Shown: piece by piece, positions 1-64,000 of the stretch
Position numbering within the stretch: the first letter of the stretch is position 1
Layout: the number at the start of each line of letters is the position of its first letter
Source: Alistipes sp.
Lineage (GTDB): Bacteria > Bacteroidota > Bacteroidia > Bacteroidales > Rikenellaceae
NCBI GenBank assembly: GCA_017408825.1
Contig: JAFQTX010000037.1
Span: 62,001 to 126,000, forward strand
Length of the DNA: 64,000 nucleotides
Direction of reading: 5' to 3'
Made by a program: the position numbers and the translations under genes
The notes under the pieces: model-generated
Databases searched by the model: none
Told to the model about the DNA's origin: nothing
The model's input: only the letters and a program-made list of their open reading frames with translations

Positions 1-624
1 GTGGTAACAATCGGGCTTATCGACTTTGAGCGTAGCCTAACGGAGAATATCGACGATAACGAACGTTTCGTAGAGCTATCCGAGGGAGTCGAGCTTATCG
101 AGGGTAGCTGCTCGCATCACCACCACCACCATCACCACCACGGCATAGATCCACACATATGGACCTCGCCACGAGCACTACGCACAATGGTGAACAACCT
201 CGACCGCAAGCTCCACGACATCTTCCCCGACTCTACGAAATATTGCGACAAGGCACAGCAGGTGATGGCACGTCTCGCCTCGCTCGACAGCTATTGCGGC
301 AGTCTGCTTAATAGTTCAAACGTCAAGGCGATAATGATATATCACCCTGCATATACATACCTTGTACGTGACTATGCCATCGAGCAGATAACCATCGAGC
401 ACGAGGGCAAAGAGCCTACACCTCGCCAGCTTGCCGACATCGTGGATAAGGGTCGTAAAATGGGCATCAAGCGCATATTCCACCAGCCACAATATAACCC
501 CGACAAGCTACGATCAATAGCCGAGGAGATTGGCGCAGAGGTGGTTATGTGCAATCCTCTGAGCGAGAACATAGAGCTCGAAATTCGTAACATCGTTGAG
601 CAAATAGCACGTAGCAATGAGTAA
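1..624 (+). CDS. znuA: Zinc/manganese ABC transporter substrate-binding protein, 3' part (ZnuA-like)
   Basis: C-terminal part of a periplasmic metal-binding protein of the ZnuA/TroA cluster-9 family; the reading frame runs in from before the window, so the GTG at base 1 is not the start. A run of nine histidines at residues 39-47 of the visible part is the acidic/His-rich loop typical of zinc-specific members. It is followed by the DPHIW motif (metal-ligand His) and a second conserved His in IYHPAY. The protein would capture Zn2+ in the periplasm and hand it to the membrane permease. It overlaps the ATPase gene by 8 nt, so the two are one operon. No signal peptide can be judged because the N-terminus is missing. 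Family assignment is firm; Zn versus Mn specificity is inferred from the His loop. Confidence 0.9.
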   Translation: MVTIGLIDFERSLTENIDDNERFVELSEGVELIEGSCSHHHHHHHHHGIDPHIWTSPRALRTMVNNLDRKLHDIFPDSTKYCDKAQQVMARLASLDSYCGSLLNSSNVKAIMIYHPAYTYLVRDYAIEQITIEHEGKEPTPRQLADIVDKGRKMGIKRIFHQPQYNPDKLRSIAEEIGAEVVMCNPLSENIELEIRNIVEQIARSNE

Positions 625-1396
625 CCGAGAGGCGATAATATCAATACGAGAGCTCGGCGTAAGATATGATACTACCGTAGCATTGGAGCACGTCAGCTTA
701 GATATCTATGCCGACGACTTCCTCGGCGTCATAGGCCCTAATGGTGGTGGTAAGAGTTCGCTTGTCAAGGCCATTATGGGCATAACACCACACAGCGGCA
801 CTATACGCTATGGCGATAGTCTTATGCGTGGTGGCAAGCCCCATATAGGCTATATGCCCCAGATAACGTCGTTCGATAGGGCCTTTCCTATCTCGGTTGT
901 CGAGGTTGTGATGTCGGGTCTTCAGCGTGAGCGTGGTATGTGGCGCAGGTATGGCAAGGCTGAGCGACAGCGTGCCCTCGAGATACTGGAACGTGCCTCG
1001 CTGCGAGAGCTTGAACAGCGACCCATAGGCGAGCTCTCGGGAGGCCAGCTTCAACGTGTAATGCTCTGCCGCGCAATAGTCTCAGAGCCTCGCCTACTCA
1101 TCCTCGACGAGCCTACAAACTTCGTAGACAACCGCTTCGAAAACGAGCTATACAACCTCCTACACCACCTTGCCGACAATATGGCAATCGTGGTAATCTC
1201 GCACGACATAGGAACAATATCGAGCGTAGTGCGCAACATCGTCTGCGTAAATCGCCACGTACACCGCCACGACTCGAACATAATCACCGAGGAGCAGCTA
1301 CGCAACTACGACTGTCCACTACAGATAATAACACATGGTGATGTTCCCCATACCGTACTCGGAGAACACCACCATTGTCCACACTGCAAAGAGTAG
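617..1396 (+). CDS. znuC: Zinc/manganese ABC transporter ATP-binding protein (ZnuC-like)
   Basis: A 259-residue ABC ATPase with Walker A GPNGGGKS (40-47), signature LSGGQ (140-144) and Walker B LLILDEP (160-166) followed by a switch His (ISHD). It powers import of the metal bound by the upstream substrate-binding protein. The start overlaps the end of that gene by 8 nt, implying translational coupling. The last residues are rich in His and Cys (HHHCPHC, 251-257), an addition not needed for the ABC fold that may sense or bind zinc; this is inference. The permease gene is not downstream, where the next gene lies on the other strand, so it must lie upstream of the window or elsewhere. Confidence 0.9.
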   Translation: MSNREAIISIRELGVRYDTTVALEHVSLDIYADDFLGVIGPNGGGKSSLVKAIMGITPHSGTIRYGDSLMRGGKPHIGYMPQITSFDRAFPISVVEVVMSGLQRERGMWRRYGKAERQRALEILERASLRELEQRPIGELSGGQLQRVMLCRAIVSEPRLLILDEPTNFVDNRFENELYNLLHHLADNMAIVVISHDIGTISSVVRNIVCVNRHVHRHDSNIITEEQLRNYDCPLQIITHGDVPHTVLGEHHHCPHCKE

Positions 1397-1410
1397 TCAG
1401 CAGTCGCTAA

Positions 1411-1986
1411 TTACTTGCGTGTAAGTGTCATTGTCGCATCATCTTCTGTAACCGTCATCACACCCTTAGAGACAAACTCCACGGTGCCATCCTTGACAAT
1501 ATCATAACTACGTATCGACTCAGCCATCTCCTCCTCAAGAGAGCTCTCCAAAGCGGGGAGAATCATAGGTAACATCTGCTCGAACTCTGGGTCTGAAGGG
1601 TTCAATTTGATATTATTGAAGCTAAAGTCATACGATTCGATGCTTATCTTAAGCGACTCGTCAATATAGCTCCACTTGCAAAAGAACGTAGCGCCAAACT
1701 CCATAACCATCGACACGCCCTCATCGACATCCATCTCAAAAACCACGTCAGCTACAAACTCAGCCTTGTCGCCACGCTGAAACTTAAGCACAGCCTGCAC
1801 GTCAAGATTTGTAACATCCTCAGGTATAGCATCACCCACACCTATCATCTGGCTTGCGCTGGCATCATCTACCTTCCACTCACCAATCAACTGCTTAGCC
1901 TTGGGAGCTTTAGCCTCCACCGCTCCACACAGCGCGACAGCTACAAGCAGCAATGCTGCGAACTTAAAAAATCTCTTCATCTTCAT
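1411..1986 (-). CDS. Secreted lipocalin-like hypothetical protein
   Basis: 191 residues with an N-terminal signal peptide (MKMKRFFKFAALLLVAVALCGAVEA, cleavage likely after AEA). The mature part begins with LIGEWKVDD, the GxW pattern that opens lipocalin-like barrels in many Bacteroidales secreted proteins, and has alternating strands and acidic loops. I do not recognise a named family. Its start lies directly against the ispE stop (1987), so it is probably co-transcribed with ispE. ATG codons at 1986 and 1980 are both possible starts. Likely periplasmic; function unknown. Confidence 0.75.
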   Translation of the reverse strand: MKMKRFFKFAALLLVAVALCGAVEAKAPKAKQLIGEWKVDDASASQMIGVGDAIPEDVTNLDVQAVLKFQRGDKAEFVADVVFEMDVDEGVSMVMEFGATFFCKWSYIDESLKISIESYDFSFNNIKLNPSDPEFEQMLPMILPALESSLEEEMAESIRSYDIVKDGTVEFVSKGVMTVTEDDATMTLTRK

Positions 1987-2802
1987 TTAGTTTATTAATT
2001 CAACGTGTATAAATGTTTCATCGCTTAATGCCAATTGTGGCCTGCTTCTAAATAGGGCAAACACCGCCGAGCCTGAGCCCGACATCGCAGCATAGCTCGC
2101 CCCAGCATCCACAAGCGTATGCTTGAGCTCAGCAATCTCAGGGTGTGACACGAGGATATGACGCTCAAAGTCATTTTCGACACTCCCCTGCCACTGCTCC
2201 ACAGGGCAGGCAACGAGTGCCGAGAGGTCGTCATCGGGGAGTGCAGGAGTAACACCCGAATATGCTTCAGCCGTAGACACACCCTCCACAGGTTTGGCTA
2301 CTACCAGCCACCAGCCACTAAGATTTACCTCAATAGGGGTCATTATCTCGCCACGCCCCGTGCAGTACTGTGCATCGTCGTAAACAAAGAAAGGAGTGTC
2401 GCTGCCAAGCTCTGCTGCGAGCATCGCCAATGTGGGCTTATCGAGAGTTAGGTTATAGAGCTCGTTGATGGCCGATAGTACTGCCGTGGCATCCGACGAT
2501 CCACCACCAAGGCCAGCACCAAAGGGCACACGCTTGTCGAGTCTAATACGCACGCCACCAACACCATAGCGTTGCTGCATAAGGCGTGCTGCACGCACAC
2601 ACAAGTTCTTCTCCGGAGGGCAGTCCACAACGATACCACACCCCTCGAACTCTACATCACCACCCTCGCTACGCTCGACCTCCACAATATCGTAGAGACC
2701 ACGTACGGGGTACATCACTGTCTGCAACTCGTGGTAGCCATCCTCTCTTCGGCGCACCACACGCAATCCGATGTTTATCTTGCAATGTGCCTTGATAGTC
2801 AT
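1987..2802 (-). CDS. ispE: 4-diphosphocytidyl-2-C-methyl-D-erythritol kinase
   Basis: 271 residues, the usual length for IspE, a GHMP-family kinase. It phosphorylates CDP-methylerythritol at the 2-OH in the non-mevalonate (MEP) isoprenoid pathway. N-terminal AHCKINIGLRV matches the AKINLxLxV substrate-binding start. The ATP-binding GHMP motif is PFGAGLGGGSSDA (about 103-114) and the C-terminal glycine loop is AAMSGSGSAVFALF. Cytoplasmic. It is the middle gene of a minus-strand run: the CD225-like gene lies 10 nt upstream and the secreted hypothetical directly downstream. Confidence 0.95.
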   Translation of the reverse strand: MTIKAHCKINIGLRVVRRREDGYHELQTVMYPVRGLYDIVEVERSEGGDVEFEGCGIVVDCPPEKNLCVRAARLMQQRYGVGGVRIRLDKRVPFGAGLGGGSSDATAVLSAINELYNLTLDKPTLAMLAAELGSDTPFFVYDDAQYCTGRGEIMTPIEVNLSGWWLVVAKPVEGVSTAEAYSGVTPALPDDDLSALVACPVEQWQGSVENDFERHILVSHPEIAELKHTLVDAGASYAAMSGSGSAVFALFRSRPQLALSDETFIHVELIN

Positions 2803-2812
2803 AAGCGTAGGA

Positions 2813-3166
2813 CTATAAGCCTAATGCCATTGCCAACAGCAATATGCCGATGATTATCAGACATATAGACAATGGTGCTCTACCCCAACGTTTTCCCTTA
2901 TCGCCATAATGACGTGCAAGCTCCTCGTTGCCAACATTCCAGGCATTGTCCGACTTATTGTAGTAGATTACCGAGGGGATGGCAAAAGGCCAACAAAACA
3001 GCACTGCCATAACGATCCAGAATATACTGTTGTGAGGATTAGGGCCACGGAACTGCGGAGCAGCAGCCTGCATAGCTCCTACTCGATAGCCACAATGAGG
3101 GCAAAACTCTAAAGACGCCGCAACAAGACGACCACATGATGGGCAATTACGTGCTGCCATACTCAA
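2813..3166 (-). CDS. Zinc-ribbon / CD225 (dispanin)-like membrane protein
   Basis: 117 residues. The N-terminus carries a zinc ribbon with two CxxC pairs (NCPSCGRL and FCPHCGYR). It is followed by a CD225/dispanin-like module: membrane segment FWIVMAVLFCWPFAIPSVIYY, a short polar loop with NEELA, a basic stretch, and a second membrane segment at the C-terminus (SICLIIIGILLLAMALGL). Bacterial CD225 proteins are common in Bacteroidota and mostly of unknown function; some are thought to shape or associate with membranes. The start is ATG at 3166, with an alternative at 3160. Confidence 0.75.
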   Translation of the reverse strand: MSMAARNCPSCGRLVAASLEFCPHCGYRVGAMQAAAPQFRGPNPHNSIFWIVMAVLFCWPFAIPSVIYYNKSDNAWNVGNEELARHYGDKGKRWGRAPLSICLIIIGILLLAMALGL

Positions 3167-3259
3167 ATAGTTATTTAGATTGTTATATTAATATCTCCAT
3201 ACAAAGTTATAAAAAAAAGGGTAATAAGCAAAGCCATAAGCCCAAAAGAGCAATTTTTA

Positions 3260-3291
3260 TTTGCATTTTAGATTTCAAATTTGTATCTTTG
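3260..3291 (+). promoter_or_regulatory. Bacteroidota-type promoter for the 93-residue protein gene
   Basis: TTTG at 3260-3263 and TATCTTTG at 3284-3291, separated by 20 bp, an exact match to the -33/-7 consensus used by the primary sigma factor of Bacteroidota. The gene starts 33 bp downstream. Confidence 0.75.
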
Positions 3292-3324
3292 CATAATTGG
3301 ACAAACTAAACACAGATTATAGCT

Positions 3325-3606
3325 ATGGCAAATTTACGAATTTTGAAGAAAGAGATCGACTACCGCTTGGAGGAGTTCGTTTTCGATTGTGAGATGGCAG
3401 CATTTGTGCAGCCTAATAAAGAGGAGAAGATCGTTGAGCTTATGCAGAAGAGTGTAGAGTTGCGCAATGCCCTCTACCACAAGGCTATGAACCCTGCAGA
3501 GCCTAAGAACCGTTCGCTCGTTAAGAAGCACTACGCAGCATTGCGCCGTGATATGATCGAGAGCTTCGCAGCAATGTTCGCTGATCTTAGCGCTGTTTGC
3601 GAGTAA
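3325..3606 (+). CDS. Conserved small hypothetical protein
   Basis: 93 residues, predicted all alpha-helical with many charged residues (ILKKEIDYRLEEFVFDCEM, then a second and third amphipathic helix). No signal peptide or membrane segment, so cytoplasmic. Its own promoter and a strong terminator make it a single-gene unit. The highly adapted codon use (GAG, CGT, AAG) suggests good expression. I believe it is a conserved small Bacteroidales protein, but I know no function for it. Confidence 0.8.
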   Translation: MANLRILKKEIDYRLEEFVFDCEMAAFVQPNKEEKIVELMQKSVELRNALYHKAMNPAEPKNRSLVKKHYAALRRDMIESFAAMFADLSAVCE

Positions 3607-3632
3607 GCCAACGACCAACTAACGCATTTGAG

Positions 3633-3660
3633 GAGTCACCAGAGGGTGGCTCTTTTTTTT
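3633..3660 (+). terminator. Rho-independent terminator
   Basis: Stem GAGTCACC / GGTGGCTC (3633-3640 with 3645-3652, one G-T pair), loop AGAG, then eight T. It ends the transcript of the 93-residue protein gene. Confidence 0.85.
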
Positions 3661-3679
3661 GTTGTGGTGGATTGGGGTG

Positions 3680-3790
3680 GTTCGCAAGCAGATGGGTTGC
3701 TGAAGAGTAGTGAAAAGAGTAGTTCGCACCTAACGGTGCTAAAGGGTAGTGGAAAGGGTTGTTCGCACCTAACGGTGCTAAAGGGTTGTG
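3680..3790 (+). repeat. Mini-hairpin array (GCTAAAGGGTAG family), three units
   Basis: Three units of about 33 bp. Each has TTCGC opening a small self-complementary stem (GCAA...TTGC; twice GCACC-TAAC-GGTGC) followed by a conserved tail like GCTAAAGGGTAGT. The same tail with different stems occurs at 11288-11525 and 30895-30978. Non-coding; no ORF of note. Confidence 0.75.
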
Positions 3791-3815
3791 AAAAGGGAGA
3801 TTAGGGGATTACTTC

Positions 3816-4076
3816 GGATGGGACATATCGCTGTTTTCAAGAGAGAAGGGGTTAGATGTGGTCTCGATAAAGATATTGCCTCGGATGGGACATATCGCTG
3901 CTTTCAAGAGAGAGTGGTACTAATGTGGCGCTGACACGAGAAAGGGCGGATGGGACATATCGCTGCTTACAAGAGAGAGTGGTACTAATGTGGCGCTGAC
4001 ACGAGAAAGGGCGGATGGGACATACTATTGCGTATTTCCCATTCGCCCTTTTGACTGAAGCGTCGCAGTAGTGCCG
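3816..4076. repeat. 65-bp tandem repeats ending in a GGATGGGA palindrome
   Basis: GGATGGGACATA begins repeat units at 3816, 3883, 3948 and 4013, spaced 67, 65 and 65 bp; units 3883-3947 and 3948-4012 are nearly identical. The last unit instead closes into a palindrome, AAGGGCGGATGGGACATAC pairing with GTATTTCCCATTCGCCCTT (4007-4051). It lies immediately downstream of the GH2-like gene, which ends at 4077. Together with the mini-hairpins this fills the gene-free stretch 3661-4076. Confidence 0.8.
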
Positions 4077-5387
4077 CTATCTCTTGAAAGAGTCGGTGTT
4101 CCACTCATCGCCACCGTCCAGATATATCACAGGTCGGTCGCCAGCAACAGCCTTCAAGGCCAGATAGCTCTCGTAAAGACATATGCCATTGGCACTATCA
4201 TCGGCGAGGTAGTAAGCGACAACAGATGGGTGACGCTTGGTGGTGTAGAACGACTGCAAGGTGCGCTCCACATACTCCTCACGCCAGCGTACATCGTTCG
4301 ACGGATTTCCGCCACGCTTGCGTGAGTCGCCTGCCGATGATGAGTTTATGGGGGCAGTAATAGCCACGTAGATACCCTGAGAGTCGCAGTAATCTAAGAC
4401 CCTATCATCGACACATCCCGCCGTAAAGCGGATACTACGCACACCTCGCTCATAGGCCATAGCGACATCATCTACCGTAGAGGCGGGTGACATATCGGTA
4501 AAGGTGATATCAACGACCTCTCGGTTGATGATAAACTTATCATCTTCGAACCTTAGCTCACGCAAGGCCACAGGGAAGTTGTAGAACTCCACATCACGAC
4601 CCTCGATACGGTTTTTGAGGTGTAGGCGTACATCGTGGTGCAGATTATTTGCGCTCCACAATAGCGAGTCGGGCACAGGAACACCAAAACGCATAGTGTC
4701 GATACCATACTTTCCGAGTGCCACATCACGCTTGCCACCACCAAGACGAATGGTATCGTTGAGATACAACTCGTAGTAGAGCGTAGAGACCTTATCGCCC
4801 ATCGTAGCGTTGGCCATGACAACGGTGAAGTTGCTATTCGTAACGCCATTGAGGCCTATCTCTGCACTCCACTCTATGTCACGTATGCGCACACGTGGCT
4901 GCGATACAATAAAGACCTTTGGGGTGTTGGCATTACGCTCGAAACACTCTATGGCGTTTGTCTCCTCGGCCGAGAGCAGGCGTATCTCTATGCTATTGGT
5001 ATCCTCGCGTGAGATCTTCGTTATATTAAACTCCGCAGCGCCAAAGCCATTACGTGACGAGCCTGCGAGCTTGCCGTTTACATATACCTCGTAGGGCTGG
5101 TAGGCATCCTCAATGCGGAGATAGACCTGACGTTCGAGCCATGAGAAGGGGAACGTATACTTCGAGCGCAGCGTGGCAACATCGGGGCGCTCCCACTCGG
5201 TAATTGGCTGCATATAACGCTGACGCTCAAGGCCTCGAGCCTCGGCAGCAGCGGCCGAAGGATAGGCTATAAGACGTGTACGATGGGGATCACAGCCCAC
5301 CGATGATTGAGCCGCAGCATACTCGGCAACAGAGACTAAGCAGAGGCTAAGAAGCAGCGCTAAAGTATTTCGGAATAGGTTGTTCAT
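4077..5387 (-). CDS. Glycoside hydrolase family 2-like secreted protein lacking catalytic residues
   Basis: 436 residues with a signal peptide (cleavage near EYAAAQ). The order of domains follows GH2 beta-galactosidases: jelly-roll sugar-binding domain (about 60-160, with YLRIEDAYQPYEVYVNGKLAG), immunoglobulin-like domain (about 170-275), then the start of a TIM barrel. The segment RHPSVVAYYLADDSANG aligns with the GH2 acid/base motif NHPSVIxWSLGNESGNG, but the catalytic Asn-Glu is Asp-Asp. The protein ends at IYLDGGDEWNTDSF, before the half of the barrel that would carry the nucleophile Glu. Such a protein should not hydrolyse glycosides; it may bind carbohydrate or be a remnant, though no frameshift is visible. 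It lies 6 nt downstream of the OstA-like gene on the same strand. Confidence 0.75.
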   Translation of the reverse strand: MNNLFRNTLALLLSLCLVSVAEYAAAQSSVGCDPHRTRLIAYPSAAAAEARGLERQRYMQPITEWERPDVATLRSKYTFPFSWLERQVYLRIEDAYQPYEVYVNGKLAGSSRNGFGAAEFNITKISREDTNSIEIRLLSAEETNAIECFERNANTPKVFIVSQPRVRIRDIEWSAEIGLNGVTNSNFTVVMANATMGDKVSTLYYELYLNDTIRLGGGKRDVALGKYGIDTMRFGVPVPDSLLWSANNLHHDVRLHLKNRIEGRDVEFYNFPVALRELRFEDDKFIINREVVDITFTDMSPASTVDDVAMAYERGVRSIRFTAGCVDDRVLDYCDSQGIYVAITAPINSSSAGDSRKRGGNPSNDVRWREEYVERTLQSFYTTKRHPSVVAYYLADDSANGICLYESYLALKAVAGDRPVIYLDGGDEWNTDSFKR

Positions 5388-5393
5388 AACTGT

Positions 5394-8222
5394 TTACTTA
5401 CGTCTATTTTTGTACGAAGGGCACGAGTTACGCCACTCGATAACTGCGGGCGATAGTCGCTCGCTACGATCCTCCCACATACGGTTCTCCACAAGGCGAC
5501 GACGATCGTAGTCGATACGCTCGACGATCGGGAATGTAGGCTTACGCAGCTTCGACACACTCACACGCTTTGTGGGGCGCTGCGTGCGGTTGCATATCTG
5601 GCGTCTGGTAGGGCGCAACGAGTCGCACCACTCGAAGCCCTGAAGGATGCGCTCCTGAGTCTCGGGGATCATACTCATAGGATAGAGCACATACTCGGGA
5701 TTCTGCTTAAAGACAATCTGGTCCATCTCTCCATCGTCGAGATAGAAGCTGATAGCCGAGCTCTCGATATACATCAACGCCGTAACATCGGGAGCATCCT
5801 CCTCCTGCATATAGTAGAGCGTCTGCGCATTGCCATCTACGTCGTAGCGATAGACCTGACCATCATTAAAGTAGGCATTCATATCCTTACCCTTAACCTG
5901 ATTGTAGGTCATCGTATCAATCTGAGCACCCATAATCGGAGCACCCATAAAGTGAGCACGTGTAATCTTCTGACGTGCTGTATATACCCACGCCGAGTCA
6001 GATGCTATCTGGTTGTTCTCGTTCCACATCACGGGGTTGATATACATACGCATCACAGAGTCGGAGTTGAGCGTGACGAGCGAGTCGCACACCATCTGCG
6101 AGTCGGAGCGGAACATCTTCACACGGCGGTAGGCCTTAACCATCTTGTAGACGCTATCGGCAGGTATCGCAGGCTTGTGCTGGAGGCTGTCGCCCAGCGA
6201 GTCACGCTGCAACGAGTCGGTCACGGCCTCTTCGAGAGTGGTGGTATCGCTCTGCGACTCGAGTATTGTATCACGTGTGATAGTATCCGACGGGTCGTAG
6301 TCCTCGCCAGTGTAGACCTTACCACGCTTTGCAGCACGGGCCTTTGCCTTGTCGATCTTATGGCGACGACGCTCCTCGGCCTTCTGCTTTACACGCTCCA
6401 TACGAGCCTTCTCCTCGTCGGCAAGGCGTGAGCTACGGGCTATGCGCTCAGCGATGATCGTGTCGAGCTTCATACGAAGTATCGAGTCTTGAATCTTCTG
6501 TATAGAGTCCTTGTGTGCCTGCTCTATGGCTCGTATCGAGTCACGCTTGGCCATCTCGACACCACGTATCGAGTCACGCACGGCACGCTTAGCCGCCTTA
6601 GCACGACGACGTAGCTGCTTAGCGCTATACTTCACACTATCTACGGCAGTGCTATCCACCGCAAGGCTATCTGTGGTAGCGGTGCTATCTGCCACTGGCT
6701 GCTCATCAACTAAGAGACTATCACGCATATTGTTAGCCTGTGGCTCGTCATTGGAATTTTGGGCTGTGCCAACCTCGTCCGCCGAGTTGGCCGCACCCTT
6801 ATCGAGTGAGTGTGGGGGCTGGTTAGCGCTCTGCGCACGTTCGCCACTCGAGGCTGGGTTATCACCCGTAGGTCGTGAGTTGCGGCCACTCTTCTTATCA
6901 CCCTTAGCACCCTTATCGTCCTTATTTGCCTTGTCGCCCTTGTCGCCCTTAGCGCCCTTAGCGTCCTGCCTACTATTATCCTCTCTACGATCACCCTCGG
7001 CAGTCTCCTTTGCGCCACTCTTGTCTATATTAGAGCGCTGCTCGCTCGCAGAGAGAGTAGCATTATGATTAGTGGTAGTATCACGAGGAGTGCTACCCTC
7101 AACCTTGGTATCACTGACCATTGTCTGCTCTTTGCCACTCGTAGCGGTGGTATCCTGCTTCTCGGGCTCGGGACGCACGTGCATAGTGTACAACCATACG
7201 GTATCGGCCGAGAGATATATCGAGTCGGTGAGCTCGGGGTCGTAGTTGATCATCGAGGGGCGACGTGTAAAGAAGGCGTTGCCAGGCTCATCCCACCACT
7301 CGGCATAGTCGGCAAAGCCGAGCACCTTCTGCGTGGTGTCATCGACCTGAATATTGCGACGCGCGATAATATGTCCTGCATCTCGATAGTACATCACCGT
7401 ATCGCTCCACACCTCACGCTCGGGCGAGAGCATATAGGCGTTGCGTGTGAGGTGGTGCAGGTCTGTACGCTTAGTGTAGGTACCAGCATCGGCATATAGA
7501 TACTCATCCTTATCGTTCCAGATATGAGTATGCGTAAAGTATTGAGCATCCTCGGTCTGGGTGTTGAATATCACCGAGTCGCTGAGCACCTGATAGGTGT
7601 TGTTGCGCATCTCGACACGCTCTACGGCCTTGAGCTCGTGGGTCTTTGTGTTGTAGTAGCCACGATCAGCCTCAAGGAGGTTATCATCCTTCTCCACGTA
7701 GCAGCCGCCACCAAACTCACCGATAGACTTTGCGGTGTTGAACTTACAGTTGTAGGTATACATCACAGCGCCATCATCAACAACCTTCACAAGGCGTGAG
7801 AATACCTTTGCGGTGTTGTTCATACGGTTATACTCGGCACGCTCGCCGTAGATATACGTGGTATTCTGGTTGATCATCACATTACCGAAGCACTCGAAGC
7901 TCTGGTTCGAGTAGCGCACAGCACTATCGGCAACGATAACAGCGCCATTGTGATGTGCAGCAAAGTTACCAACGAGGATAAATATCGTAGAGTCGCCCTT
8001 CTCGATAAGGTAGCTATCGTCAGCGGTCATATCCACCATACGACGGTCGGTCGAGCCACTGGGGTTCTGCGCCACGAAACTCTCATAGCGTGCCGAGGCC
8101 TTCACGGGCTCTACCTCGGGGGTTGTTGAATAGCGAATAAACATCTTACCACTCGCAGCATAGAGGAATACCCCTGCCACAAGCATAAGTACGATGAGTG
8201 TCAATATGTTTCTACGGCGCAT
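5394..8222 (-). CDS. OstA/LptA-like outer-membrane biogenesis protein with charged linker
   Basis: About 942 residues. An N-terminal membrane anchor (ILTLIVLMLVAGVFLYAASG) is followed by OstA/LptA-type beta-jellyroll repeats (e.g. AVVADSAVRYSNQSFECFGNV and the next ~250 residues), as found in LPS transport proteins that bridge the periplasm. Next come a long low-complexity linker (Asp/Lys/Gly/Ser-rich, about 370-520), a basic probable coiled coil rich in RxxKxxxR (about 535-640) and a second OstA-like segment. The start is taken as ATG at 8222; a GTG at 8228 is also in frame. It lies 14 nt after the SurA gene, so an outer-membrane assembly operon is likely. A role in LPS or outer-membrane transport is inferred from the domain. 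Confidence 0.8.
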   Translation of the reverse strand: MRRRNILTLIVLMLVAGVFLYAASGKMFIRYSTTPEVEPVKASARYESFVAQNPSGSTDRRMVDMTADDSYLIEKGDSTIFILVGNFAAHHNGAVIVADSAVRYSNQSFECFGNVMINQNTTYIYGERAEYNRMNNTAKVFSRLVKVVDDGAVMYTYNCKFNTAKSIGEFGGGCYVEKDDNLLEADRGYYNTKTHELKAVERVEMRNNTYQVLSDSVIFNTQTEDAQYFTHTHIWNDKDEYLYADAGTYTKRTDLHHLTRNAYMLSPEREVWSDTVMYYRDAGHIIARRNIQVDDTTQKVLGFADYAEWWDEPGNAFFTRRPSMINYDPELTDSIYLSADTVWLYTMHVRPEPEKQDTTATSGKEQTMVSDTKVEGSTPRDTTTNHNATLSASEQRSNIDKSGAKETAEGDRREDNSRQDAKGAKGDKGDKANKDDKGAKGDKKSGRNSRPTGDNPASSGERAQSANQPPHSLDKGAANSADEVGTAQNSNDEPQANNMRDSLLVDEQPVADSTATTDSLAVDSTAVDSVKYSAKQLRRRAKAAKRAVRDSIRGVEMAKRDSIRAIEQAHKDSIQKIQDSILRMKLDTIIAERIARSSRLADEEKARMERVKQKAEERRRHKIDKAKARAAKRGKVYTGEDYDPSDTITRDTILESQSDTTTLEEAVTDSLQRDSLGDSLQHKPAIPADSVYKMVKAYRRVKMFRSDSQMVCDSLVTLNSDSVMRMYINPVMWNENNQIASDSAWVYTARQKITRAHFMGAPIMGAQIDTMTYNQVKGKDMNAYFNDGQVYRYDVDGNAQTLYYMQEEDAPDVTALMYIESSAISFYLDDGEMDQIVFKQNPEYVLYPMSMIPETQERILQGFEWCDSLRPTRRQICNRTQRPTKRVSVSKLRKPTFPIVERIDYDRRRLVENRMWEDRSERLSPAVIEWRNSCPSYKNRRK

Positions 8223-8236
8223 TACCACAATTTAGT

Positions 8237-9658
8237 CTACTTAAGCCACTTACGATTTTCAAACTCCCAATCACGATACTCGGGAGCTATATAGATATAC
8301 ATCGACTCAATCTTCTTATCGAGCCACTCACGGAACACCTGCTCGCGTTTGATGTTTAGGGCCATCTCCTCAAGACGTACATAGTCATCCTTGAGCGATG
8401 CAACGTGGGCAGGGATAATCTCTACGAGCTTTACGATCTTACTCATCTGGTTACCCTTAAAGTCCATAGTCTGGAACGAGTCTGACACCTCGCCAACTTT
8501 AAGATCCATAAGAGCGTTATAATCCTCAAGCGCCTTACCACCCTCAAGACCGAAGTCCTCCTTGAGGAAGCGTGTTGCCGTGAGGCGAGCACCATCATAG
8601 ACACCCTGACGTGCCAAGATGTCGTGGTTCGACACAATACCGCCATTCATCTTTGTTGATGCATCGTCCGAGAATTGCATTGCCGCATCCTCAAACGTCA
8701 TAGAGTCGGCACGGATAAGGCGTGCTATGCTATCGAGTTGCTCGGCGGGCTGCAACAACTCCTCACGGGTATACGTAGGGCGCAATAAGATATGACGGCA
8801 GTGATACAACTCACCCTTCTGGTCGATAAGCTCAATAATATGGAAGCCGAACTCCGTCTCCACAATCTCCGAGATCTGTCCTGGTTTCAGCTTCTCGAGG
8901 GCCTCTGCAAAGGGTCGCACATACATCGACGAGGGTGCAGGCTGCATCTCACCACCATAGAGCGCAGCACCATCCATCGAGTACATACGTGCCAGTGTCG
9001 AGAACTTAGTCTCGCCCTTGATGATACGCTCACGCATATCGAGCAGGCGCTCCTTGGTACGCTGCTTAGCCTCGTTCATCGACTGTGGGAACTTGGTGAT
9101 GTGGGCATATACATACTGCTCACCAATCATTGGCAAGCTATCTTTGTCGATGCGGCGGTAGAAACGCTCCACCTCGCCAGGCACGATAGAGACCTTACTC
9201 ACAATCTCGTTCTGCATCCTCTGGGCATATGACTGCTCCTCGTAGCGAGCACGTAGCATCTCACGATAGTTGAACACGGGCATATGCTCACGTGTCTCGA
9301 GAGCCTGAATACCCCCTACCTCGCCGATAACCTGCTGTAGGTAGGCCTCGATGCGTGAGTTCACCTCGTTTTTGTCGATCTCTACCGAGTCGAGTAGTGC
9401 CTGGTTGTAGAGCAACTTCTGCTGAAGCAGTGCCTCAAGTGCCTCGTGCATAGGGTCACGATCCGAGGTGTAGCCCATCTGGCGACGCTGAGCCACGAGA
9501 GCATCGGCATACTCCTTAAGCTCGGAGTGAAGAATTGACGAGCCACCAACAACGGCCACAACCTTGTCGAGCATCACCTGGCGGCGCTGTGCCGAAGCGA
9601 AATAGGCACCTGTTATAACGAGTGCGGCAGTCACCGCAAAAATCACAATCTTACGCAT
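8237..9658 (-). CDS. surA: Periplasmic peptidylprolyl isomerase/chaperone SurA
   Basis: About 473 residues from the ATG at 9658, which is followed by a clear signal peptide (MRKIVIFAVTAALVITGAYFASAQ) and preceded by AAAAAAGAGAT; a longer frame back to 9706 lacks that logic. N-terminal SurA chaperone domain (DKVVAVVGGSSILHSELKEY), then parvulin domains around 175-280 (VYAHITKFP ... GEMQPAPSSMYVRPFAEALEKLKPGQISEIVETEFGFHIIEL) and 285-410 (CRHILLRP ... DDASTKMNGGIVSNHD). It assists folding of outer-membrane beta-barrels in the periplasm. Adjacent genes are OstA-like (downstream) and a PpiC-like lipoprotein (upstream), a coherent outer-membrane biogenesis block. Confidence 0.9.
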   Translation of the reverse strand: MRKIVIFAVTAALVITGAYFASAQRRQVMLDKVVAVVGGSSILHSELKEYADALVAQRRQMGYTSDRDPMHEALEALLQQKLLYNQALLDSVEIDKNEVNSRIEAYLQQVIGEVGGIQALETREHMPVFNYREMLRARYEEQSYAQRMQNEIVSKVSIVPGEVERFYRRIDKDSLPMIGEQYVYAHITKFPQSMNEAKQRTKERLLDMRERIIKGETKFSTLARMYSMDGAALYGGEMQPAPSSMYVRPFAEALEKLKPGQISEIVETEFGFHIIELIDQKGELYHCRHILLRPTYTREELLQPAEQLDSIARLIRADSMTFEDAAMQFSDDASTKMNGGIVSNHDILARQGVYDGARLTATRFLKEDFGLEGGKALEDYNALMDLKVGEVSDSFQTMDFKGNQMSKIVKLVEIIPAHVASLKDDYVRLEEMALNIKREQVFREWLDKKIESMYIYIAPEYRDWEFENRKWLK

Positions 9659-9721
9659 ATATCTCTTTTTTGCTTTATCACAATTATCACTCCCATCTCC
9701 TATCACTCTATTCTCCCGAAC

Positions 9722-11188
9722 TTACTCTTTACTCTGCTCGGTGGTAGCAGCCTCGCTCTTAGTCTCTGTCTTGACCTCGCTCTTGACCTCTGTTTTTGCC
9801 TCGCTCTTTGCTTCAGCCTTAGGCTCTGATGACGGCTCACTCTTGGTCTCCACCGGTGTTGTCTCGGCCTTTACCTCGACCTTAGGCTCGGTGGTTACCT
9901 CAGCTCCATCTGCGGTGCTATCTTCGCTCTGTGTCTGCACAGGCTTCTGCTCCGACTTAGTGCTATCGTCACTCTTAGCGGCAGACTCTTTCGAGGAGTT
10001 ATCCTCGCCATTTGCAGGCTTCTCACTCCTCTGCTCCGATTTTGTATTCTCAGATCTCTTATCATCTGCGCTCTTATCCTCCGCCTTCTTATCCACCTTC
10101 TTCTCTTCCTCTCTGTCGTCAGCTCCCTTGTCAGCTCCCTTCTCCCCCTCTTTGCTGCTCTTCTTGGTGGTAGACTCATCACCATTCTCCTTTGTCTGCT
10201 CCTCCTCTCGCTTCCTCTTTTTTGAGTCTACATCCTCCTCTTGTGCTACATCTTGGGCCTCACCCAACACTACATCCTTGCTGTTGATATTTGGGCGGTG
10301 GCTCATAGCATCGAGCAACGAGGCGTCGTCCACCTCAACACGACCGCTCTCGATAGCCTCATACTTGAGCTCTTTCTCGTAGCGGCGGATAATCTCGGCA
10401 CTGCGCTCGGCATATAGCATACGACGAATATCCTCCTCGACACACTCCAACGGTATTAGCTCGCCCTCACGCACAACATCGACGATGACAAAGTAGAACA
10501 CAACGTCATCGGCACGCATACTCTGCACCTTATTTTTGTTTAGGAAGTTGTTGTAGGAGCGTGTACGCACCGTAGGCAGATAGCTCAAAAAGTCGGAGAA
10601 TGTCACCCACTCTGCCGTAAGATCAGTAACCTGCAACGAGTGCTTCTCGGCAAAGGCTGTAAGCTCCTGCTTATCATCCACCGAGATACTCCTCATCGCA
10701 TCGCTCAGCGCCGTGCGGTTGCGGAAATCCTCCGACACACGCACAATCACACCACGCACCTTGTCGTGGTCGAGCACGAACTGAGATGAGTTGGTGCGGT
10801 AGTGCGACATAATCTGGCGCTCGGTAACCTCGGTATCGAGCTCCTTATCGACATAGTACTGGTCGAGCTGACGCATAATCAGCGACTGGCGATAGCCCTC
10901 AACAAGACGATCAATATCCTCGTGCGACGATAGCACCTCGTCGGCACGTGCGAGCTTAAGCTGATCGAGCACCCAATTGTCGGTGTACATACGCACAAAC
11001 GTAGTGCTGTCGGCACCCGAATAGTTTAGGGGCATATTCTCAAGTATCTCACCGAGCATCAGCTCTTTATCGTCTACCGTAGCTATAACACGCTTATCTG
11101 CGGAACCTCCCGAGAAGGCACCGCCACCGCTACACGCCACAAGCATCGTTGCAGCAGCGAGCAAAACTATGTAAAAGGCTCTGTTCAT
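9722..11188 (-). CDS. PpiC/SurA-like lipoprotein with long Lys/Glu/Ser-rich C-terminal tail
   Basis: About 488 residues from the ATG at 11188. Signal peptide with lipobox ATMLVAC, so a lipoprotein. Residues ~35-300 resemble a SurA-type N-terminal domain and a peptidylprolyl isomerase region (VIATVDDKELMLGEILENMP ...), but the canonical parvulin motifs are weak, so enzymatic activity is doubtful. The last ~190 residues are unstructured and highly charged, with alternating PKAEAKSEAK-type runs and SKKRKREEE, unusual for a periplasmic protein. It sits upstream of surA in the same operon and is likely an outer-membrane folding factor. Confidence 0.75.
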   Translation of the reverse strand: MNRAFYIVLLAAATMLVACSGGGAFSGGSADKRVIATVDDKELMLGEILENMPLNYSGADSTTFVRMYTDNWVLDQLKLARADEVLSSHEDIDRLVEGYRQSLIMRQLDQYYVDKELDTEVTERQIMSHYRTNSSQFVLDHDKVRGVIVRVSEDFRNRTALSDAMRSISVDDKQELTAFAEKHSLQVTDLTAEWVTFSDFLSYLPTVRTRSYNNFLNKNKVQSMRADDVVFYFVIVDVVREGELIPLECVEEDIRRMLYAERSAEIIRRYEKELKYEAIESGRVEVDDASLLDAMSHRPNINSKDVVLGEAQDVAQEEDVDSKKRKREEEQTKENGDESTTKKSSKEGEKGADKGADDREEEKKVDKKAEDKSADDKRSENTKSEQRSEKPANGEDNSSKESAAKSDDSTKSEQKPVQTQSEDSTADGAEVTTEPKVEVKAETTPVETKSEPSSEPKAEAKSEAKTEVKSEVKTETKSEAATTEQSKE

Positions 11189-11287
11189 ATTCAATTTGCA
11201 AATATACAATTTTTCTGACGAATAAACGTATCTTCAAAGAAGATTATTGCAAAAACGGGCAAAATAGGGGGCATTATAGGAGTTTGC

Positions 11288-11525
11288 TTAAAGAGTGGTT
11301 CGCACCTAAAGGTGCTAAAGGGTAGTTCGCCCGCTGCTGGCGGGCTGAAGGGTAGAGCGCAAGCTAATGCTTGCTAAAGAGTAGTGCGCCCGCCACGGCG
11401 GGCTAAAGGGGAAACGCGCTAAAAACCCTTTAGCAAACTTGTTTGCGACCTACCCTTTAGCAAGCGTCAGCTTGCGAACAACCCTTTCAACTACCCTTTA
11501 GCACCTTTAGGTGCGAACAACCCAG
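11288..11525. repeat. Mini-hairpin array, four forward and three reverse units
   Basis: Fills most of the gene-free stretch 11189-11596. Forward units have stems GCACC-TAAA-GGTGC, GCCCGCtgctgGCGGGC, GCAAGC-TAAT-GCTTGC and GCCCGCcacgGCGGGC, each followed by GCTAAAGGGTAG or a close variant. After 11415 the units run in reverse (CTACCCTTTAGC before GCAAACttgTTTGC, GCAAGCgtcaGCTTGC, GCACCtttaGGTGC). The whole block is therefore also one large inverted repeat. Stem sequences differ while complementarity is kept. Confidence 0.85.
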
Positions 11526-11542
11526 CCCAACCAAAACAAAAA

Positions 11543-11574
11543 GGAGGTGACTAAAAAGTTAATTAGCCACCTCC
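11543..11574 (-). terminator. GGAGGTG hairpin, third copy, after the relA/spoT homologue
   Basis: GGAGGTGACTAA / TTAGCCACCTCC stem around AAAAGTTA (one mismatch), 23 bp beyond the RSH gene stop. The same hairpin occurs at 26255-26288 and, inverted, at 62584-62619. Read on the minus strand it is followed by TTTTTGTTTT, so it should work as a terminator. Confidence 0.7.
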
Positions 11575-11596
11575 GTTTTGTTATAATTTTACACCT

Positions 11597-13477
11597 TTAG
11601 TTCTTTACCACGTCGAGTCGTGTAACCTCGTCAATACCATCAATATGCGAGATACTATCCATAGCCTGCTGAAGCTCGTGGAGCGAGTGCACCGCAAAGT
11701 CGATAGTACAGATGGCAATACGGTCGATATTCTCGGTTGTCAGCGCCGACATTGTAAGGTGCAACTTATCGGTGATGCAGTCGATCAAATCGCTCATAAG
11801 ATGGTAGCGGTCGATACCCTTGATGCGGATGCGCACAGGGTACAAGAATGCCTCGTTCTCGGGGAAGTTCTTAGCCAGAATAGAGTCGCCGTGCTGCGAA
11901 GCCAGACGTATCGCATTTGGGCAATCACGCTTATGCAGTGTTATAGTGCCGTCCGCAGCCTTAAAGCCTATAACCTCGTCGCCAGGCAGTGGATGACACC
12001 TCTCGCATCGCTCATACTCAAGGCGAGGCTTGGTGGCAAAATATCCACGCAGGTAACGCTTTGCACGATAGGTAGATACGTGCTCAAGCCACTCCATCTC
12101 AGGCTGAGCATCCTCCGCCGTACCGATCTCCACACAGTCACCACGCTGAAGCACCGTACGCAACGACGACAGTTTGCCATTGATACGTGCATATACCGCC
12201 TGAGCACCCACCTTACTATGAATCTCAAAGGCAAAGTCGAGAGCCGTAGCGCCCTTAGGTAAAATCACACCACGACCCTTAGGCGTAAAGACCATAATAT
12301 CGTCGTTATAGAAGTTGAGCGTCACGCCATCCATAAACTCCATACCGTGGCTATCGTTGGCCACCTCCTGAAGAATCTCCTTAAACTTCTCCAACCACGC
12401 CTTAACATTATCCTCCGTACGCTCGGCAGCACATCCGAGGCGTGAGTTACGCACCATACGCTCCGACGAGATATGCACCTCCTCCCAGATGCCCTGCTCG
12501 CTGAGTAGCTTGACGTGGAAACTCTGGTAACCATTCTCCTTGGGAGCATCGATATAGTTGGCCACACTGCCGGGCTTCTCCTTGAAATAGTCGGTCAGCG
12601 CTGAGTAGATATGAAGGCTCATAGTCTTCTCGCTACGACCCACAGTATCAGGATAGATAATACGTATGTAGTGCTTGCCATCAACGTGTTTGATGTCGCA
12701 ACCCTTCGACTGCATTTTACGCCAGATGCTATATGGCTGACGATAGCGAATCTCGGTGCGAGCATCCAAATTAGCCGAGGCGAGGATCTCGGCTATCTTT
12801 GCCGTGAAGCGTTCAAGACGCTCACGGTCGGCCATACGCTCCTCGCTGAGCATACGTGCCACATCGGCATAGTCACGAGGACAGCGATAGCGGAACGATA
12901 GATTTTCGAGCTCGGTCTTAATATGATATAGTCCTAAGCGGTTGGCCAGTGGAGCGTAAAAGTAGTCGGTCTCACCAGCAATCTTCATCTGCTTATCGGC
13001 ACGCATACTATCTAACGTACGCATATTGTGCAGACGGTCGGCAAGTTTGATTAGCAGCGCACGTATATCGTAATGCACCGACTCGAGTATCTGGCGATAG
13101 TTATCCACCTGTTTAGAGTGCTCGTAGCTATCCTTCTTACGCTTAGTCACAGTATCGACAAGAAAGGCTACGTCGTCGCCAAAGTGTTCACGAATATCCT
13201 CGACAGTATAGTCTGTATCCTCGACCACATCGTGGAGAAAGGCCGAAATTATAGGATTATCGCCCAACTCAAGCTCACGTGCGACAATCGTTGCCACAGC
13301 TATCGGATGCATAATGAATGGCTCACCGCTCTTGCGTTTCTGCTCCTTATGAGCCTCTCGTGCAAGCTCAAAGGCTCGACGCATACGCTGAACCTCGTCG
13401 CTGGTGGCTCGCTCCGAGAGATAGTTGAACAGTAGCTCGGCGCTACGCTCAATACGGGCTTCATAATTCTCTTTCAT
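11597..13477 (-). CDS. RelA/SpoT homologue (RSH): HD hydrolase, divergent synthetase domain, TGS, ACT
   Basis: 626 residues, shorter than the usual ~740 of long RSH enzymes. The HD hydrolase domain is intact (MHPIA His57, LHDVVEDT 81-88, RLHNMRTL). In the synthetase region the expected motifs are altered: RQPYSIWRKM lacks the RPKHxYS lysine spacing, and EVHISSERMVRNSRLGCAAERT stands where EVQIRTxxMHxxAExGxAAHW is expected, losing conserved Arg and His. The TGS domain (~385-445, MVFTPKGRGVILPKGATALDFAFEIHSKVG) and a C-terminal ACT domain (~555-626) follow. Most likely this is a ppGpp hydrolase with weak or no synthesis; that is inferred from residues. It ends in a GGAGGTG hairpin terminator. 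Confidence 0.85.
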   Translation of the reverse strand: MKENYEARIERSAELLFNYLSERATSDEVQRMRRAFELAREAHKEQKRKSGEPFIMHPIAVATIVARELELGDNPIISAFLHDVVEDTDYTVEDIREHFGDDVAFLVDTVTKRKKDSYEHSKQVDNYRQILESVHYDIRALLIKLADRLHNMRTLDSMRADKQMKIAGETDYFYAPLANRLGLYHIKTELENLSFRYRCPRDYADVARMLSEERMADRERLERFTAKIAEILASANLDARTEIRYRQPYSIWRKMQSKGCDIKHVDGKHYIRIIYPDTVGRSEKTMSLHIYSALTDYFKEKPGSVANYIDAPKENGYQSFHVKLLSEQGIWEEVHISSERMVRNSRLGCAAERTEDNVKAWLEKFKEILQEVANDSHGMEFMDGVTLNFYNDDIMVFTPKGRGVILPKGATALDFAFEIHSKVGAQAVYARINGKLSSLRTVLQRGDCVEIGTAEDAQPEMEWLEHVSTYRAKRYLRGYFATKPRLEYERCERCHPLPGDEVIGFKAADGTITLHKRDCPNAIRLASQHGDSILAKNFPENEAFLYPVRIRIKGIDRYHLMSDLIDCITDKLHLTMSALTTENIDRIAICTIDFAVHSLHELQQAMDSISHIDGIDEVTRLDVVKN

Positions 13478-13600
13478 AATTCGTAGGACTTATGTGCAAA
13501 CATAGGTATAAGAAATGAGGTTTCTCGGCTCGAGCGGCTCTATCAGCAGATGAGGGTTAGAGTAGAAGAACCATCATTATGATTGCAAATATACAAAATA

Positions 13601-13632
13601 TTTGTCATTATTCACTATTTTTAATATCTTTG
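13601..13632 (+). promoter_or_regulatory. Bacteroidota-type promoter for the 556-residue lipoprotein
   Basis: TTTG at 13601-13604 and TATCTTTG at 13625-13632, 20 bp apart, 29 bp before the start codon. Confidence 0.7.
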
Positions 13633-13661
13633 TCGATGGTTAATGAATAAAGAGCAACAAA

Positions 13662-15332
13662 ATGAGACTATTTTTACAGAGCATCCTAACATTTACAACA
13701 CTCGTGCTATGCCTATCGTGCAACACAGATGAGCCTACGGGCGATACCCCAACGCCTAATGATAAGGTTGAAGGCGTGATACGTTTCTCGGATGAGAGAT
13801 CATCGCAAAGAGCACTAAGTCTAAACATCATCAGCGACGACCCCGATATGGAGTATATCATACTCTTGGCACAGAAGAAGCACTTCATACTCAACGAAAT
13901 AGACTCACAGAAGAAGTTGGTGGAGGATGACTACTTCTATGTCCAAAGTCTTGCCAATCAATACAACATAGAGGTACGCGATTTCCTCCAACAGATGGGC
14001 TGGCTCGTCAAGGGCAATAAGATGGGTTATAGCGCTATGGGCCTCTATCCCGATACCGAGTATGTTGTCTACTGCTACGGTGTAGAGTTCACCGACGAGG
14101 GCTACGAGGCAACGACCGAGATCTTCTACGACATAATCAAGACCGCAGGACCTGTGGCTAAGCAGGTAGAGTTTGACATCACCTGCACCATAGATGGCAA
14201 CCTTGTGGATGTATCGATCGACCCTAATGACTACGACGGCTACTACTTTTACCTCATCGTGCCCGAGACTTGGCGAGAGTATATTTCTGAGGGTGAAGAG
14301 ATGGATAGTACTCACATCGAGATGCTTAGCAACATCACCTTTGATAGGTTCAACCAGTGGCAAAATATTGATGGCACCCCCATTGAGCAGTTCTGCTTCC
14401 AGGGTCAGCACATCCACTCAGAGCGTTTAGAGCCTAACACCAACTATATGGTGGTAGCTTTCGCCGTAAGCGACGACACCACCCCATTGCTATGCTCTGT
14501 ACCAGCGGTTAAGCACTTCACCTCTGGCGACTATGCCAAGACCTCACTAAAGCTCGATATCGAGGTTACGGATATTACGCCGTATAGTGCCAACCTTAAC
14601 TTAAGACCATCGAATAATAGCGAAGAGTATACCTGTATATTCATTGCCAAATCGCAGCTTCCGCTTGTAGATAGCGACTACCAGCTGATGAAGGCCCTTG
14701 CGAATGGCTTCCAGCCATCAATATTTACCGGTCCGATTAAGAACGAGTATCTTGGACCACTAATGCCACAGACAGAGTATGTGGTGCTGGCCTTTGGTCT
14801 CGATGGTAACATCCCCACTACCGACCTCTATCAGGTACATTTTAGCTCGCTGGAGGCGACAGATGGCGCAACACAGATTACAGATATTGAGCTTATCAAG
14901 CTCTTTGACGCTGAGGATATTATCGCCATCGACCCAAGCTATCGTAGGAAGTTGGGCGACTGTGAGTGTGTAGCCATAGTCGAGGCTACGACCAATGAGC
15001 CCTGCGACAAGCTCTACTTCTGGTGGTACGAGGAGTGGATGAAGGTTGGGTATAGCGAAGAGGCATTTCTGGAGGATTTGTTGATGTATTCTTATGCCAA
15101 CAACCCAGAGATTATGGATATGTACTACAGTATGGGAAATGACGACCTATTCTTCTTTGCCGGCATTGCAGAGGATGAGAAGGGAAATCTCGGCGATATA
15201 TACTACGGCGATGCATTTGTTGTTAGCAGGGATATGGTAAGCCCCGCAGATGAGTTCTTCTCATATGTCACCTCAAATGACGAGGCTACACCAACAACCT
15301 CAAGCCTAAGAGTCGTTGGTATCCGTCGCTAA
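13662..15332 (+). CDS. Surface or periplasmic lipoprotein with repeated beta-sandwich domains, function unknown
   Basis: 556 residues. Signal peptide with lipobox LCLSC, then a short acidic/proline linker. Three internal units share the pattern (M/L)xPxTEYVVxxxG (LYPDTEYVVYCYGVEF, LEPNTNYMVVAFAVS, LMPQTEYVVLAFGLD), typical of fibronectin type III-like folds in Bacteroidales lipoproteins. The region between them begins with strand pairs such as LKLDIEVTDITPYSANLNLRP. No catalytic motif or named family is recognised. It has its own promoter and lies 21 nt before the threonine aldolase gene. Confidence 0.75.
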   Translation: MRLFLQSILTFTTLVLCLSCNTDEPTGDTPTPNDKVEGVIRFSDERSSQRALSLNIISDDPDMEYIILLAQKKHFILNEIDSQKKLVEDDYFYVQSLANQYNIEVRDFLQQMGWLVKGNKMGYSAMGLYPDTEYVVYCYGVEFTDEGYEATTEIFYDIIKTAGPVAKQVEFDITCTIDGNLVDVSIDPNDYDGYYFYLIVPETWREYISEGEEMDSTHIEMLSNITFDRFNQWQNIDGTPIEQFCFQGQHIHSERLEPNTNYMVVAFAVSDDTTPLLCSVPAVKHFTSGDYAKTSLKLDIEVTDITPYSANLNLRPSNNSEEYTCIFIAKSQLPLVDSDYQLMKALANGFQPSIFTGPIKNEYLGPLMPQTEYVVLAFGLDGNIPTTDLYQVHFSSLEATDGATQITDIELIKLFDAEDIIAIDPSYRRKLGDCECVAIVEATTNEPCDKLYFWWYEEWMKVGYSEEAFLEDLLMYSYANNPEIMDMYYSMGNDDLFFFAGIAEDEKGNLGDIYYGDAFVVSRDMVSPADEFFSYVTSNDEATPTTSSLRVVGIRR

Positions 15333-15353
15333 TCACTCATCGAACAGCAGGCT

Positions 15354-16400
15354 ATGATACGCTTTGATTCGGACTATATGGCGGGTGCGCACCCAGAGGT
15401 TATGGAGGCCTTGGTGCGCACCAACCTTGAGCTTACGGCAGGCTATGGCAACGACCCCTACACCTCTGAGGCTCGTGAGCTTATACGCAAGGCCACGGGT
15501 AATGCCGATGCCGAGGTTATGTTCTTAGTGGGTGGCACACAGACAAATGCTACGGTCATCGACGGCCTCCTTGCTCGCCACGAGGGTGTGCTGGCGGCCG
15601 AGAGCGGTCATATCGCCGTACACGAGTCGGGCGCTATCGAGGCTTCGAGACATAAGGTGCTCACACTACCCCACCACGAAGGTAAGGTTAAGGCTGAGGA
15701 TGTCGAGTGCTACATCGCAGAGTTTTATGCCGATGAGACCTATCAACATATGGTAGCTCCCGGCATGCTCTACATATCGCAGCCTACGGAGTATGGCACC
15801 ATCTATTCGCTCGAGGAGCTCGCTGCGCTCAGCGAGGTATGCCACAACCACAATATACCACTATACGTCGATGGCGCACGCCTTGGCTATGCGCTGGCAG
15901 CCGAAGATGCCGACTTCACGCTTGAGGCGCTATCACGCCTTGCCGATGTATTCTATATCGGTGGCACTAAGGTGGGTACACTCTTTGGCGAGGCCGTGGT
16001 GGTAAACAACCGCTCACTGCTTAAGAACCTCTTTCCGCTTGTTAAGCAGCACGGCGCACTGCTGGCTAAGGGACGACTACTCGGCGTGCAGTTCGCCACA
16101 CTCTTTGGCGATGGTCTCTATGAGCGTATCGGCGCACATGGAGTACGTCTTGCTATGCGCATCCGCAAGGCCTTTGCCAAGGCGGGCTATGAGCCTATCA
16201 TCAACTCAACGACAAATCAGCAGTTCTTCCAGCTGCCCAACACGCTCATAGATAGCCTACGCCGTGAGGCCTCGTTCGACTACTGGGGTCCTCGTGGCAC
16301 GACGGAGAGCACCGTGAGGTTTGTCACCAGCTGGTCCACCACGGACGAGGATGTTGATAGATTGGAGAGGCTACTCGACAAAGAGAGACGGAGAGAATAG
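15354..16400 (+). CDS. ltaE: Low-specificity L-threonine aldolase
   Basis: 348 residues, fold type I PLP enzyme of the threonine aldolase/beta-eliminating lyase family. It cleaves L-threonine or allo-threonine to glycine and acetaldehyde in the cytoplasm. Visible motifs: start FDSDYMAGAHPEVMEAL, LVGGTQTNATVI (cofactor phosphate region), IPLYVDGARLGYAL (Asp holding the PLP nitrogen) and IGGTKVGTLFGEA with the Schiff-base Lys. Length is normal. It follows the lipoprotein gene closely but is probably an independent metabolic gene. Its 3' end borders a repeat module that belongs to the opposite-strand gene. Confidence 0.9.
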   Translation: MIRFDSDYMAGAHPEVMEALVRTNLELTAGYGNDPYTSEARELIRKATGNADAEVMFLVGGTQTNATVIDGLLARHEGVLAAESGHIAVHESGAIEASRHKVLTLPHHEGKVKAEDVECYIAEFYADETYQHMVAPGMLYISQPTEYGTIYSLEELAALSEVCHNHNIPLYVDGARLGYALAAEDADFTLEALSRLADVFYIGGTKVGTLFGEAVVVNNRSLLKNLFPLVKQHGALLAKGRLLGVQFATLFGDGLYERIGAHGVRLAMRIRKAFAKAGYEPIINSTTNQQFFQLPNTLIDSLRREASFDYWGPRGTTESTVRFVTSWSTTDEDVDRLERLLDKERRRE

Positions 16401-16738
16401 GACAATTAAGACCTTTAGGACCATTAGGACAATTATGATGGTTGCGGCCGAGAGCTCCAACGGCCGAGACAATGGCGATACCCGACCTCGTAATGGTCCT
16501 AAAGGTCTTAATGGTCCTAAACTGGGGATACTGGGGATGCTGGGGATACTGGGGATACTGGGGAATTTAAGGTTAATAATCCCCATCTTCCCTAAACCAA
16601 CTCCGACCCAATTTTCGATTAAAAGGCAGCAGATACAACGCTCGGCAAAAATGCCACCGATGGGTAGTACTTGACGTACGTCCCATTGGTGGCATTTTTT
16701 GTTAGCGGCAGTAGATGTCTGCCTTATAATCGAAAATT
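16398..16738 (-). repeat. Composite stop-codon repeat module, copy A (after rluB)
   Basis: Read from the rluB stop on the minus strand. First, a nested palindrome whose outer arms are AATTTTCGATTA (16610-16621) and TAATCGAAAATT (16727-16738), with inner arms TGCCACCGATGGG / CCCATTGGTGGCA; its outer arm overlaps the rluB stop codon. Then a C-rich strip, a GGGG array of period 9 (16521-16564, five G4 tracts), and 9-bp TAATGGTCC-type repeats on both sides of a CGGCCGAGA-containing centre, in inverted orientation. No credible gene lies inside. Confidence 0.85.
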
Positions 16739-17978
16739 ACTCGTATTGGCCAGTCTTAAGACGCATAACCTCATCCTTGGTGAGGAAACGCCAAGCACCA
16801 CGCTTAAGGTTCTTCTTCGTTAGACCTGCGTAGTATACACGATCGAGCTTCTGCACGGTGTAGCCGAGGTGCTCGAACATACGACGCACGATACGGTTAC
16901 GACCCGAGTGAATCTCAACGCCTACGGTGCGCTTATCCTCAGAGGCGTATGCCACCTCATCGGCAAATATATCACCATCCTCGAGCGTGATACCCTCGGT
17001 GAGAGTATCCATATCGGCACGTGTAAGTGGCTTATCGAGAGTCACCTGATAGATCTTCTTCTTGTGGTACGAGGGGTGTGTAAGCTGACGTGTGATGTCG
17101 CCATCGTTGGTGATAAGGAGTAGTCCCAACGAGTTCTTGTCGAGGCGGCCTACGGGGTAAACACGCTCTGAGCAAGCATCACGCACAAGGTCCATCACGG
17201 TCTTATCGGCGTGAGGATCATCGAGCGATGTAACATATCCCTTAGGCTTGTTGAGTACCAAGTAGACATTCTTCTCGCCCTGGAGCTTCTCATCGTGGAA
17301 GCGCACCTCATCGGTAGGCAAAATCTTTGTACCCAGCTCTGTTACCACCTGACCATTTACGGTAACCACACCTGCGAGGATGTAGTCGTCGGCCTCACGG
17401 CGTGAGCATACGCCCGACTGCGATATGAAGCGGTTTAGGCGAATCTCGCCAGTCTGCTTATTGGGGTTATACTTGGGATATGTACGTGGTTTCTCCTCAC
17501 GGCGTGGTGCGAAGCTGCGCTTCTTGCCCTCCTGGCCAAATGAGCGACCATCAGGCTTAGTGCCAAAGCCACCCTTACGGCTATCGTTGCGACGTGGACG
17601 GAACTCCGAACGATCCGAGTTGAAGTTGCGCTCCTCCGAGCGGCGTGGACGGAACTCCGAACGATCTGAGTTAAAGTTGCGCTCCTCCGAGCGGCGTGGA
17701 CGATAATCCGAACGATCTGAGTTGAAGTTGCGCTCCTCCGAGCGGTTGCCACGCTCATACTCAGGACGTAGACGGTTGTCCGAAGTGAAGTGGGGGTTGA
17801 ACGATGAGCGTCGTGGCTGTGATGTGCTCTTAGCACGCTGATTGTTGTAACCCTCATCATTGGCCTCACGGCGAGGACGAGGACTGCGCTCAACACGCTC
17901 CGTAGAGCTTAGACGCTGGCGCTTGTCACGAGCAAAACGTGAGAGCGCAGCTGTTGAGTCTGTGTTCTTGCTTTTCAT
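16737..17978 (-). CDS. rluB: 23S rRNA pseudouridine synthase, RluB family, with repetitive N-terminal extension
   Basis: 413 residues from the ATG at 17978 (MKSKNTDSTAALSRF); upstream in-frame codons lie in the AT-rich promoter region. The first ~185 residues are a basic, disordered extension with a 17-residue unit (RSEERNFNSDRSEFRPR) repeated about three times. The S4 RNA-binding domain follows (RLNRFISQSGVCSRREADDYI), then the RsuA/RluB catalytic domain with the active-site Asp in YPVGRLDKNSLGLLLITNDG. It modifies a uridine in 23S rRNA. RluB versus RluE/RluF substrate choice cannot be settled by eye. Its stop codon overlaps a palindromic repeat module. Confidence 0.85.
   Translation of the reverse strand: MKSKNTDSTAALSRFARDKRQRLSSTERVERSPRPRREANDEGYNNQRAKSTSQPRRSSFNPHFTSDNRLRPEYERGNRSEERNFNSDRSDYRPRRSEERNFNSDRSEFRPRRSEERNFNSDRSEFRPRRNDSRKGGFGTKPDGRSFGQEGKKRSFAPRREEKPRTYPKYNPNKQTGEIRLNRFISQSGVCSRREADDYILAGVVTVNGQVVTELGTKILPTDEVRFHDEKLQGEKNVYLVLNKPKGYVTSLDDPHADKTVMDLVRDACSERVYPVGRLDKNSLGLLLITNDGDITRQLTHPSYHKKKIYQVTLDKPLTRADMDTLTEGITLEDGDIFADEVAYASEDKRTVGVEIHSGRNRIVRRMFEHLGYTVQKLDRVYYAGLTKKNLKRGAWRFLTKDEVMRLKTGQYE
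17593..17745 (-). repeat. 51-bp in-frame tandem repeat in rluB
   Basis: Three near-identical 51-bp units starting at 17593, 17644 and 17695, encoding the 17-residue Arg/Ser/Asn-rich repeat in the disordered N-terminal region. Copy number should vary easily by slippage. Confidence 0.85.
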
Positions 17979-18108
17979 TGTCAGTAAATACTCTATATAA
18001 AAATTGTACGCTGCAAAGGTAACTATTTTTCCGAGGTTTACAAACTTTTGCAAAATTAATGCCAAAAACGACGAAATATATTACCTTTGTGGCATTAATT
18101 GCTTAACG

Positions 18109-19455
18109 ATGAACAGAGATATACTTCGCATAGCCATACCCAATATTATTTCGAATGTCACCGTGCCCCTTATGGGCATTGCCTCGACCGTAATAGCGGG
18201 AAGAGTGGGTGGTAGCGATGCCGCCACAACCATAGGTGCACTCTCGATAGGTGTCACCATTTTCAACTTTATATACTGGAACACCTCGTTCATACGTATG
18301 GGCACAAGTGGGCTCACGGCACAGGCATATGGTGCTGGTGATAATCGCGAGACAACACTGATGCTATGGCGTGCTCTGGTGGTGGCCCTCGGCGTGGGCA
18401 TCTTGGCCTTTGCGTTGCAATACCCTATTGGCGAGTTTTCGATATGGTTTATGAGCACCGACGACACCTCGCTCGATGTGATCATCGCCGACTACTTCTA
18501 TACTCGTATATGGGCCGTGCCCGCAGGCATTATGCTCTTTGCCTTCAATGGCTGGCTCACGGGTATGCAGAATGCTGTGATACCCATGGCAGTGGCCATC
18601 GTCGTAAACCTAATACATATCGGGTGCAGCTATCTATTCTCGATCGCAGGAAGCATGGGTCTCGAGGGTATAGCCCTCGGCTCGGTGGTGGCACAATGGA
18701 CGGGTGTGGTGATTATGATCATCATCATCGCCACGAAGTACCGCAAGCATCTGGTGCGTGTGAGCCGTAGCGAGATATTCGACATCGCAGCGATGCGCAG
18801 GTTCTTCTCGATAAATGGCGACATCATCATCCGCACCTTCTGTCTTGTTGCCGTATACACATTCTTCACCAAGGCATCGGCCGATAGTGGCGACAATAAT
18901 ATCTTGGCCGTAAACGCTATACTCCTTCAGTTGTTCACGCTCTTCTCGTATATGAACGATGGCTTTGCATATGCTGCCGAGGCGCTTACAGGACGCTTTA
19001 TCGGCGCACGTGACAGCGCATCACTCAAGCGCTGCATCAAACTATGCCTCGTATGGTGCTTTGCCGTGTCGTTCATATTCATAGGCGTATACGTAAGTTG
19101 GTGGAGAGATATTTTCGCACTACTGGTAAGCCCCGAGCAGGGCGATGTATCGACTCTTCAGAGCGTTGCCGAGGAGTATATCGGCTGGATAATATTCATC
19201 CCTCTGGCCGCCGCACTACCCTTTGTTATGGATGGAATAATGGTGGGTGCTACACGTAGTCGCATTATGCGCAACTCGATGATATGGGCCTCGGTATGCT
19301 ACTTCGTATTGCTCTACGGCACACGCCCCTTTATCGGCAATAATGCCATATGGCTCGCCTTCTCGATGTATATGCTACTACGAGGTGTGTTCCAATACTT
19401 TATGTCGGACCGCCTCAGGGATATATACCACGAGGCGGACAAGAGGAGCTGTTAG
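18109..19455 (+). CDS. MATE-family multidrug/sodium antiporter
   Basis: 448 residues from the ATG at 18109 (MNRDILRIAIPNIISNVTVPLMGIASTVIAG), 20 bp downstream of a TACCTTTG box at 18082-18089. About twelve membrane segments, with the MATE signature of two homologous halves (PNIISNVTVPLMG... and the equivalent start after residue ~235). It would export drugs or metabolites using Na+ or H+. Closest in style to the DinF/NorM-like branch of Bacteroidales; substrate unknown. It is divergent from rluB, and their promoters share the AT-rich gap. Confidence 0.85.
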   Translation: MNRDILRIAIPNIISNVTVPLMGIASTVIAGRVGGSDAATTIGALSIGVTIFNFIYWNTSFIRMGTSGLTAQAYGAGDNRETTLMLWRALVVALGVGILAFALQYPIGEFSIWFMSTDDTSLDVIIADYFYTRIWAVPAGIMLFAFNGWLTGMQNAVIPMAVAIVVNLIHIGCSYLFSIAGSMGLEGIALGSVVAQWTGVVIMIIIIATKYRKHLVRVSRSEIFDIAAMRRFFSINGDIIIRTFCLVAVYTFFTKASADSGDNNILAVNAILLQLFTLFSYMNDGFAYAAEALTGRFIGARDSASLKRCIKLCLVWCFAVSFIFIGVYVSWWRDIFALLVSPEQGDVSTLQSVAEEYIGWIIFIPLAAALPFVMDGIMVGATRSRIMRNSMIWASVCYFVLLYGTRPFIGNNAIWLAFSMYMLLRGVFQYFMSDRLRDIYHEADKRSC

Positions 19456-19602
19456 AGTGCGTAGCCGAGCCTCCTAAATACAAGCGAAGCGCCCCTCAGA
19501 GCAAAGCGCCATACCAACTAAAACGCCCTAAAGTGAGGTATAATAAATTATTTTACTATCTTTGTGGTTGATGACTAATACTAACAACTAAATAACCTAA
19601 CA

Positions 19603-20991
19603 ATGAAAAGAGTATTAATATTTGCGGCTATGCTTCTCAGCATCGGCACACTCAGCGCACAGCAGCCCACAGGAGGCATCAGCGAGGCTATGCTCCAGGA
19701 GATTCGCTCATCGCACAAACTCACACAGGCCGACAAGGCTGCACACAACGCCATGGCGCAGACATCTATCGCTACGCTTGCTATAAATGGCGAAAACCTT
19801 GCAATGATCGACACACACTTCTCGCACCGTGTGAAGACAAAGGGTATCACAGACCAGCATCAGTCGGGACGCTGCTGGCTATTCACAGGCCTCAACGTGC
19901 TACGTGCCGAGATGATAGATAAGTACAACCTGCCAAGTATGAACTTCTCGCAGAACTACCTATTCTTCTACGACCAGCTCGAGAAGTGTAACCTATTCCT
20001 TCAGGCTGTTATCGACACCAAGCATCTTAAGATGGAGGACCGTCAGGTGGAGTGGCTGTTCAAGAACCCACTGAGCGACGGTGGTCAGTTTACTGGCGTA
20101 TCGAACCTCGTGATGAAGTATGGCGTAGTGCCTGCCGAGGTTATGCCCGAGAACTTCCAGACAAACAACACTGCACAGATCTCTAACCTCCTGAAGCTCA
20201 AGCTACGTGAGTATGGTCTGAAGCTCCGTGAGCAGAAGGATCGTCGTGCCCCCGCAGCACTCAAAGTCGAGATGCTCAAGGAGATCTACGGTATGCTGGT
20301 ACGTGCCTATGGTGTGCCTCCAACAGAGTTTGAGTGGACACGCTACGACAGCGAGGGTAAGGTGGTGGACACCAAGACCTACACACCACAGTCGTTCTAC
20401 AAGGAGTATTTCGGTGAGCTCGACCTCGAGAAGGACTTCGTGATGATTATGAACGACCCTACACGTGAGTATCATAAGGTATATGAGATCGAGTATGACC
20501 GCCACGTATATGATGGCGAGAACTGGGTATATCTAAACCTTCCTATCGAGGAGGTTAAGGCCTTGGCGATAGCATCAATCAAGGATAACACAGCGATGTA
20601 CTTCTCGTGCGACGTGGGCAAGTTCCTACTCTCGAAGAAGGGTACGCTCGATATCAACAACTTCGACTACGAGTCGCTATTGGGCGTTGAGTTCCCAATG
20701 ACCAAGGAGCAGCGTGTGCGCACCTTCGCAAGTGGCTCATCACACGCCATGACACTTATCGCCGTAGACCTCGACGAGGAGGGCAATGCCAAGAAGTGGA
20801 TGGTGGAGAATAGCTGGGGCCCACAGTCAGGCTGGCAGGGCAACCTCATTATGACCGACGAGTGGTTTGAGGAGTATATGTTCCGTGTGGTGGTAAACCG
20901 CAAGTATATCCCCGCAGAGACTCTTAAGCTCCTTGAGCAGAAGCCTATAATGCTCCCATCGTGGGATCCTATGTTCGGCTACGAGGAGTAA
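19603..20991 (+). CDS. pepC: Secreted C1B peptidase (aminopeptidase C / bleomycin hydrolase family)
   Basis: 462 residues with a signal peptide (MKRVLIFAAMLLSIGTLSAQ), unlike cytoplasmic PepC of Gram-positives but usual in Bacteroidota. Papain-like triad: Cys91 in QHQSGRCWLFTGLN, His in GSSHAMTLIAVD (near 380) and Asn in MVENSWGPQSGW (near 403). These enzymes form hexamers with an enclosed active site and trim peptides from the N-terminus. A TATCTTTG box at 19557-19564 lies about 40 bp upstream of the start. It leads a likely operon with the CYTH, DUF362 and 171-residue genes (gaps 11, 24 and 6 nt). Confidence 0.9.
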   Translation: MKRVLIFAAMLLSIGTLSAQQPTGGISEAMLQEIRSSHKLTQADKAAHNAMAQTSIATLAINGENLAMIDTHFSHRVKTKGITDQHQSGRCWLFTGLNVLRAEMIDKYNLPSMNFSQNYLFFYDQLEKCNLFLQAVIDTKHLKMEDRQVEWLFKNPLSDGGQFTGVSNLVMKYGVVPAEVMPENFQTNNTAQISNLLKLKLREYGLKLREQKDRRAPAALKVEMLKEIYGMLVRAYGVPPTEFEWTRYDSEGKVVDTKTYTPQSFYKEYFGELDLEKDFVMIMNDPTREYHKVYEIEYDRHVYDGENWVYLNLPIEEVKALAIASIKDNTAMYFSCDVGKFLLSKKGTLDINNFDYESLLGVEFPMTKEQRVRTFASGSSHAMTLIAVDLDEEGNAKKWMVENSWGPQSGWQGNLIMTDEWFEEYMFRVVVNRKYIPAETLKLLEQKPIMLPSWDPMFGYEE

Positions 20992-21002
20992 TCCAACACT
21001 CT

Positions 21003-21485
21003 ATGGCACAAGAGATTGAACGTAAATTCAGGGTTATGGGCGAGTTTCGACATCTCGCCCATAAATCGATACATATGGTTCAGGGCTACATAGCCTCGGG
21101 ACGTCGCACGGTGCGTGTGCGCATCAGCGACGACAAGGCGTGGCTTACGATCAAGGGGCCCTCGACAAACGGAGGCCTCACACGCTACGAGTGGGAGCGA
21201 GAGATCAGCCTAAAGGAGGCCTTAGAGCTTATACAGCTAAGCGAGGGTGCTACCATCGAAAAGCGCCGCCACATTGTCGAGTACGAGGGTCACACATTCG
21301 AGGTTGATGAGTTTGAGGGCGAGAACGCAGGTCTTATCATCGCCGAGGTGGAGCTACAATCCGAGGATGAGGAGTTTGAGCATCCCGAGTGGCTCGGACG
21401 AGAGGTTACGGGCATCAAACGCTACTACAACTCCCACCTTAGAGCCCACCCCTATCGTGAGTGGAGTGACGAGGAACGAGAGTAG
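21003..21485 (+). CDS. CYTH-domain protein (triphosphate tunnel metalloenzyme)
   Basis: 160 residues from the ATG at 21003. It starts with the diagnostic EIERKFRV (ExExK) motif and carries RTVRVRISDDKAWLTIKGP, YEWEREI and the late EVDEFEGENAGLIIAEVEL acidic strand, all hallmarks of the CYTH tunnel fold. Single-domain bacterial CYTH proteins of this length usually hydrolyse inorganic triphosphate rather than make cAMP. Cytoplasmic. It begins 11 nt after pepC, suggesting co-transcription. Confidence 0.9.
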   Translation: MAQEIERKFRVMGEFRHLAHKSIHMVQGYIASGRRTVRVRISDDKAWLTIKGPSTNGGLTRYEWEREISLKEALELIQLSEGATIEKRRHIVEYEGHTFEVDEFEGENAGLIIAEVELQSEDEEFEHPEWLGREVTGIKRYYNSHLRAHPYREWSDEERE

Positions 21486-21509
21486 AACAACACTAAATAA
21501 CAGAGAGAT

Positions 21510-22475
21510 ATGAAGAGATTAGCAACCCTACTTTTGGGCGCACTGGCCTTTGTCGCTTGCGCCGAGCAGACGCCTTCGGAAGAGCAGCTTCCAAAGGTAT
21601 ATATGACAACAGATATTTCACCCGATGGCCTTGTGAAGGTATATGAGGCTCTTGGCGTCAAGGCTGATGGCAAGGTGGCCGTTAAGATCTCGACAGGTGA
21701 GCCTGGGGGTAAGAACTATCTTAAGCCTGAGCTTATCGGCAAGCTCGTGCAGAGCGTCGAGGGCACCATCGTGGAGTGCAACACGGCCTATCGTGGTCGT
21801 AGGTTCTCAGCCGAGGAGCACCTCAAGGCAGCACGTGAGCACGGCTTTTTCGACATTGCCAACGTAGATATTATGGATGCCGAGGGCGAGATTAAGATCC
21901 CGGTGCAGGATACCACACACCTTAAGTACAACCTTGTGGGTAAGAATGTTGCCAACTACGACTTTATGATCAACCTTGCACACTTCAAGGGACACGCCAT
22001 GGGTGGCTTCGGCGGTGTGCTTAAGAATCAGTCTATCGGCGTGGCATCACGCAATGGCAAGGCATATATCCACTCGGTGGGTAACACCGAAGACCCAGAC
22101 AAGATGTGGGGCTTTACCGATAATCAGATTGGCTTCCTCGAGTCTATGGCTGCCGCAGCACAGTCTGTTCACGAATACTTTGGCGAGGGCGACATCGTAT
22201 ATATCAACGTGATGAACAATATGTCTATCGACTGTGACTGCGATGCACACCCTGCCGACCCACTGCTCAAGGATGTGGGCATTCTCGCATCTACCGACCC
22301 TGTAGCCTTGGACCAGGCGTGTCTTGACATCGTGATGAACATTAAACCCGAAGAGGGCAACGACAATGGCCCGCTACTCGAGCGCATCAAGGAGCGTCAC
22401 GGCACACACATTGTGGACTATGCCGAGAAGATTGGCCTTGGATCTAAGCGTTACGAGCTTGTAAACATCGACTGA
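21510..22475 (+). CDS. DUF362-domain lipoprotein
   Basis: 321 residues. Signal peptide with lipobox ALAFVAC, so membrane-anchored outside the cytoplasm. The body is DUF362: KVAVKISTGEPGGKNYLKPELIGKLV, NLAHFKGHAMGGFGGVLKNQSIG, and the late DPVALDQACLDIV. The ferredoxin-like CxxCxxC part found in some DUF362 proteins is absent; the CDCDAHPAD cluster near 245 may hold a metal. Function is not known. Third gene of the pepC operon. Confidence 0.8.
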   Translation: MKRLATLLLGALAFVACAEQTPSEEQLPKVYMTTDISPDGLVKVYEALGVKADGKVAVKISTGEPGGKNYLKPELIGKLVQSVEGTIVECNTAYRGRRFSAEEHLKAAREHGFFDIANVDIMDAEGEIKIPVQDTTHLKYNLVGKNVANYDFMINLAHFKGHAMGGFGGVLKNQSIGVASRNGKAYIHSVGNTEDPDKMWGFTDNQIGFLESMAAAAQSVHEYFGEGDIVYINVMNNMSIDCDCDAHPADPLLKDVGILASTDPVALDQACLDIVMNIKPEEGNDNGPLLERIKERHGTHIVDYAEKIGLGSKRYELVNID

Positions 22476-22481
22476 ATAGCT

Positions 22482-22997
22482 ATGCGTGGTGCGGTTGAGC
22501 AACTTCTCGACCGCTACCCCGCTGCTACACTCCAGGATGTGTATAAGTCAATGTTTCAGGATCGCTTTGGCGTTGCACACCTACTCTCGGGGCGTGATGC
22601 AGTACGGGAGTATATCGCCAAGGAGGTAGATAGCACCGAGGGCGAGTGCGAGGAGTATTACGAGGCGTGTGGCTGGCGTGGCGACTATGTTCGTGTAGAC
22701 CTTCGTGCGGTGCGTGACGGAGTGATTAGCCTCGATGAGCTTACCGAGAGGTTTATGCTTAGCGCCGAGCATAGCATCAGGGCTGATAGCAGAGCGTTGG
22801 AGAGGTGGCTCAGCGAGTGGATGACAATAAACGATGTATGCCGAGACCTGCTCATCACGATTGATGGCTACCAGCAAGACTCAGCAAAAATCGCAGAGCT
22901 TATCGCCACGGGCAAATATGTGGTACACCACAGCCGTAGATATAACAAGGCTTACCACCCCCACTACCGCATAGTACATCACACGTTGATACCATAA
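22482..22997 (+). CDS. Conserved hypothetical protein, 171 residues
   Basis: No signal peptide or membrane segment, so cytoplasmic. Helical in appearance, with conserved-looking patterns DVYKSMFQDRFGVAHLL and the His-rich end YVVHHSRRYNKAYHPHYRIVHH, which may bind metal or nucleic acid. I do not recognise the family. Last gene of the pepC operon (6-nt gap from DUF362), closed by a terminator. Confidence 0.7.
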   Translation: MRGAVEQLLDRYPAATLQDVYKSMFQDRFGVAHLLSGRDAVREYIAKEVDSTEGECEEYYEACGWRGDYVRVDLRAVRDGVISLDELTERFMLSAEHSIRADSRALERWLSEWMTINDVCRDLLITIDGYQQDSAKIAELIATGKYVVHHSRRYNKAYHPHYRIVHHTLIP

Positions 22998-23001
22998 AAA
23001 G

Positions 23002-23036
23002 TTAGAGGTTGCTTTAGGGCAACCTCTAATTTTTTA
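23002..23036 (+). terminator. Rho-independent terminator of the pepC operon
   Basis: Perfect 11-bp stem TTAGAGGTTGC / GCAACCTCTAA, loop TTTAGG, followed by TTTTTT. Confidence 0.9.
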
Positions 23037-23062
23037 GTCGGCATGTATCTTATACCGTAAGG

Positions 23063-23353
23063 CTATCGGCGGCGGGCCCAAGTCTCTTGCAGGATAGCGA
23101 ATACCACGACAAGGCCTATTATGATATAAGCAAACGTGCGCTCATGTTCGCCATAGAAGAGGATAAAGGGTATAAATATCGCAACGATAATAAGCATTGC
23201 GCCCGTAATAATACGCAGGCGAAGGAGGTTATATCGCTCGCTATTGCGCCGATACTGCTTGATAGCCCAGTCGGCCTTACCCATCAAAGTTGCAACGCCG
23301 AGTGCTACAAGTAGTAGCGTGGCAACTATCATCACAACTAATTGAATATCCAT
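23063..23353 (-). CDS. Small membrane protein (DUF3784-like)
   Basis: 96 residues with three membrane segments (IQLVVMIVATLLLVALGVATL; RIITGAMLIIVAIFIPFILFY; FAYIIIGLVVVFAILQETWA) and a short cytoplasmic loop GKADWAIKQYRRNSERYNLLRLR. The loop resembles the conserved GKxDWLIAGYNT region of DUF3784 proteins. Unknown function. It lies 18 nt downstream of the S41 peptidase gene. Confidence 0.65.
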   Translation of the reverse strand: MDIQLVVMIVATLLLVALGVATLMGKADWAIKQYRRNSERYNLLRLRIITGAMLIIVAIFIPFILFYGEHERTFAYIIIGLVVVFAILQETWARRR

Positions 23354-23371
23354 AATATATGAGTTTTTCGG

Positions 23372-24922
23372 TTAGTTCATCGCTGGGCGGTAGATAGTAT
23401 CCCATAGGTAGCTATCATCCTCGCTCTTAGCGTCAGCCTTGCGCTGTTTGCCATAGTTACGCACCACCCACTCCCAAAGCATATCACGTTCAGCGTTACG
23501 TAGCTCGATAGCAACATCTGGAGCTATATAGTCTGAGCTACGAGCCTCACGATCGGGGCGCACAAAGTGCTTATGGCTCACAGTAGCAACAGTTTTGGTG
23601 TTTGGGAGCATGCAATAGAGTAGATCTCCGTAGTGGCTTGGCTTGCCACCCGAAGGCTCGCCAACAATAATACCTATGCCGTTATCACGTGCGAGTGTAA
23701 GCAGCAGCGTAGCACTACTAAACGACTCCTTGCCCTCGACAAAGATTACATCGCCACGGAAGATACGCTCCGCATCGTGGTTTAGAATATGACGTGTAGA
23801 GTCTTGCTGTGACTCGGTATCAGCATCACTCACTCGGTTATGGTCGAAGCGCCACATGTCGTATACCCGACCAAGTTCCAGGGGCTTGCCATCGTAGGTA
23901 AACTCTCGATAGTAGGGATATGTCGAGTATAGAAGTTCCGACGTGCGCACATCTACACCGTAACGCTTAAGCTCCTCGATTGGATATAGCCACGAGAGCA
24001 GAACATCGCCAAGCATACTATTGCCACCGCCATTATACTGAAGATCAACAACAAGGGTCTTGACACCCTTAGCCTCAATCTCGGCCATCATCTCCTCGAT
24101 AAAGGTATCGAAGCGTGCCAACTGTTTATATTGAGGGAGTGTCACCCTATCGGCAAATTGGTTGAACTGGAGGTAGCATATACCCTCCTCGTCGAATATC
24201 GAATAGTCGAACAGCACATTGCGCTTTGCCGTAGTGCGGTTTGATGTGTCGCTCTGCAGCTGAGCTATGCGGAGCGTATTTCGTTGGATTGGCTCAATAT
24301 CTACGGTTGTACCATCGGCAAGCGTAAGCGTAAGCTGCTCCTGACTCATATCGAGGAACGACCAAAACTCCGTAAACATAAGGTAGTCCTTAACGAGGTT
24401 CTCGAAGTTGATATCGTTGTCGGCACTCACAATCTTTCGTGCCTGGGCGAGGATCTCCTTTAGCGGGCGACCACCAATGTGCGTAACACTCTTACCGAGC
24501 AATGCTCGATGCTCCTGAGAGGTGACATCTATAATAGCTGACTTATTGCCATTTATAGCCATACGCACAGGAAATATCATCTCCATATTGCTCCAATACG
24601 ATATGGCGGTATGTCCATCGCCAAGTTTGGCAGCAAGACGAGCCAACAGCAACTTAAAGCTGGCGACATCGCTAAGCGTTGCACACTCCTTATAGCTCTT
24701 ACGCACCTCACGACTAAGCTCCTTGCGGTGCTTAGCATCGGCATAGTATGGGTGGGTCGTTGCGAGCATATCGGCATATAGTAGCAGGTCTTGCTGATAG
24801 GCATTACCCGCTTGATACTCCTTTGTAGCCTCCACCTCAGAGCTATGATACTCCGCAATGTTCTGCGCACTAAGAGTGGTTACAGCAAGTACTGTAAATA
24901 GTGTAAATAGCATCTTCTTCAT
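23372..24922 (-). CDS. Secreted S41-family peptidase
   Basis: 516 residues, signal peptide MKKMLFTLFTVLAVTTLSAQ. A helical N-terminal region and a PDZ-like part (~125-165) precede the S41 core: VKTLVVDLQYNGGGNSMLGDVLLSWLYP, then VFVEGKESFSSATLLLTLARD, where the Ser of SFSSA is the expected nucleophile, then VGEPSGGKPSHYGD. It probably acts on peptides or envelope proteins in the periplasm; the substrate is unknown. It sits in a minus-strand run downstream of the SPFH and ribbon-helix-helix genes. Confidence 0.85.
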   Translation of the reverse strand: MKKMLFTLFTVLAVTTLSAQNIAEYHSSEVEATKEYQAGNAYQQDLLLYADMLATTHPYYADAKHRKELSREVRKSYKECATLSDVASFKLLLARLAAKLGDGHTAISYWSNMEMIFPVRMAINGNKSAIIDVTSQEHRALLGKSVTHIGGRPLKEILAQARKIVSADNDINFENLVKDYLMFTEFWSFLDMSQEQLTLTLADGTTVDIEPIQRNTLRIAQLQSDTSNRTTAKRNVLFDYSIFDEEGICYLQFNQFADRVTLPQYKQLARFDTFIEEMMAEIEAKGVKTLVVDLQYNGGGNSMLGDVLLSWLYPIEELKRYGVDVRTSELLYSTYPYYREFTYDGKPLELGRVYDMWRFDHNRVSDADTESQQDSTRHILNHDAERIFRGDVIFVEGKESFSSATLLLTLARDNGIGIIVGEPSGGKPSHYGDLLYCMLPNTKTVATVSHKHFVRPDREARSSDYIAPDVAIELRNAERDMLWEWVVRNYGKQRKADAKSEDDSYLWDTIYRPAMN

Positions 24923-24939
24923 AGCAGCAAGCGGTTTAA

Positions 24940-25143
24940 TTATTCGGCGTCTAATACGACCTCCTTAGTTTTACGTTTTGCACGAGGCTTGCGCCCACTG
25001 CGACGCAAAGCCTCGGCAATAATCCATTGCAGCTGACCATTGGTCGAACGAAACTCGTCGGCAGCCCACTTCTCGAGCGCCTCCATCGTCTCGCTGTCAA
25101 TGCGAAGTACAAAGCTGCGCATATTTGACTCCTTCGTAGCCAT
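24940..25143 (-). CDS. Ribbon-helix-helix (Arc-like) DNA-binding protein
   Basis: 67 residues from the ATG at 25143 (MATKESNMRSFVLRIDSETMEALEKWA). One beta-strand plus two helices, with the RHH pattern SFVLRIDxxTMEALEKWAxxEFRSTNGQLQWIIAEALRRSGR; the C-terminus is basic. Dimers of such proteins bind operator DNA. It lies 19 nt after the SPFH gene; an Arc-like protein behind an SPFH gene is a pairing I recall from Bacteroidota, which suggests the RHH protein controls the SPFH operon. Confidence 0.85.
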   Translation of the reverse strand: MATKESNMRSFVLRIDSETMEALEKWAADEFRSTNGQLQWIIAEALRRSGRKPRAKRKTKEVVLDAE

Positions 25144-25162
25144 AGGGGGACTTTTTACTCTA

Positions 25163-26098
25163 TTAGTTATGCAAAGTACCGGTATTGACAACAGGCTGCG
25201 CCGCCTCATCAGCACAGAGGACAACGAGCAGGTTGCTCACCATAGCCGCCTTACGCTCCTCGTCAAGCTCCACTACCTCCTCGGTCGAAAGACGCTCAAG
25301 GGCAATCTTTACCATTGATACAGCACCCTCAACAATCTTCTCACGTGCCGAGATGATAGCATCTGCCTGCTGGCGACGAAGCATTGCTGCAGCAATCTCT
25401 GGAGCATATGCAAGGTAGTTAAGGCGTGCCTCGATAACCTCGATACCGGCAATCGAGAGGCGGTCGTTTAGCTCGTCGGTAAGGCGGTCGTTAATCTCGT
25501 CACCACCCGAGCGCAGTGTCACCTCGTCGCTGTCAGCATTGGTATTCTCATCGTAGGCATACATACCGGCGACCTGACGTAGTGCCGAGTCGCTCTGCAC
25601 TGCCACAAAGTTCTCGAGCACGTTCATACGTGTGTTCGACGTAGCGCCAACAACCTCAGGAGCATCAATCTCAAATACAGCATTATAAGCACCATCGTTC
25701 TTAATCTTCCACACAACCACCAAGCCGATAAGGATTGGGTTACCCGCCTTGTCGTTCACCTTGATTGGGTCTACATTGAGGTTACGTGCTCGCATAGAGA
25801 GCTTCTTAGCGGTCATAAAAGGGTTGATCCACCAGAAACCTGTGTCGTAGAACGTGCCACGATAGTTACCAAAGAAGAGCAATACACGTGACTCGTTAGG
25901 CTCAAGCATGATGTAGCCAAAGAGCATTAGGAAGCCAGCGATGGCCGTAATGATAAGTGCCGCAAGTGCCCATACGACGGGTGTCTCACTCCCTGCAAGA
26001 ACGATGATCGAATAGACCATAGCAGCCAACAATAGAAGGTTGGCAATAAGTGCAACGAAGCCATTGAGCTTCCATCCCGAATAAGTGTAGTTTTTCAT
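25163..26098 (-). CDS. SPFH/prohibitin-domain membrane protein
   Basis: 311 residues from the ATG at 26098 ([17 protein letters not shown]). Two N-terminal membrane segments are followed by the SPFH core ([55 protein letters not shown]) and a helical C-terminus with [36 protein letters not shown], as in stomatin/flotillin-like proteins. These oligomerise on membranes and organise or protect membrane proteins. A full promoter lies upstream. It is transcribed with the RHH gene and probably with the S41 peptidase. Confidence 0.9.
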
Positions 26099-26194
26099 AG
26101 TTATAAGGTTTAGTTTAACAACGCCTTGACTCAATTTTTTTGTTAGCTAAAGCAGATGACTGCTTTTATATAAAATAATATCATTTTGATATCA

Positions 26195-26226
26195 CAAAGA
26201 TATATCATATTTTTTGTATCTACAAA
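26195..26226 (-). promoter_or_regulatory. Promoter of the SPFH operon
   Basis: On the minus strand TTTG (26226-26223) and TATCTTTG (26202-26195), spaced 20 bp, about 97 bp before the SPFH start. This leaves a long AT-rich leader where the RHH protein could act. Confidence 0.75.
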
Positions 26227-26254
26227 CATTTTTGCAGATTTTTTTCAAAAAAAA

Positions 26255-26408
26255 CGGAGGTGACTAAAAAGTTAATTAGCCACCTCCGTTATGAGGTTGA
26301 ATAAAAAGATGTAGTTTTAGGCCTGCGAAGCCCGAAAAAGCGGAGTTTACTCGGCGTAAATGAGCATTTTGAGGGCGAGTATAACGACAAAATACACTTT
26401 TTATTCAG
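26255..26408 (-). repeat. Paired 3' element, copy 1: 112-bp inverted-end element plus GGAGGTG hairpin
   Basis: Beginning 3 nt after the stop of the YD-repeat gene (minus strand) is a 112-bp element with 12-bp inverted ends, CTGAATAAAAAG at 26408-26397 and the partner at 26297-26308. Next comes the hairpin CGGAGGTGACTAA / TTAGCCACCTCCG (26255-26288) with a following T-run on the minus strand (AAAAAAAA in plus). About 108 of 112 bases match the copy at 62458-62569. Confidence 0.85.
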
Positions 26409-26411
26409 TCG

Positions 26412-27641
26412 CTATCTATAAGATATCACATACTCGATAACATACTGAGGCTCACGCTTCTTACCCGAGTAGACACGCTCCTCGACGAGGTTGTTATGCT
26501 CGTCATACTTATATAGCGTTGTGAGGTATGTTGCGTAGAGCATATCCTCGTCTACAGCCTCCACCATACGCCCCTGATCGTCATACTTATACGTGGATAC
26601 TGATAGCAGATTATCACCATTTACGATACGGCGCACCTCCGCCAGGTTGTTAGCCTCATCATAGGTACGCAGACTGCTCTCGACAACCTTGCCCTGAGCA
26701 TCATAGCGGCCGTGCTCCAGAAGATTACCATCGGCATCGTAGCGCTCCACAACACGCTCCTCAAACTCGCCAGCAGCATCATAAACCGTATATTCGACAT
26801 CACGGCCATTCTCGCCGTAGGTGTACTTGGTGCTACCATCTGACATATCATAAGCATCGAACGTGAGTATCTCCTCGATGCGTCCCTGAGCATCGTACTT
26901 GCGCTCCATACGACGCTGAAGCTCATCATACTCATCGTAGCGAAGCTCCTCGACACAGCGGTTTGCATCATCGTAAACAAGTGCCACCTTGAGTGTTACA
27001 CGTCCCTCGCCATTCTCCACGATGCGCTCTATCTCGTTGCCACAATCATCATAGACGATGCGTGTGCGGCTCTCGAGCTTGCCGCTATCCTCGTACTGCT
27101 CGTCGAGCACTATGCATCCATAGTCGTCGAGGGTGTAGCGATGCTCCATAGCGCCACCGTCGTAGCTATACAACGAGCCAAGGAGGTAACCATCGTCGTC
27201 GTAGGTGTAGGTATAACCCTCGGTTATCATCACTCTCGCCTCGGCCTCGGCGGTATTTGCAGCCACCTCTACGTTATCCATCGTTGTGGTGTCGGTCTCG
27301 ATAAGCTCCTCGGCCATCACCTCACGGAAGATCTCGTCGAACTCGGCATCGTCAGTACCAGCCACCTCGGCGTCGATAGTCGTTATGGTGAGCACATCGC
27401 CACGTAGGTTGAACACTGTTGTTGTCCTACCCTGCTCGTCGCCCATAGTCTCTGCGCCGTAGCGTCCTGTGAGCTCCGTAGATATCTCCTCGATCTGCGC
27501 TATGTCGCCGTGGAGCGTTGCTCCATTCCAGTTCTGACGCTCGGGGATCTCCACACTCACACGCTGCGAGCCAAGCATACCCACACAGCTTGCCATCAAT
27601 AGGGCTACGATAGATAGTAAAACAGATGAAAATCGTGTCAT
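26412..27641 (-). CDS. YD-repeat lipoprotein
   Basis: 409 residues. Signal peptide with lipobox LLMASC. From ~140 to the end, about ten tandem YD (RHS-like) units such as RYDADGNLLEHGRYDAQGKVVE and KYDEHNNLVEERVYSG. There is no RHS core-closing motif or toxin tip, so this is not a polymorphic toxin. Such short YD-repeat lipoproteins are frequent in Bacteroidales and probably bind carbohydrate or act on the cell surface; that role is inferred. Very acidic. Single gene, followed by the paired 3' element. Confidence 0.8.
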   Translation of the reverse strand: MTRFSSVLLSIVALLMASCVGMLGSQRVSVEIPERQNWNGATLHGDIAQIEEISTELTGRYGAETMGDEQGRTTTVFNLRGDVLTITTIDAEVAGTDDAEFDEIFREVMAEELIETDTTTMDNVEVAANTAEAEARVMITEGYTYTYDDDGYLLGSLYSYDGGAMEHRYTLDDYGCIVLDEQYEDSGKLESRTRIVYDDCGNEIERIVENGEGRVTLKVALVYDDANRCVEELRYDEYDELQRRMERKYDAQGRIEEILTFDAYDMSDGSTKYTYGENGRDVEYTVYDAAGEFEERVVERYDADGNLLEHGRYDAQGKVVESSLRTYDEANNLAEVRRIVNGDNLLSVSTYKYDDQGRMVEAVDEDMLYATYLTTLYKYDEHNNLVEERVYSGKKREPQYVIEYVISYR

Positions 27642-27718
27642 AGTTATAAAGTTAATCGCTAATAGTTACAAAGTTACGAATTATTTACCAAATAATCGCA
27701 AAAATAGGTGAGGAAATA

Positions 27719-28246
<528 letters not shown>

Positions 28247-28248
<2 letters not shown>

Positions 28249-29122
28249 AAAAGTACTTTGTAGACTTATCCACAATCGCCGAAATAAGATTATTCGCTGC
28301 CGACGATGCTCCGATGCGGAAGAGGTCTGTTGTGAGCCACTCCTTGCCGAGCACCTCCTCTACGATGGTGTAGTAGAGCGCAGCATCCTCAGGGGTGCGC
28401 ACACCACCAGCTGCCTTGAAGCCCACCTTGCGGCCTGTGGCGTTGTAGTAATCTCTGATAGCGTGACACATAACAAAGGCAGCCTCAGGTGTTGCAGCAA
28501 CATCAATCTTACCCGTAGAGGTCTTCACAAAGTCGGCACCGGCAAACATCGACACGAGCGACGCACGACGGATAAGCTCAGGGGTTTTGAGCGCTCCCGA
28601 CTCGATGATGACCTTGAGGACTACATCCTTGGCCTCCTCACGAAGAAGCTCCACCTCGCTGGCAGCCTCGTCGATATGACCCGCCATAACCATACCGGGG
28701 TTAAGAACAATATCTACCTCATCAGCACCATTCTCGATAGCCATAGCCACCTCCAAGGCCTTAACCTCGATGAAGCTCTGCGATGCGGGGAAGGCACCTG
28801 CGACACTGGTAATGCGCATAGGCGTGCCATCGACCTCGAGGCCTACGGTCTCGACAAATGGAGGGTAGACACAAATCGAGGCTACATTGGGGATGTTTGG
28901 AAATACTCGGTTGAAGTCTACAGCCTTGCGTGCGAACTCACGTACAGACTCTACGGAGTCGGTACACGAGAGCGTAGTGAGGTCTATTGCCGAGTAGCAG
29001 AATTTGTACACATCGGTATTGCCATTACGGTTTGCTGCGATCTTAATCTTGGCCACCTCCTTGCCCACTTGCGCCTCGGTATGCGCTGGTGCGTAGTTTT
29101 CTAATTGCTTTGCGTAGTCCAT
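28247..29122 (-). CDS. deoC: Deoxyribose-phosphate aldolase
   Basis: 291 residues from the ATG at 29122 (MDYAKQLENYAP); a start at 29140 is also possible. Class I aldolase cleaving 2-deoxyribose-5-phosphate to glyceraldehyde-3-phosphate and acetaldehyde in nucleoside breakdown. Motifs: ADEVDIVLNPG, VLKVIIESGALKTPE, the Schiff-base Lys in ADFVKTSTGK, and VGFKAAGGVRTPEDA with the second conserved Lys. It belongs to the longer DeoC branch. TATATTTG (minus strand, 29151-29144) lies about 22 bp upstream. The stop codon is part of palindromic module B. Confidence 0.95.
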
Positions 29123-29225
29123 AGTCACACTTTTTTGCAATCACAAATATACAATTTTTTTTCTAATCCACCAACATCATCCCAAATTTTTAGCCTGTTG
29201 ATGCGTAATATTGGGGTATATATAC

Positions 29226-29257
29226 AAAAACTGCCCCACCTCGTATGAGGCGGGACA
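29226..29257 (-). terminator. Terminator of the FN3 lipoprotein gene
   Basis: CTGCCCCACCTC / GAGGCGGGACAG stem with loop GTAT (two mismatches) at 29231-29257. On the minus strand it is followed by TTTTTG. It lies 27 nt beyond the gene's stop. Confidence 0.8.
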
Positions 29258-29283
29258 GCATATATCAGTGAGAATCTTGGCTA

Positions 29284-30654
29284 TTAGCGAAGAACTACTG
29301 AAGTGTTCATCAAAGAGTAGTTCTTAGCAGGCTTGTTAAGAACCTTTGCAGTAGGAGTAGCAGCCTTGGTTACCTCCATTGCACCAGCACGGTATACTGC
29401 TGGGAACTCCTCGATACCAGGGAAGCTCAAGAGATTATCAGGAGTGATGACAAAAACATCAGTGCTGACTACCTCAGCCTCAGCCTCAGTACCATCATTA
29501 AATCGAACACCGAACTTACCAGTCTCACATGTTACTGTGCCATTCTCGGCCATTGTGAGAGTGTGAGCAGGAACCTCACTATTAAAAGGATTAAGACCCA
29601 CCAACTCACCATCAACTGCGACACATGGCAACCAGATATAATTATTGCCATTAGCATCATAGCCAAGGCTTAGGTTAGTAGAGATCGTAAGAGTGTTCTT
29701 ATCGATATAACCAAAAGTAGGATTCTCCTCGCCCAAAACGCTGAGGCCGTCGATCACTACCATCTCTGGACCATATGTGCTTGCAGTGATTGTGAATGTG
29801 AAGTTACTCTCCTGTGCAGACAAATCGTAAAGCAATCCGTTCTTCTCATCAACATTTATAGAGAGAATCTGTGAAGTTTTAGCGTTCCAAGTACCAATCC
29901 AAGCCTGAGTCTCAGCAGGAATATCAAAATCAGAGGTAGTAATCTCGTTCTTTGTGAAGAACTCCATACCCTCTGTGTTCTTAACCCATACATAAGCAGT
30001 GTAGTTTGTATTAGCCTTGCAACCACCATAGATAATCTCAAGACCCTCCTCCGAGTTGATAAGCTCCAATGCTCCAGCAGGATTCTCGAAAGTGCTCATC
30101 TTATTCTTGATCTCAGTATCAGTAAGCTGCTCAGCAGTGGCTGACTCGAACAAAGCGTAAGTGATGTCATCAACACCAGTACCCTTCCAAAGCGCCTTTA
30201 CACCATTGTAAGGCTGATAAACCATTACCTGGCCTTCGCCATAATCAACAGTCTCATCTACATCTGGAAGAGATACAGTCTGAGTGAACCAGTCTACTGA
30301 AGTAGCACCTGTAAGAGTAACCTCAATCTTAGCAAGATCAGAGTCCTCATAACCCTCAGCCTTAGCACCTACACGGATAGTGTACTTACCAGCATTGAGC
30401 TTCTCGAAAGTGTACTCGCAAGCCTCGGTGTTGTAGGTCTTACCAGAGAGGTTCACGATGTAAGCCTCTGCGTTCTCAACAGCACCCCACGAAACAGTGA
30501 TAGATGTCTCGGTGTGAGTCTCAGTGAGCTCTGGAGTAGCGAGCTTACCGCCCTTGTTGCCACCACCACCCTGTGGATCATCACCAGTCTTCTCGCAAGC
30601 TGCAAAACCAAATGCAGCAACTGCGATCATCATAATTGAAAAAAACTTTTTCAT
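29284..30654 (-). CDS. Fibronectin type III-containing lipoprotein
   Basis: 456 residues. Signal peptide with lipobox GFAAC, then a Gly-rich linker. One FN3 domain at ~40-115 (LATPELTETHTETSITVSWGAVENAEAYIVNLSGKTYNT). The rest is beta-rich with SVDWFTQTVSLPDV and repeated GANTNYTAYVWVKN-like strands, as in Bacteroidales surface lipoproteins of unknown role. It is probably exposed on the cell surface. Codon use differs slightly from neighbours (more GCA, CCA), in keeping with a highly expressed envelope protein. Confidence 0.75.
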   Translation of the reverse strand: MKKFFSIMMIAVAAFGFAACEKTGDDPQGGGGNKGGKLATPELTETHTETSITVSWGAVENAEAYIVNLSGKTYNTEACEYTFEKLNAGKYTIRVGAKAEGYEDSDLAKIEVTLTGATSVDWFTQTVSLPDVDETVDYGEGQVMVYQPYNGVKALWKGTGVDDITYALFESATAEQLTDTEIKNKMSTFENPAGALELINSEEGLEIIYGGCKANTNYTAYVWVKNTEGMEFFTKNEITTSDFDIPAETQAWIGTWNAKTSQILSINVDEKNGLLYDLSAQESNFTFTITASTYGPEMVVIDGLSVLGEENPTFGYIDKNTLTISTNLSLGYDANGNNYIWLPCVAVDGELVGLNPFNSEVPAHTLTMAENGTVTCETGKFGVRFNDGTEAEAEVVSTDVFVITPDNLLSFPGIEEFPAVYRAGAMEVTKAATPTAKVLNKPAKNYSLMNTSVVLR

Positions 30655-30894
30655 AATAGGTTGTTAATATAAAAAAAATAAAAAGTTGTTAGTCGTAAAC
30701 TCTGTGCACGCTACAAAATGAACGCCAGGAACGATAGATTATTATATGATATCTACCCCTCCATCAACATCCGATTTACGCAGACACACTTTCACGATGC
30801 GAAGATATACAAAAAAATCTATTTCAGCGCAAAATAGCAAAAAAAAATGTTGCCTGACTAAAGAGCTTATAGTATGTGGATTGTGGGGATAACC

Positions 30895-30978
30895 GCAAGC
30901 AGAGCTTAATAAAGGGTAGTACGTCCGCCAGAGGCGGACTAAAGGGTATGGCGCTGCTAACGCAGCTAAAGAGTAGTA
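30895..30978 (+). repeat. Mini-hairpin array, three units
   Basis: Stems GCAAGCagaGCTT, GTCCGCCagaGGCGGAC and GCGCTGCtaaCGCAGC, each followed by TAAAGGGTA or TAAAGAGTAG. Same family as at 3680 and 11288. The stretch 30655-30890 before it is AT-rich, with no gene or clear signal. Confidence 0.8.
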
Positions 30979-30998
30979 GAAAGGTGAAATAGAAAAGA

Positions 30999-31405
30999 TA
31001 AGAGAATTAAGATGGTTGCGCCCGACAACCCCACGCCCGAGACAACAGCGTGATACCCGACCTCGTAATGGTCTTAATGGTCCTAATGGTCCTAATGGTC
31101 CTAAACTGGGGAAACTGGGGAGACTGGGGATGCTGGGGAGACTGGGGATGCTGGGGAGACTGGGGATGCTGGGGATGCTGGGGAGACTGGGGAATTTAAG
31201 GTCAATAATACCCATAATCCCCATCGTCCCCATAATCCCCATAATCCCCATCCTTCCTGAACCCACTCCCGACCCAATTTTTGATTAGAAGGCTGTAGAT
31301 ACAACGCTCGGCACAAATGCCACCGATGGGTAGTACTTGGCGTACGTCCCATTGGTGGCACTTTTTGTTAGCGGCAGTAGATACAGCCTTATAATCGAAA
31401 ATCAA
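30999..31405 (-). repeat. Composite stop-codon repeat module, copy C (after the OmpA/TPR gene)
   Basis: Outer arms AATTTTTGATTAGAAGGCTG (from 31278) and CAGCCTTATAATCGAAAAT (to about 31402), inner stem TGCCACCGATGGGTAGTAC / GTACGTCCCATTGGTGGCA. Then CCCCAT strips, ten GGGG tracts of period 9 (31106-31193) and TAATGGTCC arrays. It abuts the stop codon at 31406. Confidence 0.85.
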
Positions 31406-33160
31406 TTATAGCTGGATCTCCTTGCCAATATACTGACGCAAATTAACATCCTTCTTGCAACGCTCAGCATAAGCACCATCCTTAGCGATAGCGCTCTTAA
31501 GCTCAGCAGTAGCTACGGTGAAGTCACCCTGCTTTGTAGCGATGATAGCACGCAAGTAGTCAGCCTTAGCGCTCTTATCCTGAGCGATAGCCTGCTTAGC
31601 AGCAGTGTAGTCAGCGTTCATTGTAGCAGCGATGGCAGCATTGTAGCCATCGAGCTGTGACTGTGCCTGTGCGTAGTTACCCTCAGCAGCAGCAGCCAAA
31701 GCCTTAGTCTCAGATGAAGCACCATTCACATAGCCCTTAGCAGCCTCAGTGTCGCCGTTCATAAGATTAACGAGCGCAAGGTTGTTGTTGAGCTGTGAGG
31801 TCTTGCCACCAACAGCAACAGCCTTCTGGAATGCCTCAGCAGCCTTCTCACCCTCACCAGCAGCAGCATATGCTACACCGAGGTTGTTGTAAGCAGCAGC
31901 GCTCTTATACTCCTGAGCTGCAGCCTCCAAAGTAGCGATAGTCTCGTTCTGAGTAAGCTTGCCAGTAGAGGCGATGTGAAGCATCTCCTTCTCGTCGAGC
32001 TGTGCAAACTCACCAGAGCGTACCAATGCAGCCATCTCATCGTCGGTCTTACCAGTGATGTCAGAGCTGTTGATAAGCTGAGCACGACGGAGCTTAGGAA
32101 GAATGTCGTTCTTCAAAGTGTCGTAAACCTGCGACATATTCTTAATCTGGATCTCACGATCGGTAGAAGAGTCGTAGCTACGCAATACAGAGAGGATAAC
32201 CTCCTTGTCCTCCATATCTGAAGCAGCAACCAACTCAGCGAAGCCATCCCAGTCCTCACCATATGATGCAGCATCGAGCTCGAGGCCTACCTCCTTGAGG
32301 AGCTTCTCAGCAGCCTTCTTACCAGACTCGCTACGTGCAGCCGAAAGCTTGTCGTTGAACTTCTCAGGACCATCTGGTGAAGCGTAACCCTTAACATATA
32401 GGTTCTGCTTGATACGATCGTTGTCCTTCTGATCTACGGCGTTCTGCTGGAATGCCTTGAGGTCATCAGTCTCGGTAGCCTTCTTTGAGAGCTTTGAAGA
32501 GTTGATGGCATAAACATAGTCAGCCTTAGTAACCTCAGTAGTTACGTTCTGGTAGTTAGATGCCATATTCTGCATTGCAGCAGCGTAGTTGATATCCTGC
32601 TGCAAAGTGTTTACACCCTGAGCGATAGTCAAACCAAACTGACGCTTAAGAGCATCTGCCTCAGCACCACCAGCTGCCAACACTGCAGCCTCCTCCTTAG
32701 TAGGAATCTCACCATTGTTCAAATTTACCAAAGTGAACTCCTTGCACTTGCCACCTGGGCACTTGATCTCGGCACGAAGCTGAAGTGAGCTGCAAGCCAT
32801 ACGCTCGTCGTATGGGAACGATACGTGCATAGTGTACTCGCCACCCATCTTCTGATCGATAACAGTGTAGTTGTCATCAACCTTCGTACCCTGGAAATAC
32901 TGAGTAGTACCAGCTACCTCACCACCCTCGAATACGATTACTGGAGTAACCTTAAGTACAGCCTTCTTGTTGTAGTACTTTACAGGGAAAGTTACCTTTA
33001 CATCGGCGTCAACCTTACCATTGTTGAGGACCAAAACCTCTGGTGTGCAGGTAAGCTGCACATCGTCACGGTTCTTAGCCATCTTTGAGAAGCAGTTACA
33101 GCCAGTGAGAACCAAAACTGCTGAAGCGAGCACAAGGCTCATCTTGAAAAGATTTTTCAT
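31406..33160 (-). CDS. OmpA-like/TPR outer-membrane lipoprotein
   Basis: 584 residues from the ATG at 33160 (MKNLFKMSLVLASAVLVLTGC, lipobox LTGC). An N-terminal beta domain (~30-150) precedes an OmpA-like segment around 225-330 (NLYVKGYASPDGPEKFNDKLSAARSESGKKAAEKLL), which matches the peptidoglycan-binding GxxxxxGxxxxNxxLSxxRA pattern. TPR-like helices follow in ~410-560 (AAAYNNLGVAYAAAGEGEKAAEAFQKAVA). It likely links outer membrane and cell wall or acts as an abundant scaffold; codon use suggests high expression. Exact role unknown. Confidence 0.8.
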   Translation of the reverse strand: MKNLFKMSLVLASAVLVLTGCNCFSKMAKNRDDVQLTCTPEVLVLNNGKVDADVKVTFPVKYYNKKAVLKVTPVIVFEGGEVAGTTQYFQGTKVDDNYTVIDQKMGGEYTMHVSFPYDERMACSSLQLRAEIKCPGGKCKEFTLVNLNNGEIPTKEEAAVLAAGGAEADALKRQFGLTIAQGVNTLQQDINYAAAMQNMASNYQNVTTEVTKADYVYAINSSKLSKKATETDDLKAFQQNAVDQKDNDRIKQNLYVKGYASPDGPEKFNDKLSAARSESGKKAAEKLLKEVGLELDAASYGEDWDGFAELVAASDMEDKEVILSVLRSYDSSTDREIQIKNMSQVYDTLKNDILPKLRRAQLINSSDITGKTDDEMAALVRSGEFAQLDEKEMLHIASTGKLTQNETIATLEAAAQEYKSAAAYNNLGVAYAAAGEGEKAAEAFQKAVAVGGKTSQLNNNLALVNLMNGDTEAAKGYVNGASSETKALAAAAEGNYAQAQSQLDGYNAAIAATMNADYTAAKQAIAQDKSAKADYLRAIIATKQGDFTVATAELKSAIAKDGAYAERCKKDVNLRQYIGKEIQL

Positions 33161-33295
33161 AGACGTCAAAATAAATAAGTTAAATTCTTTTGTTTTCTAT
33201 TTGCTCTTTGGTGAGTGTCGCAAGAACAACACTCATATTGTGTAACGCTCCGCACCACATATTATTATATATATATGGTGCGAAACGGCTACTTT

Positions 33296-35530
33296 CTATC
33301 GGCGATCACGACGTGGACCACGCTGCTCACGCTTCTCACCATCGTGGTGCTCACGTGGCTTGCGCTCACGAGGCTCACGCTCTACCCAACCCTCAGGCTT
33401 TGGCAAAAGAGCCTTGCGCGAGAGCTTGAGCTTGCCGGTCTTCTGATCCTTGGCAATGAGCTTAACCTCGATCATATCACCCTCCTTAAGGCCTGTCTCC
33501 TCCATAGTCTCGAAACGCTTGTAGTCGATCTCTGAGATGTGGAGCAAAGCATCCTTGCCTGGGAGAATCTCAACAAATGCACCGAAGTCTACGATAGAGC
33601 GGATCTTACCATTATAGGTCTCGCCAATCTCTGGAACAGCAACAATAGCCTTGATGCGTGACAATGCAGCATCCAACGACTCCTTATCCTGACCAAAGAT
33701 ATCTACGATACCCTTCTCATCAACCTCGGTGATGGTGATGGTAGTGCCAGTAGTCTTCTGGATCTCCTGGATAACCTTGCCACCAGGGCCGATAACAGCA
33801 CCGATGAAGTCCTGAGGAATGGTGATCTGCACGATACGTGGAACAAATGGCTTGTAGTCCTCACGTGGCTCAGCGATAGTCTCAACGAGCTTGTCGAGGA
33901 TGTGCAAACGACCCTGACGTGCCTGCTCCAAAGCCTTAGCCAACACCTCGTATGAGAGGCCATCAACCTTGATATCCATCTGTGTTGCGGTGATACCATC
34001 ACGTGTACCCGTAACCTTAAAGTCCATATCGCCCAAGTGATCCTCGTCGCCAAGGATGTCTGAGAGCACTGCCCAACGGCCAGTAGCCGAATCAGAGATA
34101 AGACCCATAGCGATACCCGATACAGGCTTACGGAGCTTAACACCAGCATCCATAAGTGCAAGAGTACCTGCACATACAGTAGCCATTGACGATGAGCCGT
34201 TAGACTCGAGAATATCTGATACTACACGCACGGCATAAGGGTTCTCCTCGCCCAGTGGCACCATAGGCTTAAGCGCACGCCAAGCCAAGTGGCCGTGACC
34301 AATCTCACGACGGCTAAGACCACGTGCTGGACGTGCCTCGCCAGTAGAGAATGGAGGGAAGTTGTAGTGGAGAACAAACTGCTCGCTGCCCTGAACCAAG
34401 ACCTCATCCTTCTGCTTCTCGTCGAGCTTAGTACCGAGGGTTACGGTAGTCAATGACTGAGTCTCACCACGTGTGAAGATTGCTGAGCCGTGAGCGCAAG
34501 GCAGATAGTCGATCTCGCACCAGATAGGACGAATCTCGTCGGTGCGACGGCCATCAAGACGCTTACCCTCATCGAGGATCATATTACGCATAGCCTTCTT
34601 CTGAACATCGTCGTGGAAGTACTTGTGGATGAGTGGAGCCTTCTCCTCGAGCTCCTCCTCGGTATAGCGTGAAGCAAACTCAGCCTCCAAAGCATCGAAA
34701 GCCTCGGCACGCTCGTGCTTCATAGTACCGCTGGTAGCGATAGCATATGCCTTGTCGTAGAGCTCCGAAATGATGGTCTGACGAAGCTCCTCATCGTTGG
34801 TCTCGTGGCAGTACTCACGCTTAACATCCTTGCCGAGCTCCTTCATAAGCTCGATCTGAACAGCGCAGTGCTTCTTGATCTCCTCGTGAGCAAACATAAT
34901 AGCGCCGAGCATAACCTCCTCAGATACCTCGTTCATCTCACCCTCAACCATAAGGATGTTGTCGATAGTACCACCAACCATAATATCAAGGTCGGCACGC
35001 TTCATAGCCTCAAAGCCTGGGTTGATAACATACTCGCCATCGATGCGAGCTACTCGAACCTCAGAGATAGGGCCACCAAATGGGATGTCCGACACAGCAA
35101 GAGCTGCCGAAGCAGCCAAACCTGCAAGTGCATCGGGCTGAATATCCTTCTCGGCTGAGATAAGGTTTACGGTAACGAATACCTCAGCGTGATAATCTGC
35201 GGGGAAGAGTGGACGCAACGCACGGTCGATAAGACGTGCAACCAAAATCTCAGAGTCACCAGCCTTGCCCTCACGCTTCATAAAACCACCAGGGAAGCGG
35301 CCACATGAGGCATACTTCTCCTTATACTCTACCTGCAAGGGCATAAAATCGGTACCCTCCTTAGCATCCTTAGCGGCAACAACAGTACCCAAAAGCATTG
35401 TGTCGCCCATACGTACAACCACCGAGCCATCAGCCTGCTTAGCAAGCTTACCTGTCTCAATCATAATCTCTCGACCATCGGCCAAGGTGATTGTCTTCTG
35501 TACAGCATTGTACAACTTGTTAGCTTCCAT
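33296..35530 (-). CDS. pnp: Polyribonucleotide nucleotidyltransferase (PNPase)
   Basis: 744 residues from the ATG at 35530 ([16 protein letters not shown]). Two RNase PH domains (first with [27 protein letters not shown]; second with [20 protein letters not shown] and [20 protein letters not shown], the catalytic Asp region), then a KH domain ([24 protein letters not shown]), an S1 domain ([21 protein letters not shown]) and a basic, disordered C-terminal tail. Phosphorolytic 3'-5' exoribonuclease of mRNA turnover. It lies downstream of rpsO with a hairpin between, the classic rpsO-pnp order. Confidence 0.97.
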
Positions 35531-35600
35531 AAAAAAAATCAAAAACCTCTAAAAAATTTCCTCAAAAAAATATCTCAAATAAATTTGTTTTTCACGAGAA

Positions 35601-35633
35601 ATGAAGGCAACACACCGAGGTGGTCGCCTTCAT
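35601..35633 (-). promoter_or_regulatory. Hairpin between rpsO and pnp (processing site or weak terminator)
   Basis: ATGAAGGC / GCCTTCAT arms enclosing CACC-GA-GGTG. There is no long T-run after it on the minus strand, so an RNase III-type processing signal, as known in E. coli rpsO-pnp, is as likely as a terminator. Confidence 0.6.
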
Positions 35634-35646
35634 TTTCTGCACACTC

Positions 35647-35916
35647 TTACTTACGGAGGTTAAGAGTCTTGAGGATCGCACGATAACGCTCGATATCAAC
35701 CTCCTTCAAGTACATAAGCAACTTACGACGCTTACCTACGAGGCGCAACAACGAACGCTGTGTGCCGTAGTCGTGACGGTTGCTCTTCATGTGCTCGGTA
35801 AGGTGGTTGATACGGTAGGTGAATAACGCGATCTGGCTCTCGGGTGAGCCTGTGTCGGTTGTAGACTTGCCGTACTGGCCAAACAACTCCTGCTTCTTTT
35901 CAGGTGTCAAATACAT
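35647..35916 (-). CDS. rpsO: 30S ribosomal protein S15
   Basis: 89 residues from the ATG at 35916 (MYLTPEKKQELFGQYG), the normal S15 length. Contains the conserved STTDTGSPESQIALFTYRINHLTEHMKSNRHDYGTQRSLLRLVGKRRKLLMYL, the 16S rRNA-binding core. It binds the three-way junction of the 16S central domain. Followed by pnp on the same strand. A TATCTTTG box on the minus strand at 36034-36027 gives a ~105-nt leader that could hold the autoregulatory structure common to S15; this is inference. Confidence 0.97.
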   Translation of the reverse strand: MYLTPEKKQELFGQYGKSTTDTGSPESQIALFTYRINHLTEHMKSNRHDYGTQRSLLRLVGKRRKLLMYLKEVDIERYRAILKTLNLRK

Positions 35917-36358
35917 AAAAATTAAGGTTTTATGGTGCGCCTCCCACATTCAATTTCCCGAGGAGAACGCCCCTGGTTCCACTCCACGACAGATCATCCT
36001 TACCTTGATCCTGCCGGAGCGTGCGGCAAAGATACATCTTTTTTTTCGTTCAGCAAGGCTTTTTCAAAGAAAAAGAATATTTTCTGCAAATATTTTCACA
36101 ACTTTTTCGCAAAATATGATATTTATCGCCAATATCACTCCACAAACTGACAAATCAACGACAATATTTCATAGTCCTAATAATATGTTTTATATTTAGA
36201 AAAAGAGAGATATTACAAATAGAAGAGATCAAAAAGCTAAAATGCATAAAAATCCAGTTGCACAATATTTCGCATAAAACGTAAAAATTAATGGCAAAAA
36301 TGGTAGAAAATTATAAATTTTCACTACCTTTGTTCGCCAATAGGGAATCTAACGAGAA
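35917..36358. other. AT-rich divergent intergenic region
   Basis: Holds the rpsO promoter (TATCTTTG on the minus strand, 36034-36027) and, on the plus strand, TACCTTTG at 36325-36332 for the ApbE gene. The rest is A/T-rich with no gene, repeat-family member or strong hairpin that I can see. Confidence 0.6.
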
Positions 36359-37369
36359 ATGTTAAGAACAGTCATCACACACTGCAAAATAGTTGTGCTC
36401 CTCGTAGCCTCACTGCTTGTCGGGTGCTCGGGTGGTGCAACGCACTACACCGAGGTAAACAGCCTCGCACTGGGAACCTTCGCCCAAGTGACGTGTGATG
36501 CCACCCTATCACCCTCCGAGATTACGCAGATAATAGCCGACATCGACGCCGAGGCAAAGGCATCAATGTCGATCTTCGACCCAGAGTCACTAATATCACG
36601 CATCAACACCAATCAAACCGATTCGCTCGATAGGCACATAGGCTTCAACCTCGAGCTTGCAGAGCGCTACTACAAGCTTAGTGGCGGCAAGTATGATGTG
36701 ACTGTGAAGCCACTAACCTCGGCGTGGGGATTTGCACAAAAGCAGGAGCAGGCCCAGAGGCCTAACGTAGACTCGCTACTACAATTTGTGGGCTTCGACA
36801 AGATATCGTTCGAGGACAACAGACTCATCAAGAGCGACAGCCGTGTGGAGCTCGATCTTAACTCGATAGCCAAAGGCTATATCGTAGACCTCGTGGCACA
36901 GAGCCTCGAGCAGCGTGGCGTGGCAAACTATATGGTGAACATCGGTGGCGAGATACGCTGCAAGGGTCTTAACCCCCACCACGTAGAGTGGACGATAGGC
37001 ATTGAGACCCCTTATGAGGGCAACTTCGAGCAAGATAGCCTCGAGAAGATTGTGTCGGTGACCAACTGCGCAATTGCCACATCTGGCAACTACCGACGCT
37101 TCTACACCACCGACGATGGCCGTAAGGTGGCACACACCATCGACCCAACGACCGGATATAGCGTGCTGAGCGACCTACTATCCGTGACAGTGCTTGCGCC
37201 AACGTGTGCCGAGGCAGATGCCGCAGCAACAATGTTTATGGCGATGGGCTCTGAGGGTGGAGCGCTCGAGTTGGCACAAAGATGCGAGAGCGAGTACGGA
37301 TGGCGGTACTACTTCATCTATGCCGACGGCGAGGGCTACCGTATTGAGGCATCTGAATCGCTAAAATAG
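36359..37369 (+). CDS. apbE: FAD:protein FMN transferase (ApbE)
   Basis: 336 residues. Signal peptide with lipobox LLVGC. ApbE core: ALGTFAQVTCDAT, KYDVTVKPLTSAWGF, VELDLNSIAKGYIVDLVAQ, YMVNIGGEIRCKG, then RKVAHTIDPTTGYSV with the conserved His-x-IDPxTG, and CAEADAAATMFMAMG. It attaches FMN to Thr/Ser of target proteins such as Na+-pumping NADH:quinone reductase and Rnf subunits in the periplasm. First of a probable run apbE-lipid kinase (8-nt gap)-araC. Confidence 0.92.
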   Translation: MLRTVITHCKIVVLLVASLLVGCSGGATHYTEVNSLALGTFAQVTCDATLSPSEITQIIADIDAEAKASMSIFDPESLISRINTNQTDSLDRHIGFNLELAERYYKLSGGKYDVTVKPLTSAWGFAQKQEQAQRPNVDSLLQFVGFDKISFEDNRLIKSDSRVELDLNSIAKGYIVDLVAQSLEQRGVANYMVNIGGEIRCKGLNPHHVEWTIGIETPYEGNFEQDSLEKIVSVTNCAIATSGNYRRFYTTDDGRKVAHTIDPTTGYSVLSDLLSVTVLAPTCAEADAAATMFMAMGSEGGALELAQRCESEYGWRYYFIYADGEGYRIEASESLK

Positions 37370-37377
37370 AGGAGAGA

Positions 37378-38229
37378 ATGAGGGGAGTGCTACTATACAA
37401 CAGCCACGCTGGACGTGGTCGCATCACAAAGCATATTGACGAGATTGTCGAGATATTTCGCCAAAGAGATATTGAGCTCGCCACTCGTGAAATTGCCTTT
37501 GATGCCGACCCCCTTGAGGGCTACGACGATGTGGAGCTGGTGGTGATAAGTGGTGGCGATGGCACGATAAATTTTGTGGTAAACAAGCTACGACAGCGAG
37601 GCATCAACCCACAGATAGGCATCATACCTTCGGGCACAGCAAACGATTTTGCAGGGGCTTTGAAGATGCCACGTAACACACTGCGTGCGGCACGACGTAT
37701 CGCCGAGGGTACGGAGCACAGCATAGACTGCGGCGAGGTAGATGGCTCTCTCTTCGTAAACGTACTGAGCTTTGGTGTACTCACCACAACATCGCAGCAG
37801 ACATCGGATCGTGAGAAGCATATGGTGGGCAAGTTGGCCTACTTGCGTGTAGGTGCTAAAGACCTTATGACGATGCATCCGATACCGCTACACGTAAAGT
37901 GCAACGACGAGGAGTTCGACATAGATGCCGTGATGTGCTTAGTCTTTAATGGCGAGACTGCGGGAAGTTTTCACCTTGCCCCCGACGCAAAGCTCGACGA
38001 TGGACTGCTCGACATACTGATACTCGAGTATCACAACCCCGTGACCACGTGTATCAATATGCTTCGACACCTTGTAAAGGGAAACCCCGAGGCTGTACAC
38101 CACCTACGCTGCCAGAGTATCGAGATAACATCGCCACTCGAGGAGCGTACCGACGTGGATGGCCAGCCAGGGCCGAGCTTCCCGATGCACATAAGCTGCA
38201 AGGTAGGAGCACTGCGCATAAGATATTAA
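37378..38229 (+). CDS. Diacylglycerol/lipid kinase family protein (YegS/DagK type)
   Basis: 283 residues. DAGK catalytic domain: LLYNSHAGRGRITKHIDEIV, VVISGGDGTINFVVNKL (the GGDGT nucleotide motif) and IGIIPSGTANDFAGALKMPR. The C-terminal beta-sandwich carries FNGETAGSFHLAPDAKLDDGLLDILIL. It phosphorylates a lipid alcohol at the inner membrane; the exact lipid (diacylglycerol or sphingoid base, the latter plausible in sphingolipid-making Bacteroidales) cannot be told from sequence. Confidence 0.88.
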   Translation: MRGVLLYNSHAGRGRITKHIDEIVEIFRQRDIELATREIAFDADPLEGYDDVELVVISGGDGTINFVVNKLRQRGINPQIGIIPSGTANDFAGALKMPRNTLRAARRIAEGTEHSIDCGEVDGSLFVNVLSFGVLTTTSQQTSDREKHMVGKLAYLRVGAKDLMTMHPIPLHVKCNDEEFDIDAVMCLVFNGETAGSFHLAPDAKLDDGLLDILILEYHNPVTTCINMLRHLVKGNPEAVHHLRCQSIEITSPLEERTDVDGQPGPSFPMHISCKVGALRIRY

Positions 38230-38251
38230 CAAATAGGAGAGAGATAGGGAC

Positions 38252-38268
38252 GGTGACATAGTGTCACC
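38252..38268. promoter_or_regulatory. Perfect inverted repeat upstream of the AraC-type regulator
   Basis: GGTGACA-TAG-TGTCACC, a 7-bp perfect dyad 21 bp before the araC-family start. It could be an operator (autoregulation) or a small hairpin; there is no T-run after it. Confidence 0.45.
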
Positions 38269-38289
38269 ACCACAAATGAAGATAAATAA

Positions 38290-39270
38290 ATGAAGCAAGA
38301 TGGTATCAAACGAGCTTCGATAGACAAGCTCAAATCACGTTTCGAGACAGCGTACTACTCGGAGGATATGGTTATCACCCCTCTGGTGATGTTTCGCGAG
38401 CTCGACGATCTCACAGCCCTAATTCAGGGTGTGTCGATTGGTGTGACCGTCAGTGGTACGGCCAAGATTAAGATAAATGGCAAGCTTCACGAGCTACGAC
38501 CAAATACCTTATTCATCTTCAACGAAAACACCGTTATCGAGCAGGTGAAGGCCTCGATACGCTCATCGGGATATATGGTTACATACTCACGCCAATATCT
38601 CAACAGCATCCACGTAGACACCCAGGATCTGATCTCGATATATCATGGCTTCCTCGATGAGCCTTGTGTGCAGATCGAGCCTCAGGAGGCAGCCTACATC
38701 CACGACATCTCGAAACTTATGCGCTCGGTGCTCTGCGACTACGCCCCAACGGCTAATCGCAACAAGATTATCAGCTCGCTCTTTGCCGCAATGTTCCACT
38801 ATGTGATGGGGATACTCCAGCAGCATAGCGTGCCCACAGCAGGCAGCGTGAGCAACCGCACCGACGAGCTATTCAACCGCTTCCTAACACTTCTGCGTGA
38901 GTATTGCAGCACGGAGCGTAGCGTGGAGTTCTACGCCTCGAAGATGAACATCACGCCTAAGTACCTGTCGCTGATACTCAAGAAGAAGAGCGGCCGCAAC
39001 GCATCGAAACTTATCGACGAGGCCGTAGTCTACGAGGCTAAGCGACTGCTTAAATACTCGGGACTAAGCATCCAGGAGATCTCTACAAAGCTAAACTTCG
39101 CATCGCAGTCATTCTTTGGCAAGTACTTCAAGCAGCGTGTGGGTGTATCGCCATCACGCTACAAAATATGGGATGGCCGCACCGAGGGACATATCCTCAA
39201 CGAGGATAACTCGCTATTTGGTGAGGCTATGCCACTGCACGAGGATGCTACAAACAACGACAACAATTAA
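38290..39270 (+). CDS. AraC-family transcriptional regulator
   Basis: 326 residues. The N-terminal half is a cupin-like sensor domain (LIQGVSIGVTVSGTAKIKINGKLHELRPNTLFIF). The C-terminal ~100 residues form the two helix-turn-helix AraC domain (YASKMNITPKYLSLILKKKSG and LSIQEISTKLNFASQSFFGKYFKQRVGVSPSRYK). The target is unknown. It lies between the lipid kinase and dsbD genes on the same strand, 30 nt before dsbD; control of dsbD or of itself is possible. A dyad lies just upstream. Confidence 0.9.
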   Translation: MKQDGIKRASIDKLKSRFETAYYSEDMVITPLVMFRELDDLTALIQGVSIGVTVSGTAKIKINGKLHELRPNTLFIFNENTVIEQVKASIRSSGYMVTYSRQYLNSIHVDTQDLISIYHGFLDEPCVQIEPQEAAYIHDISKLMRSVLCDYAPTANRNKIISSLFAAMFHYVMGILQQHSVPTAGSVSNRTDELFNRFLTLLREYCSTERSVEFYASKMNITPKYLSLILKKKSGRNASKLIDEAVVYEAKRLLKYSGLSIQEISTKLNFASQSFFGKYFKQRVGVSPSRYKIWDGRTEGHILNEDNSLFGEAMPLHEDATNNDNN

Positions 39271-39300
39271 TTAACAAACAATAACTTAAACAACTTATTT

Positions 39301-41712
39301 ATGAAAAAACTTTTGAAGATGCTTGTGTTGGCAATGGCACTCGTAATGACTTTTGCCACCAACACAACAGCAGTTGCAGCCGACCCTATTCGTGGTAAGG
39401 TTGTAGATGTACACGGTGGCGCACCAGTGACTTGGACATTCTATGCTACCGAGAATGGCAACGACATCTACACTCTTGTGTTTGTGGGTAATATCCGCAA
39501 TGGTTACCACGGTTATCCCCTCTCAGACCCATATTCGGCACCATCGTTCGATTTCAAGAACTGTACAAAGGTAGGCCGTATGATGGAGCAGGGCAAGCTC
39601 GAGGAGGTTGTTGATGAGTATGGCGATAAGGTGAAGCACTACCACGGCCAGATGACCTTCATCCAGCAGGTTAAGGCAGCTCCAAACACCAAGGTGACTG
39701 GTGCTATCAACACCAACATCTGCACCGACTCAACAAACCAGTGCCAGCAGAGCTCTTTCGACTTTGAGATTACGCTTGCACCTGCAAACGCCGCAGCTCC
39801 AGCAGCTACTCCTGAGCCTAAGAAGGAGGAGCCTAAGGCCGCAGAGCCTGCAAAGGAGGAGCCAGCTACCAAGCCAGCAGCAGCCGTAGAGGGCCCAGAG
39901 TGGATGGTTGATGGCGTTAGCAAGGGTGATGCCCTCAGCCTTGTGTTCAGCCACGTAATCACCGATGCTGACCTCAAGAACAAGCCTGCAATGCCTGTTA
40001 TCTCATTCAAGAATGGTGAGAACGCCATCGAGACTATCACACTCAAGAGTGGCGACATCGACTATGCAGCATACAAGGCTTGCGACACCTTGCGCATCGC
40101 TACCAACAACTTCAAGGCTAAGGAGCTTGGCGAGAATGTAGCAAAGCTCACTGGCGACATCAAGTTCGACAACAAGGAGTATAGCTACGAGATCGCACTC
40201 CCCTCTGAGGAGGAGAGTAGCACCAAGCTCGACTGGTCGTCAATCATCCAGGCTATCCTCTGGGGCTTCGCAGCACTGCTCACACCTTGTGTATTCCCAA
40301 TGGTGCCTATGACCGTATCCTTCTTCATCAAGGGTTCACAGTCACCTGCACAGGGTCGTTTCCGTGCTACGATGTATGGCTTCTTCATCGTTGCTCTCTA
40401 CGTATTGCCTATCGCAGCACTTATACTTATATCTAATCTTGCGGGCGGTACAAACGTTACAAACGACATCTTCAACTGGTTGTCTACACACTGGATTCCT
40501 AACCTCATCTTCTTCGCTATCTTTATGATCTTCGCAGCATCGTTCTTCGGTGCATTCGAGATTACAATGCCTTCGAAGCTCGTTAATAAGAGCGACGCAG
40601 GTGCTGAGAAGGGCGGTTTGCTCGGTATCTTCTTTATGGCACTTACCCTTGTGCTTGTATCGTTCTCTTGTACAGGTCCTATCGTAGGTACTGTAATCAT
40701 CAGCTCGACAAGCGGTGGTAACATCTGGATGCCTATCCTCACTATGGCAGCCTTTGCGATCGCCTTTGCGCTTCCATTTACGCTCCTCGCTTGGTTCCCA
40801 TCAATGCTTAAGAATATGCCTAAGAGCGGTGGTTGGTTGAACTCTGTGAAGGTTGTTCTCGGTTTCATCGAGATCGCCCTCGGTCTTAAGTTCTTGATGA
40901 CTGCTGACCAGACATACCACTGGGGCTTGCTCGATCGCGAGATCTACCTCGCTATCTGGATCGTAACATTCGCACTCCTCGGTCTCTATCTCTTGGGTAA
41001 GCTCCGCTTTGCTCACGACGATAAGATGGAGCACCTCTCTGTTAAGCGTCTTGTTTTGGCTATCCTCGTATTCTCGTTCGTCGTATACCTCATCCCAGGT
41101 ATGTTCGGCGCACCATTGAAGGGTATCTCAGGCTACCTACCTCCAATGAGCACTCAGGACTTCCGCCTCGATGGCTCACCTAAGAACCACAACTCTCAGG
41201 TTAAGTATGGCGACTTCCTCCATATTCCTAATAACCTCGAGGGTTACTTCGACCTCGATGAGGCTATCGAAGCTGCTAAGGAGCAGAACAAGCCTATCTT
41301 CGTTGATGTTACTGGCCACGCTTGTAACAACTGCCGTGAGATGGAGTCATACGTATGGAGCGACACTAAGGTTACTCGCCTAATGTCGGAGGAGTATATC
41401 GTATGCGCACTCTACGTGGACGATAAGACACCTATCGACGAGGCTGACTACTACACCAACGAGAATGGTGTGGTTATGCGTGAGCTCGGTCGTAAGAATG
41501 CCGCTATCGCTATCGATCGTTGGGGCATCAACGCTCAGCCAGGCTACGTACTTCTTACCCCTGATGGTGAGAATATGGTATCGCCTAAGACTATGAGCTA
41601 CGACCGCGAGATCTCGCACTTCGTTGAGTTCCTCGAGACTGGTCTCAACAACCACAAGAGTGGCATCAGCTTCGGTAATGGTGCATTCTCTGGTAATGTA
41701 ACCAAGAAGTAG
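39301..41712 (+). CDS. dsbD: Thiol:disulfide interchange protein DsbD
   Basis: 803 residues. Signal peptide (cleavage near AVAA), two periplasmic DsbD-alpha-like domains (~35-160 and ~195-300) separated by an Ala/Pro/Lys/Glu-rich linker, then about eight membrane segments with the paired redox cysteines (LTPCVFPMVPMTVSFF and VSFSCTGPIVGT). A C-terminal thioredoxin domain carries FVDVTGHACNNCREME (CxxC near residue 676). It passes electrons from cytoplasmic thioredoxin to periplasmic proteins. Length exceeds the E. coli protein (~565) because of the doubled N-terminal domain. A strong terminator follows. Confidence 0.92.
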   Translation: MKKLLKMLVLAMALVMTFATNTTAVAADPIRGKVVDVHGGAPVTWTFYATENGNDIYTLVFVGNIRNGYHGYPLSDPYSAPSFDFKNCTKVGRMMEQGKLEEVVDEYGDKVKHYHGQMTFIQQVKAAPNTKVTGAINTNICTDSTNQCQQSSFDFEITLAPANAAAPAATPEPKKEEPKAAEPAKEEPATKPAAAVEGPEWMVDGVSKGDALSLVFSHVITDADLKNKPAMPVISFKNGENAIETITLKSGDIDYAAYKACDTLRIATNNFKAKELGENVAKLTGDIKFDNKEYSYEIALPSEEESSTKLDWSSIIQAILWGFAALLTPCVFPMVPMTVSFFIKGSQSPAQGRFRATMYGFFIVALYVLPIAALILISNLAGGTNVTNDIFNWLSTHWIPNLIFFAIFMIFAASFFGAFEITMPSKLVNKSDAGAEKGGLLGIFFMALTLVLVSFSCTGPIVGTVIISSTSGGNIWMPILTMAAFAIAFALPFTLLAWFPSMLKNMPKSGGWLNSVKVVLGFIEIALGLKFLMTADQTYHWGLLDREIYLAIWIVTFALLGLYLLGKLRFAHDDKMEHLSVKRLVLAILVFSFVVYLIPGMFGAPLKGISGYLPPMSTQDFRLDGSPKNHNSQVKYGDFLHIPNNLEGYFDLDEAIEAAKEQNKPIFVDVTGHACNNCREMESYVWSDTKVTRLMSEEYIVCALYVDDKTPIDEADYYTNENGVVMRELGRKNAAIAIDRWGINAQPGYVLLTPDGENMVSPKTMSYDREISHFVEFLETGLNNHKSGISFGNGAFSGNVTKK

Positions 41713-41737
41713 TCCTGACGACTATATATGCGACAAG

Positions 41738-41771
41738 GGCCATCCACGAGGGATGGCCTTTGTTTTTTTTA
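41738..41771 (+). terminator. Rho-independent terminator of dsbD
   Basis: Perfect stem GGCCATCC / GGATGGCC with loop ACGAG, then TTTG and a run of T. Confidence 0.9.
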
Positions 41772-42097
41772 GGCTTAATGGTCCTAAAAAACAAGACAAT
41801 TAAGACCTTTACGACAATTAAGATGGTTGCGGCCAACAGCGCCAGCGGCCGAAACAGCAGCGTGATACCCTACCTCGTAATGGTCTTATGGTCCTAATGG
41901 TCCTAATGGTCTTATGGTCTTAATGGTCCTAAAAGAATTGAGCTGCCACCGTGTTTTCAGACTGAGCCCCTATTTCTTGTCAGAAGCTGTGAGATGTGGC
42001 ACAAAATGAGAGAACCCCGGATGGGAGATACTAAGTGTATTTCCCATTCAGGGTTATAAGTTTTGTGCCGCAGATTGCGGCTTATCACAAGAAATAA
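41771..42097 (-). repeat. Composite stop-codon repeat module, copy D (after the histone-like gene), without G-tract array
   Basis: Outer arms TATTTCTTGTCAGAAGC (about 41968-41984) and GCTTATCACAAGAAATA (to 42096), directly beside the stop at 42098. Core GGATGGGAGATAC / GTATTTCCCATTC. The 9-bp TAATGGTCC/TTAAGACC arrays flank a CGGCCGAAAC centre (41775-41938). The GGGG array seen in copies A-C is missing. Confidence 0.8.
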
Positions 42098-42274
42098 TTA
42101 TTTCTTTGCCTCCTCAACAGATACCTTACGGAACTCCTTCAAAAGCTTGGTAAGCTCCAAAGCTGCCTTACGAGCACGTGTACCAGCTGCCTTATTATTC
42201 TTCTCTACCTGCAATGCTGCGTTAGTTGCAAATGCCTCATACTGGGCTGCGATGTTTTCTACTAAAGTCTTCAT
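42098..42274 (-). CDS. Histone H1-like protein (Hc1 family), 58 residues
   Basis: A short gene: MKTLVENIAAQYEAF..., then NNKAAGTRARKAALELTKLL and KEFRKVSVEEAKK before TAA. The GNKAAGTRARKA-like core and LLKEFRK end match the small histone H1-like Hc1 proteins found across Bacteroidota, thought to bind and compact DNA. Start ATG at 42274. On the minus strand TACCTTTG (42312-42305) and TTTG (42337-42334) form a good promoter. The stop codon directly abuts palindromic module D. Confidence 0.88.
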   Translation of the reverse strand: MKTLVENIAAQYEAFATNAALQVEKNNKAAGTRARKAALELTKLLKEFRKVSVEEAKK

Positions 42275-42304
42275 AATAAAAAATATTTATAAGGTTTTCT
42301 AATC

Positions 42305-42337
42305 ACAAAGGTATAAAAATATTTTAGATAACAACAA
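42305..42337 (-). promoter_or_regulatory. Promoter of the histone-like gene
   Basis: Minus strand TTTG (42337-42334), 21-bp spacer, TACCTTTG (42312-42305), about 30 bp before the start codon. Confidence 0.75.
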
Positions 42338-42465
42338 ATTTTTCAATGAAAAAAAATCATAATATGGTGATTTACCGACATTATCGGCATTTTTACGTAT
42401 GAATTGAACTAAAGAATGGAGAGTGAAATTTAGCTAAAACATAACCAAAATACCCACATATAGGG

Positions 42466-42496
42466 ATTGTGATTAGGCTATTTATTCGTATCTTTG
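42466..42496 (+). promoter_or_regulatory. Promoter of feoAB
   Basis: ATTG at 42466-42469 and TATCTTTG at 42489-42496 with a 19-bp spacer, 29 bp before the start codon. No obvious iron-regulator box is recognised. Confidence 0.65.
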
Positions 42497-42525
42497 CGCC
42501 ATATATAATAAAAATAGGTAGGATT

Positions 42526-44895
42526 ATGCGACTTAGTGAACTGAAAACTGGAGATAGCGCCGTGGTTGTCAAGGTATTGGGCTACGGAGGCTTTCGTCGT
42601 CGTATAATCGAGATGGGCTTTGTGCGTGGCCAGAGGGTCGAGGTGATACTCGACGCACCGCTCAAAGACCCTATTGAGTACCACATCATGGGCTACGACA
42701 TATCGTTACGTCGCAAAGAGGCCGAGATGATTGTGGTGATGACCCGTGAGGAGGCTGAGCGACTAACCCTCGACAACAACACAACAACGACTGCCGAGGA
42801 GGAGGAGATCGTAAGCCGTGCCGTGGAGAGCGAGCATAACAGAATAACAGTAGGATTGGTAGGCAACCCCAACGCAGGCAAGACATCGTTGTTCAACACG
42901 CTGTGTGGTCGTAGCGAGCACGTGGGAAATTATAGCGGTGTGACGGTAGATGCCAAGCGTGGCGAGCTGAAGTATCGTGGCTACACCATCGAGATTACCG
43001 ACCTGCCAGGCACATATGCCCTCTCGGCATACTCTCCTGAGGAGTTATACGTACGACGACACATTATTGACAATACCCCCGACATCATCGTTAATACGGT
43101 TGTGGCATCAAACCTCGAGCGCAACCTATATCTTACGACCGAGCTTATTGACATCAATCCACGTATGGTCATTGCGCTGAATATGTATGATGAGCTGGAG
43201 CGTAGCGGTGCGAAGTTCGACCACGAGGCCTTAGGGCGCATGATAGGTGTGCCTATGGTGCCAGTGGTAGCCCCTGCGGGACGTGGCATCGAGGAGCTTC
43301 TGGATGTCATCATCGCCCTGCACGAGGGTCGTGATGGCCGTGAGCGACATATCCACATCGACTATGGTGCGGTCATCGAGGAGGCACTCACAGAGCTGAA
43401 CGCCGATCTGCGTGAGAGGCGCGATGAGCTACCAGCACTCTTTCCTCCACGCTACTTTGCCCTTAAACTTATCGAGGGCGACAAGGAGGTGCACAGCATG
43501 GTGAGCAGCTCACCACACTACGACCGATGGAGCGATATGGCACGCAAGGCACGTGAGAGTATCGAAGAGGCACTAAATACCGATATCGAGACAGCACTTG
43601 CCGAGCGTAAGTATGGCTTCGTGTCGGGCGCACTCAAGGAGACATACTCCGCCTCGGAGCTAAAGCGTAACACGCTCTCGGATAGGCTCGACGCCATTGT
43701 CACACACCGCATATGGGGTTTCCCGATATTCTTCGCCATAATGTGGTTTATGTTCTACTGCACCTTCACGCTCGGAGCATATCCTCAGGAGTGGATAGAC
43801 CTCGGCGTAGGCTGGCTCTACGACACGGTGCGAGGAGCTATGGGTGAGGGTGCACTGCGTGATATGCTTACCGATGGTGTTATCAGCGGTGTGGGCAGCG
43901 TGCTTGTCTTCCTGCCCAACATTATGATTTTGTATCTCTTCATCTCGTTCCTCGAGGATTCGGGATACCTGGCACGTGCAGCATTTATAATGGATAAGGT
44001 GATGCACCGCATGGGCATTCACGGCAAGTCGTTCATACCTATGGTTATGGGCTTCGGCTGTAACGTGCCCGCAATTATGGCCTGCCGCACTATCGAGTGT
44101 CGCACATCACGACTTATCACCATCATGGTCGTGCCATTTATGTCGTGCAGCGCACGTCTACCTATATATATGATGATTGTAGGCACCTTCTTCAGCGAAT
44201 GGGCAGGCACAGCACTGTTCCTACTCTACCTGCTGGGAATACTTATGGCAGTAGTCTCGGCACGCCTTATGCGCAGATTTATGTTTAGGGAGCAGGAGGC
44301 ACCATTCGTCATGGAGCTATCGCCATATCGTATGCCTACGGCAAAGACCACACTGCGCCATATGTGGAGCAAGTGTGCGCAGTATATCAAGAAGATGGGT
44401 GGACTCATCCTCATCGCCTCTATCGTGGTATGGCTGTTGAGCTACTACCCACGCCCCGAGTATAGTAACGAGGATAGTGATGCACCACTCTACGAGATGT
44501 CGTATATGGGCAAACTCGGTCAGGTGTGCGAGCCAGTGTTCAGGCCTATGGGTCTTGGCTGGCAGGCATCCGTAGCCATTCTCTCGGGACTCCCCGCTAA
44601 GGAGATTGTCGTAAGTACGATGAATGTGCTGTATGCCCACCCCGACGATGAGGCACCTATGGGTGATGATGAGCTCTCTATAGGGGCAAGGGAGCGTATT
44701 GCCAAGAGTATGACGACGCCCTCGGCCGTGGCATTCTTGCTCTTCTCGCTGCTCTATCTGCCCTGTATCGCCACGATTATGGCTATCGCCTCGGAGCTGA
44801 ATTGGAAGTGGGCCTTAGGCTCGGCAGTGTATAACACCGCTGTGGCATGGCTTTTGGCGTGGATAGGTTATCACATAACGATGCTGATACTATGA
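42526..44895 (+). CDS. feoB: Ferrous iron transporter, fused FeoA-FeoB
   Basis: 789 residues from the ATG at 42526 (MRLSELKTGDSAVVVKVLG). FeoA SH3-like domain at 1-73, a linker, then FeoB: G-domain with GNPNAGKTS (113-121) and switch II DLPGTYAL, GDI domain, and the membrane permease with two Gate motifs, including FIPMVMGFGCNVPAIMACRTIE and VAILSGLPAKEIVVSTMNVLY. It imports Fe2+ across the inner membrane. The FeoA-FeoB fusion is usual in Bacteroidota. The stop overlaps the start of the Cys-rich partner (ATGA). Confidence 0.96.
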   Translation: MRLSELKTGDSAVVVKVLGYGGFRRRIIEMGFVRGQRVEVILDAPLKDPIEYHIMGYDISLRRKEAEMIVVMTREEAERLTLDNNTTTTAEEEEIVSRAVESEHNRITVGLVGNPNAGKTSLFNTLCGRSEHVGNYSGVTVDAKRGELKYRGYTIEITDLPGTYALSAYSPEELYVRRHIIDNTPDIIVNTVVASNLERNLYLTTELIDINPRMVIALNMYDELERSGAKFDHEALGRMIGVPMVPVVAPAGRGIEELLDVIIALHEGRDGRERHIHIDYGAVIEEALTELNADLRERRDELPALFPPRYFALKLIEGDKEVHSMVSSSPHYDRWSDMARKARESIEEALNTDIETALAERKYGFVSGALKETYSASELKRNTLSDRLDAIVTHRIWGFPIFFAIMWFMFYCTFTLGAYPQEWIDLGVGWLYDTVRGAMGEGALRDMLTDGVISGVGSVLVFLPNIMILYLFISFLEDSGYLARAAFIMDKVMHRMGIHGKSFIPMVMGFGCNVPAIMACRTIECRTSRLITIMVVPFMSCSARLPIYMMIVGTFFSEWAGTALFLLYLLGILMAVVSARLMRRFMFREQEAPFVMELSPYRMPTAKTTLRHMWSKCAQYIKKMGGLILIASIVVWLLSYYPRPEYSNEDSDAPLYEMSYMGKLGQVCEPVFRPMGLGWQASVAILSGLPAKEIVVSTMNVLYAHPDDEAPMGDDELSIGARERIAKSMTTPSAVAFLLFSLLYLPCIATIMAIASELNWKWALGSAVYNTAVAWLLAWIGYHITMLIL

Positions 44896-45047
44896 TGGGC
44901 TTAACGTGGCAAGACTGGGCAGTCGCTATCATTGCTGTCGTGGTGTTTATAGCACTCGGCTACCGAGTATGGCGTTTCTTCCGCTGTCGTGGCGAGTCGG
45001 CCTGCTCGTCGTGCGACAAGGAGTGCCCACTACGCAAGGAGCGGTAG
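44892..45047 (+). CDS. FeoB-associated Cys-rich membrane protein
   Basis: 51 residues, starting at ATG 44892 within the overlapping ATGA of feoB. One membrane helix (WAVAIIAVVVFIALGYRVWRFF) followed by a short cytoplasmic tail with three Cys (SACSSCDKECPL). This matches the FeoB-associated Cys-rich family, thought to act as FeoC-like partner or metal sensor. Translational coupling to feoB supports the role. Confidence 0.85.
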   Translation: MMGLTWQDWAVAIIAVVVFIALGYRVWRFFRCRGESACSSCDKECPLRKER

Positions 45048-45068
45048 ACATAGCGGACAGAGAGTATA

Positions 45069-45115
45069 GGGAGATTAGGGAGTTTAGGAGTAAAGACTAA
45101 ATTCACTAATCTCCC
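45069..45115. repeat. Long imperfect hairpin after the feo operon
   Basis: Arms 45069-45087 and 45097-45115 are complementary at 17 of 19 positions (GGGAGATTAG... with ...CTAATCTCCC); outer AGAGAGTATA / TCTCTCT may extend it. It is likely the feo transcript end, though the T-run (TTTTTT at 45147) is distant. Confidence 0.6.
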
Positions 45116-45237
45116 TAAATTCATTAGATTCTCTCTGAACAATCCTTTTTTCGATAAATTTGTAAGTGCGTTAAGTCTTTTTCGCACTCTGAGCGTTATA
45201 TATTCGAAAGCGCGCTTCCAACAAACGAAAACAGACT

Positions 45238-45750
45238 ATGAAACTAACAACCGAAAACAAACAACTCACCCGCCTCGCTGAGCTAATGCAGTCCGAGCGC
45301 GACCATCTGTTTCGATACGCCTGCTATCGATTGGGGTCTGCCACCGAAGCTGACGACGTGGTGCAGGACCTCTACCTTCGGCTCTCGAAACGTGGCGCAC
45401 GACTTGCCGAGATTGAAGACCTAAAAGGCTACGTCTATCGCTCATTGACAAATAGTTGCACCTCAGTTTTACGCTCACGACGACAGTTTGCGACCACCGA
45501 AACGCTCGATACATTGAGTAGCGACGACCTCGCTCCGAAGGATTTCGAACAAGAGTTTCGATTGATCGAACGACTGATGGCGCACCTCCCCGATGAGCAG
45601 AGCGAAGTGATCCGATTGCGAATCTATGGCGGTCGTCAATTTGACGAGATTGCCTCGATCTGCAACATCCCTCTCACAACGGCCAAATCGCGTTTTCGCT
45701 ATGGCATTGACAAGTTGCGTGAAGCCCTCGAGAAGCGTGGGCTGATTTAA
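45238..45750 (+). CDS. ECF-type RNA polymerase sigma factor
   Basis: 170 residues. Region 2 (LFRYACYRLGSATEADDVVQDLYLRLSKR) and region 4 (LPDEQSEVIRLRIYGGRQFDEIASICNIPLTTAKSRFRYGIDKLREAL) are both clear. It directs RNA polymerase to a specific promoter set, under control of a partner. Its glutamate codons are about half GAA, whereas neighbouring core genes use GAG almost exclusively, a sign of separate origin. The next gene, 24 nt on, encodes the likely membrane-bound partner. Confidence 0.9.
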   Translation: MKLTTENKQLTRLAELMQSERDHLFRYACYRLGSATEADDVVQDLYLRLSKRGARLAEIEDLKGYVYRSLTNSCTSVLRSRRQFATTETLDTLSSDDLAPKDFEQEFRLIERLMAHLPDEQSEVIRLRIYGGRQFDEIASICNIPLTTAKSRFRYGIDKLREALEKRGLI

Positions 45751-45774
45751 CTCTCTGAAAAAAAGACCAACACT

Positions 45775-46524
45775 ATGAAAACTAACAACAATTTAGACAA
45801 CTCTTCGGATAGTCGCATTGAGAATATTCTCACTCCGCATTTTGCCCCCACCACCTCACTTTCGTTCAAAGCCCCCGCACCACGCCGACGCCCTCTCTGG
45901 CGAGCAGTACGCATTAGTGCCGTTGCCGCTGTAGTAGCAGTGGTAGTTGTCATCGGCATTCGTAGTGTGCAGACCAGCACCGCCCGTGAGGTTGTCGAGC
46001 GAGCAATGACCCAACTGCTCGAATCGGATAACTACCTCATTCAATTCACCGCAAATGTTACCGAGAACAAACTCTCGCAAGATGAACTCTACAATATTGA
46101 CTTCGTAGGTACTCCGATGCAAGGCAGCGTTGAGATTCGCAAAGAGGAGTCAAAGGTCAAGATGGCTATCAAGTGGCAGGACGAGGCTCGCTCTATGGAG
46201 CTCTATGACGGCGAGAGCTATCGACGTTATCAGAACGGGCAATTAGTAGTTGAACGACCCGACGGAGGTATCGACCTCACTCCGCTCGCTACGCTCGATA
46301 ATTTGAAGGAGTACGCCTTGCTAACGGGCATACTGCTAAAATTCCGTGAGGAGGGCGATATGATCTATGTTAGCACCAGGGGCGACAAGGTCGGGATCGT
46401 TGCTCGTTTCTCAAAGAGCGAGGGTCGCCTGCTCGGTGCCGAGTGCTCAGGGCTATACAACGGGCAGCAGGTTACGGTACTCACCCTCAATCGGATCGAC
46501 TTCGATGTGCCACCCGCCGAGTAA
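45775..46524 (+). CDS. Probable anti-sigma factor: membrane protein with LolA-like periplasmic domain
   Basis: 249 residues. A ~45-residue cytoplasmic N-terminus (SSDSRIENILTPHFAPTTSLSFK), one membrane segment (AVRISAVAAVVAVVVVIGIRSV), then a beta-rich periplasmic domain (~75-249) resembling the LolA/outer-membrane lipoprotein-sorting fold (QGSVEIRKEESKVKMAIKWQDEARSMELYDGESYRRYQNGQLVVERPD). Position after the ECF sigma gene and the topology suggest it holds the sigma factor at the membrane. The match to a named anti-sigma family is not certain. Confidence 0.7.
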   Translation: MKTNNNLDNSSDSRIENILTPHFAPTTSLSFKAPAPRRRPLWRAVRISAVAAVVAVVVVIGIRSVQTSTAREVVERAMTQLLESDNYLIQFTANVTENKLSQDELYNIDFVGTPMQGSVEIRKEESKVKMAIKWQDEARSMELYDGESYRRYQNGQLVVERPDGGIDLTPLATLDNLKEYALLTGILLKFREEGDMIYVSTRGDKVGIVARFSKSEGRLLGAECSGLYNGQQVTVLTLNRIDFDVPPAE

Positions 46525-46593
46525 GTACCACGCATCCTACTATAACATTGGCCACACCCTCGTAGAGTAGTGTCCACTACGCAAGTAGAGATA

Positions 46594-46788
46594 GACAAAG
46601 AGACTAAGACAATAGGAGATTAAGATAGTTGCAGACAACACTGATACCCGACCTCTTAATGGTCCTAATGGTCCTAATGGTCTTAAAAAGACAATTAAGA
46701 TATTGGGCTGGATAGGAGATACTAAGCGTATTTCCTATTCAGCCCAATGATTGAGTGAAGAGCAGATGACCCCTTATCTCAAGAAATT
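46594..46788 (-). repeat. Composite stop-codon repeat module, copy E (after the symporter gene)
   Basis: Core palindrome ATTGGGCTGGATAGGAGATAC / GTATTTCCTATTCAGCCCAAT (about 46703-46749), with changed but still paired bases compared with the other copies. TAATGGTCC arrays (46659-46684) and a degenerate front part are present; the GGGG array is absent. The right outer arm CTTATCTCAAGAAAT reaches the symporter stop at 46787; its left partner is missing. Confidence 0.7.
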
Positions 46789-48007
46789 ACTTTTTGACGA
46801 AGCGATCAACAACACAGGCACACGCTGCGTCACCAGTGATGTTAAGCGTGGTACGTATCATATCGAAGATACGGTCGAGGGCATAGAAGAGTGGCAGACC
46901 CTCAAGAGGGATACCCGCAGCCACAAGCACAGCGGCAGCCAGGAGCGTAGGACCTGGAACGCCTGCCTGACCGATAGCACCGAGTGTGCAGACAACAGTG
47001 ATCGACACGTAGTTATCCATCGTAAGCTCGATGCCGTAGAACTGCGCAAAGAATATTGCCAGAAGTGCGTAGTAGATGGCATTTCCCGACATATTAATCG
47101 TTGCGCCAAGAGGTAGCACAAAGCCTGCTGTCTGCTTCGATACACCCATCTGCTCGCACGCCTCCATATTCACTGGGAGCGTGGCCAGCGATGATGCGGT
47201 AGAGAACGACACAACCTGAGGTTTGATCATAGCATGAAAATAGTCACGGAGCTTTACACGTGAGAATAGCGATATGGTCAATGGGTAGAGGCCAAGACCT
47301 ATGATAAGCACCGCCAGGAGATCAAGCCAAAGCACATTGGCCATCTGCAATAGTTGGTCGAAGCCGAATGTTCCCGTAGCGTCGGCGATAAGGCCAAAGA
47401 CACCGAAAGGAGCTACAAGCATAACCTTGCCTATGCACCATACAAGGGCATCGAGGATGGTGTTAAGGCCACCCACAACCTTACGACGAGGCTCATCCTT
47501 GAGCGCCGAGATTCCGAAACCGAGGAATAGGCCGAAGATGATGATCTGCAAGATATTACCCTCAGCAAGCGCACGTATAGGGTTGTCGGGGATCATACCA
47601 ATGACCGTATCCCAGAAGCCCATAGCATCGGGTGCAGACCCCGCAACGGCAGCCGACACACCCGCAGCACTGATAGCGGCACGAGCCGATGCATCGACAT
47701 TTGCGCCAGGCTCAAAGAGCTCGGCAAGGAGTATAGCCAGGATTATAGATACAGCCGTGGTGGCGAGCATATAGAGGATGCTGATACCACCCACAAGTCC
47801 TGCTGAGCGGGTCTCGCCAAGGGCTGCAGCACCGCTTATGATTGACACAGCGACCAAAGGCACTACGAGCATCTTGATAAGCTGAATAAAGAGGTCGCCC
47901 AGGGGCTTAAACATTGAGGCCTCGGGGCCCATAAAGGCACCCACGACAGCACCCACGATCATAGCGATGATGATCCACACGCCAAGATTTTTAAGTAGCT
48001 TTTTCAT
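46787..48007 (-). CDS. Dicarboxylate/amino acid:cation symporter (DAACS family)
   Basis: 406 residues from the ATG at 48007 (MKKLLKNLGVWIIIAMIVGAVVG). Eight or so membrane segments plus two re-entrant hairpins: the serine-rich SFSTASSLATLPVNMEAC and the NMSGNAIYY transport motif. These couple uptake of glutamate, aspartate or C4-dicarboxylates to Na+ or H+. The NMxGxxxY Na+-site supports sodium coupling. Promoter TACCTTTG on the minus strand lies 21 bp upstream of the start. Substrate cannot be fixed by eye. Confidence 0.9.
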   Translation of the reverse strand: MKKLLKNLGVWIIIAMIVGAVVGAFMGPEASMFKPLGDLFIQLIKMLVVPLVAVSIISGAAALGETRSAGLVGGISILYMLATTAVSIILAILLAELFEPGANVDASARAAISAAGVSAAVAGSAPDAMGFWDTVIGMIPDNPIRALAEGNILQIIIFGLFLGFGISALKDEPRRKVVGGLNTILDALVWCIGKVMLVAPFGVFGLIADATGTFGFDQLLQMANVLWLDLLAVLIIGLGLYPLTISLFSRVKLRDYFHAMIKPQVVSFSTASSLATLPVNMEACEQMGVSKQTAGFVLPLGATINMSGNAIYYALLAIFFAQFYGIELTMDNYVSITVVCTLGAIGQAGVPGPTLLAAAVLVAAGIPLEGLPLFYALDRIFDMIRTTLNITGDAACACVVDRFVKK

Positions 48008-48027
48008 TATCATACATATATTTACCA

Positions 48028-48058
48028 CAAAGGTAGCATTTTGCTCTAAAAGTGCAAT
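48028..48058 (-). promoter_or_regulatory. Promoter of the symporter gene
   Basis: Minus strand ATTG (48058-48055), 19-bp spacer, TACCTTTG (48035-48028). Confidence 0.6.
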
Positions 48059-48109
48059 ACTCCCACCTAAAAATGTTCTACGAGTGGCAATTATTAATCC
48101 AAAAATTTG

Positions 48110-48117
48110 TATCTTTG
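48110..48117 (+). promoter_or_regulatory. -7 box for the TIR-WD40 gene
   Basis: TATCTTTG, 52 bp before the start codon. No clear TTTG lies 20 bp upstream, so the promoter may need help from an activator or a special sigma factor. Confidence 0.5.
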
Positions 48118-48169
48118 GCATTGCGACGGTGATATTACCGCAACTCTCAGGAAATAACAGGGCTAACAT

Positions 48170-50887
48170 ATGACAGATAAGGAGTATAAATACTACGCTT
48201 TTATAAGCTATAAACGTGAGGACGAGAGGTGGGCTAAGTGGCTTCAGAGCAAGCTGATGCACTACCGAATACCAACAAGCATACGCAGAGCGAAGCCCGA
48301 CCTGCCTAAGAACGTGCACCCCGTATTTCGTGACTCTACCGACCTGAGCGGAGGGGTACTTGCCGAGGCGATAAACAACGCCCTCGACAACTCCCGCTAT
48401 CTTATCGTCATCTGCTCGCCACGTGCCGCACAGTCGAAGTGGGTGTGCAAGGAGGTGCAACACTTTATCGACACTGGCCGTGAGAAGTATATCATCCCGT
48501 TTATCGTCGAGGGTACTCCCAACTCCAATGACGTTGCCACGGAGTGTTTCCCCGAGGCACTACGCACATTGGCGGGTAGCCGTGAGCTCCTTGGCATCAA
48601 CATCAACGAGATGGGGCGTGATGCTGCCGCCATTAAGGTTGTTGCCCGAATGTTTGGTCTCGAGTTCAACGATCTTTGGCGACGCTACGAACGCTATCGC
48701 CGCCGCCGCATAGAGCTTTTCGCACTTATAATGCTGCTAATCACCTCAATATCAATCGGCGTAGGAGTCCATATCGATAATCTTAATGCCGATATATCGG
48801 CAACAAACTCGGCCCTTACCGAATCAAATACCAAGATGCAAATCAACCAAGCCCGATTTGTATCCGAAAAGGCTATGCAGCTCATCGAGGAGGGTGATAG
48901 CTACACTGCAGCAAAGATAGCTTTAGCGGTATACGACAAATTGGAGAATGAGAATATACCTATTCCCGCCGAAGTGGAGTATGCATTGCGAGAGGCTACG
49001 GAGTATAAAGCTATGACTTTTAAGGGGCATAACGATAATGTATATTCAGTCGCATTTAGTAGTGACGGAAAGTATATCGTTTCGGCTTCTGGCGATAAAA
49101 CCATTAAGTTTTGGGAGGTAGAGAACGGAAATGTTATTAAAACTAATAATACATCTAATGATTTAGTTAATGCCACATTTAGCAGTGATGGAAAGTATAT
49201 CGTTTCGGCTTCTGGCGATGGAACCATTAAGTTTTGGGAGGTGGAGAAGGATAACCGTAAGGCAATTAAAACTCTTAAAGGGCATGATGCTTGGATAAAC
49301 TCTACCGCATTTAGCAGTAATGGTAAGTATATTGTGTCGGCTTCAATGGATAAAACCATTAAGTTATGGGAAGTTGAGGGGGATAACCGTGAAGCCATTA
49401 AAACATTTGAAGGGCATACAGATTTTGTAGAATTTGCCGCATTTAGCAATGACGGAAAGTATATCGTGTCGGCTTCATTCGATAAAACCATTAAACTCTG
49501 GGAAGTTGAGGGCGAAAATACCGAAGCAATTAAAACATTTGAAGGACATACTGACTTTGTAAACTATGCCACATTTAGCAGTGACGGAAAGTATATTGTG
49601 TCGGCTTCAATGGATAACACCATTAAGCTTTGGGAAGTGGAGGGGGATAACCGTGAAGCTATTAAAACATTTGAAGGACACACTGATGGGGCAAGGTCTG
49701 CCACATTTAGCAGTAATGGAAAGTATATCGTGTCGGCTTATTACGATGAAACCATTAAGCTTTGGAGTATTGACAGTCAAAAGTGCATTAGAACCATTAA
49801 TGGACATGATGATACTATTTCATCTGTAGCATACAGCCATAATGATGAATTGATAATATCATCATCATGGGACGACAAGATAAAATTATGGCGTACACAA
49901 ACAGACTATTCATCTAAATCGTTTATTGCACATGATGAATATGGTGTTTTTGCAATGGGATATAGTCATGACAGAAAACAGATAGCCACAGGAAGTACGA
50001 ATGGTGAAATAAAACTATGGGATGCAGAGAGTGGCACATGTATTAAAACTTATGATGGACATAATAGTGATGCAGTTCGTTCTATACAATTTAGCAGTGA
50101 TGGAAAGTATATTGTGTCGGCTTCTTACGATGAAACCATTAAGCTTTGGGAAGTTGAGGGGTATAACCGTGAAGCAATTAAAACATTTGAAGGACATACA
50201 GATGTTGTATACTCTGCCACATTTAGCAGTGATGGAAAGTATATTGTGTCCTTATCAACAGATGGCACAATGATATTTTGGGATATAGAAAGCAGGGAAA
50301 TTATCAAGACACTAAAGGATGATGGTAGTTTTTCGTACGAATCGTGTCTGAGTCCTAATGGCAAATACACTGTAAGCACATCTAATGATGGAAAAGTACA
50401 ACTTAGGGATATAGAGAGTAATAAAATAATTAAACAATTTGATGGAAATAAGAATACTCTCTACTATACTACCTTTAGCCCTGATGGAAGGTATATCGCC
50501 GCAAGCGCTGGAGATAAAACATTTATAATATGGGATGTAGATAGAGGAACAAAATATAAAACATTTAAGGGGCATAACGATATCGTTAGCCATTTCGAGT
50601 TTAGCCCGGATGGAAAGTATATAGCATCAGTGTCTTCTGATAGTGAGCAGATTAGAATATGGGATATTAATAGTGCTAGGTGTATCAAAACTTTTGAAGG
50701 TCACAGTGAGAGTATCACCTCTCTATTATTTACACCAGATGGTGAAAAGCTTATTTCTTCGTCATTTGACGGCACCATCAAATTTTGGGAATTCAAACCT
50801 CTCCAAGAGATTATCGACGAGACTCGTGAGCGATTTAAGGATAATCCGCTGACGGCTCAGGAGCGTAGAGAGTATTATATCGAGTAG
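48170..50887 (+). CDS. TIR domain - transmembrane - 14-blade WD40 protein
   Basis: 905 residues. TIR domain at ~5-150: opening strand YYAFISYKREDERWAKWLQSKL, then YLIVICSPRAAQSKWVCKEV with Glu95 in the position of the catalytic Glu of NAD-cleaving TIRs. A basic stretch RRYERYRRRR and one membrane helix (181-200) follow, then a helical stalk (201-280). Fourteen WD40 repeats (~283-880) suggest two seven-blade propellers, and the tail NPLTAQERREYYIE is of the kind found in signalling WD40 proteins. Blades 3-6 and 9-10 are nearly identical in DNA, and the WD40 part is more AT-rich than the TIR part. The TIR should be cytoplasmic, with the propellers on the other side of the membrane or folded back. 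NAD hydrolase or scaffold in signalling or defence: inference. Confidence 0.9.
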   Translation: MTDKEYKYYAFISYKREDERWAKWLQSKLMHYRIPTSIRRAKPDLPKNVHPVFRDSTDLSGGVLAEAINNALDNSRYLIVICSPRAAQSKWVCKEVQHFIDTGREKYIIPFIVEGTPNSNDVATECFPEALRTLAGSRELLGININEMGRDAAAIKVVARMFGLEFNDLWRRYERYRRRRIELFALIMLLITSISIGVGVHIDNLNADISATNSALTESNTKMQINQARFVSEKAMQLIEEGDSYTAAKIALAVYDKLENENIPIPAEVEYALREATEYKAMTFKGHNDNVYSVAFSSDGKYIVSASGDKTIKFWEVENGNVIKTNNTSNDLVNATFSSDGKYIVSASGDGTIKFWEVEKDNRKAIKTLKGHDAWINSTAFSSNGKYIVSASMDKTIKLWEVEGDNREAIKTFEGHTDFVEFAAFSNDGKYIVSASFDKTIKLWEVEGENTEAIKTFEGHTDFVNYATFSSDGKYIVSASMDNTIKLWEVEGDNREAIKTFEGHTDGARSATFSSNGKYIVSAYYDETIKLWSIDSQKCIRTINGHDDTISSVAYSHNDELIISSSWDDKIKLWRTQTDYSSKSFIAHDEYGVFAMGYSHDRKQIATGSTNGEIKLWDAESGTCIKTYDGHNSDAVRSIQFSSDGKYIVSASYDETIKLWEVEGYNREAIKTFEGHTDVVYSATFSSDGKYIVSLSTDGTMIFWDIESREIIKTLKDDGSFSYESCLSPNGKYTVSTSNDGKVQLRDIESNKIIKQFDGNKNTLYYTTFSPDGRYIAASAGDKTFIIWDVDRGTKYKTFKGHNDIVSHFEFSPDGKYIASVSSDSEQIRIWDINSARCIKTFEGHSESITSLLFTPDGEKLISSSFDGTIKFWEFKPLQEIIDETRERFKDNPLTAQERREYYIE
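49240..50260 (+). repeat. Near-identical WD40 blade repeats (about 132-bp units)
   Basis: Units of about 44 codons (e.g. those ending KTIKLWEVEGDNREAIK) are repeated around 49240-49760 and again at about 50090-50260 with very high DNA identity, including synonymous positions. This points to recent duplication or gene conversion inside the gene. Confidence 0.8.
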
Positions 50888-50889
50888 CT

Positions 50890-51645
50890 ATGCGACGGAG
50901 TAAAAAAATGTATAACACTGAAAATCAAATAAGTATGGAGCGAAAGAGGATAGTTGTATTTACGGGTGCGGGCGTAAGTGCCGATAGTGGCATTGCAACA
51001 TTTCGTGATGCGGATGGCCTGTGGGCAAACTACCGCATAGAGGAGGTGTGCACGCCCGAGGCGTTGCAGCGCAATCGTAGCAAGGTTATCGAGTTCTACA
51101 ACCTGCGTCGTCGTGAGTCGCTAACAAAAAAGCCCAATGCCGGACACGAGGCAATAGCCTCGATGGAGGAGTGGGCAGATGTGACAGTAATAACCCAAAA
51201 CGTGGATAACCTACACGAGCAGGCGGGCTCGAAGCGTGTGGTGCACCTCCACGGCGAGCTTATGAAGCTACGCTCGGAGCGCAACCCCGAGCTTATCTAC
51301 GACATCAACGATGGCTGGGAGCAGGATCTCGATGCTCGTGGCGAGGATGGTGCACTGCTACGCCCACATATCGTCTTTTTCGGCGAGTCAGTGCCTATGT
51401 TCGACGCTGCTTGTCGCATTGTCCAGTCGGCCGACATCCTCATCATCGTGGGCACGTCGTTGGCGGTCTACCCCGCTGCATCGCTGGTATATTACCTACG
51501 TGACCGCAACGTGCCTATATATCTTGTCGATCCAGGATCGCCCGACACGGCGATGATACGCAACCCTCTCACGCACATCAAGGAGCGTGGCGCTGTGGGT
51601 GTGCCTCAACTTGTAGAGCAGCTGCGCAATGAGCTTACGAAGTAG
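50890..51645 (+). CDS. cobB: NAD-dependent protein deacylase (sirtuin, CobB-like)
   Basis: 251 residues if started at 50890, just 2 nt after the TIR-WD40 stop; an ATG at 50935 (MERKRIVVFTGAG) is an alternative closer to the family start. Rossmann motif TGAGVSADSGIATFRDADGLW, TQNVDNLHEQAG and catalytic His121 in HLHGE. The four zinc-ribbon cysteines are absent in the stretch that should hold them (LMKLRSERNPELIYDINDGWEQDL), seen in some bacterial sirtuins. It removes acyl groups from lysines using NAD. It is co-transcribed with the TIR gene by spacing and overlaps the next gene by 17 nt. Confidence 0.92.
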   Translation: MRRSKKMYNTENQISMERKRIVVFTGAGVSADSGIATFRDADGLWANYRIEEVCTPEALQRNRSKVIEFYNLRRRESLTKKPNAGHEAIASMEEWADVTVITQNVDNLHEQAGSKRVVHLHGELMKLRSERNPELIYDINDGWEQDLDARGEDGALLRPHIVFFGESVPMFDAACRIVQSADILIIVGTSLAVYPAASLVYYLRDRNVPIYLVDPGSPDTAMIRNPLTHIKERGAVGVPQLVEQLRNELTK

Positions 51646-52147
51646 AGTTAGGGAGCGTGCCACAAAGCTACTGGAGTACTGTCGAGAGCGAGGCTACAAC
51701 ACACGCATAGCACTATTTGTAGACCTTAGCCGCCACTCGGGGCGCAGGCGCTTTGTGGCGTGGAGCTTCGAGCGAAATGCACCGATATTCACATGTCTTG
51801 TGAGCCACGGTAGCGGCTCAGCGCAGTCGCACGTGCGCTCGGCATATGCACGCACCTCCAACGAGGATGGCTCGCACCTCTCGTCCGCAGGACGTGCTCT
51901 TGTGGCAGAACGTTACGAGGGTCGCTATGGTGTGGCCTACCGTCTCGACGGCCTTGATGCAACAAATAGCAACCTACGCCCACGCTGCGTGGTGCTTCAT
52001 GGCTGGGAGCATACGACAAGCTACCCCATCTGGCCACGTGCCACGGTAGGTAGTTTCGGCTGCCCTGTGCTCTCACGCCGCATGATGCAAAAAGTAGACA
52101 CCCTGCTCCAAGCGGAACAAGGTGTCATCATCGAAATATTTATTTAG
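51629..52147 (+). CDS. Murein L,D-transpeptidase catalytic-domain protein (YkuD_2 type)
   Basis: 172 residues. Pattern of the YkuD_2 family: FVDLSRHSGRRRFVAWSF, VSHGSGSA, TSNEDGSHLSSAGRALV, YRLDGLDATNSNLRPRCVVLHG, ending in the catalytic GSFGCPVLS with Cys145 and His124 (VVLHG). Such enzymes modify or cross-link peptidoglycan, normally outside the cytoplasm. No clear signal peptide at this N-terminus, which is odd; an upstream start would lie deep inside the sirtuin gene. It overlaps the sirtuin gene by 17 nt. Confidence 0.8.
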   Translation: MSLRSRVRERATKLLEYCRERGYNTRIALFVDLSRHSGRRRFVAWSFERNAPIFTCLVSHGSGSAQSHVRSAYARTSNEDGSHLSSAGRALVAERYEGRYGVAYRLDGLDATNSNLRPRCVVLHGWEHTTSYPIWPRATVGSFGCPVLSRRMMQKVDTLLQAEQGVIIEIFI

Positions 52148-52154
52148 AGAATTA

Positions 52155-52186
52155 TTTGTAAATACGGATTTTTATTCGTATAATTG
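52155..52186 (+). promoter_or_regulatory. Promoter for the 111-residue/TIR-like membrane pair
   Basis: TTTG at 52155-52158 and TATAATTG at 52179-52186 with a 20-bp spacer. The first gene starts 200 bp further on, so the transcript has a long leader. Confidence 0.6.
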
Positions 52187-52228
52187 CATTAGCGAATTAC
52201 ACGAATACATTTTTTCACTACTAATCAA

Positions 52229-52325
52229 ACTTTACTACGCAGCACTATTATAGGGGTTATCAGCAAGTTATCATTCTGGGGTTTGCATTAACAGACCTCA
52301 ATACCCCTACTACTATCTGCGTAAC
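52229..52325 (+). other. Possible structured 5' leader
   Basis: Within the long leader, TAGGGGTT (about 52250-52257) can pair with AATACCCCTA (about 52299-52308), and an outer GCAG / CTGC lies around them; a GGGG tract sits in the loop (TCTGGGGTTT). Could be a regulatory RNA structure. Speculative. Confidence 0.35.
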
Positions 52326-52385
52326 AACAACTTACACATGGAGCTGACATATATAAACAAAACTTTAACCTAAACTACAAACAAT

Positions 52386-52721
52386 ATGGAACAGCTAACA
52401 CTAAACATTAAACGCCAGAGCAGTTTCACTGGCATGGCAATGCCATACCGCATCTACATAAATGGTGTAGAGATGGCAACAATTAACAACGGAGGTAGCG
52501 TATCACTGCAAATTCCAAATCAGCAATCAGTCCTCAAGGTATCGATGGTGGGAAATAGTATGACATTTCATAGTGTTGAGAAAGATGTTGTTATATTTCC
52601 AGAGTATTGTAAATCCAATGTGATAAATTGCGAGATTGTGACAAATACAAACTGGGTAGGTGCACTCAGCGGAGGTCTCTTTGGTGCGGTAGGCAAATTG
52701 GTTATCAATGTCAATTACTAA
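52386..52721 (+). CDS. Hypothetical protein, 111 residues, partner of the downstream membrane protein
   Basis: Beta-rich first part (LTLNIKRQSSFTGMAMPYRIYINGVEMATINNGGSVSLQIP), as in small beta-sandwich domains. A Gly-rich hydrophobic stretch near the end (WVGALSGGLFGAVGKLVINV) might insert into a membrane. No signal peptide. More AT-rich and with more ATA codons than core genes. 12 nt before the TIR-like membrane gene, so one operon. No family recognised. Confidence 0.65.
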   Translation: MEQLTLNIKRQSSFTGMAMPYRIYINGVEMATINNGGSVSLQIPNQQSVLKVSMVGNSMTFHSVEKDVVIFPEYCKSNVINCEIVTNTNWVGALSGGLFGAVGKLVINVNY

Positions 52722-52733
52722 TGTGATAGAATT

Positions 52734-54269
52734 ATGAGGTATGTATCTTTCATACTTGCGTTCATATTTGGCTTTATCTCCCTGGGTATTATCACAGAGT
52801 ACTTCAAGATGATATTCGGCATCGATGATTATTACGATATTCCGATTGCATTAGAAGGAACGATAGAGTTTTTTGATATTAAATACCAACTAATTGGGCA
52901 AGATATAGGCTCAATAATCATTGCCATAGTATTCTTTCTACTATTTTCGCGCTTCTACTCTATATATCATAGACTCAAAAAGCGCAAGAAAGATACCTAT
53001 GATGTCAATGAGATAAATGGCCCATTTATACTATATCTACGCTCATTCTCCGCTGATGCTACCACAAAGAAGCGTGTATCCTTTGCAGATACACTCTCCG
53101 AAGAGGAGGCACTTGTAGAGGCCCTATCAGACATCGCCCCAGTATATGCTATCGGTGATCCCAGAGATAAAAAGATGCCGATAGGAGCATCGCGCATATA
53201 TGTAGACGACGAGCATTGGAAATCTACCGTGGCCTCGATGGCCAGTAGAGCTACTCTTGTGGCTCTTCGACTGGGCAAAACTGATAGTTTCTGGTGGGAG
53301 GTGGAAATGGTATTAAAGAGTGTACCAATCGACAGAATACTCTTCATCATCCCTGAGAGCAAGACATTCAGCGAGCTATCTCTGCTATACAAGATTTTGT
53401 TGGAACACAATGTAGACATCCAAAACGTAGATGTTGCTATTGAGGCCAACAATCGCGGTAGCATATCCAGTTTTGTATTCTTCGACGCAGACGGAAAGCC
53501 CTATACATCGCAAGTTAAGACTGGACGTTTCACTCAGATATTCTTCAAATATACTGATGCAATACGTAAATCATTAGCAGTATTAAGGGCAAAATATGGA
53601 TTAGGAAGCCCAAAGAGAACACTACGAAAGGCCAGAATTTTACAAATTCTCTTTATCGTCAGTGTTATCTTCATGGGTATCATAACAACCCTGGGTCACT
53701 ACCTAAATTTGAAGTATCAAAGACCTTATGAGATTGTAGAAAAGTGTGTTAAAGACCAATCATTCGCACAAAAGTACTCAAGTGACATTAATGACATAAA
53801 TCTGACATACAGCATTATTGAGGCTCAAATAGGTACAATATCGCTCAGTGAAGAGGATTACAGAACTCTCCTACTCATTGAATCTAAAACAATGATGCAA
53901 ATATCAGCATCGGAGTTTGAGTGCATTGATGCAACTCCTTACAACCTACTATTGATGGTTATGAAGTATGCGCCAAACGACTACAACACGTATGTAGATA
54001 TTCTGGCGAAAGCTGCACTATCATCAATTAGACAACCCGAATACGTAGACGAGCAATACAACACATACTACTCGTATGCAGCATATATAAAGCTACCTGA
54101 GTGGTTGGAAATAGCGCTCTGCGAACTCGAGCAATGCCAGGATAAGTATTATGCTAATAAACAGTTTTATACTTCAATCTACAATCATATAAACGACCCA
54201 GACTTAGTTTTTATACAAAAGGTTGGTTTTAGTAGTATGTATATGGATAGTCTACAATTAGCTCAATAG
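52734..54269 (+). CDS. Membrane protein with divergent TIR-like domain
   Basis: 511 residues. Two N-terminal membrane segments (1-28 and ~55-78), a cytoplasmic domain (~95-255), a third membrane segment (~298-320), then a ~190-residue helical C-terminal domain. The cytoplasmic domain has a TIR-like order: strand FILYLRSFSADAT, VYAIGDPRDKKMPIGASRIYVDDEHWKSTVASMASRATLVALRLG, then DSFWWEVEMVL, where WE stands like the TIR W-x-x-E catalytic site, and RILFIIPES. This YLRSF...GAxRxYV...WExxxxL pattern is a known but unnamed bacterial membrane family, to my recollection. A TIR relationship is inference from topology. Confidence 0.65.
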   Translation: MRYVSFILAFIFGFISLGIITEYFKMIFGIDDYYDIPIALEGTIEFFDIKYQLIGQDIGSIIIAIVFFLLFSRFYSIYHRLKKRKKDTYDVNEINGPFILYLRSFSADATTKKRVSFADTLSEEEALVEALSDIAPVYAIGDPRDKKMPIGASRIYVDDEHWKSTVASMASRATLVALRLGKTDSFWWEVEMVLKSVPIDRILFIIPESKTFSELSLLYKILLEHNVDIQNVDVAIEANNRGSISSFVFFDADGKPYTSQVKTGRFTQIFFKYTDAIRKSLAVLRAKYGLGSPKRTLRKARILQILFIVSVIFMGIITTLGHYLNLKYQRPYEIVEKCVKDQSFAQKYSSDINDINLTYSIIEAQIGTISLSEEDYRTLLLIESKTMMQISASEFECIDATPYNLLLMVMKYAPNDYNTYVDILAKAALSSIRQPEYVDEQYNTYYSYAAYIKLPEWLEIALCELEQCQDKYYANKQFYTSIYNHINDPDLVFIQKVGFSSMYMDSLQLAQ

Positions 54270-54302
54270 TTGAGCGGGTTGAGTATATACGGTAAATAAC
54301 AT

Positions 54303-54350
54303 AAAAAACAGCAGGAGCAGTGTTGCGTACACCACTCCTGCTGTTTTTTA
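54303..54350. terminator. Bidirectional terminator between convergent genes
   Basis: AAAAAACAGCAGGAG... pairs with ...CTCCTGCTGTTTTTT; an inner GTG / CAC pair extends the stem around TTGCGTA. A-run on the left and T-run on the right let it stop transcripts from both sides. Confidence 0.9.
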
Positions 54351-54365
54351 TATATCGCTATGCAT

Positions 54366-55472
54366 CTACTTGAAGTAGATGTCGAGCAACTCCTTGGCGG
54401 CGATGAATGACGAGAGCTTGGCATCGAGAACGCGCTGCTCGACATCAGCCATACGCTCCTGAATCTCAGGATTGTTGTAGAAGCTCGACTTAAGAGTCTC
54501 GTTGATAGTCTCGTACATCCAATACTTATTCTGGCGGTTACGGTTCGATGTAAAGTAGCCGTTAAGCTCGATATGTTGCAAGTATTGCTCCACGCCCTGC
54601 CATACCTCCTCAAGGCCTGTGCCCTCGAGCGACGAGCAGGTATAGACCTGAGGTCGCCAGCCCGAGTCGGCGAGAGGGAAGAGGTGTAAAGCTCCCTGAT
54701 ACTGCGCCTTAGCAAGTTCGGCCTTGGTGACATTCTCGCCATCGGCCTTGGTGATAACCATCATATCGGCCATCTCCATAATACCACGCTTGATACCCTG
54801 AAGCTCATCGCCAGCACCCGAGATCTGGAGCATCATAAACATATCGACCATAGAGTGCACAGCGGTCTCGCTCTGACCTACGCCCACGGTCTCGATAAAT
54901 ATCACATCGAAGCCCGCAGCCTCGCACAACACGATAGTCTCACGGGTCTTACGTGCCACACCACCCAACGATCCCGCCGAGGGCGAGGGGCGAACAAAGA
55001 TATCGGGGTTGTGGCAGATGGTCTCCATACGTGTCTTATCGCCGAGAATTGAGCCTCCGCTACGCTCCGACGAGGGGTCGATAGCCAATACGGCCAACTT
55101 GTGCTTATACGACGTCACCATATTACCTACAGCCTCGATGAAGCTCGACTTTCCAGCACCTGGAACACCCGTGATACCGATACGTACCGACCTACCCGAA
55201 TGGGGCAAGCAACGCTCGATAATCTCCTGTGCCTGAGCATAGTGCGTAGGATTATTACTCTCGATAAGGGTGATTGCCTGAGCAAGTATCGTGATATTAC
55301 CAGCCAGTATACCATCGACATACTCGTCGGTGGTCATCTGGCGGCGCTTACGACGCACGAAATAGGGGTTTACAACAGGCTTATCCTCAACACCCTCAGT
55401 AACGTTAAGGGCGCTATCGTGGTGCTGATCGAGATACTCTTTCTCGTAGTGCTCAATCTTGGTATATGACAT
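54366..55472 (-). CDS. meaB: Methylmalonyl-CoA mutase-associated GTPase MeaB
   Basis: 368 residues. G3E P-loop GTPase with GVPGAGKS (102-109), AIDPSSERSGGSILGDKTRM, FIETVGVGQSET and VITKADGEN. It loads and protects the B12 cofactor of methylmalonyl-CoA mutase. Its presence fits the methylmalonyl-CoA epimerase/decarboxylase operon 0.8 kb away on the other strand. It ends with a C-terminal dimerisation arm (AAKELLDIYF). The thioredoxin-like gene lies 2 nt upstream of its start, on the same strand. Confidence 0.95.
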   Translation of the reverse strand: MSYTKIEHYEKEYLDQHHDSALNVTEGVEDKPVVNPYFVRRKRRQMTTDEYVDGILAGNITILAQAITLIESNNPTHYAQAQEIIERCLPHSGRSVRIGITGVPGAGKSSFIEAVGNMVTSYKHKLAVLAIDPSSERSGGSILGDKTRMETICHNPDIFVRPSPSAGSLGGVARKTRETIVLCEAAGFDVIFIETVGVGQSETAVHSMVDMFMMLQISGAGDELQGIKRGIMEMADMMVITKADGENVTKAELAKAQYQGALHLFPLADSGWRPQVYTCSSLEGTGLEEVWQGVEQYLQHIELNGYFTSNRNRQNKYWMYETINETLKSSFYNNPEIQERMADVEQRVLDAKLSSFIAAKELLDIYFK

Positions 55473-55474
55473 TG

Positions 55475-55972
55475 TTACAGGTATTTAGGTTTTACGTTTT
55501 TCAAATTAAGCAGATCGTAGAGCTGCTCGGCAGAGAGTTGCATCAACGATCCAAACCACTTTACACGTCGGCTCTTGGTCTCATAGACCACGGCAAATGG
55601 TATATGGCTGACACCGAAGTTCTTAAACGTACGATAATCGTTATCAAAAGCCAAGATGGTATCTTCCGACGTAAAGCTATTGAGCACCTCCTGCTCGAAG
55701 CCATCCTGCTCGGGGGTGATGAGCACCACGGCGAGGTGACCACGTAGGCTCAGCGCCATATTCGAGAACTCACGAATAGCATCCACCGAGGGTCTACTCT
55801 CGGAGTGCATAAATATGATACAGGTGTAGGCTCTATCCACAAGCTTCAGATCGGAGCCCACCGTAGAGTCCACATCGATGCTCGGCAGACGCTCGTCGAG
55901 CTTCAGATGCTGCGCCCCAACAACGCTGGCCGACATCGCAAAAGCGAGTATGATAAGTAATAGCTGTTTCAT
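55475..55972 (-). CDS. Secreted thioredoxin-fold protein without CXXC
   Basis: 165 residues from ATG 55972 (MKQLLLIILAFAMSASVVGAQ, signal peptide); an ATG at 55975 adds one Met. The fold follows TlpA/AhpC-like proteins (HLKLDERLPSIDVDSTVGSD, CIIFMHSESRPSVDAIREFSNMA, LAFDNDYRTFKNFGVSHIPFAVVYE with the cis-Pro). In place of WxxWCxxC there is FMHSESRPS, so no redox-active pair. It probably binds a partner rather than exchanging disulfides. Reads directly into meaB (2-nt gap). Confidence 0.75.
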   Translation of the reverse strand: MKQLLLIILAFAMSASVVGAQHLKLDERLPSIDVDSTVGSDLKLVDRAYTCIIFMHSESRPSVDAIREFSNMALSLRGHLAVVLITPEQDGFEQEVLNSFTSEDTILAFDNDYRTFKNFGVSHIPFAVVYETKSRRVKWFGSLMQLSAEQLYDLLNLKNVKPKYL

Positions 55973-56250
55973 CATCCTACAACGGGGTATTAGCACCCAT
56001 AGTCCAGAGTGCGAAGATAACTATTTTTTCGGCAAATATCAATTTGCACCCATAATTTTTATCATTTTCAGAGGTTTTATTTTCACAAAGTTGCGTTTCC
56101 GAAAATTTGTGAACTTTTTTTATAAAAAAGAGCCGAAAATATTTCGCTGTTTCAAAAAGAAAGAGTACCTTTGAATGATTTTTGGAAATAGTGAACGCAG
56201 GTAAAATTTCAAAAAAAATATTAAGTTAAACTTTATAAAAACTAAACACT

Positions 56251-56661
56251 ATGAAAGTATCACACATTGAGCATCTCGGCATCGCCGTAAACAGCTTGGA
56301 GGAGGCAATCCCTTATTGGGAGAACGTATTGGGTCTTAAGTGTTACGCTATCGAGGAGGTAGCCGACCAGAAGGTTAAGACAGCATTCTTTATGCTTGGC
56401 CAGACTAAGATCGAGCTCTTGGAGCCTACATCACCTGAGTCTACTATCGCTAAGTATATCGAGAACAAGGGCATCGGCATCCACCACATGGCACTCGCTT
56501 GCGAGAATATCGAGGAGCAGCTTGCCGACGCTGAGGCTCACGGCATCCGCCTTATCGACAAGACCCCACGTAAGGGCGCTGAGGGCCTTACCATCGCATT
56601 CCTCCACCCAAAATCTACTCAGGGTATCTTGACAGAGCTTTGCGAGAACAAGAACAAATAA
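56251..56661 (+). CDS. mce: Methylmalonyl-CoA epimerase
   Basis: 136 residues, glyoxalase/VOC fold. Motifs [57 protein letters not shown] and GILTELCE give the metal-binding His/Glu set. It interconverts (2R)- and (2S)-methylmalonyl-CoA between mutase and decarboxylase. First gene of the operon with the decarboxylase subunits; TACCTTTG at 56167-56174 is the likely -7 box. Confidence 0.95.
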
Positions 56662-56710
56662 TCAAATCGACAGTTTCAATCAAATAAAACTAAAAACAAA
56701 ATATTTCACT

Positions 56711-58273
56711 ATGAGCGAAATTCAGAAAGCAATTGAGAAGTTGATGGACAACCGTCAGACTGCTCGTATGGGTGGTGGCCAGAAGGCTATCGACAAGCAG
56801 CACGAGAAGGGTAAGTACACCGCTCGTGAGCGTATCGCTATGCTTTTGGACGAGGGCAGCTTCGAGGAGTTCGATATGTTCGTTACCCACCGTTGCTACG
56901 ACTTCGGCATGGACGCTAAGCACACCTTCGGTGATGGCGTTGTGACTGGTTACGGTACTATCGCTGGCCGTCTTGTTTACGTATTCGCACAGGACTTCAC
57001 CGTGACTGCAGGTTCATTGTCTATCTCATTGGCAGATAAGATTTGCAAGGTTATGGATATGGCCGTACGCAACGGCGCTCCTTGCATTGGTCTTAACGAC
57101 TCTGGTGGCGCACGTATCCAGGAGGGTGTTAATGCCTTGGCTGGTTACGCTAACATTTTCCAGCGCAACGTGATGGCTTCGGGTGTTATCCCACAGATCT
57201 CAGCTATCTTTGGCCCTTGCGCAGGTGGTGCGGTATACTCTCCAGCATTGACCGACTTCATCATCATGCGTCGTGAGACATCTAACATGTTCCTCACCGG
57301 TCCTAAGGTTGTTAAGACTGTTACTGGCGAGGATGTAACTCAGGAGCAGCTTGGTGGTGCTAATATGCACACTACAAAGTCGGGTGTTGCTCAGTTTGCA
57401 GTTGATTCTGAGGAGGAGGGCTTGAAGCTTATCCGTGACCTTCTCTCATATATGCCACAGAACTACACAGCACTCGTTCCAGATCAGCCTTGCACCGACG
57501 ATATCGCACGTAAGGAGGACATCCTCAACGAGATTATCCCAGATAACCCTAACAAGCCATACGATATGATGGAGGTTATCAAGGCTATCGTTGATAATGG
57601 CGAGTTCTTGGAGTCGGCAGCGCCATATGCAAAGAACATCATCACTGGTTTTGCTCGCTTCAACGGTCAGAGCGTAGGTATCATCGCCAACCAGCCTAAG
57701 TTCATGGCCGGCGTACTCGATATCAATGCATCACGCAAGGCCGCTCGTTTCGTACGTTTCTGCGATGCGTTCAACATTCCATTGGTAACATTGGTAGACG
57801 TTCCTGGCTTCTTGCCTGGTACTGCTCAGGAGTATGGTGGCGTTATCACCCACGGTGCTAAGCTTCTATTCGCATACTGCGAGGCTACAGTGCCTAAGGT
57901 AACTGTTACATTGCGTAAGGCTTATGGTGGTGCTTACATCGTTATGTCGTCGAAGCACATCCGTGGTGACGTGAACTACGCATGGCCTACTGCCGAGATC
58001 GCAGTTATGGGTGCAAGCGGCGCTGTTGAGGTATTGCACGCTAAGGCGTTGGCAGCATTCGAGAACAAGGATGAGAAGGCTAAGTTCGTAGCTGAGAAGG
58101 AGCAGGAGTACCGCGATAAGTTCTCTAACCCTTACAACGCAGCACGCTACGGCTACATCGACGATGTTATCGAGCCACGCAACACACGTTTCCGTGTAAT
58201 CCGTGCGTTGGAGTCATTGCGTAACAAGCGCTTGGAGAATCCTGCAAAGCGTCATAACAACATTCCTTTGTAG
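56711..58273 (+). CDS. mmdA: Methylmalonyl-CoA decarboxylase alpha / acyl-CoA carboxyltransferase subunit
   Basis: 520 residues, the normal length of the carboxyltransferase family. Motifs: [58 protein letters not shown] and the second-half [38 protein letters not shown]. It transfers the carboxyl group of methylmalonyl-CoA to biotin on the carrier subunit. Followed by the delta, biotin-carrier and beta subunits, which marks it as the decarboxylase rather than an ATP-using propionyl-CoA carboxylase. Confidence 0.93.
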
Positions 58274-58296
58274 TCTAATTAATAATTAGGTAAGTT

Positions 58297-58614
58297 ATGA
58301 TGTTACTTGCAACCACAAATTGGGGAAATGCAGCTCTTATGGCACTTGTCAGCATCTTGCTGGTGTTCACAGTGCTTGTCCTTCTTATCTTCATCTTGAA
58401 GCTCTTCGGAGTTATCTTCCACAAGAAAGCGAAGGCAGCCGCAGCTCCCGTAGGTACATCATCTGACGAAATCACAGACGAGGAGGTTGCAGCCATTGCT
58501 ATGGCTGTAAACCTCTTCTTCAATCGCCACGATGAGGAGAGCGACGTACTTACTTTCCGCCAGAACCACGATGTTTCGGCATGGCAGGTACGCAATATTA
58601 ACAAGCAATTGTAA
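58297..58614 (+). CDS. mmdD: Decarboxylase delta subunit (OadG/MmdD-like)
   Basis: 105 residues. One N-terminal membrane helix (NAALMALVSILLVFTVLVLLIFILKLFGVIF), an Ala-rich linker and a C-terminal patch (ISDEEVAAIAMAVNLFF-like, here DEEVAAIAMAVNLFFNRHDEES). This is the small anchor subunit that assembles the carboxyltransferase with the Na+ pump. ATG at 58297 or 58300. Confidence 0.85.
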   Translation: MMLLATTNWGNAALMALVSILLVFTVLVLLIFILKLFGVIFHKKAKAAAAPVGTSSDEITDEEVAAIAMAVNLFFNRHDEESDVLTFRQNHDVSAWQVRNINKQL

Positions 58615-58644
58615 ACAAACATTCAAAGCTAATTTAGACGCATT

Positions 58645-59073
58645 ATGCAGAAATTCAAATTCAATATTAACGGCAAGGGCTATGAGGCCATCGTTGAGGA
58701 GACCGAGCGTAACACTGCCCGTGTAGAGCTTAATGGCAAGAGCTACACTGTACAGATCGAGAAGGAGGAGGCTATCGTATCACCTAAGATTGCTGCCGTT
58801 AAGCCATCATCGTCAAGCGCTGATTTCGTTGATGCTCCTCAGCAGGTTATCTCTGGCAACGCTGGTTCAATCAAGGCTCCACTGCCAGGTAACGTATCTA
58901 AGATCAAGGTTAAGGAGGGTCAGGCAGTTAAGGCTGGTGATGTGCTCATCACCCTCGAGGCTATGAAGATGGAGAACGAGATTATGGCTCCTGCATCAGG
59001 TACTGTTAAGAAGATCTACGTTGCTGAGGGCAAGGCTGTTCAGCAGGGTGAGGCTCTCATCGATCTTGCTTAA
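58645..59073 (+). CDS. mmdC: Biotin carrier subunit (MmdC)
   Basis: 142 residues. Pro/Ala/Ser-rich linker, then a biotinyl domain with the biotinylation motif EAMKMENE; the acceptor is Lys108. It shuttles the carboxyl group from MmdA to the membrane pump MmdB. The N-terminal 60 residues form a short beta domain typical of Bacteroidota carriers. Confidence 0.93.
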   Translation: MQKFKFNINGKGYEAIVEETERNTARVELNGKSYTVQIEKEEAIVSPKIAAVKPSSSSADFVDAPQQVISGNAGSIKAPLPGNVSKIKVKEGQAVKAGDVLITLEAMKMENEIMAPASGTVKKIYVAEGKAVQQGEALIDLA

Positions 59074-59099
59074 TACTAACTCTTTAACTATTTCATAAT

Positions 59100-60533
59100 A
59101 TGAAGAGTGTAAAACTATATTTTTCGTTGCTCCTCTCGGCAGTGATGCTTGCTGTGGCCGTTCCCGTAATGGCTCAGGATGCAGAGAACGCTCCCGAGCA
59201 GCCAGCAGAGCAGCAGGCCGAGACCCCAGCGCTCACCAGCGAGACTGAGGCAGAGGCTCCTGTTGTGGAGTTGGCTGAAGCAGAGGAGGTTGCAGCACAT
59301 GCTGTAGCTAAGAGTACTCAGGGACGTGAGAATACCGATATCGACGCTGAGTTCAGCGTAGGTAAGGCTCTTAAGGACTTCGTAAATCAGTCTGGTTTTA
59401 AGGGTTTTGCCAAGGATTGGAGATTTGCGGTGATGATTCTCATCTCATTCGTATTGCTCTATCTTGCTATCGTTAAGCAGTTTGAGCCACTGTTGCTTAT
59501 GCCTATCGCATTTGGTATGCTGCTTACCAACCTCCCAGGTGCTGAGATGTTCCACTCAGAGTTATTCGCTGGAGGCCACGTACACTGGGAAGATTTCGCT
59601 TCGGGCTCAGGCGTAGGCCTTTTGGACTACTTGTACCTCGGTGTTAAGCTCGGTATCTACCCTTGCTTGATCTTCATCGGTGTAGGTGCAATGACCGACT
59701 TCGGTCCACTTATCGCTAACCCTAAGAGCTTGTTGCTCGGTGCTGCAGCGCAGATTGGTATCTTCGCTACATTCCTTGGCGCTTTGGCTCTCGGTTTCAA
59801 CTATTGGGAGGCAGGCTCTATCGGTATCATTGGTGGTGCTGATGGTCCTACTGCCATCTACCTCACATCGAAGCTCGCTCCACACTTGTTGGGTCCTATC
59901 GCCGTTGCAGCATACTCTTATATGGCGTTGGTACCTGTGATCCAGCCTCCTATCATGAAGCTACTCACAACTGACAAGGAGCGTAAGATCGAGATGAAGC
60001 AGTTGCGCACCGTATCACAGCGTGAGAAGATTATCTTCCCTATCGTCATCACCGTAATCATCGCTATCTTGTTGCCTTCGGCAGCTCCACTTATCGGCTG
60101 CTTGATGCTCGGTAACTTGATGAAGGAGTGCGGCGTTACTGAGCGTCTGTCAAAGACCGTTCAGAACGAGTTGATGAACATCGTGACCATCTTCCTCGGT
60201 ATCTCGGTAGGTGCTACAACTACGGCTGATGCATTCCTTAACTGGCAGACCTTGGGTATCTTGCTCCTCGGCGTTATCGCCTTCTCGTTCGGCTCAGCTA
60301 GTGGTGTGCTTCTTGCAAAGCTTATGAACCTCTTCACCAAGGAGAAGATCAACCCACTTATCGGCTCGGCAGGTGTATCTGCTGTACCTATGGCAGCACG
60401 TGTATCGCAGAGCGTTGGCCAGAAGTACAACCCAGGTAACTTCTTGTTGATGCACGCTATGGGTCCTAACGTAGCAGGTGTTATCGGCTCGGCTGTTGCC
60501 GCTGGTATCCTCTTGGCATTCTTGCCTTTGTAA
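59100..60533 (+). CDS. mmdB: Na+-translocating decarboxylase beta subunit
   Basis: 477 residues, longer than the ~380 of classic OadB/MmdB because of a signal-like N-terminus and an Ala/Glu/Pro-rich stretch (to ~residue 90). The body has about ten membrane segments with the family motifs [17 protein letters not shown] (Asp needed for Na+), [37 protein letters not shown] and [11 protein letters not shown]. It decarboxylates carboxybiotin and pumps Na+ out, conserving energy in propionate formation. Last gene of the operon, with a strong terminator. Confidence 0.95.
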
Positions 60534-60560
60534 TCTACAAAGGGCTAATATAGCCACACG

Positions 60561-60595
60561 CTCCCCACGGGTAATGCTCGTGGGGAGTTTTTTTT
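60561..60595 (+). terminator. Terminator of the mce-mmdADCB operon
   Basis: Perfect stem CTCCCCACG / CGTGGGGAG, loop GGTAATGCT, followed by TTTTTTTT. Confidence 0.92.
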
Positions 60596-60598
60596 GAT

Positions 60599-60816
60599 AG
60601 GAGGAGATAATTAAGACCAGTAGGACAATTAAAGCTATTAGGACCACTGAGACCATTGAGACCATTAAGACTATTACGAGGTCGGGTATCACAGTTGCCT
60701 CGGCCGCTGGTATCTCGGCGGTTGGTGTCTCGGCGGTTGTTATCTCGGCCGCTGGTATCTCGGCCGCAACCATCTTAATGGTCTTAATGGTCCTAATGGT
60801 CTTAATGGTCTTATAA
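60599..60816 (+). repeat. Composite repeat module, copy F (arrays only, after mmdB)
   Basis: The 9-bp AGGACCATTAAGACC / TAATGGTCTTAATGGTCC inverted arrays flank a centre with a 15-bp tandem repeat CTCGGCCGCTGGTAT (starts at 60699, 60714, 60729, 60744, partial 60759). ACGAGGTCGGGTATC sits at the same place as in the other copies. Palindrome and GGGG array are absent. Polarity relative to mmdB (plus strand) equals that of copies A-E relative to their minus-strand genes. Confidence 0.8.
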
Positions 60817-60879
60817 ACAACAAAAAACGACCTGCGAAGAACGCAAGTCGTTAAAAAGTGGAGGTGGCGGGGGTCGAAC
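60817..60879 (-). repeat. Duplicate of the tmRNA 3' end and terminator (att-like)
   Basis: 63 bp matching 61098-61159: the ssrA terminator hairpin (AACGACCTGCG / CGCAAGTCGTT) plus the last ~22 bases of tmRNA (GTGGAGGTGGCGGGGGTCGAAC). After 60879 the sequence departs from tmRNA. A displaced 3' end of tmRNA is the hallmark of integration at ssrA; here the two copies lie only 281 bp apart. Confidence 0.85.
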
Positions 60880-61097
60880 GTAAAATCGCAAGATTTTTCG
60901 TCGCTGGGCAGAGCGGCTAAACCAAAGAGCCGATATGCACAGCAACCCCGATAAAAACCACCACCACCGAAACGACGGAGAGGGCAAAGGCATTGAGCCG
61001 TAGGCTTGTGGGATGAGGGGTTGGGCGTGGGAGCTTGCTCACAAACGCACAAGCCACTCAGCACACACAACAACCGCAAGGTTGTATGCCTTTGCGC
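60880..61097. other. DNA between the duplicated tmRNA ends, with a multi-hairpin structure
   Basis: Arms GCAAAGGCAT (60984-60993) and ATGCCTTTGC (61086-61095) enclose GGCTTGTG / CACAAGCC (61003-61010, 61048-61055), which itself holds GAGCTTGCTC (61031-61040), and a further CAACCgcaaGGTTG (61071-61084). The left part has AAAATC-GCAA-GATTTT. No integrase or other gene fits in these ~220 bp. Confidence 0.6.
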
Positions 61098-61102
61098 AAC
61101 AA

Positions 61103-61134
61103 CAAAAAACGACCTGCGAAGAACGCAAGCCGTT
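61103..61134 (-). terminator. Terminator of tmRNA
   Basis: On the minus strand AACGGCTTGCG-TTCTT-CGCAGGTCGTT, then TTTTTGTTG. It starts five bases after the tmRNA 3' end. Confidence 0.85.
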
Positions 61135-61138
61135 AAAG

Positions 61139-61539
61139 TGGAGGTGGCGGGGGTCGAACCCGCGTCCAAACAAGGAACCCCAGAGCTTTCTACATGTTTA
61201 GCCGACCATTTAATCCTCCTACTCGAGCCAGGCAGGCGGCAGCCAAACCCGAGTCCCAGCCCCTAAATCTCGCATGATGACCGAGGCACACACCACGCTA
61301 TCTCTTAATTGATGATACCCCATAATGATTGGTCGTTAAAGAGCGGAACAACCTCTCGGGATACTCGTCACACAGCCTCCTTGGGCTACGCGATTAAGCC
61401 AATTTTCCCTGAAAATTAGGCAGCGAGTGCGTAATTGTTATTGCCATTTATAGCTTGAGCGTTCAGTTTAACGAGACCCCACACAAGGCTCGACATGCTT
61501 ACAATCGAATTCTACCTGCTGTCAAAACCGGTCACCCCC
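61139..61539 (-). ncRNA. ssrA: Transfer-messenger RNA (tmRNA)
   Basis: About 401 nt on the minus strand. The 5' end GGGGGTGACCGGTTTTGACAG and the 3' end GGGTTCGACCCCCGCCACCTCC + A form the tRNA-like acceptor and T arms (GGGGGTG pairs with CACCTCC, one G-U). CCA is not encoded. The tag frame ends AAT GGC AAT AAC AAT TAC GCA CTC GCT GCC TAA (stop at 61418-61416), giving ...NGNNNYALAA, a degradation tag ending like those of other bacteria. It rescues stalled ribosomes with SmpB. One-piece form. The 3' end is duplicated at 60817-60879. Confidence 0.95.
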
Positions 61540-61588
61540 GTTAAGATGTCGGTTATGCTCTTTGTTGAGTAGCCCTTAAGAGCTATAT

Positions 61589-61600
61589 ACCTATATAGGT
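61589..61600. promoter_or_regulatory. 12-bp perfect palindrome upstream of tmRNA
   Basis: ACCTATATAGGT, 50 bp before the tmRNA 5' end, in the divergent region with ftsE. A regulator site or part of the tmRNA promoter; unproven. Confidence 0.35.
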
Positions 61601-61668
61601 AAACAACACCGTAGCACTATCGTAGTGGCATTTGTGGCAATGCAAATGCGGTGCAAAGATAAGAATAA

Positions 61669-61700
61669 TTTGCCTAAAGAGAAAATATTTTCTAAATTTG
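61669..61700 (+). promoter_or_regulatory. Promoter of ftsE
   Basis: TTTG at 61669-61672, 20-bp spacer, TAAATTTG at 61693-61700, 21 bp before the start codon. On the minus strand TATCTTTG (61661-61654) may serve tmRNA. Confidence 0.7.
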
Positions 61701-61721
61701 CAGATATAATAGCACGAAAAT

Positions 61722-62447
61722 ATGGGAAATAGAGTTATTGAGCTACGTGGCGTGTCGATATACCATGGCGAGGCAGATAGCAAAACAAACATCGAAAACG
61801 ACCTAATACTATCCAACATCGACCTCAGGGTTGACGAGGGCGAGTTTGTATATCTTATCGGCCGAGTAGGCTCTGGCAAGAGTACGCTACTCAAGACTCT
61901 ATATGCCGAGATTGAGCCTGCTTCGGGCAGTGCCGAGGTTGTGGGCTTCGACCTATGTAACCTACGCCGTCGTGACATCCCCGCACTACGCCGCTCTATG
62001 GGCATAGTATTCCAGGACTTTCAGCTACTCACCGACCGCAACGTATTCCTCAACCTATACGACGTGATGCGTGCCACAGGCTGGCGCAAGGAGGAGGATA
62101 TACGCAAGCGTATCGACGAGGTACTCACACTCGTAGGCCTCGAGCATAAGAGCTATAAGATGCCCTTCGAGCTCTCGGGAGGCGAGCAGCAGCGACTGAC
62201 TATAGCACGTGCCTTGGTAAACAAACCACGCCTAATACTTGCCGACGAGCCCACAGGAAACCTCGACCCAGTAACCGCCGAGGGCATCATGGAGATCTTC
62301 CATAAGATTGCTAAGAGCGGCTGCGCCGTGGTGATGTCCACGCACAACATATCGCTCATCGAGCAGTTCCCCTCACGCACCCTGCTATTTGCTAAGGGAG
62401 GTATTTCTGAGCAGGATATCAACAAGCTGATATCAATGATGGGATAA
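61722..62447 (+). CDS. ftsE: Cell division ATP-binding protein FtsE
   Basis: 241 residues, ABC ATPase with Walker [10 protein letters not shown] (47-55), Q-loop [10 protein letters not shown], signature LSGGEQQR (151-158), Walker [13 protein letters not shown] and H-loop STHN. With FtsX it controls peptidoglycan hydrolases at the division site. Length and the [10 protein letters not shown] stretch match FtsE rather than LolD/MacB, but a close relative cannot be excluded. ftsX is not adjacent, as often in Bacteroidota. The 112-bp paired 3' element follows its stop by 10 nt. Confidence 0.88.
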
Positions 62448-62457
62448 CATAAAGAGG

Positions 62458-62619
62458 CTGAATAAAAAGTGTATTTTGTCGTTAAGCTCGCCCTCAAAAT
62501 GCTCATTTACGCTTAGTAAACTCCGCTTTTTCGGGCTTCGCAGGCCTAAAACTACATCTTTTTATTCAACCTTATAACAAATGAAGGAGGTGGCTAATTA
62601 ACTTTTTAGTCACCTCCTT
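62458..62619 (+). repeat. Paired 3' element, copy 2: 112-bp inverted-end element plus GGAGGTG hairpin
   Basis: CTGAATAAAAAG (62458-62469) and CTTTTTATTCAA (62558-62569) are the inverted ends; the inside matches copy 1 (26297-26408, reverse complement) except at about four positions. The hairpin AAGGAGGTGGCTAA / TTAGTCACCTCCTT (62584-62619) ends 5 nt before the stop of the opposite gene and can serve as terminator both ways. Relative to the upstream gene (ftsE here) the order and polarity equal copy 1. Confidence 0.85.
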
Positions 62620-62624
62620 TATTA

Positions 62625-64000
62625 TTATCTGGGTCTACCGCCACCACCAGGGCCACCACCCTGTGAGCCTATGGTTGTAACCACACTACTTGGCGTAAAG
62701 CTTGTTAGCTGAGTACCAGAACTCCACACTCCACCAGAGTACCAACCATGCCACATATCATCATAGCCTGATAGCGTACCCGAAGACTCTACCCTATAGC
62801 TTGAGCCTTGAATAAGCGCTGGTGAGGAGAAGAAGAAATTAGCACCACTTATTTGGAAAGGCACTTCAAAGGTAAGTATTGGCTGCGACTGACCGTCAAG
62901 CACAGCAAGCATCTGACCTACTGACACAGACACACCACCATACGACACCGCACATTGTTTACTCTGTGTCGATGGCGTAGACTGCAAAGTGGCGCCGTAA
63001 CCAATCACCGTACCACCATTAATCTTGAAATTGTTGCTATTATCAACATCTATACCGGCCTCGGGAGCGCCCTTGGAGCTAACGCCAATCACAAGGCCAC
63101 CATCAACAGTAAGGGTTCCGTTACAATCTATACCATCATTATTTGAGGAGCGAGCATAGAGACGACCACCAGTAATCGTAAGTGCCGATGCAGCATTTAT
63201 AGCATCGTCGTAAGCATCAATAACAATATCGCCCCCCGAAATGGTGATAGATGACTTGCTCTCGAGTCCCTCCGAACCCTCGCTACGTCCTGTAACCGAG
63301 ATATTCAGTTCTCCTCCTGAGATCACAACATTACCATCTGCCTTAACACCTTTGGGCGAAGAGGTGAGCTGCGACGAGTAGGTATAACGTGTTCCCAACG
63401 TTGTGATTGCGGTAGTACCACCCTTGATATATACATCGGCATCTGCATTTAGTCCCTTACATCCCGAGCCACTCGATGAAAGGATGTGGTTGCCACCCAA
63501 AATCTCGATATTAACATCTGCCTTGAGAGCCGCCGATGAGGATGTATCCATCTGCTCACTATCGTAGTAAGCATTGCCAGAGGTGGCAATATCGAGTATG
63601 CCTCCAGCAACAGTAATGTTCATATCACTTTTAACACCCTTGCCCGCAGTAGCTGCAACACGAGCATAGAGCTTACCGCCGGCGATATAGGCTCCAGTGC
63701 CATCATCCGAGTCACCCTTGACGTGAACACCATTCTTCGCCGCCGACTCCACCACAACGGTAGTTCCTGGACGCTGATAGTAGCAGCCGTCTGTGGCTAT
63801 TGCGTGGTTATACTTACCATTTACCACGATAGCACCGCTACCACTTATAATTATATTACCCTCGGCAAAAAATGCACCTTTACGATCCTCGTTAAATACT
63901 CCCGCAGGGGTATATACATCTTCGCCATAGGTAACACAATCTGTAATACGGTTGGTAGTACCCTCTGCAAGATCGACATAGATACGCTTCTTTGACTGGG
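62625..64000 (-). CDS. Carbohydrate-binding beta-helix protein, C-terminal part
   Basis: About 457 residues visible; the frame stays open to the window edge, so the N-terminus lies outside. Many tandem beta-helix turns of the form GGxLxIxxxxDGIxxxxxLxIxGG (SSITISGGDIVIDAYDDAINAASALTITGGRLYARSSNNDGIDCNGTLTVDGG), the pattern of the Cthe_2159-like carbohydrate-binding domain family. A beta-sandwich end domain and a Gly/Pro-rich C-terminus (GSQGGGPGGGGRPR) follow. Probably a surface-exposed polysaccharide-binding protein. No catalytic residues recognised. Its stop is 5 nt from the GGAGGTG hairpin. Confidence 0.82.
   Translation of the reverse strand, partial: QSKKRIYVDLAEGTTNRITDCVTYGEDVYTPAGVFNEDRKGAFFAEGNIIISGSGAIVVNGKYNHAIATDGCYYQRPGTTVVVESAAKNGVHVKGDSDDGTGAYIAGGKLYARVAATAGKGVKSDMNITVAGGILDIATSGNAYYDSEQMDTSSSAALKADVNIEILGGNHILSSSGSGCKGLNADADVYIKGGTTAITTLGTRYTYSSQLTSSPKGVKADGNVVISGGELNISVTGRSEGSEGLESKSSITISGGDIVIDAYDDAINAASALTITGGRLYARSSNNDGIDCNGTLTVDGGLVIGVSSKGAPEAGIDVDNSNNFKINGGTVIGYGATLQSTPSTQSKQCAVSYGGVSVSVGQMLAVLDGQSQPILTFEVPFQISGANFFFSSPALIQGSSYRVESSGTLSGYDDMWHGWYSGGVWSSGTQLTSFTPSSVVTTIGSQGGGPGGGGRPR

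Follow-up and report, generated by a model that had tools for sequence, protein, structure and literature searches.

Thoeris pairs the TIR protein ThsB with the SIR2-SLOG protein ThsA, and DSR1 and DSR2 are represented by a large SIR2 protein with a long C-terminal part; DSR2 and SpbK are reportedly antiphage NADases. The catalytic glutamate of TIR NADases sits in an S-x-W-x-x-x-E region. Animal Toll-like receptors cross the membrane once, with the TIR domain on one side and a repeat sensor on the other. TIR-NBD-WD40/TPR/LRR receptors are reported from bacteria and plants (PMC9153377); the fungal HNWD receptors HET-D and HET-E, as outlined in PMC12222747, contain HET and NLR core domains and repeats that are more than 80% identical; and the highly repetitive prokaryotic WD40 proteins presented by Hu 2017 (PMC5587647) have repeats that are conserved apart from diverse hotspot sites.

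Here we analyze a window of 64,000 nucleotides from an Alistipes MAG (83% complete, 44 contigs), in which a gene encoding a TIR domain, a membrane helix, a linker and 14 WD40 blades (48170..50887, + strand, 905 aa; ORF list and Pfam) is followed by a sirtuin and a YkuD_2 gene. The initial annotation proposed these three genes as one system. Judging from the gene order in relatives, the TIR gene most likely came to lie beside the sirtuin–YkuD_2 pair by insertion.

Gene order around the sirtuin and YkuD_2 genes

All three open reading frames are real, lie on the + strand and occupy the positions first assigned. The 17-nt overlap between the sirtuin gene and the YkuD_2 gene (51629..52147, + strand, 172 aa) stands, and overlaps of similar kind recur in several relatives, but the 2-nt gap between the TIR and sirtuin genes depends on the start codon of the sirtuin ORF as first called (50890-51645, + strand, 251 aa). 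Because the sirtuins of relatives align from about the ATG at 50935 (MERKRIVVFTGAG), the true gene is likely 50935..51645 and the gap 47 nt.

By Pfam and the alignment of relatives, the sirtuin (236-251 aa, depending on the start) is of the Sir2 deacylase type. Its SIR2 match (E 4e-42) covers residues 26-195 of 251, and PF02146 is the sole Pfam domain detected. The motifs typical of CobB-like Sir2 deacylases, GAGxSxxSG, TQNxDxLH, HG and GTS, are all found in an alignment of 13 sirtuins, including four from other families; by eye, a Cys-x-x-Cys pair is absent in all 13. The zinc ribbon is indeed missing, as initially noted, but this is the norm among relatives rather than a distinctive trait. 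NCBIfam models of Sir2 deacylases match the protein, all below their cut-offs, and the only PADLOC match is PDC-S65 (E 3e-4).

The third protein contains a YkuD_2 domain (E 1.4e-26, Pfam) and no visible signal peptide; its frame is open for just 4 codons beyond the ORF, which leaves no room for one. Translated from the shared start codon, the proteins of 14 relatives have no signal peptide either; two of them, L045 and L048, have a hydrophobic stretch in frame upstream of the shared ATG, and an upstream start is possible there. Lacking an export signal, the window gene was not assigned to the exported YkuD L,D-transpeptidases.

Among 81 genomes searched, the sirtuin was detected in 73, YkuD_2 in 28 and the TIR domain in 8. 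YkuD_2 genes of at least 60% identity occur in 16 other genomes of the same genus, adjoining the sirtuin gene in 15 and lying at a contig end in the 16th; none of the 15 adjacent pairs has a TIR gene beside it. Two genomes with YkuD_2 (G035 and G041) have TIR matches on other contigs, and G035 contains both a TIR relative and the sirtuin–YkuD_2 pair, on different contigs. Sirtuin matches occur in 42 other genomes of the genus, and we also inspected 20 of these loci: a TIR-domain query found no TIR gene, whereas YkuD_2 is present in 14, and an SDF-type symporter, the upstream neighbor of the sirtuin in closer relatives (46787..48004, − strand, in the window), lies directly upstream in 10. In one genome examined in addition (G043), the sirtuin stretch contains neither TIR nor YkuD_2. 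The same query found no TIR gene in the best 80 named sirtuin loci, 7 of which include YkuD_2 (some of these genomes overlap with the other sets). Neither a sirtuin nor YkuD_2 was found in the stretches around 23 TIR relatives, some of which are short (3.6 kb for L109, 8.7 kb for L094); this set leaves out L066 (E 5e-4), G341:C70 and five further non-own hits.

Two outcomes had been named beforehand as refuting a single system, a pair kept without the TIR gene and a TIR gene that moves alone, and the relatives display both: the pair persists without TIR, and the TIR relatives lie elsewhere. The synteny evidence favors the fallback offered at the outset, that of ordinary genes placed together by chance. 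The idea of a cell-wall damage sensor acting with the YkuD_2 enzyme is weakened, and further so because the latter has no signal peptide.

The leader, the probable insertion point and the downstream orphan genes

A match to the −7 box consensus TAnnTTTG, TATCTTTG (48110..48117, + strand), precedes the start codon of the TIR gene by 52 nt. Ten relatives have an aligned box ahead of their sirtuin gene, nine with exact TAnnTTTG and one (L045) differing in the last base; no other + strand match occurs in 47991-52400, a span in which chance alone would give about one. The TIR gene thus stands between the conserved promoter box of the sirtuin operon and the sirtuin start codon, and therefore seems to borrow the sirtuin promoter. 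An 8-bp direct repeat read from the sequence, TGCGACGG, surrounds the TIR gene (48122..48129 and 50891..50898, both + strand) and is a possible target-site duplication; we estimate the chance of an 8-mer common to both leaders at ~0.03. The left leader still resembles that of G035 past the left copy, which argues against the repeat as the exact insertion border. Inverted repeats were found, none of which frame the TIR gene.

A second insert lies between YkuD_2 and meaB. It includes a small orphan protein of 111 aa (52386..52721, + strand), with one weak match (E 0.007) beyond its own genome among 61 genomes searched, and an orphan of 511 aa (52734..54269, + strand) with a hydrophobic N-terminus by eye. 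With low confidence, the latter may possibly contain an alternating beta/alpha domain; the model has a mean pLDDT of 45 and is not counted as proof.

Cooperation of a TIR sensor, the sirtuin and the YkuD_2 enzyme in NAD signalling after envelope damage is very unlikely. Tight packing on the same strand would fit such a scheme, and with no further + strand TAnnTTTG box between the genes, one transcript is plausible; nevertheless, all 15 adjacent same-genus pairs do without the TIR gene, TIR relatives lie elsewhere, the sirtuin has the same form as its relatives, and YkuD_2 lacks a signal peptide, so that the three genes together probably are not one system. It is extremely improbable that the insertion is an assembly artefact, even though the gene is rich in repeats and the MAG comprises 44 contigs: both flanks follow the gene order of relatives, with the symporter upstream and meaB, trx and gloA downstream, no reading frame is broken, and the contig has a length of 244 kb. 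The TIR gene and the orphans (52386-54269) might instead be halves of one acquired conflict module straddling the housekeeping pair. Neither insert occurs in the 20 same-genus sirtuin loci; GC is 37-40% in the WD40 part and both orphans versus 56% in the pair; and a search of the order set (392 other genomes) gave a single relative of the 511-aa protein, in G361, on the same contig as a TIR relative about 12 kb away and in a stretch that also includes RyR, FGE and PrsW-like genes. We nonetheless regard this as quite unlikely, given that G033 encodes a relative of the 511-aa protein on contig C33 and its only, weak TIR match on C96, that unrelated genes occupy the YkuD_2–meaB gap in other species, and that the 23 TIR stretches examined do not contain the orphans.

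The TIR-WD40 protein and its family

The initial description of a membrane TIR protein with Glu95 and 14 WD40 blades was borne out by Pfam, alignment, membrane window and structural model. Residues 1-200 match TIR_2 (E 4e-17) and ThsB_TIR (E 1.7e-8), and profile matches to solved TIRs are weak (best E 2e-4). Glu95 (codon 48452..48454, + strand) is invariant in 20 of the 20 TIR proteins aligned, a set that omits L100, L103, L105 and L109; it corresponds to the catalytic glutamate, and the domain is a predicted NADase. The membrane helix spans residues 184-202 (48719..48775, + strand; the best membrane window starts at 184); the 15 residues ahead of it include seven K/R, and the 15 that follow have none. 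The WD40 match (E 1.7e-139, Pfam) comprises 14 WD motifs spaced 41-44 residues. From these motifs and the AlphaFold2 model, the 14 blades extend over residues 282-874 (49013..50791, + strand), where we count 56 strands, four per blade; this would be room for two seven-blade propellers. In the model, helices from 166 to 278 separate the TIR domain from the repeats, and residues 1-277 match only TIR families in Pfam at E values up to 1, with no NTPase domain. GC is 37% in the WD40 part versus 51% in the TIR part. The 635 C-terminal residues contain only 4 Cys, which suits an outside location of the WD40 part. PADLOC detected no complete defence system at the locus; its SAVED_TIR match is to the TIR part (E 5e-7), whereas HEAT-ARM_XIII (E 5e-37) matches over the WD40 repeats, at 200 of 1972 model positions.

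The blade contact sites R1-2, R1 and D-1, as defined in PMC3419727, were assigned by us to the blades of the window protein and its relatives. For amino-acid changes between similar blades of the window protein, they rank 1, 1 and 3 of 40, a ranking reached by 1 of 9880 three-site sets; the corresponding numbers are 5/9880 for L095 and 10/9880 for L094. The blade pairs tested were those exceeding a DNA identity cut and are non-independent; at the strictest cut the signal of the window protein vanishes (2 pairs, 1300/9880). Two other WD40 relatives do not display the pattern: L060 has no similar blade pair, and in L101, with one such pair, 6 of 21 changes fall at the seven sites, which is unremarkable. 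Mean blade identity is 38% in the window protein (84% in its best pairs), 70% in L095 and 59% in L094. In these three proteins, the top-face contact sites are among the most changed, as in fungal non-self receptors.

The TIR family is sparse: a search at E 1e-10 detected it in 16 of 393 genomes from the order, and from this patchy occurrence we infer that the gene is mobile. A plasmid search yielded distant matches alone (10 records, identity at most 42%), phages and viral contigs yielded no match, and the whole TIR-WD40 protein as a query found no relative in genome contigs. The open-access literature searched did not yield a description of a TIR-membrane-WD40 family. Of 24 TIR proteins, 21 have one membrane window with at least as many K/R before it as after; the helix is absent in L101, L102 and L062, two of which have WD40-like C-termini by motif or eye. 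The C-terminal parts differ across the family and include WD40, LRR (in L097), CarboxypepD-like and coiled-coil forms, with Cys frequent in some (13 in L095, 18 in L101).

We consider it reasonably likely that the gene encodes a self-contained membrane receptor, inserted in the sirtuin–YkuD_2 5' leader and seemingly using that promoter, which serves as an NADase defence sensor. The gene would have inserted into the leader of a housekeeping operon, would now be driven by the operon promoter, and its transcript would read through into the sirtuin. With the TIR domain facing the cytoplasm and the WD40 part facing outward, a ligand from a phage or competitor would bind the variable top faces and cluster the TIR domains; their cleavage of NAD+ through Glu95 would follow and would arrest or kill the cell.

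Somewhat unlikely, in our assessment, is that the same protein keeps its propellers in the cytoplasm, with the helix a mere anchor, and senses phage proteins inside the cell. The helix-less relatives with WD40-like C-termini would fit, as would the many Cys in L095 and L101, since 13 Cys in the C-terminal part of L095 sit oddly with an oxidising exterior; on the other hand, the single clear hydrophobic helix with its positive-inside bias, seen in 21 of 24 proteins, the low Cys count of the window protein, and the C-termini of some relatives resembling CarboxypepD, a domain type that is usually extracytoplasmic, point outward. That the TIR domain is a non-enzymatic scaffold, or serves the cell's own envelope signal rather than defence, would agree with the weak matches to solved TIRs, and we know of no activity for this TIR family; the invariant Glu95 and an occurrence unlike that of housekeeping genes make this unlikely. 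Returning to the outward-facing NADase receptor, a tentative extension is a Bacteroidales family of single-pass TIR receptors, in which a conserved cytoplasmic TIR domain and helix would be combined with exchangeable outside sensors (WD40 double propellers with variable faces, LRRs, CarboxypepD-like domains and others), the faces being diversified by repeat recombination. Such a family would sense surface or periplasmic events and answer phage or competition with NAD+ chemistry across the inner membrane.

Comparison with described systems

As in Thoeris, a TIR gene here adjoins a Sir2-fold gene. The window TIR scores 35 bits against PF08937 (cut-off 21), with PF13676 stronger, but it continues into a membrane helix and WD40 repeats, and its neighbor, with 251 aa and PF02146 as its sole Pfam domain, does not have the SIR2 plus SLOG/STALD layout of ThsA; SIR2_2 is absent from the genome (the control was positive in 2 of 14), whereas a STALD search had no hits even in its control and carries no weight here. 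DSR1 and DSR2 were ruled out by the sirtuin's size, which is far below that of DSR2, and TIR- or SIR2-associated short Argonaute systems by Pfam, which detected no Argonaute family in the ten ORFs from 45238 to 55996. The proposed output, NAD+ depletion by a single protein, resembles that of DSR2 and SpbK, a relation of domain class alone. The analysis removes a misleading TIR–sirtuin–transpeptidase system and illustrates how a gene inserted downstream of a promoter can give the appearance of an operon.

The N-terminal TIR domain and C-terminal repeat sensor recall the TIR-NBD-repeat receptors as presented in PMC9153377, but the window protein has a membrane helix, and helices in the position of the NTPase, whose absence between TIR and repeats excludes it from STAND/NLR proteins. 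It shares with HNWD receptors, as outlined in PMC12222747, a tandem array of similar WD40 repeats, long enough for a double propeller, and variation at interaction-surface sites; the concentration of variation at top-face sites holds for the window protein, L095 and L094, although the fungal repeats exceed 80% identity and the window blades do so only in the best pairs. The L095 blades are at the identity cut-off of Hu 2017 (PMC5587647), the main text of which does not contain the term TIR; the window protein, by its mean, differs from that set. The locus points to a family of membrane TIR proteins whose sensors have been exchanged and, in some members, have WD40 faces that vary in the fungal manner.

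The predicted one-pass layout would be shared with animal Toll-like receptors, and one relative even has LRRs, whereas the window protein is bacterial, has the reverse order and is a predicted enzyme. If the outside topology and NADase activity are true, bacteria would have transmembrane immune receptors of Toll-like layout, and the family would be a bacterial counterpart of Toll-like receptors in layout rather than by demonstrated descent.

Gene order around the sirtuin and YkuD_2 genes

The window (G000:C40:62001-126000) belongs to a MAG of 1.89 Mb in 44 contigs (83% complete), and the closest named relatives of its sirtuin are, among the matches listed, mostly Alistipes and Rikenellaceae MAGs, many of them from ruminant gut. 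The three plus-strand open reading frames reported in the initial annotation are present: a TIR-membrane-WD40 protein (48170-50887), a sirtuin (50890-51645) and a YkuD_2 protein (51629-52147). Gene order was surveyed in 81 genomes (the source genome and 80 relatives; 49 of the genus), of which 73 encode the sirtuin, 28 a YkuD_2 protein and eight a TIR domain. At 60% identity or more, YkuD_2 occurs in 16 other genomes of the same genus and adjoins the sirtuin gene in 15; the exception, G036, carries it at the end of a contig and yielded no sirtuin match. All 15 pairs lack a neighbouring TIR gene. Two of these genomes, G035 and G041, have a TIR match, located on another contig; in G035, the TIR-WD40 gene is on contig C21 and the sirtuin-YkuD_2 pair on C31. 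Among 20 fetched same-genus sirtuin loci, the SDF-type symporter gene (46787-48004, minus strand, in the window) is directly 5' of the sirtuin in 10 and YkuD_2 is 3' of it in 14, with TIR in none. At least 587 named sirtuin loci matched; the best 80, partly from the same genomes as the same-genus set, include YkuD_2 in seven cases and TIR in none. Conversely, neither a sirtuin nor a YkuD_2 gene was found in the 23 stretches fetched around TIR genes (3.6 to 19 kb). The pair is thus kept without TIR and the TIR relatives sit elsewhere, so that the proposed three-gene system is rejected on the gene order of relatives.

The symporter-sirtuin spacers of ten relatives and the window were aligned, with the TIR reading frame omitted. 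A TAnnTTTG box 5' of the sirtuin is exact in nine of the ten relatives and lies at 48110-48117 in the window. The TIR gene sits downstream of this box and upstream of the sirtuin start codon, probably through insertion, and may have captured the sirtuin promoter, with transcription reading through into the sirtuin. It is the sole such box on the plus strand within 47991-52400, where about one is expected by chance, and its weight therefore comes from the alignment. The sirtuin likely starts at 50935, matching the relatives; the 2-nt gap originally reported between TIR and sirtuin frames would therefore widen to 47 nt from the TIR stop. The 8-bp repeat TGCGACGG occurs in both leaders and is a possible target duplication; similarity to the G035 leader, however, extends past the left copy.

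The window sirtuin has intact motifs in an alignment of 13 sirtuins; it does lack a zinc ribbon, as had been noticed, but so do the 12 others. YkuD_2 (51629-52147) often overlaps the sirtuin gene within one genus (relatives L040-L053). It has no visible signal peptide, the window frame being too short upstream to hold one, and none was found from the shared ATG in 14 relatives; a hydrophobic stretch precedes this ATG in frame in L045 and L048. The lack of a visible signal peptide casts doubt on a cell-wall role and weakens the wall-damage sensing idea; the enzyme is possibly cytoplasmic.

Orphan genes downstream of the pair

A second insert of low GC, between YkuD_2 and meaB (52386-54269), comprises two orphan genes, p111 and p511 (111 and 511 aa). 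The locus is split by GC content, with 56.0% in the sirtuin and 50.6% in the TIR part versus 37.1% in the WD40 part and 40.2 and 39.1% in the orphans, against 49.2% for the window. Within 48170-50887, the TIR part is near host GC (51%) and the WD40 part is at 37%, as if the latter had a different origin or a different mutational history.

The TIR gene and the orphans may form one module straddling the sirtuin-YkuD_2 pair, a reading with weak support. Relatives of p511 were found only in G361, the one positive of the 392 remaining genomes in the order set, and G033. The G361 copy shares a contig with a TIR relative, about 12 kb apart, but in G033 the sole TIR match is weak and on a different contig, and in other species the YkuD_2-meaB gap is filled by unrelated genes. 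The p511 relative and a membrane TIR coiled-coil protein are clustered in the G361 stretch (L193 and L093, G361:C21:105000-135000) with a protein bearing a RyR domain, a PrsW-like protease, labelled by eye, and an FGE protein whose TIR_2 match, at 27.9 bits, narrowly misses the cut-off of 28. A RyR protein also adjoins the TIR protein at L096.

Architecture and variable faces of the TIR-WD40 protein

The AlphaFold2 model of the 905-aa protein (six-sequence alignment, mean pLDDT 82, pTM 0.56) comprises a TIR domain (residues 10-162), a low-confidence helix covering part of the membrane segment (166-194), a long helix (199-240), linker helices up to residue 278, 56 strands up to residue 874 and two C-terminal helices beyond. 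The 14 blades counted initially agree with 14 repeats by motif spacing and with the 56 modeled strands, which would make fourteen four-stranded blades, with room for two seven-blade propellers. The candidate catalytic Glu95 is invariant in all 20 aligned proteins. PADLOC matched HEAT-ARM_XIII over the repeats (E 5e-37) and SAVED_TIR over the TIR domain (E 5e-7), but reported no complete system.

Codon-level comparisons were made between similar blades of the same protein, and the top-face contact residues R1-2, R1 and D-1 were placed by applying the rules of Wu 2012 (PMC3419727). The 14 similar pairs of the window protein place them at ranks 1, 1 and 3 among 40 sites by number of amino-acid changes, with no silent changes; three-site sets scoring equally well number 1 of 9880 in this protein, 5 in L095 and 10 in L094. 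Seven sites from fungal HNWD repeats (PMC12222747), with their numbering matched to the present blades by inference, hold 37-38% of changes in these three proteins versus 17.5% expected. L101 has one similar pair, with an unremarkable 29% at the seven sites, and L060 has none. Blade pairs are not independent, and at the strictest cut, two window pairs remain and the signal is gone. Diverse hotspots have already been reported in repetitive prokaryotic WD40 proteins (Hu 2017, PMC5587647), so they are known in kind; here they are joined to a membrane TIR.

With the observation confirmed and the three-gene system rejected, interest rests on this single protein, best read as a one-gene sensor, for which we infer activity, ligand and outcome. 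A ligand would bind the propeller tops, the bound propellers would let TIR domains cluster, and clustered domains would cleave NAD+ through E95. Oligomerisation is described as required for TIR activation (PMC13174449). No SIR2_2 receiver was found in the source genome.

A family of membrane TIR proteins

TIR relatives are sparse: a cut-off of E 1e-10 gave 16 positive genomes among 393 from the order, and E 1e-20 gave six among 395 from the phylum (source genome counted in both). Among 24 compared proteins (the window protein and 23 relatives), 21 have a single hydrophobic window right behind the TIR domain, preceded by at least as many K/R as follow it. The part beyond is exchanged between relatives: WD40 in the window protein, L060 and, by motif, L094 and L095; leucine-rich repeats in L097; CarboxypepD_reg, scoring above its cut-off in L063 and below it in L098 and L099; a coiled coil in L093; and only weak RHS-like matches in L096. 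Domain searches gave no match for the C-termini of L061, L064 and L106; L101 and L102 have WD40-like C-termini without the helix. Because of the conserved glutamate, the helix and the exchanged sensors, these proteins are read as a receptor family. The charge bias would place the sensor outside; the four cysteines in the C-terminal part of the window protein count for this orientation and the thirteen in L095 against it.

Genome G358 encodes two TIR-WD40 paralogues of different lengths, L094 and L095, with 84% identical DNA over the first 1.9 kb. The L094 array runs on in a different reading frame past the ORF end (L094:6348-6827), a break that is either genuine or assembly-derived. The gene directly 3' of TIR-WD40 in L101 encodes another TIR protein, this one containing hexapeptide repeats (L101:4003-6240). 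L097 (L097:3758-5749) is a bacterial protein that combines TIR, one membrane helix and leucine-rich repeats, and so shares its domain set, in reversed order, with a Toll-like receptor.
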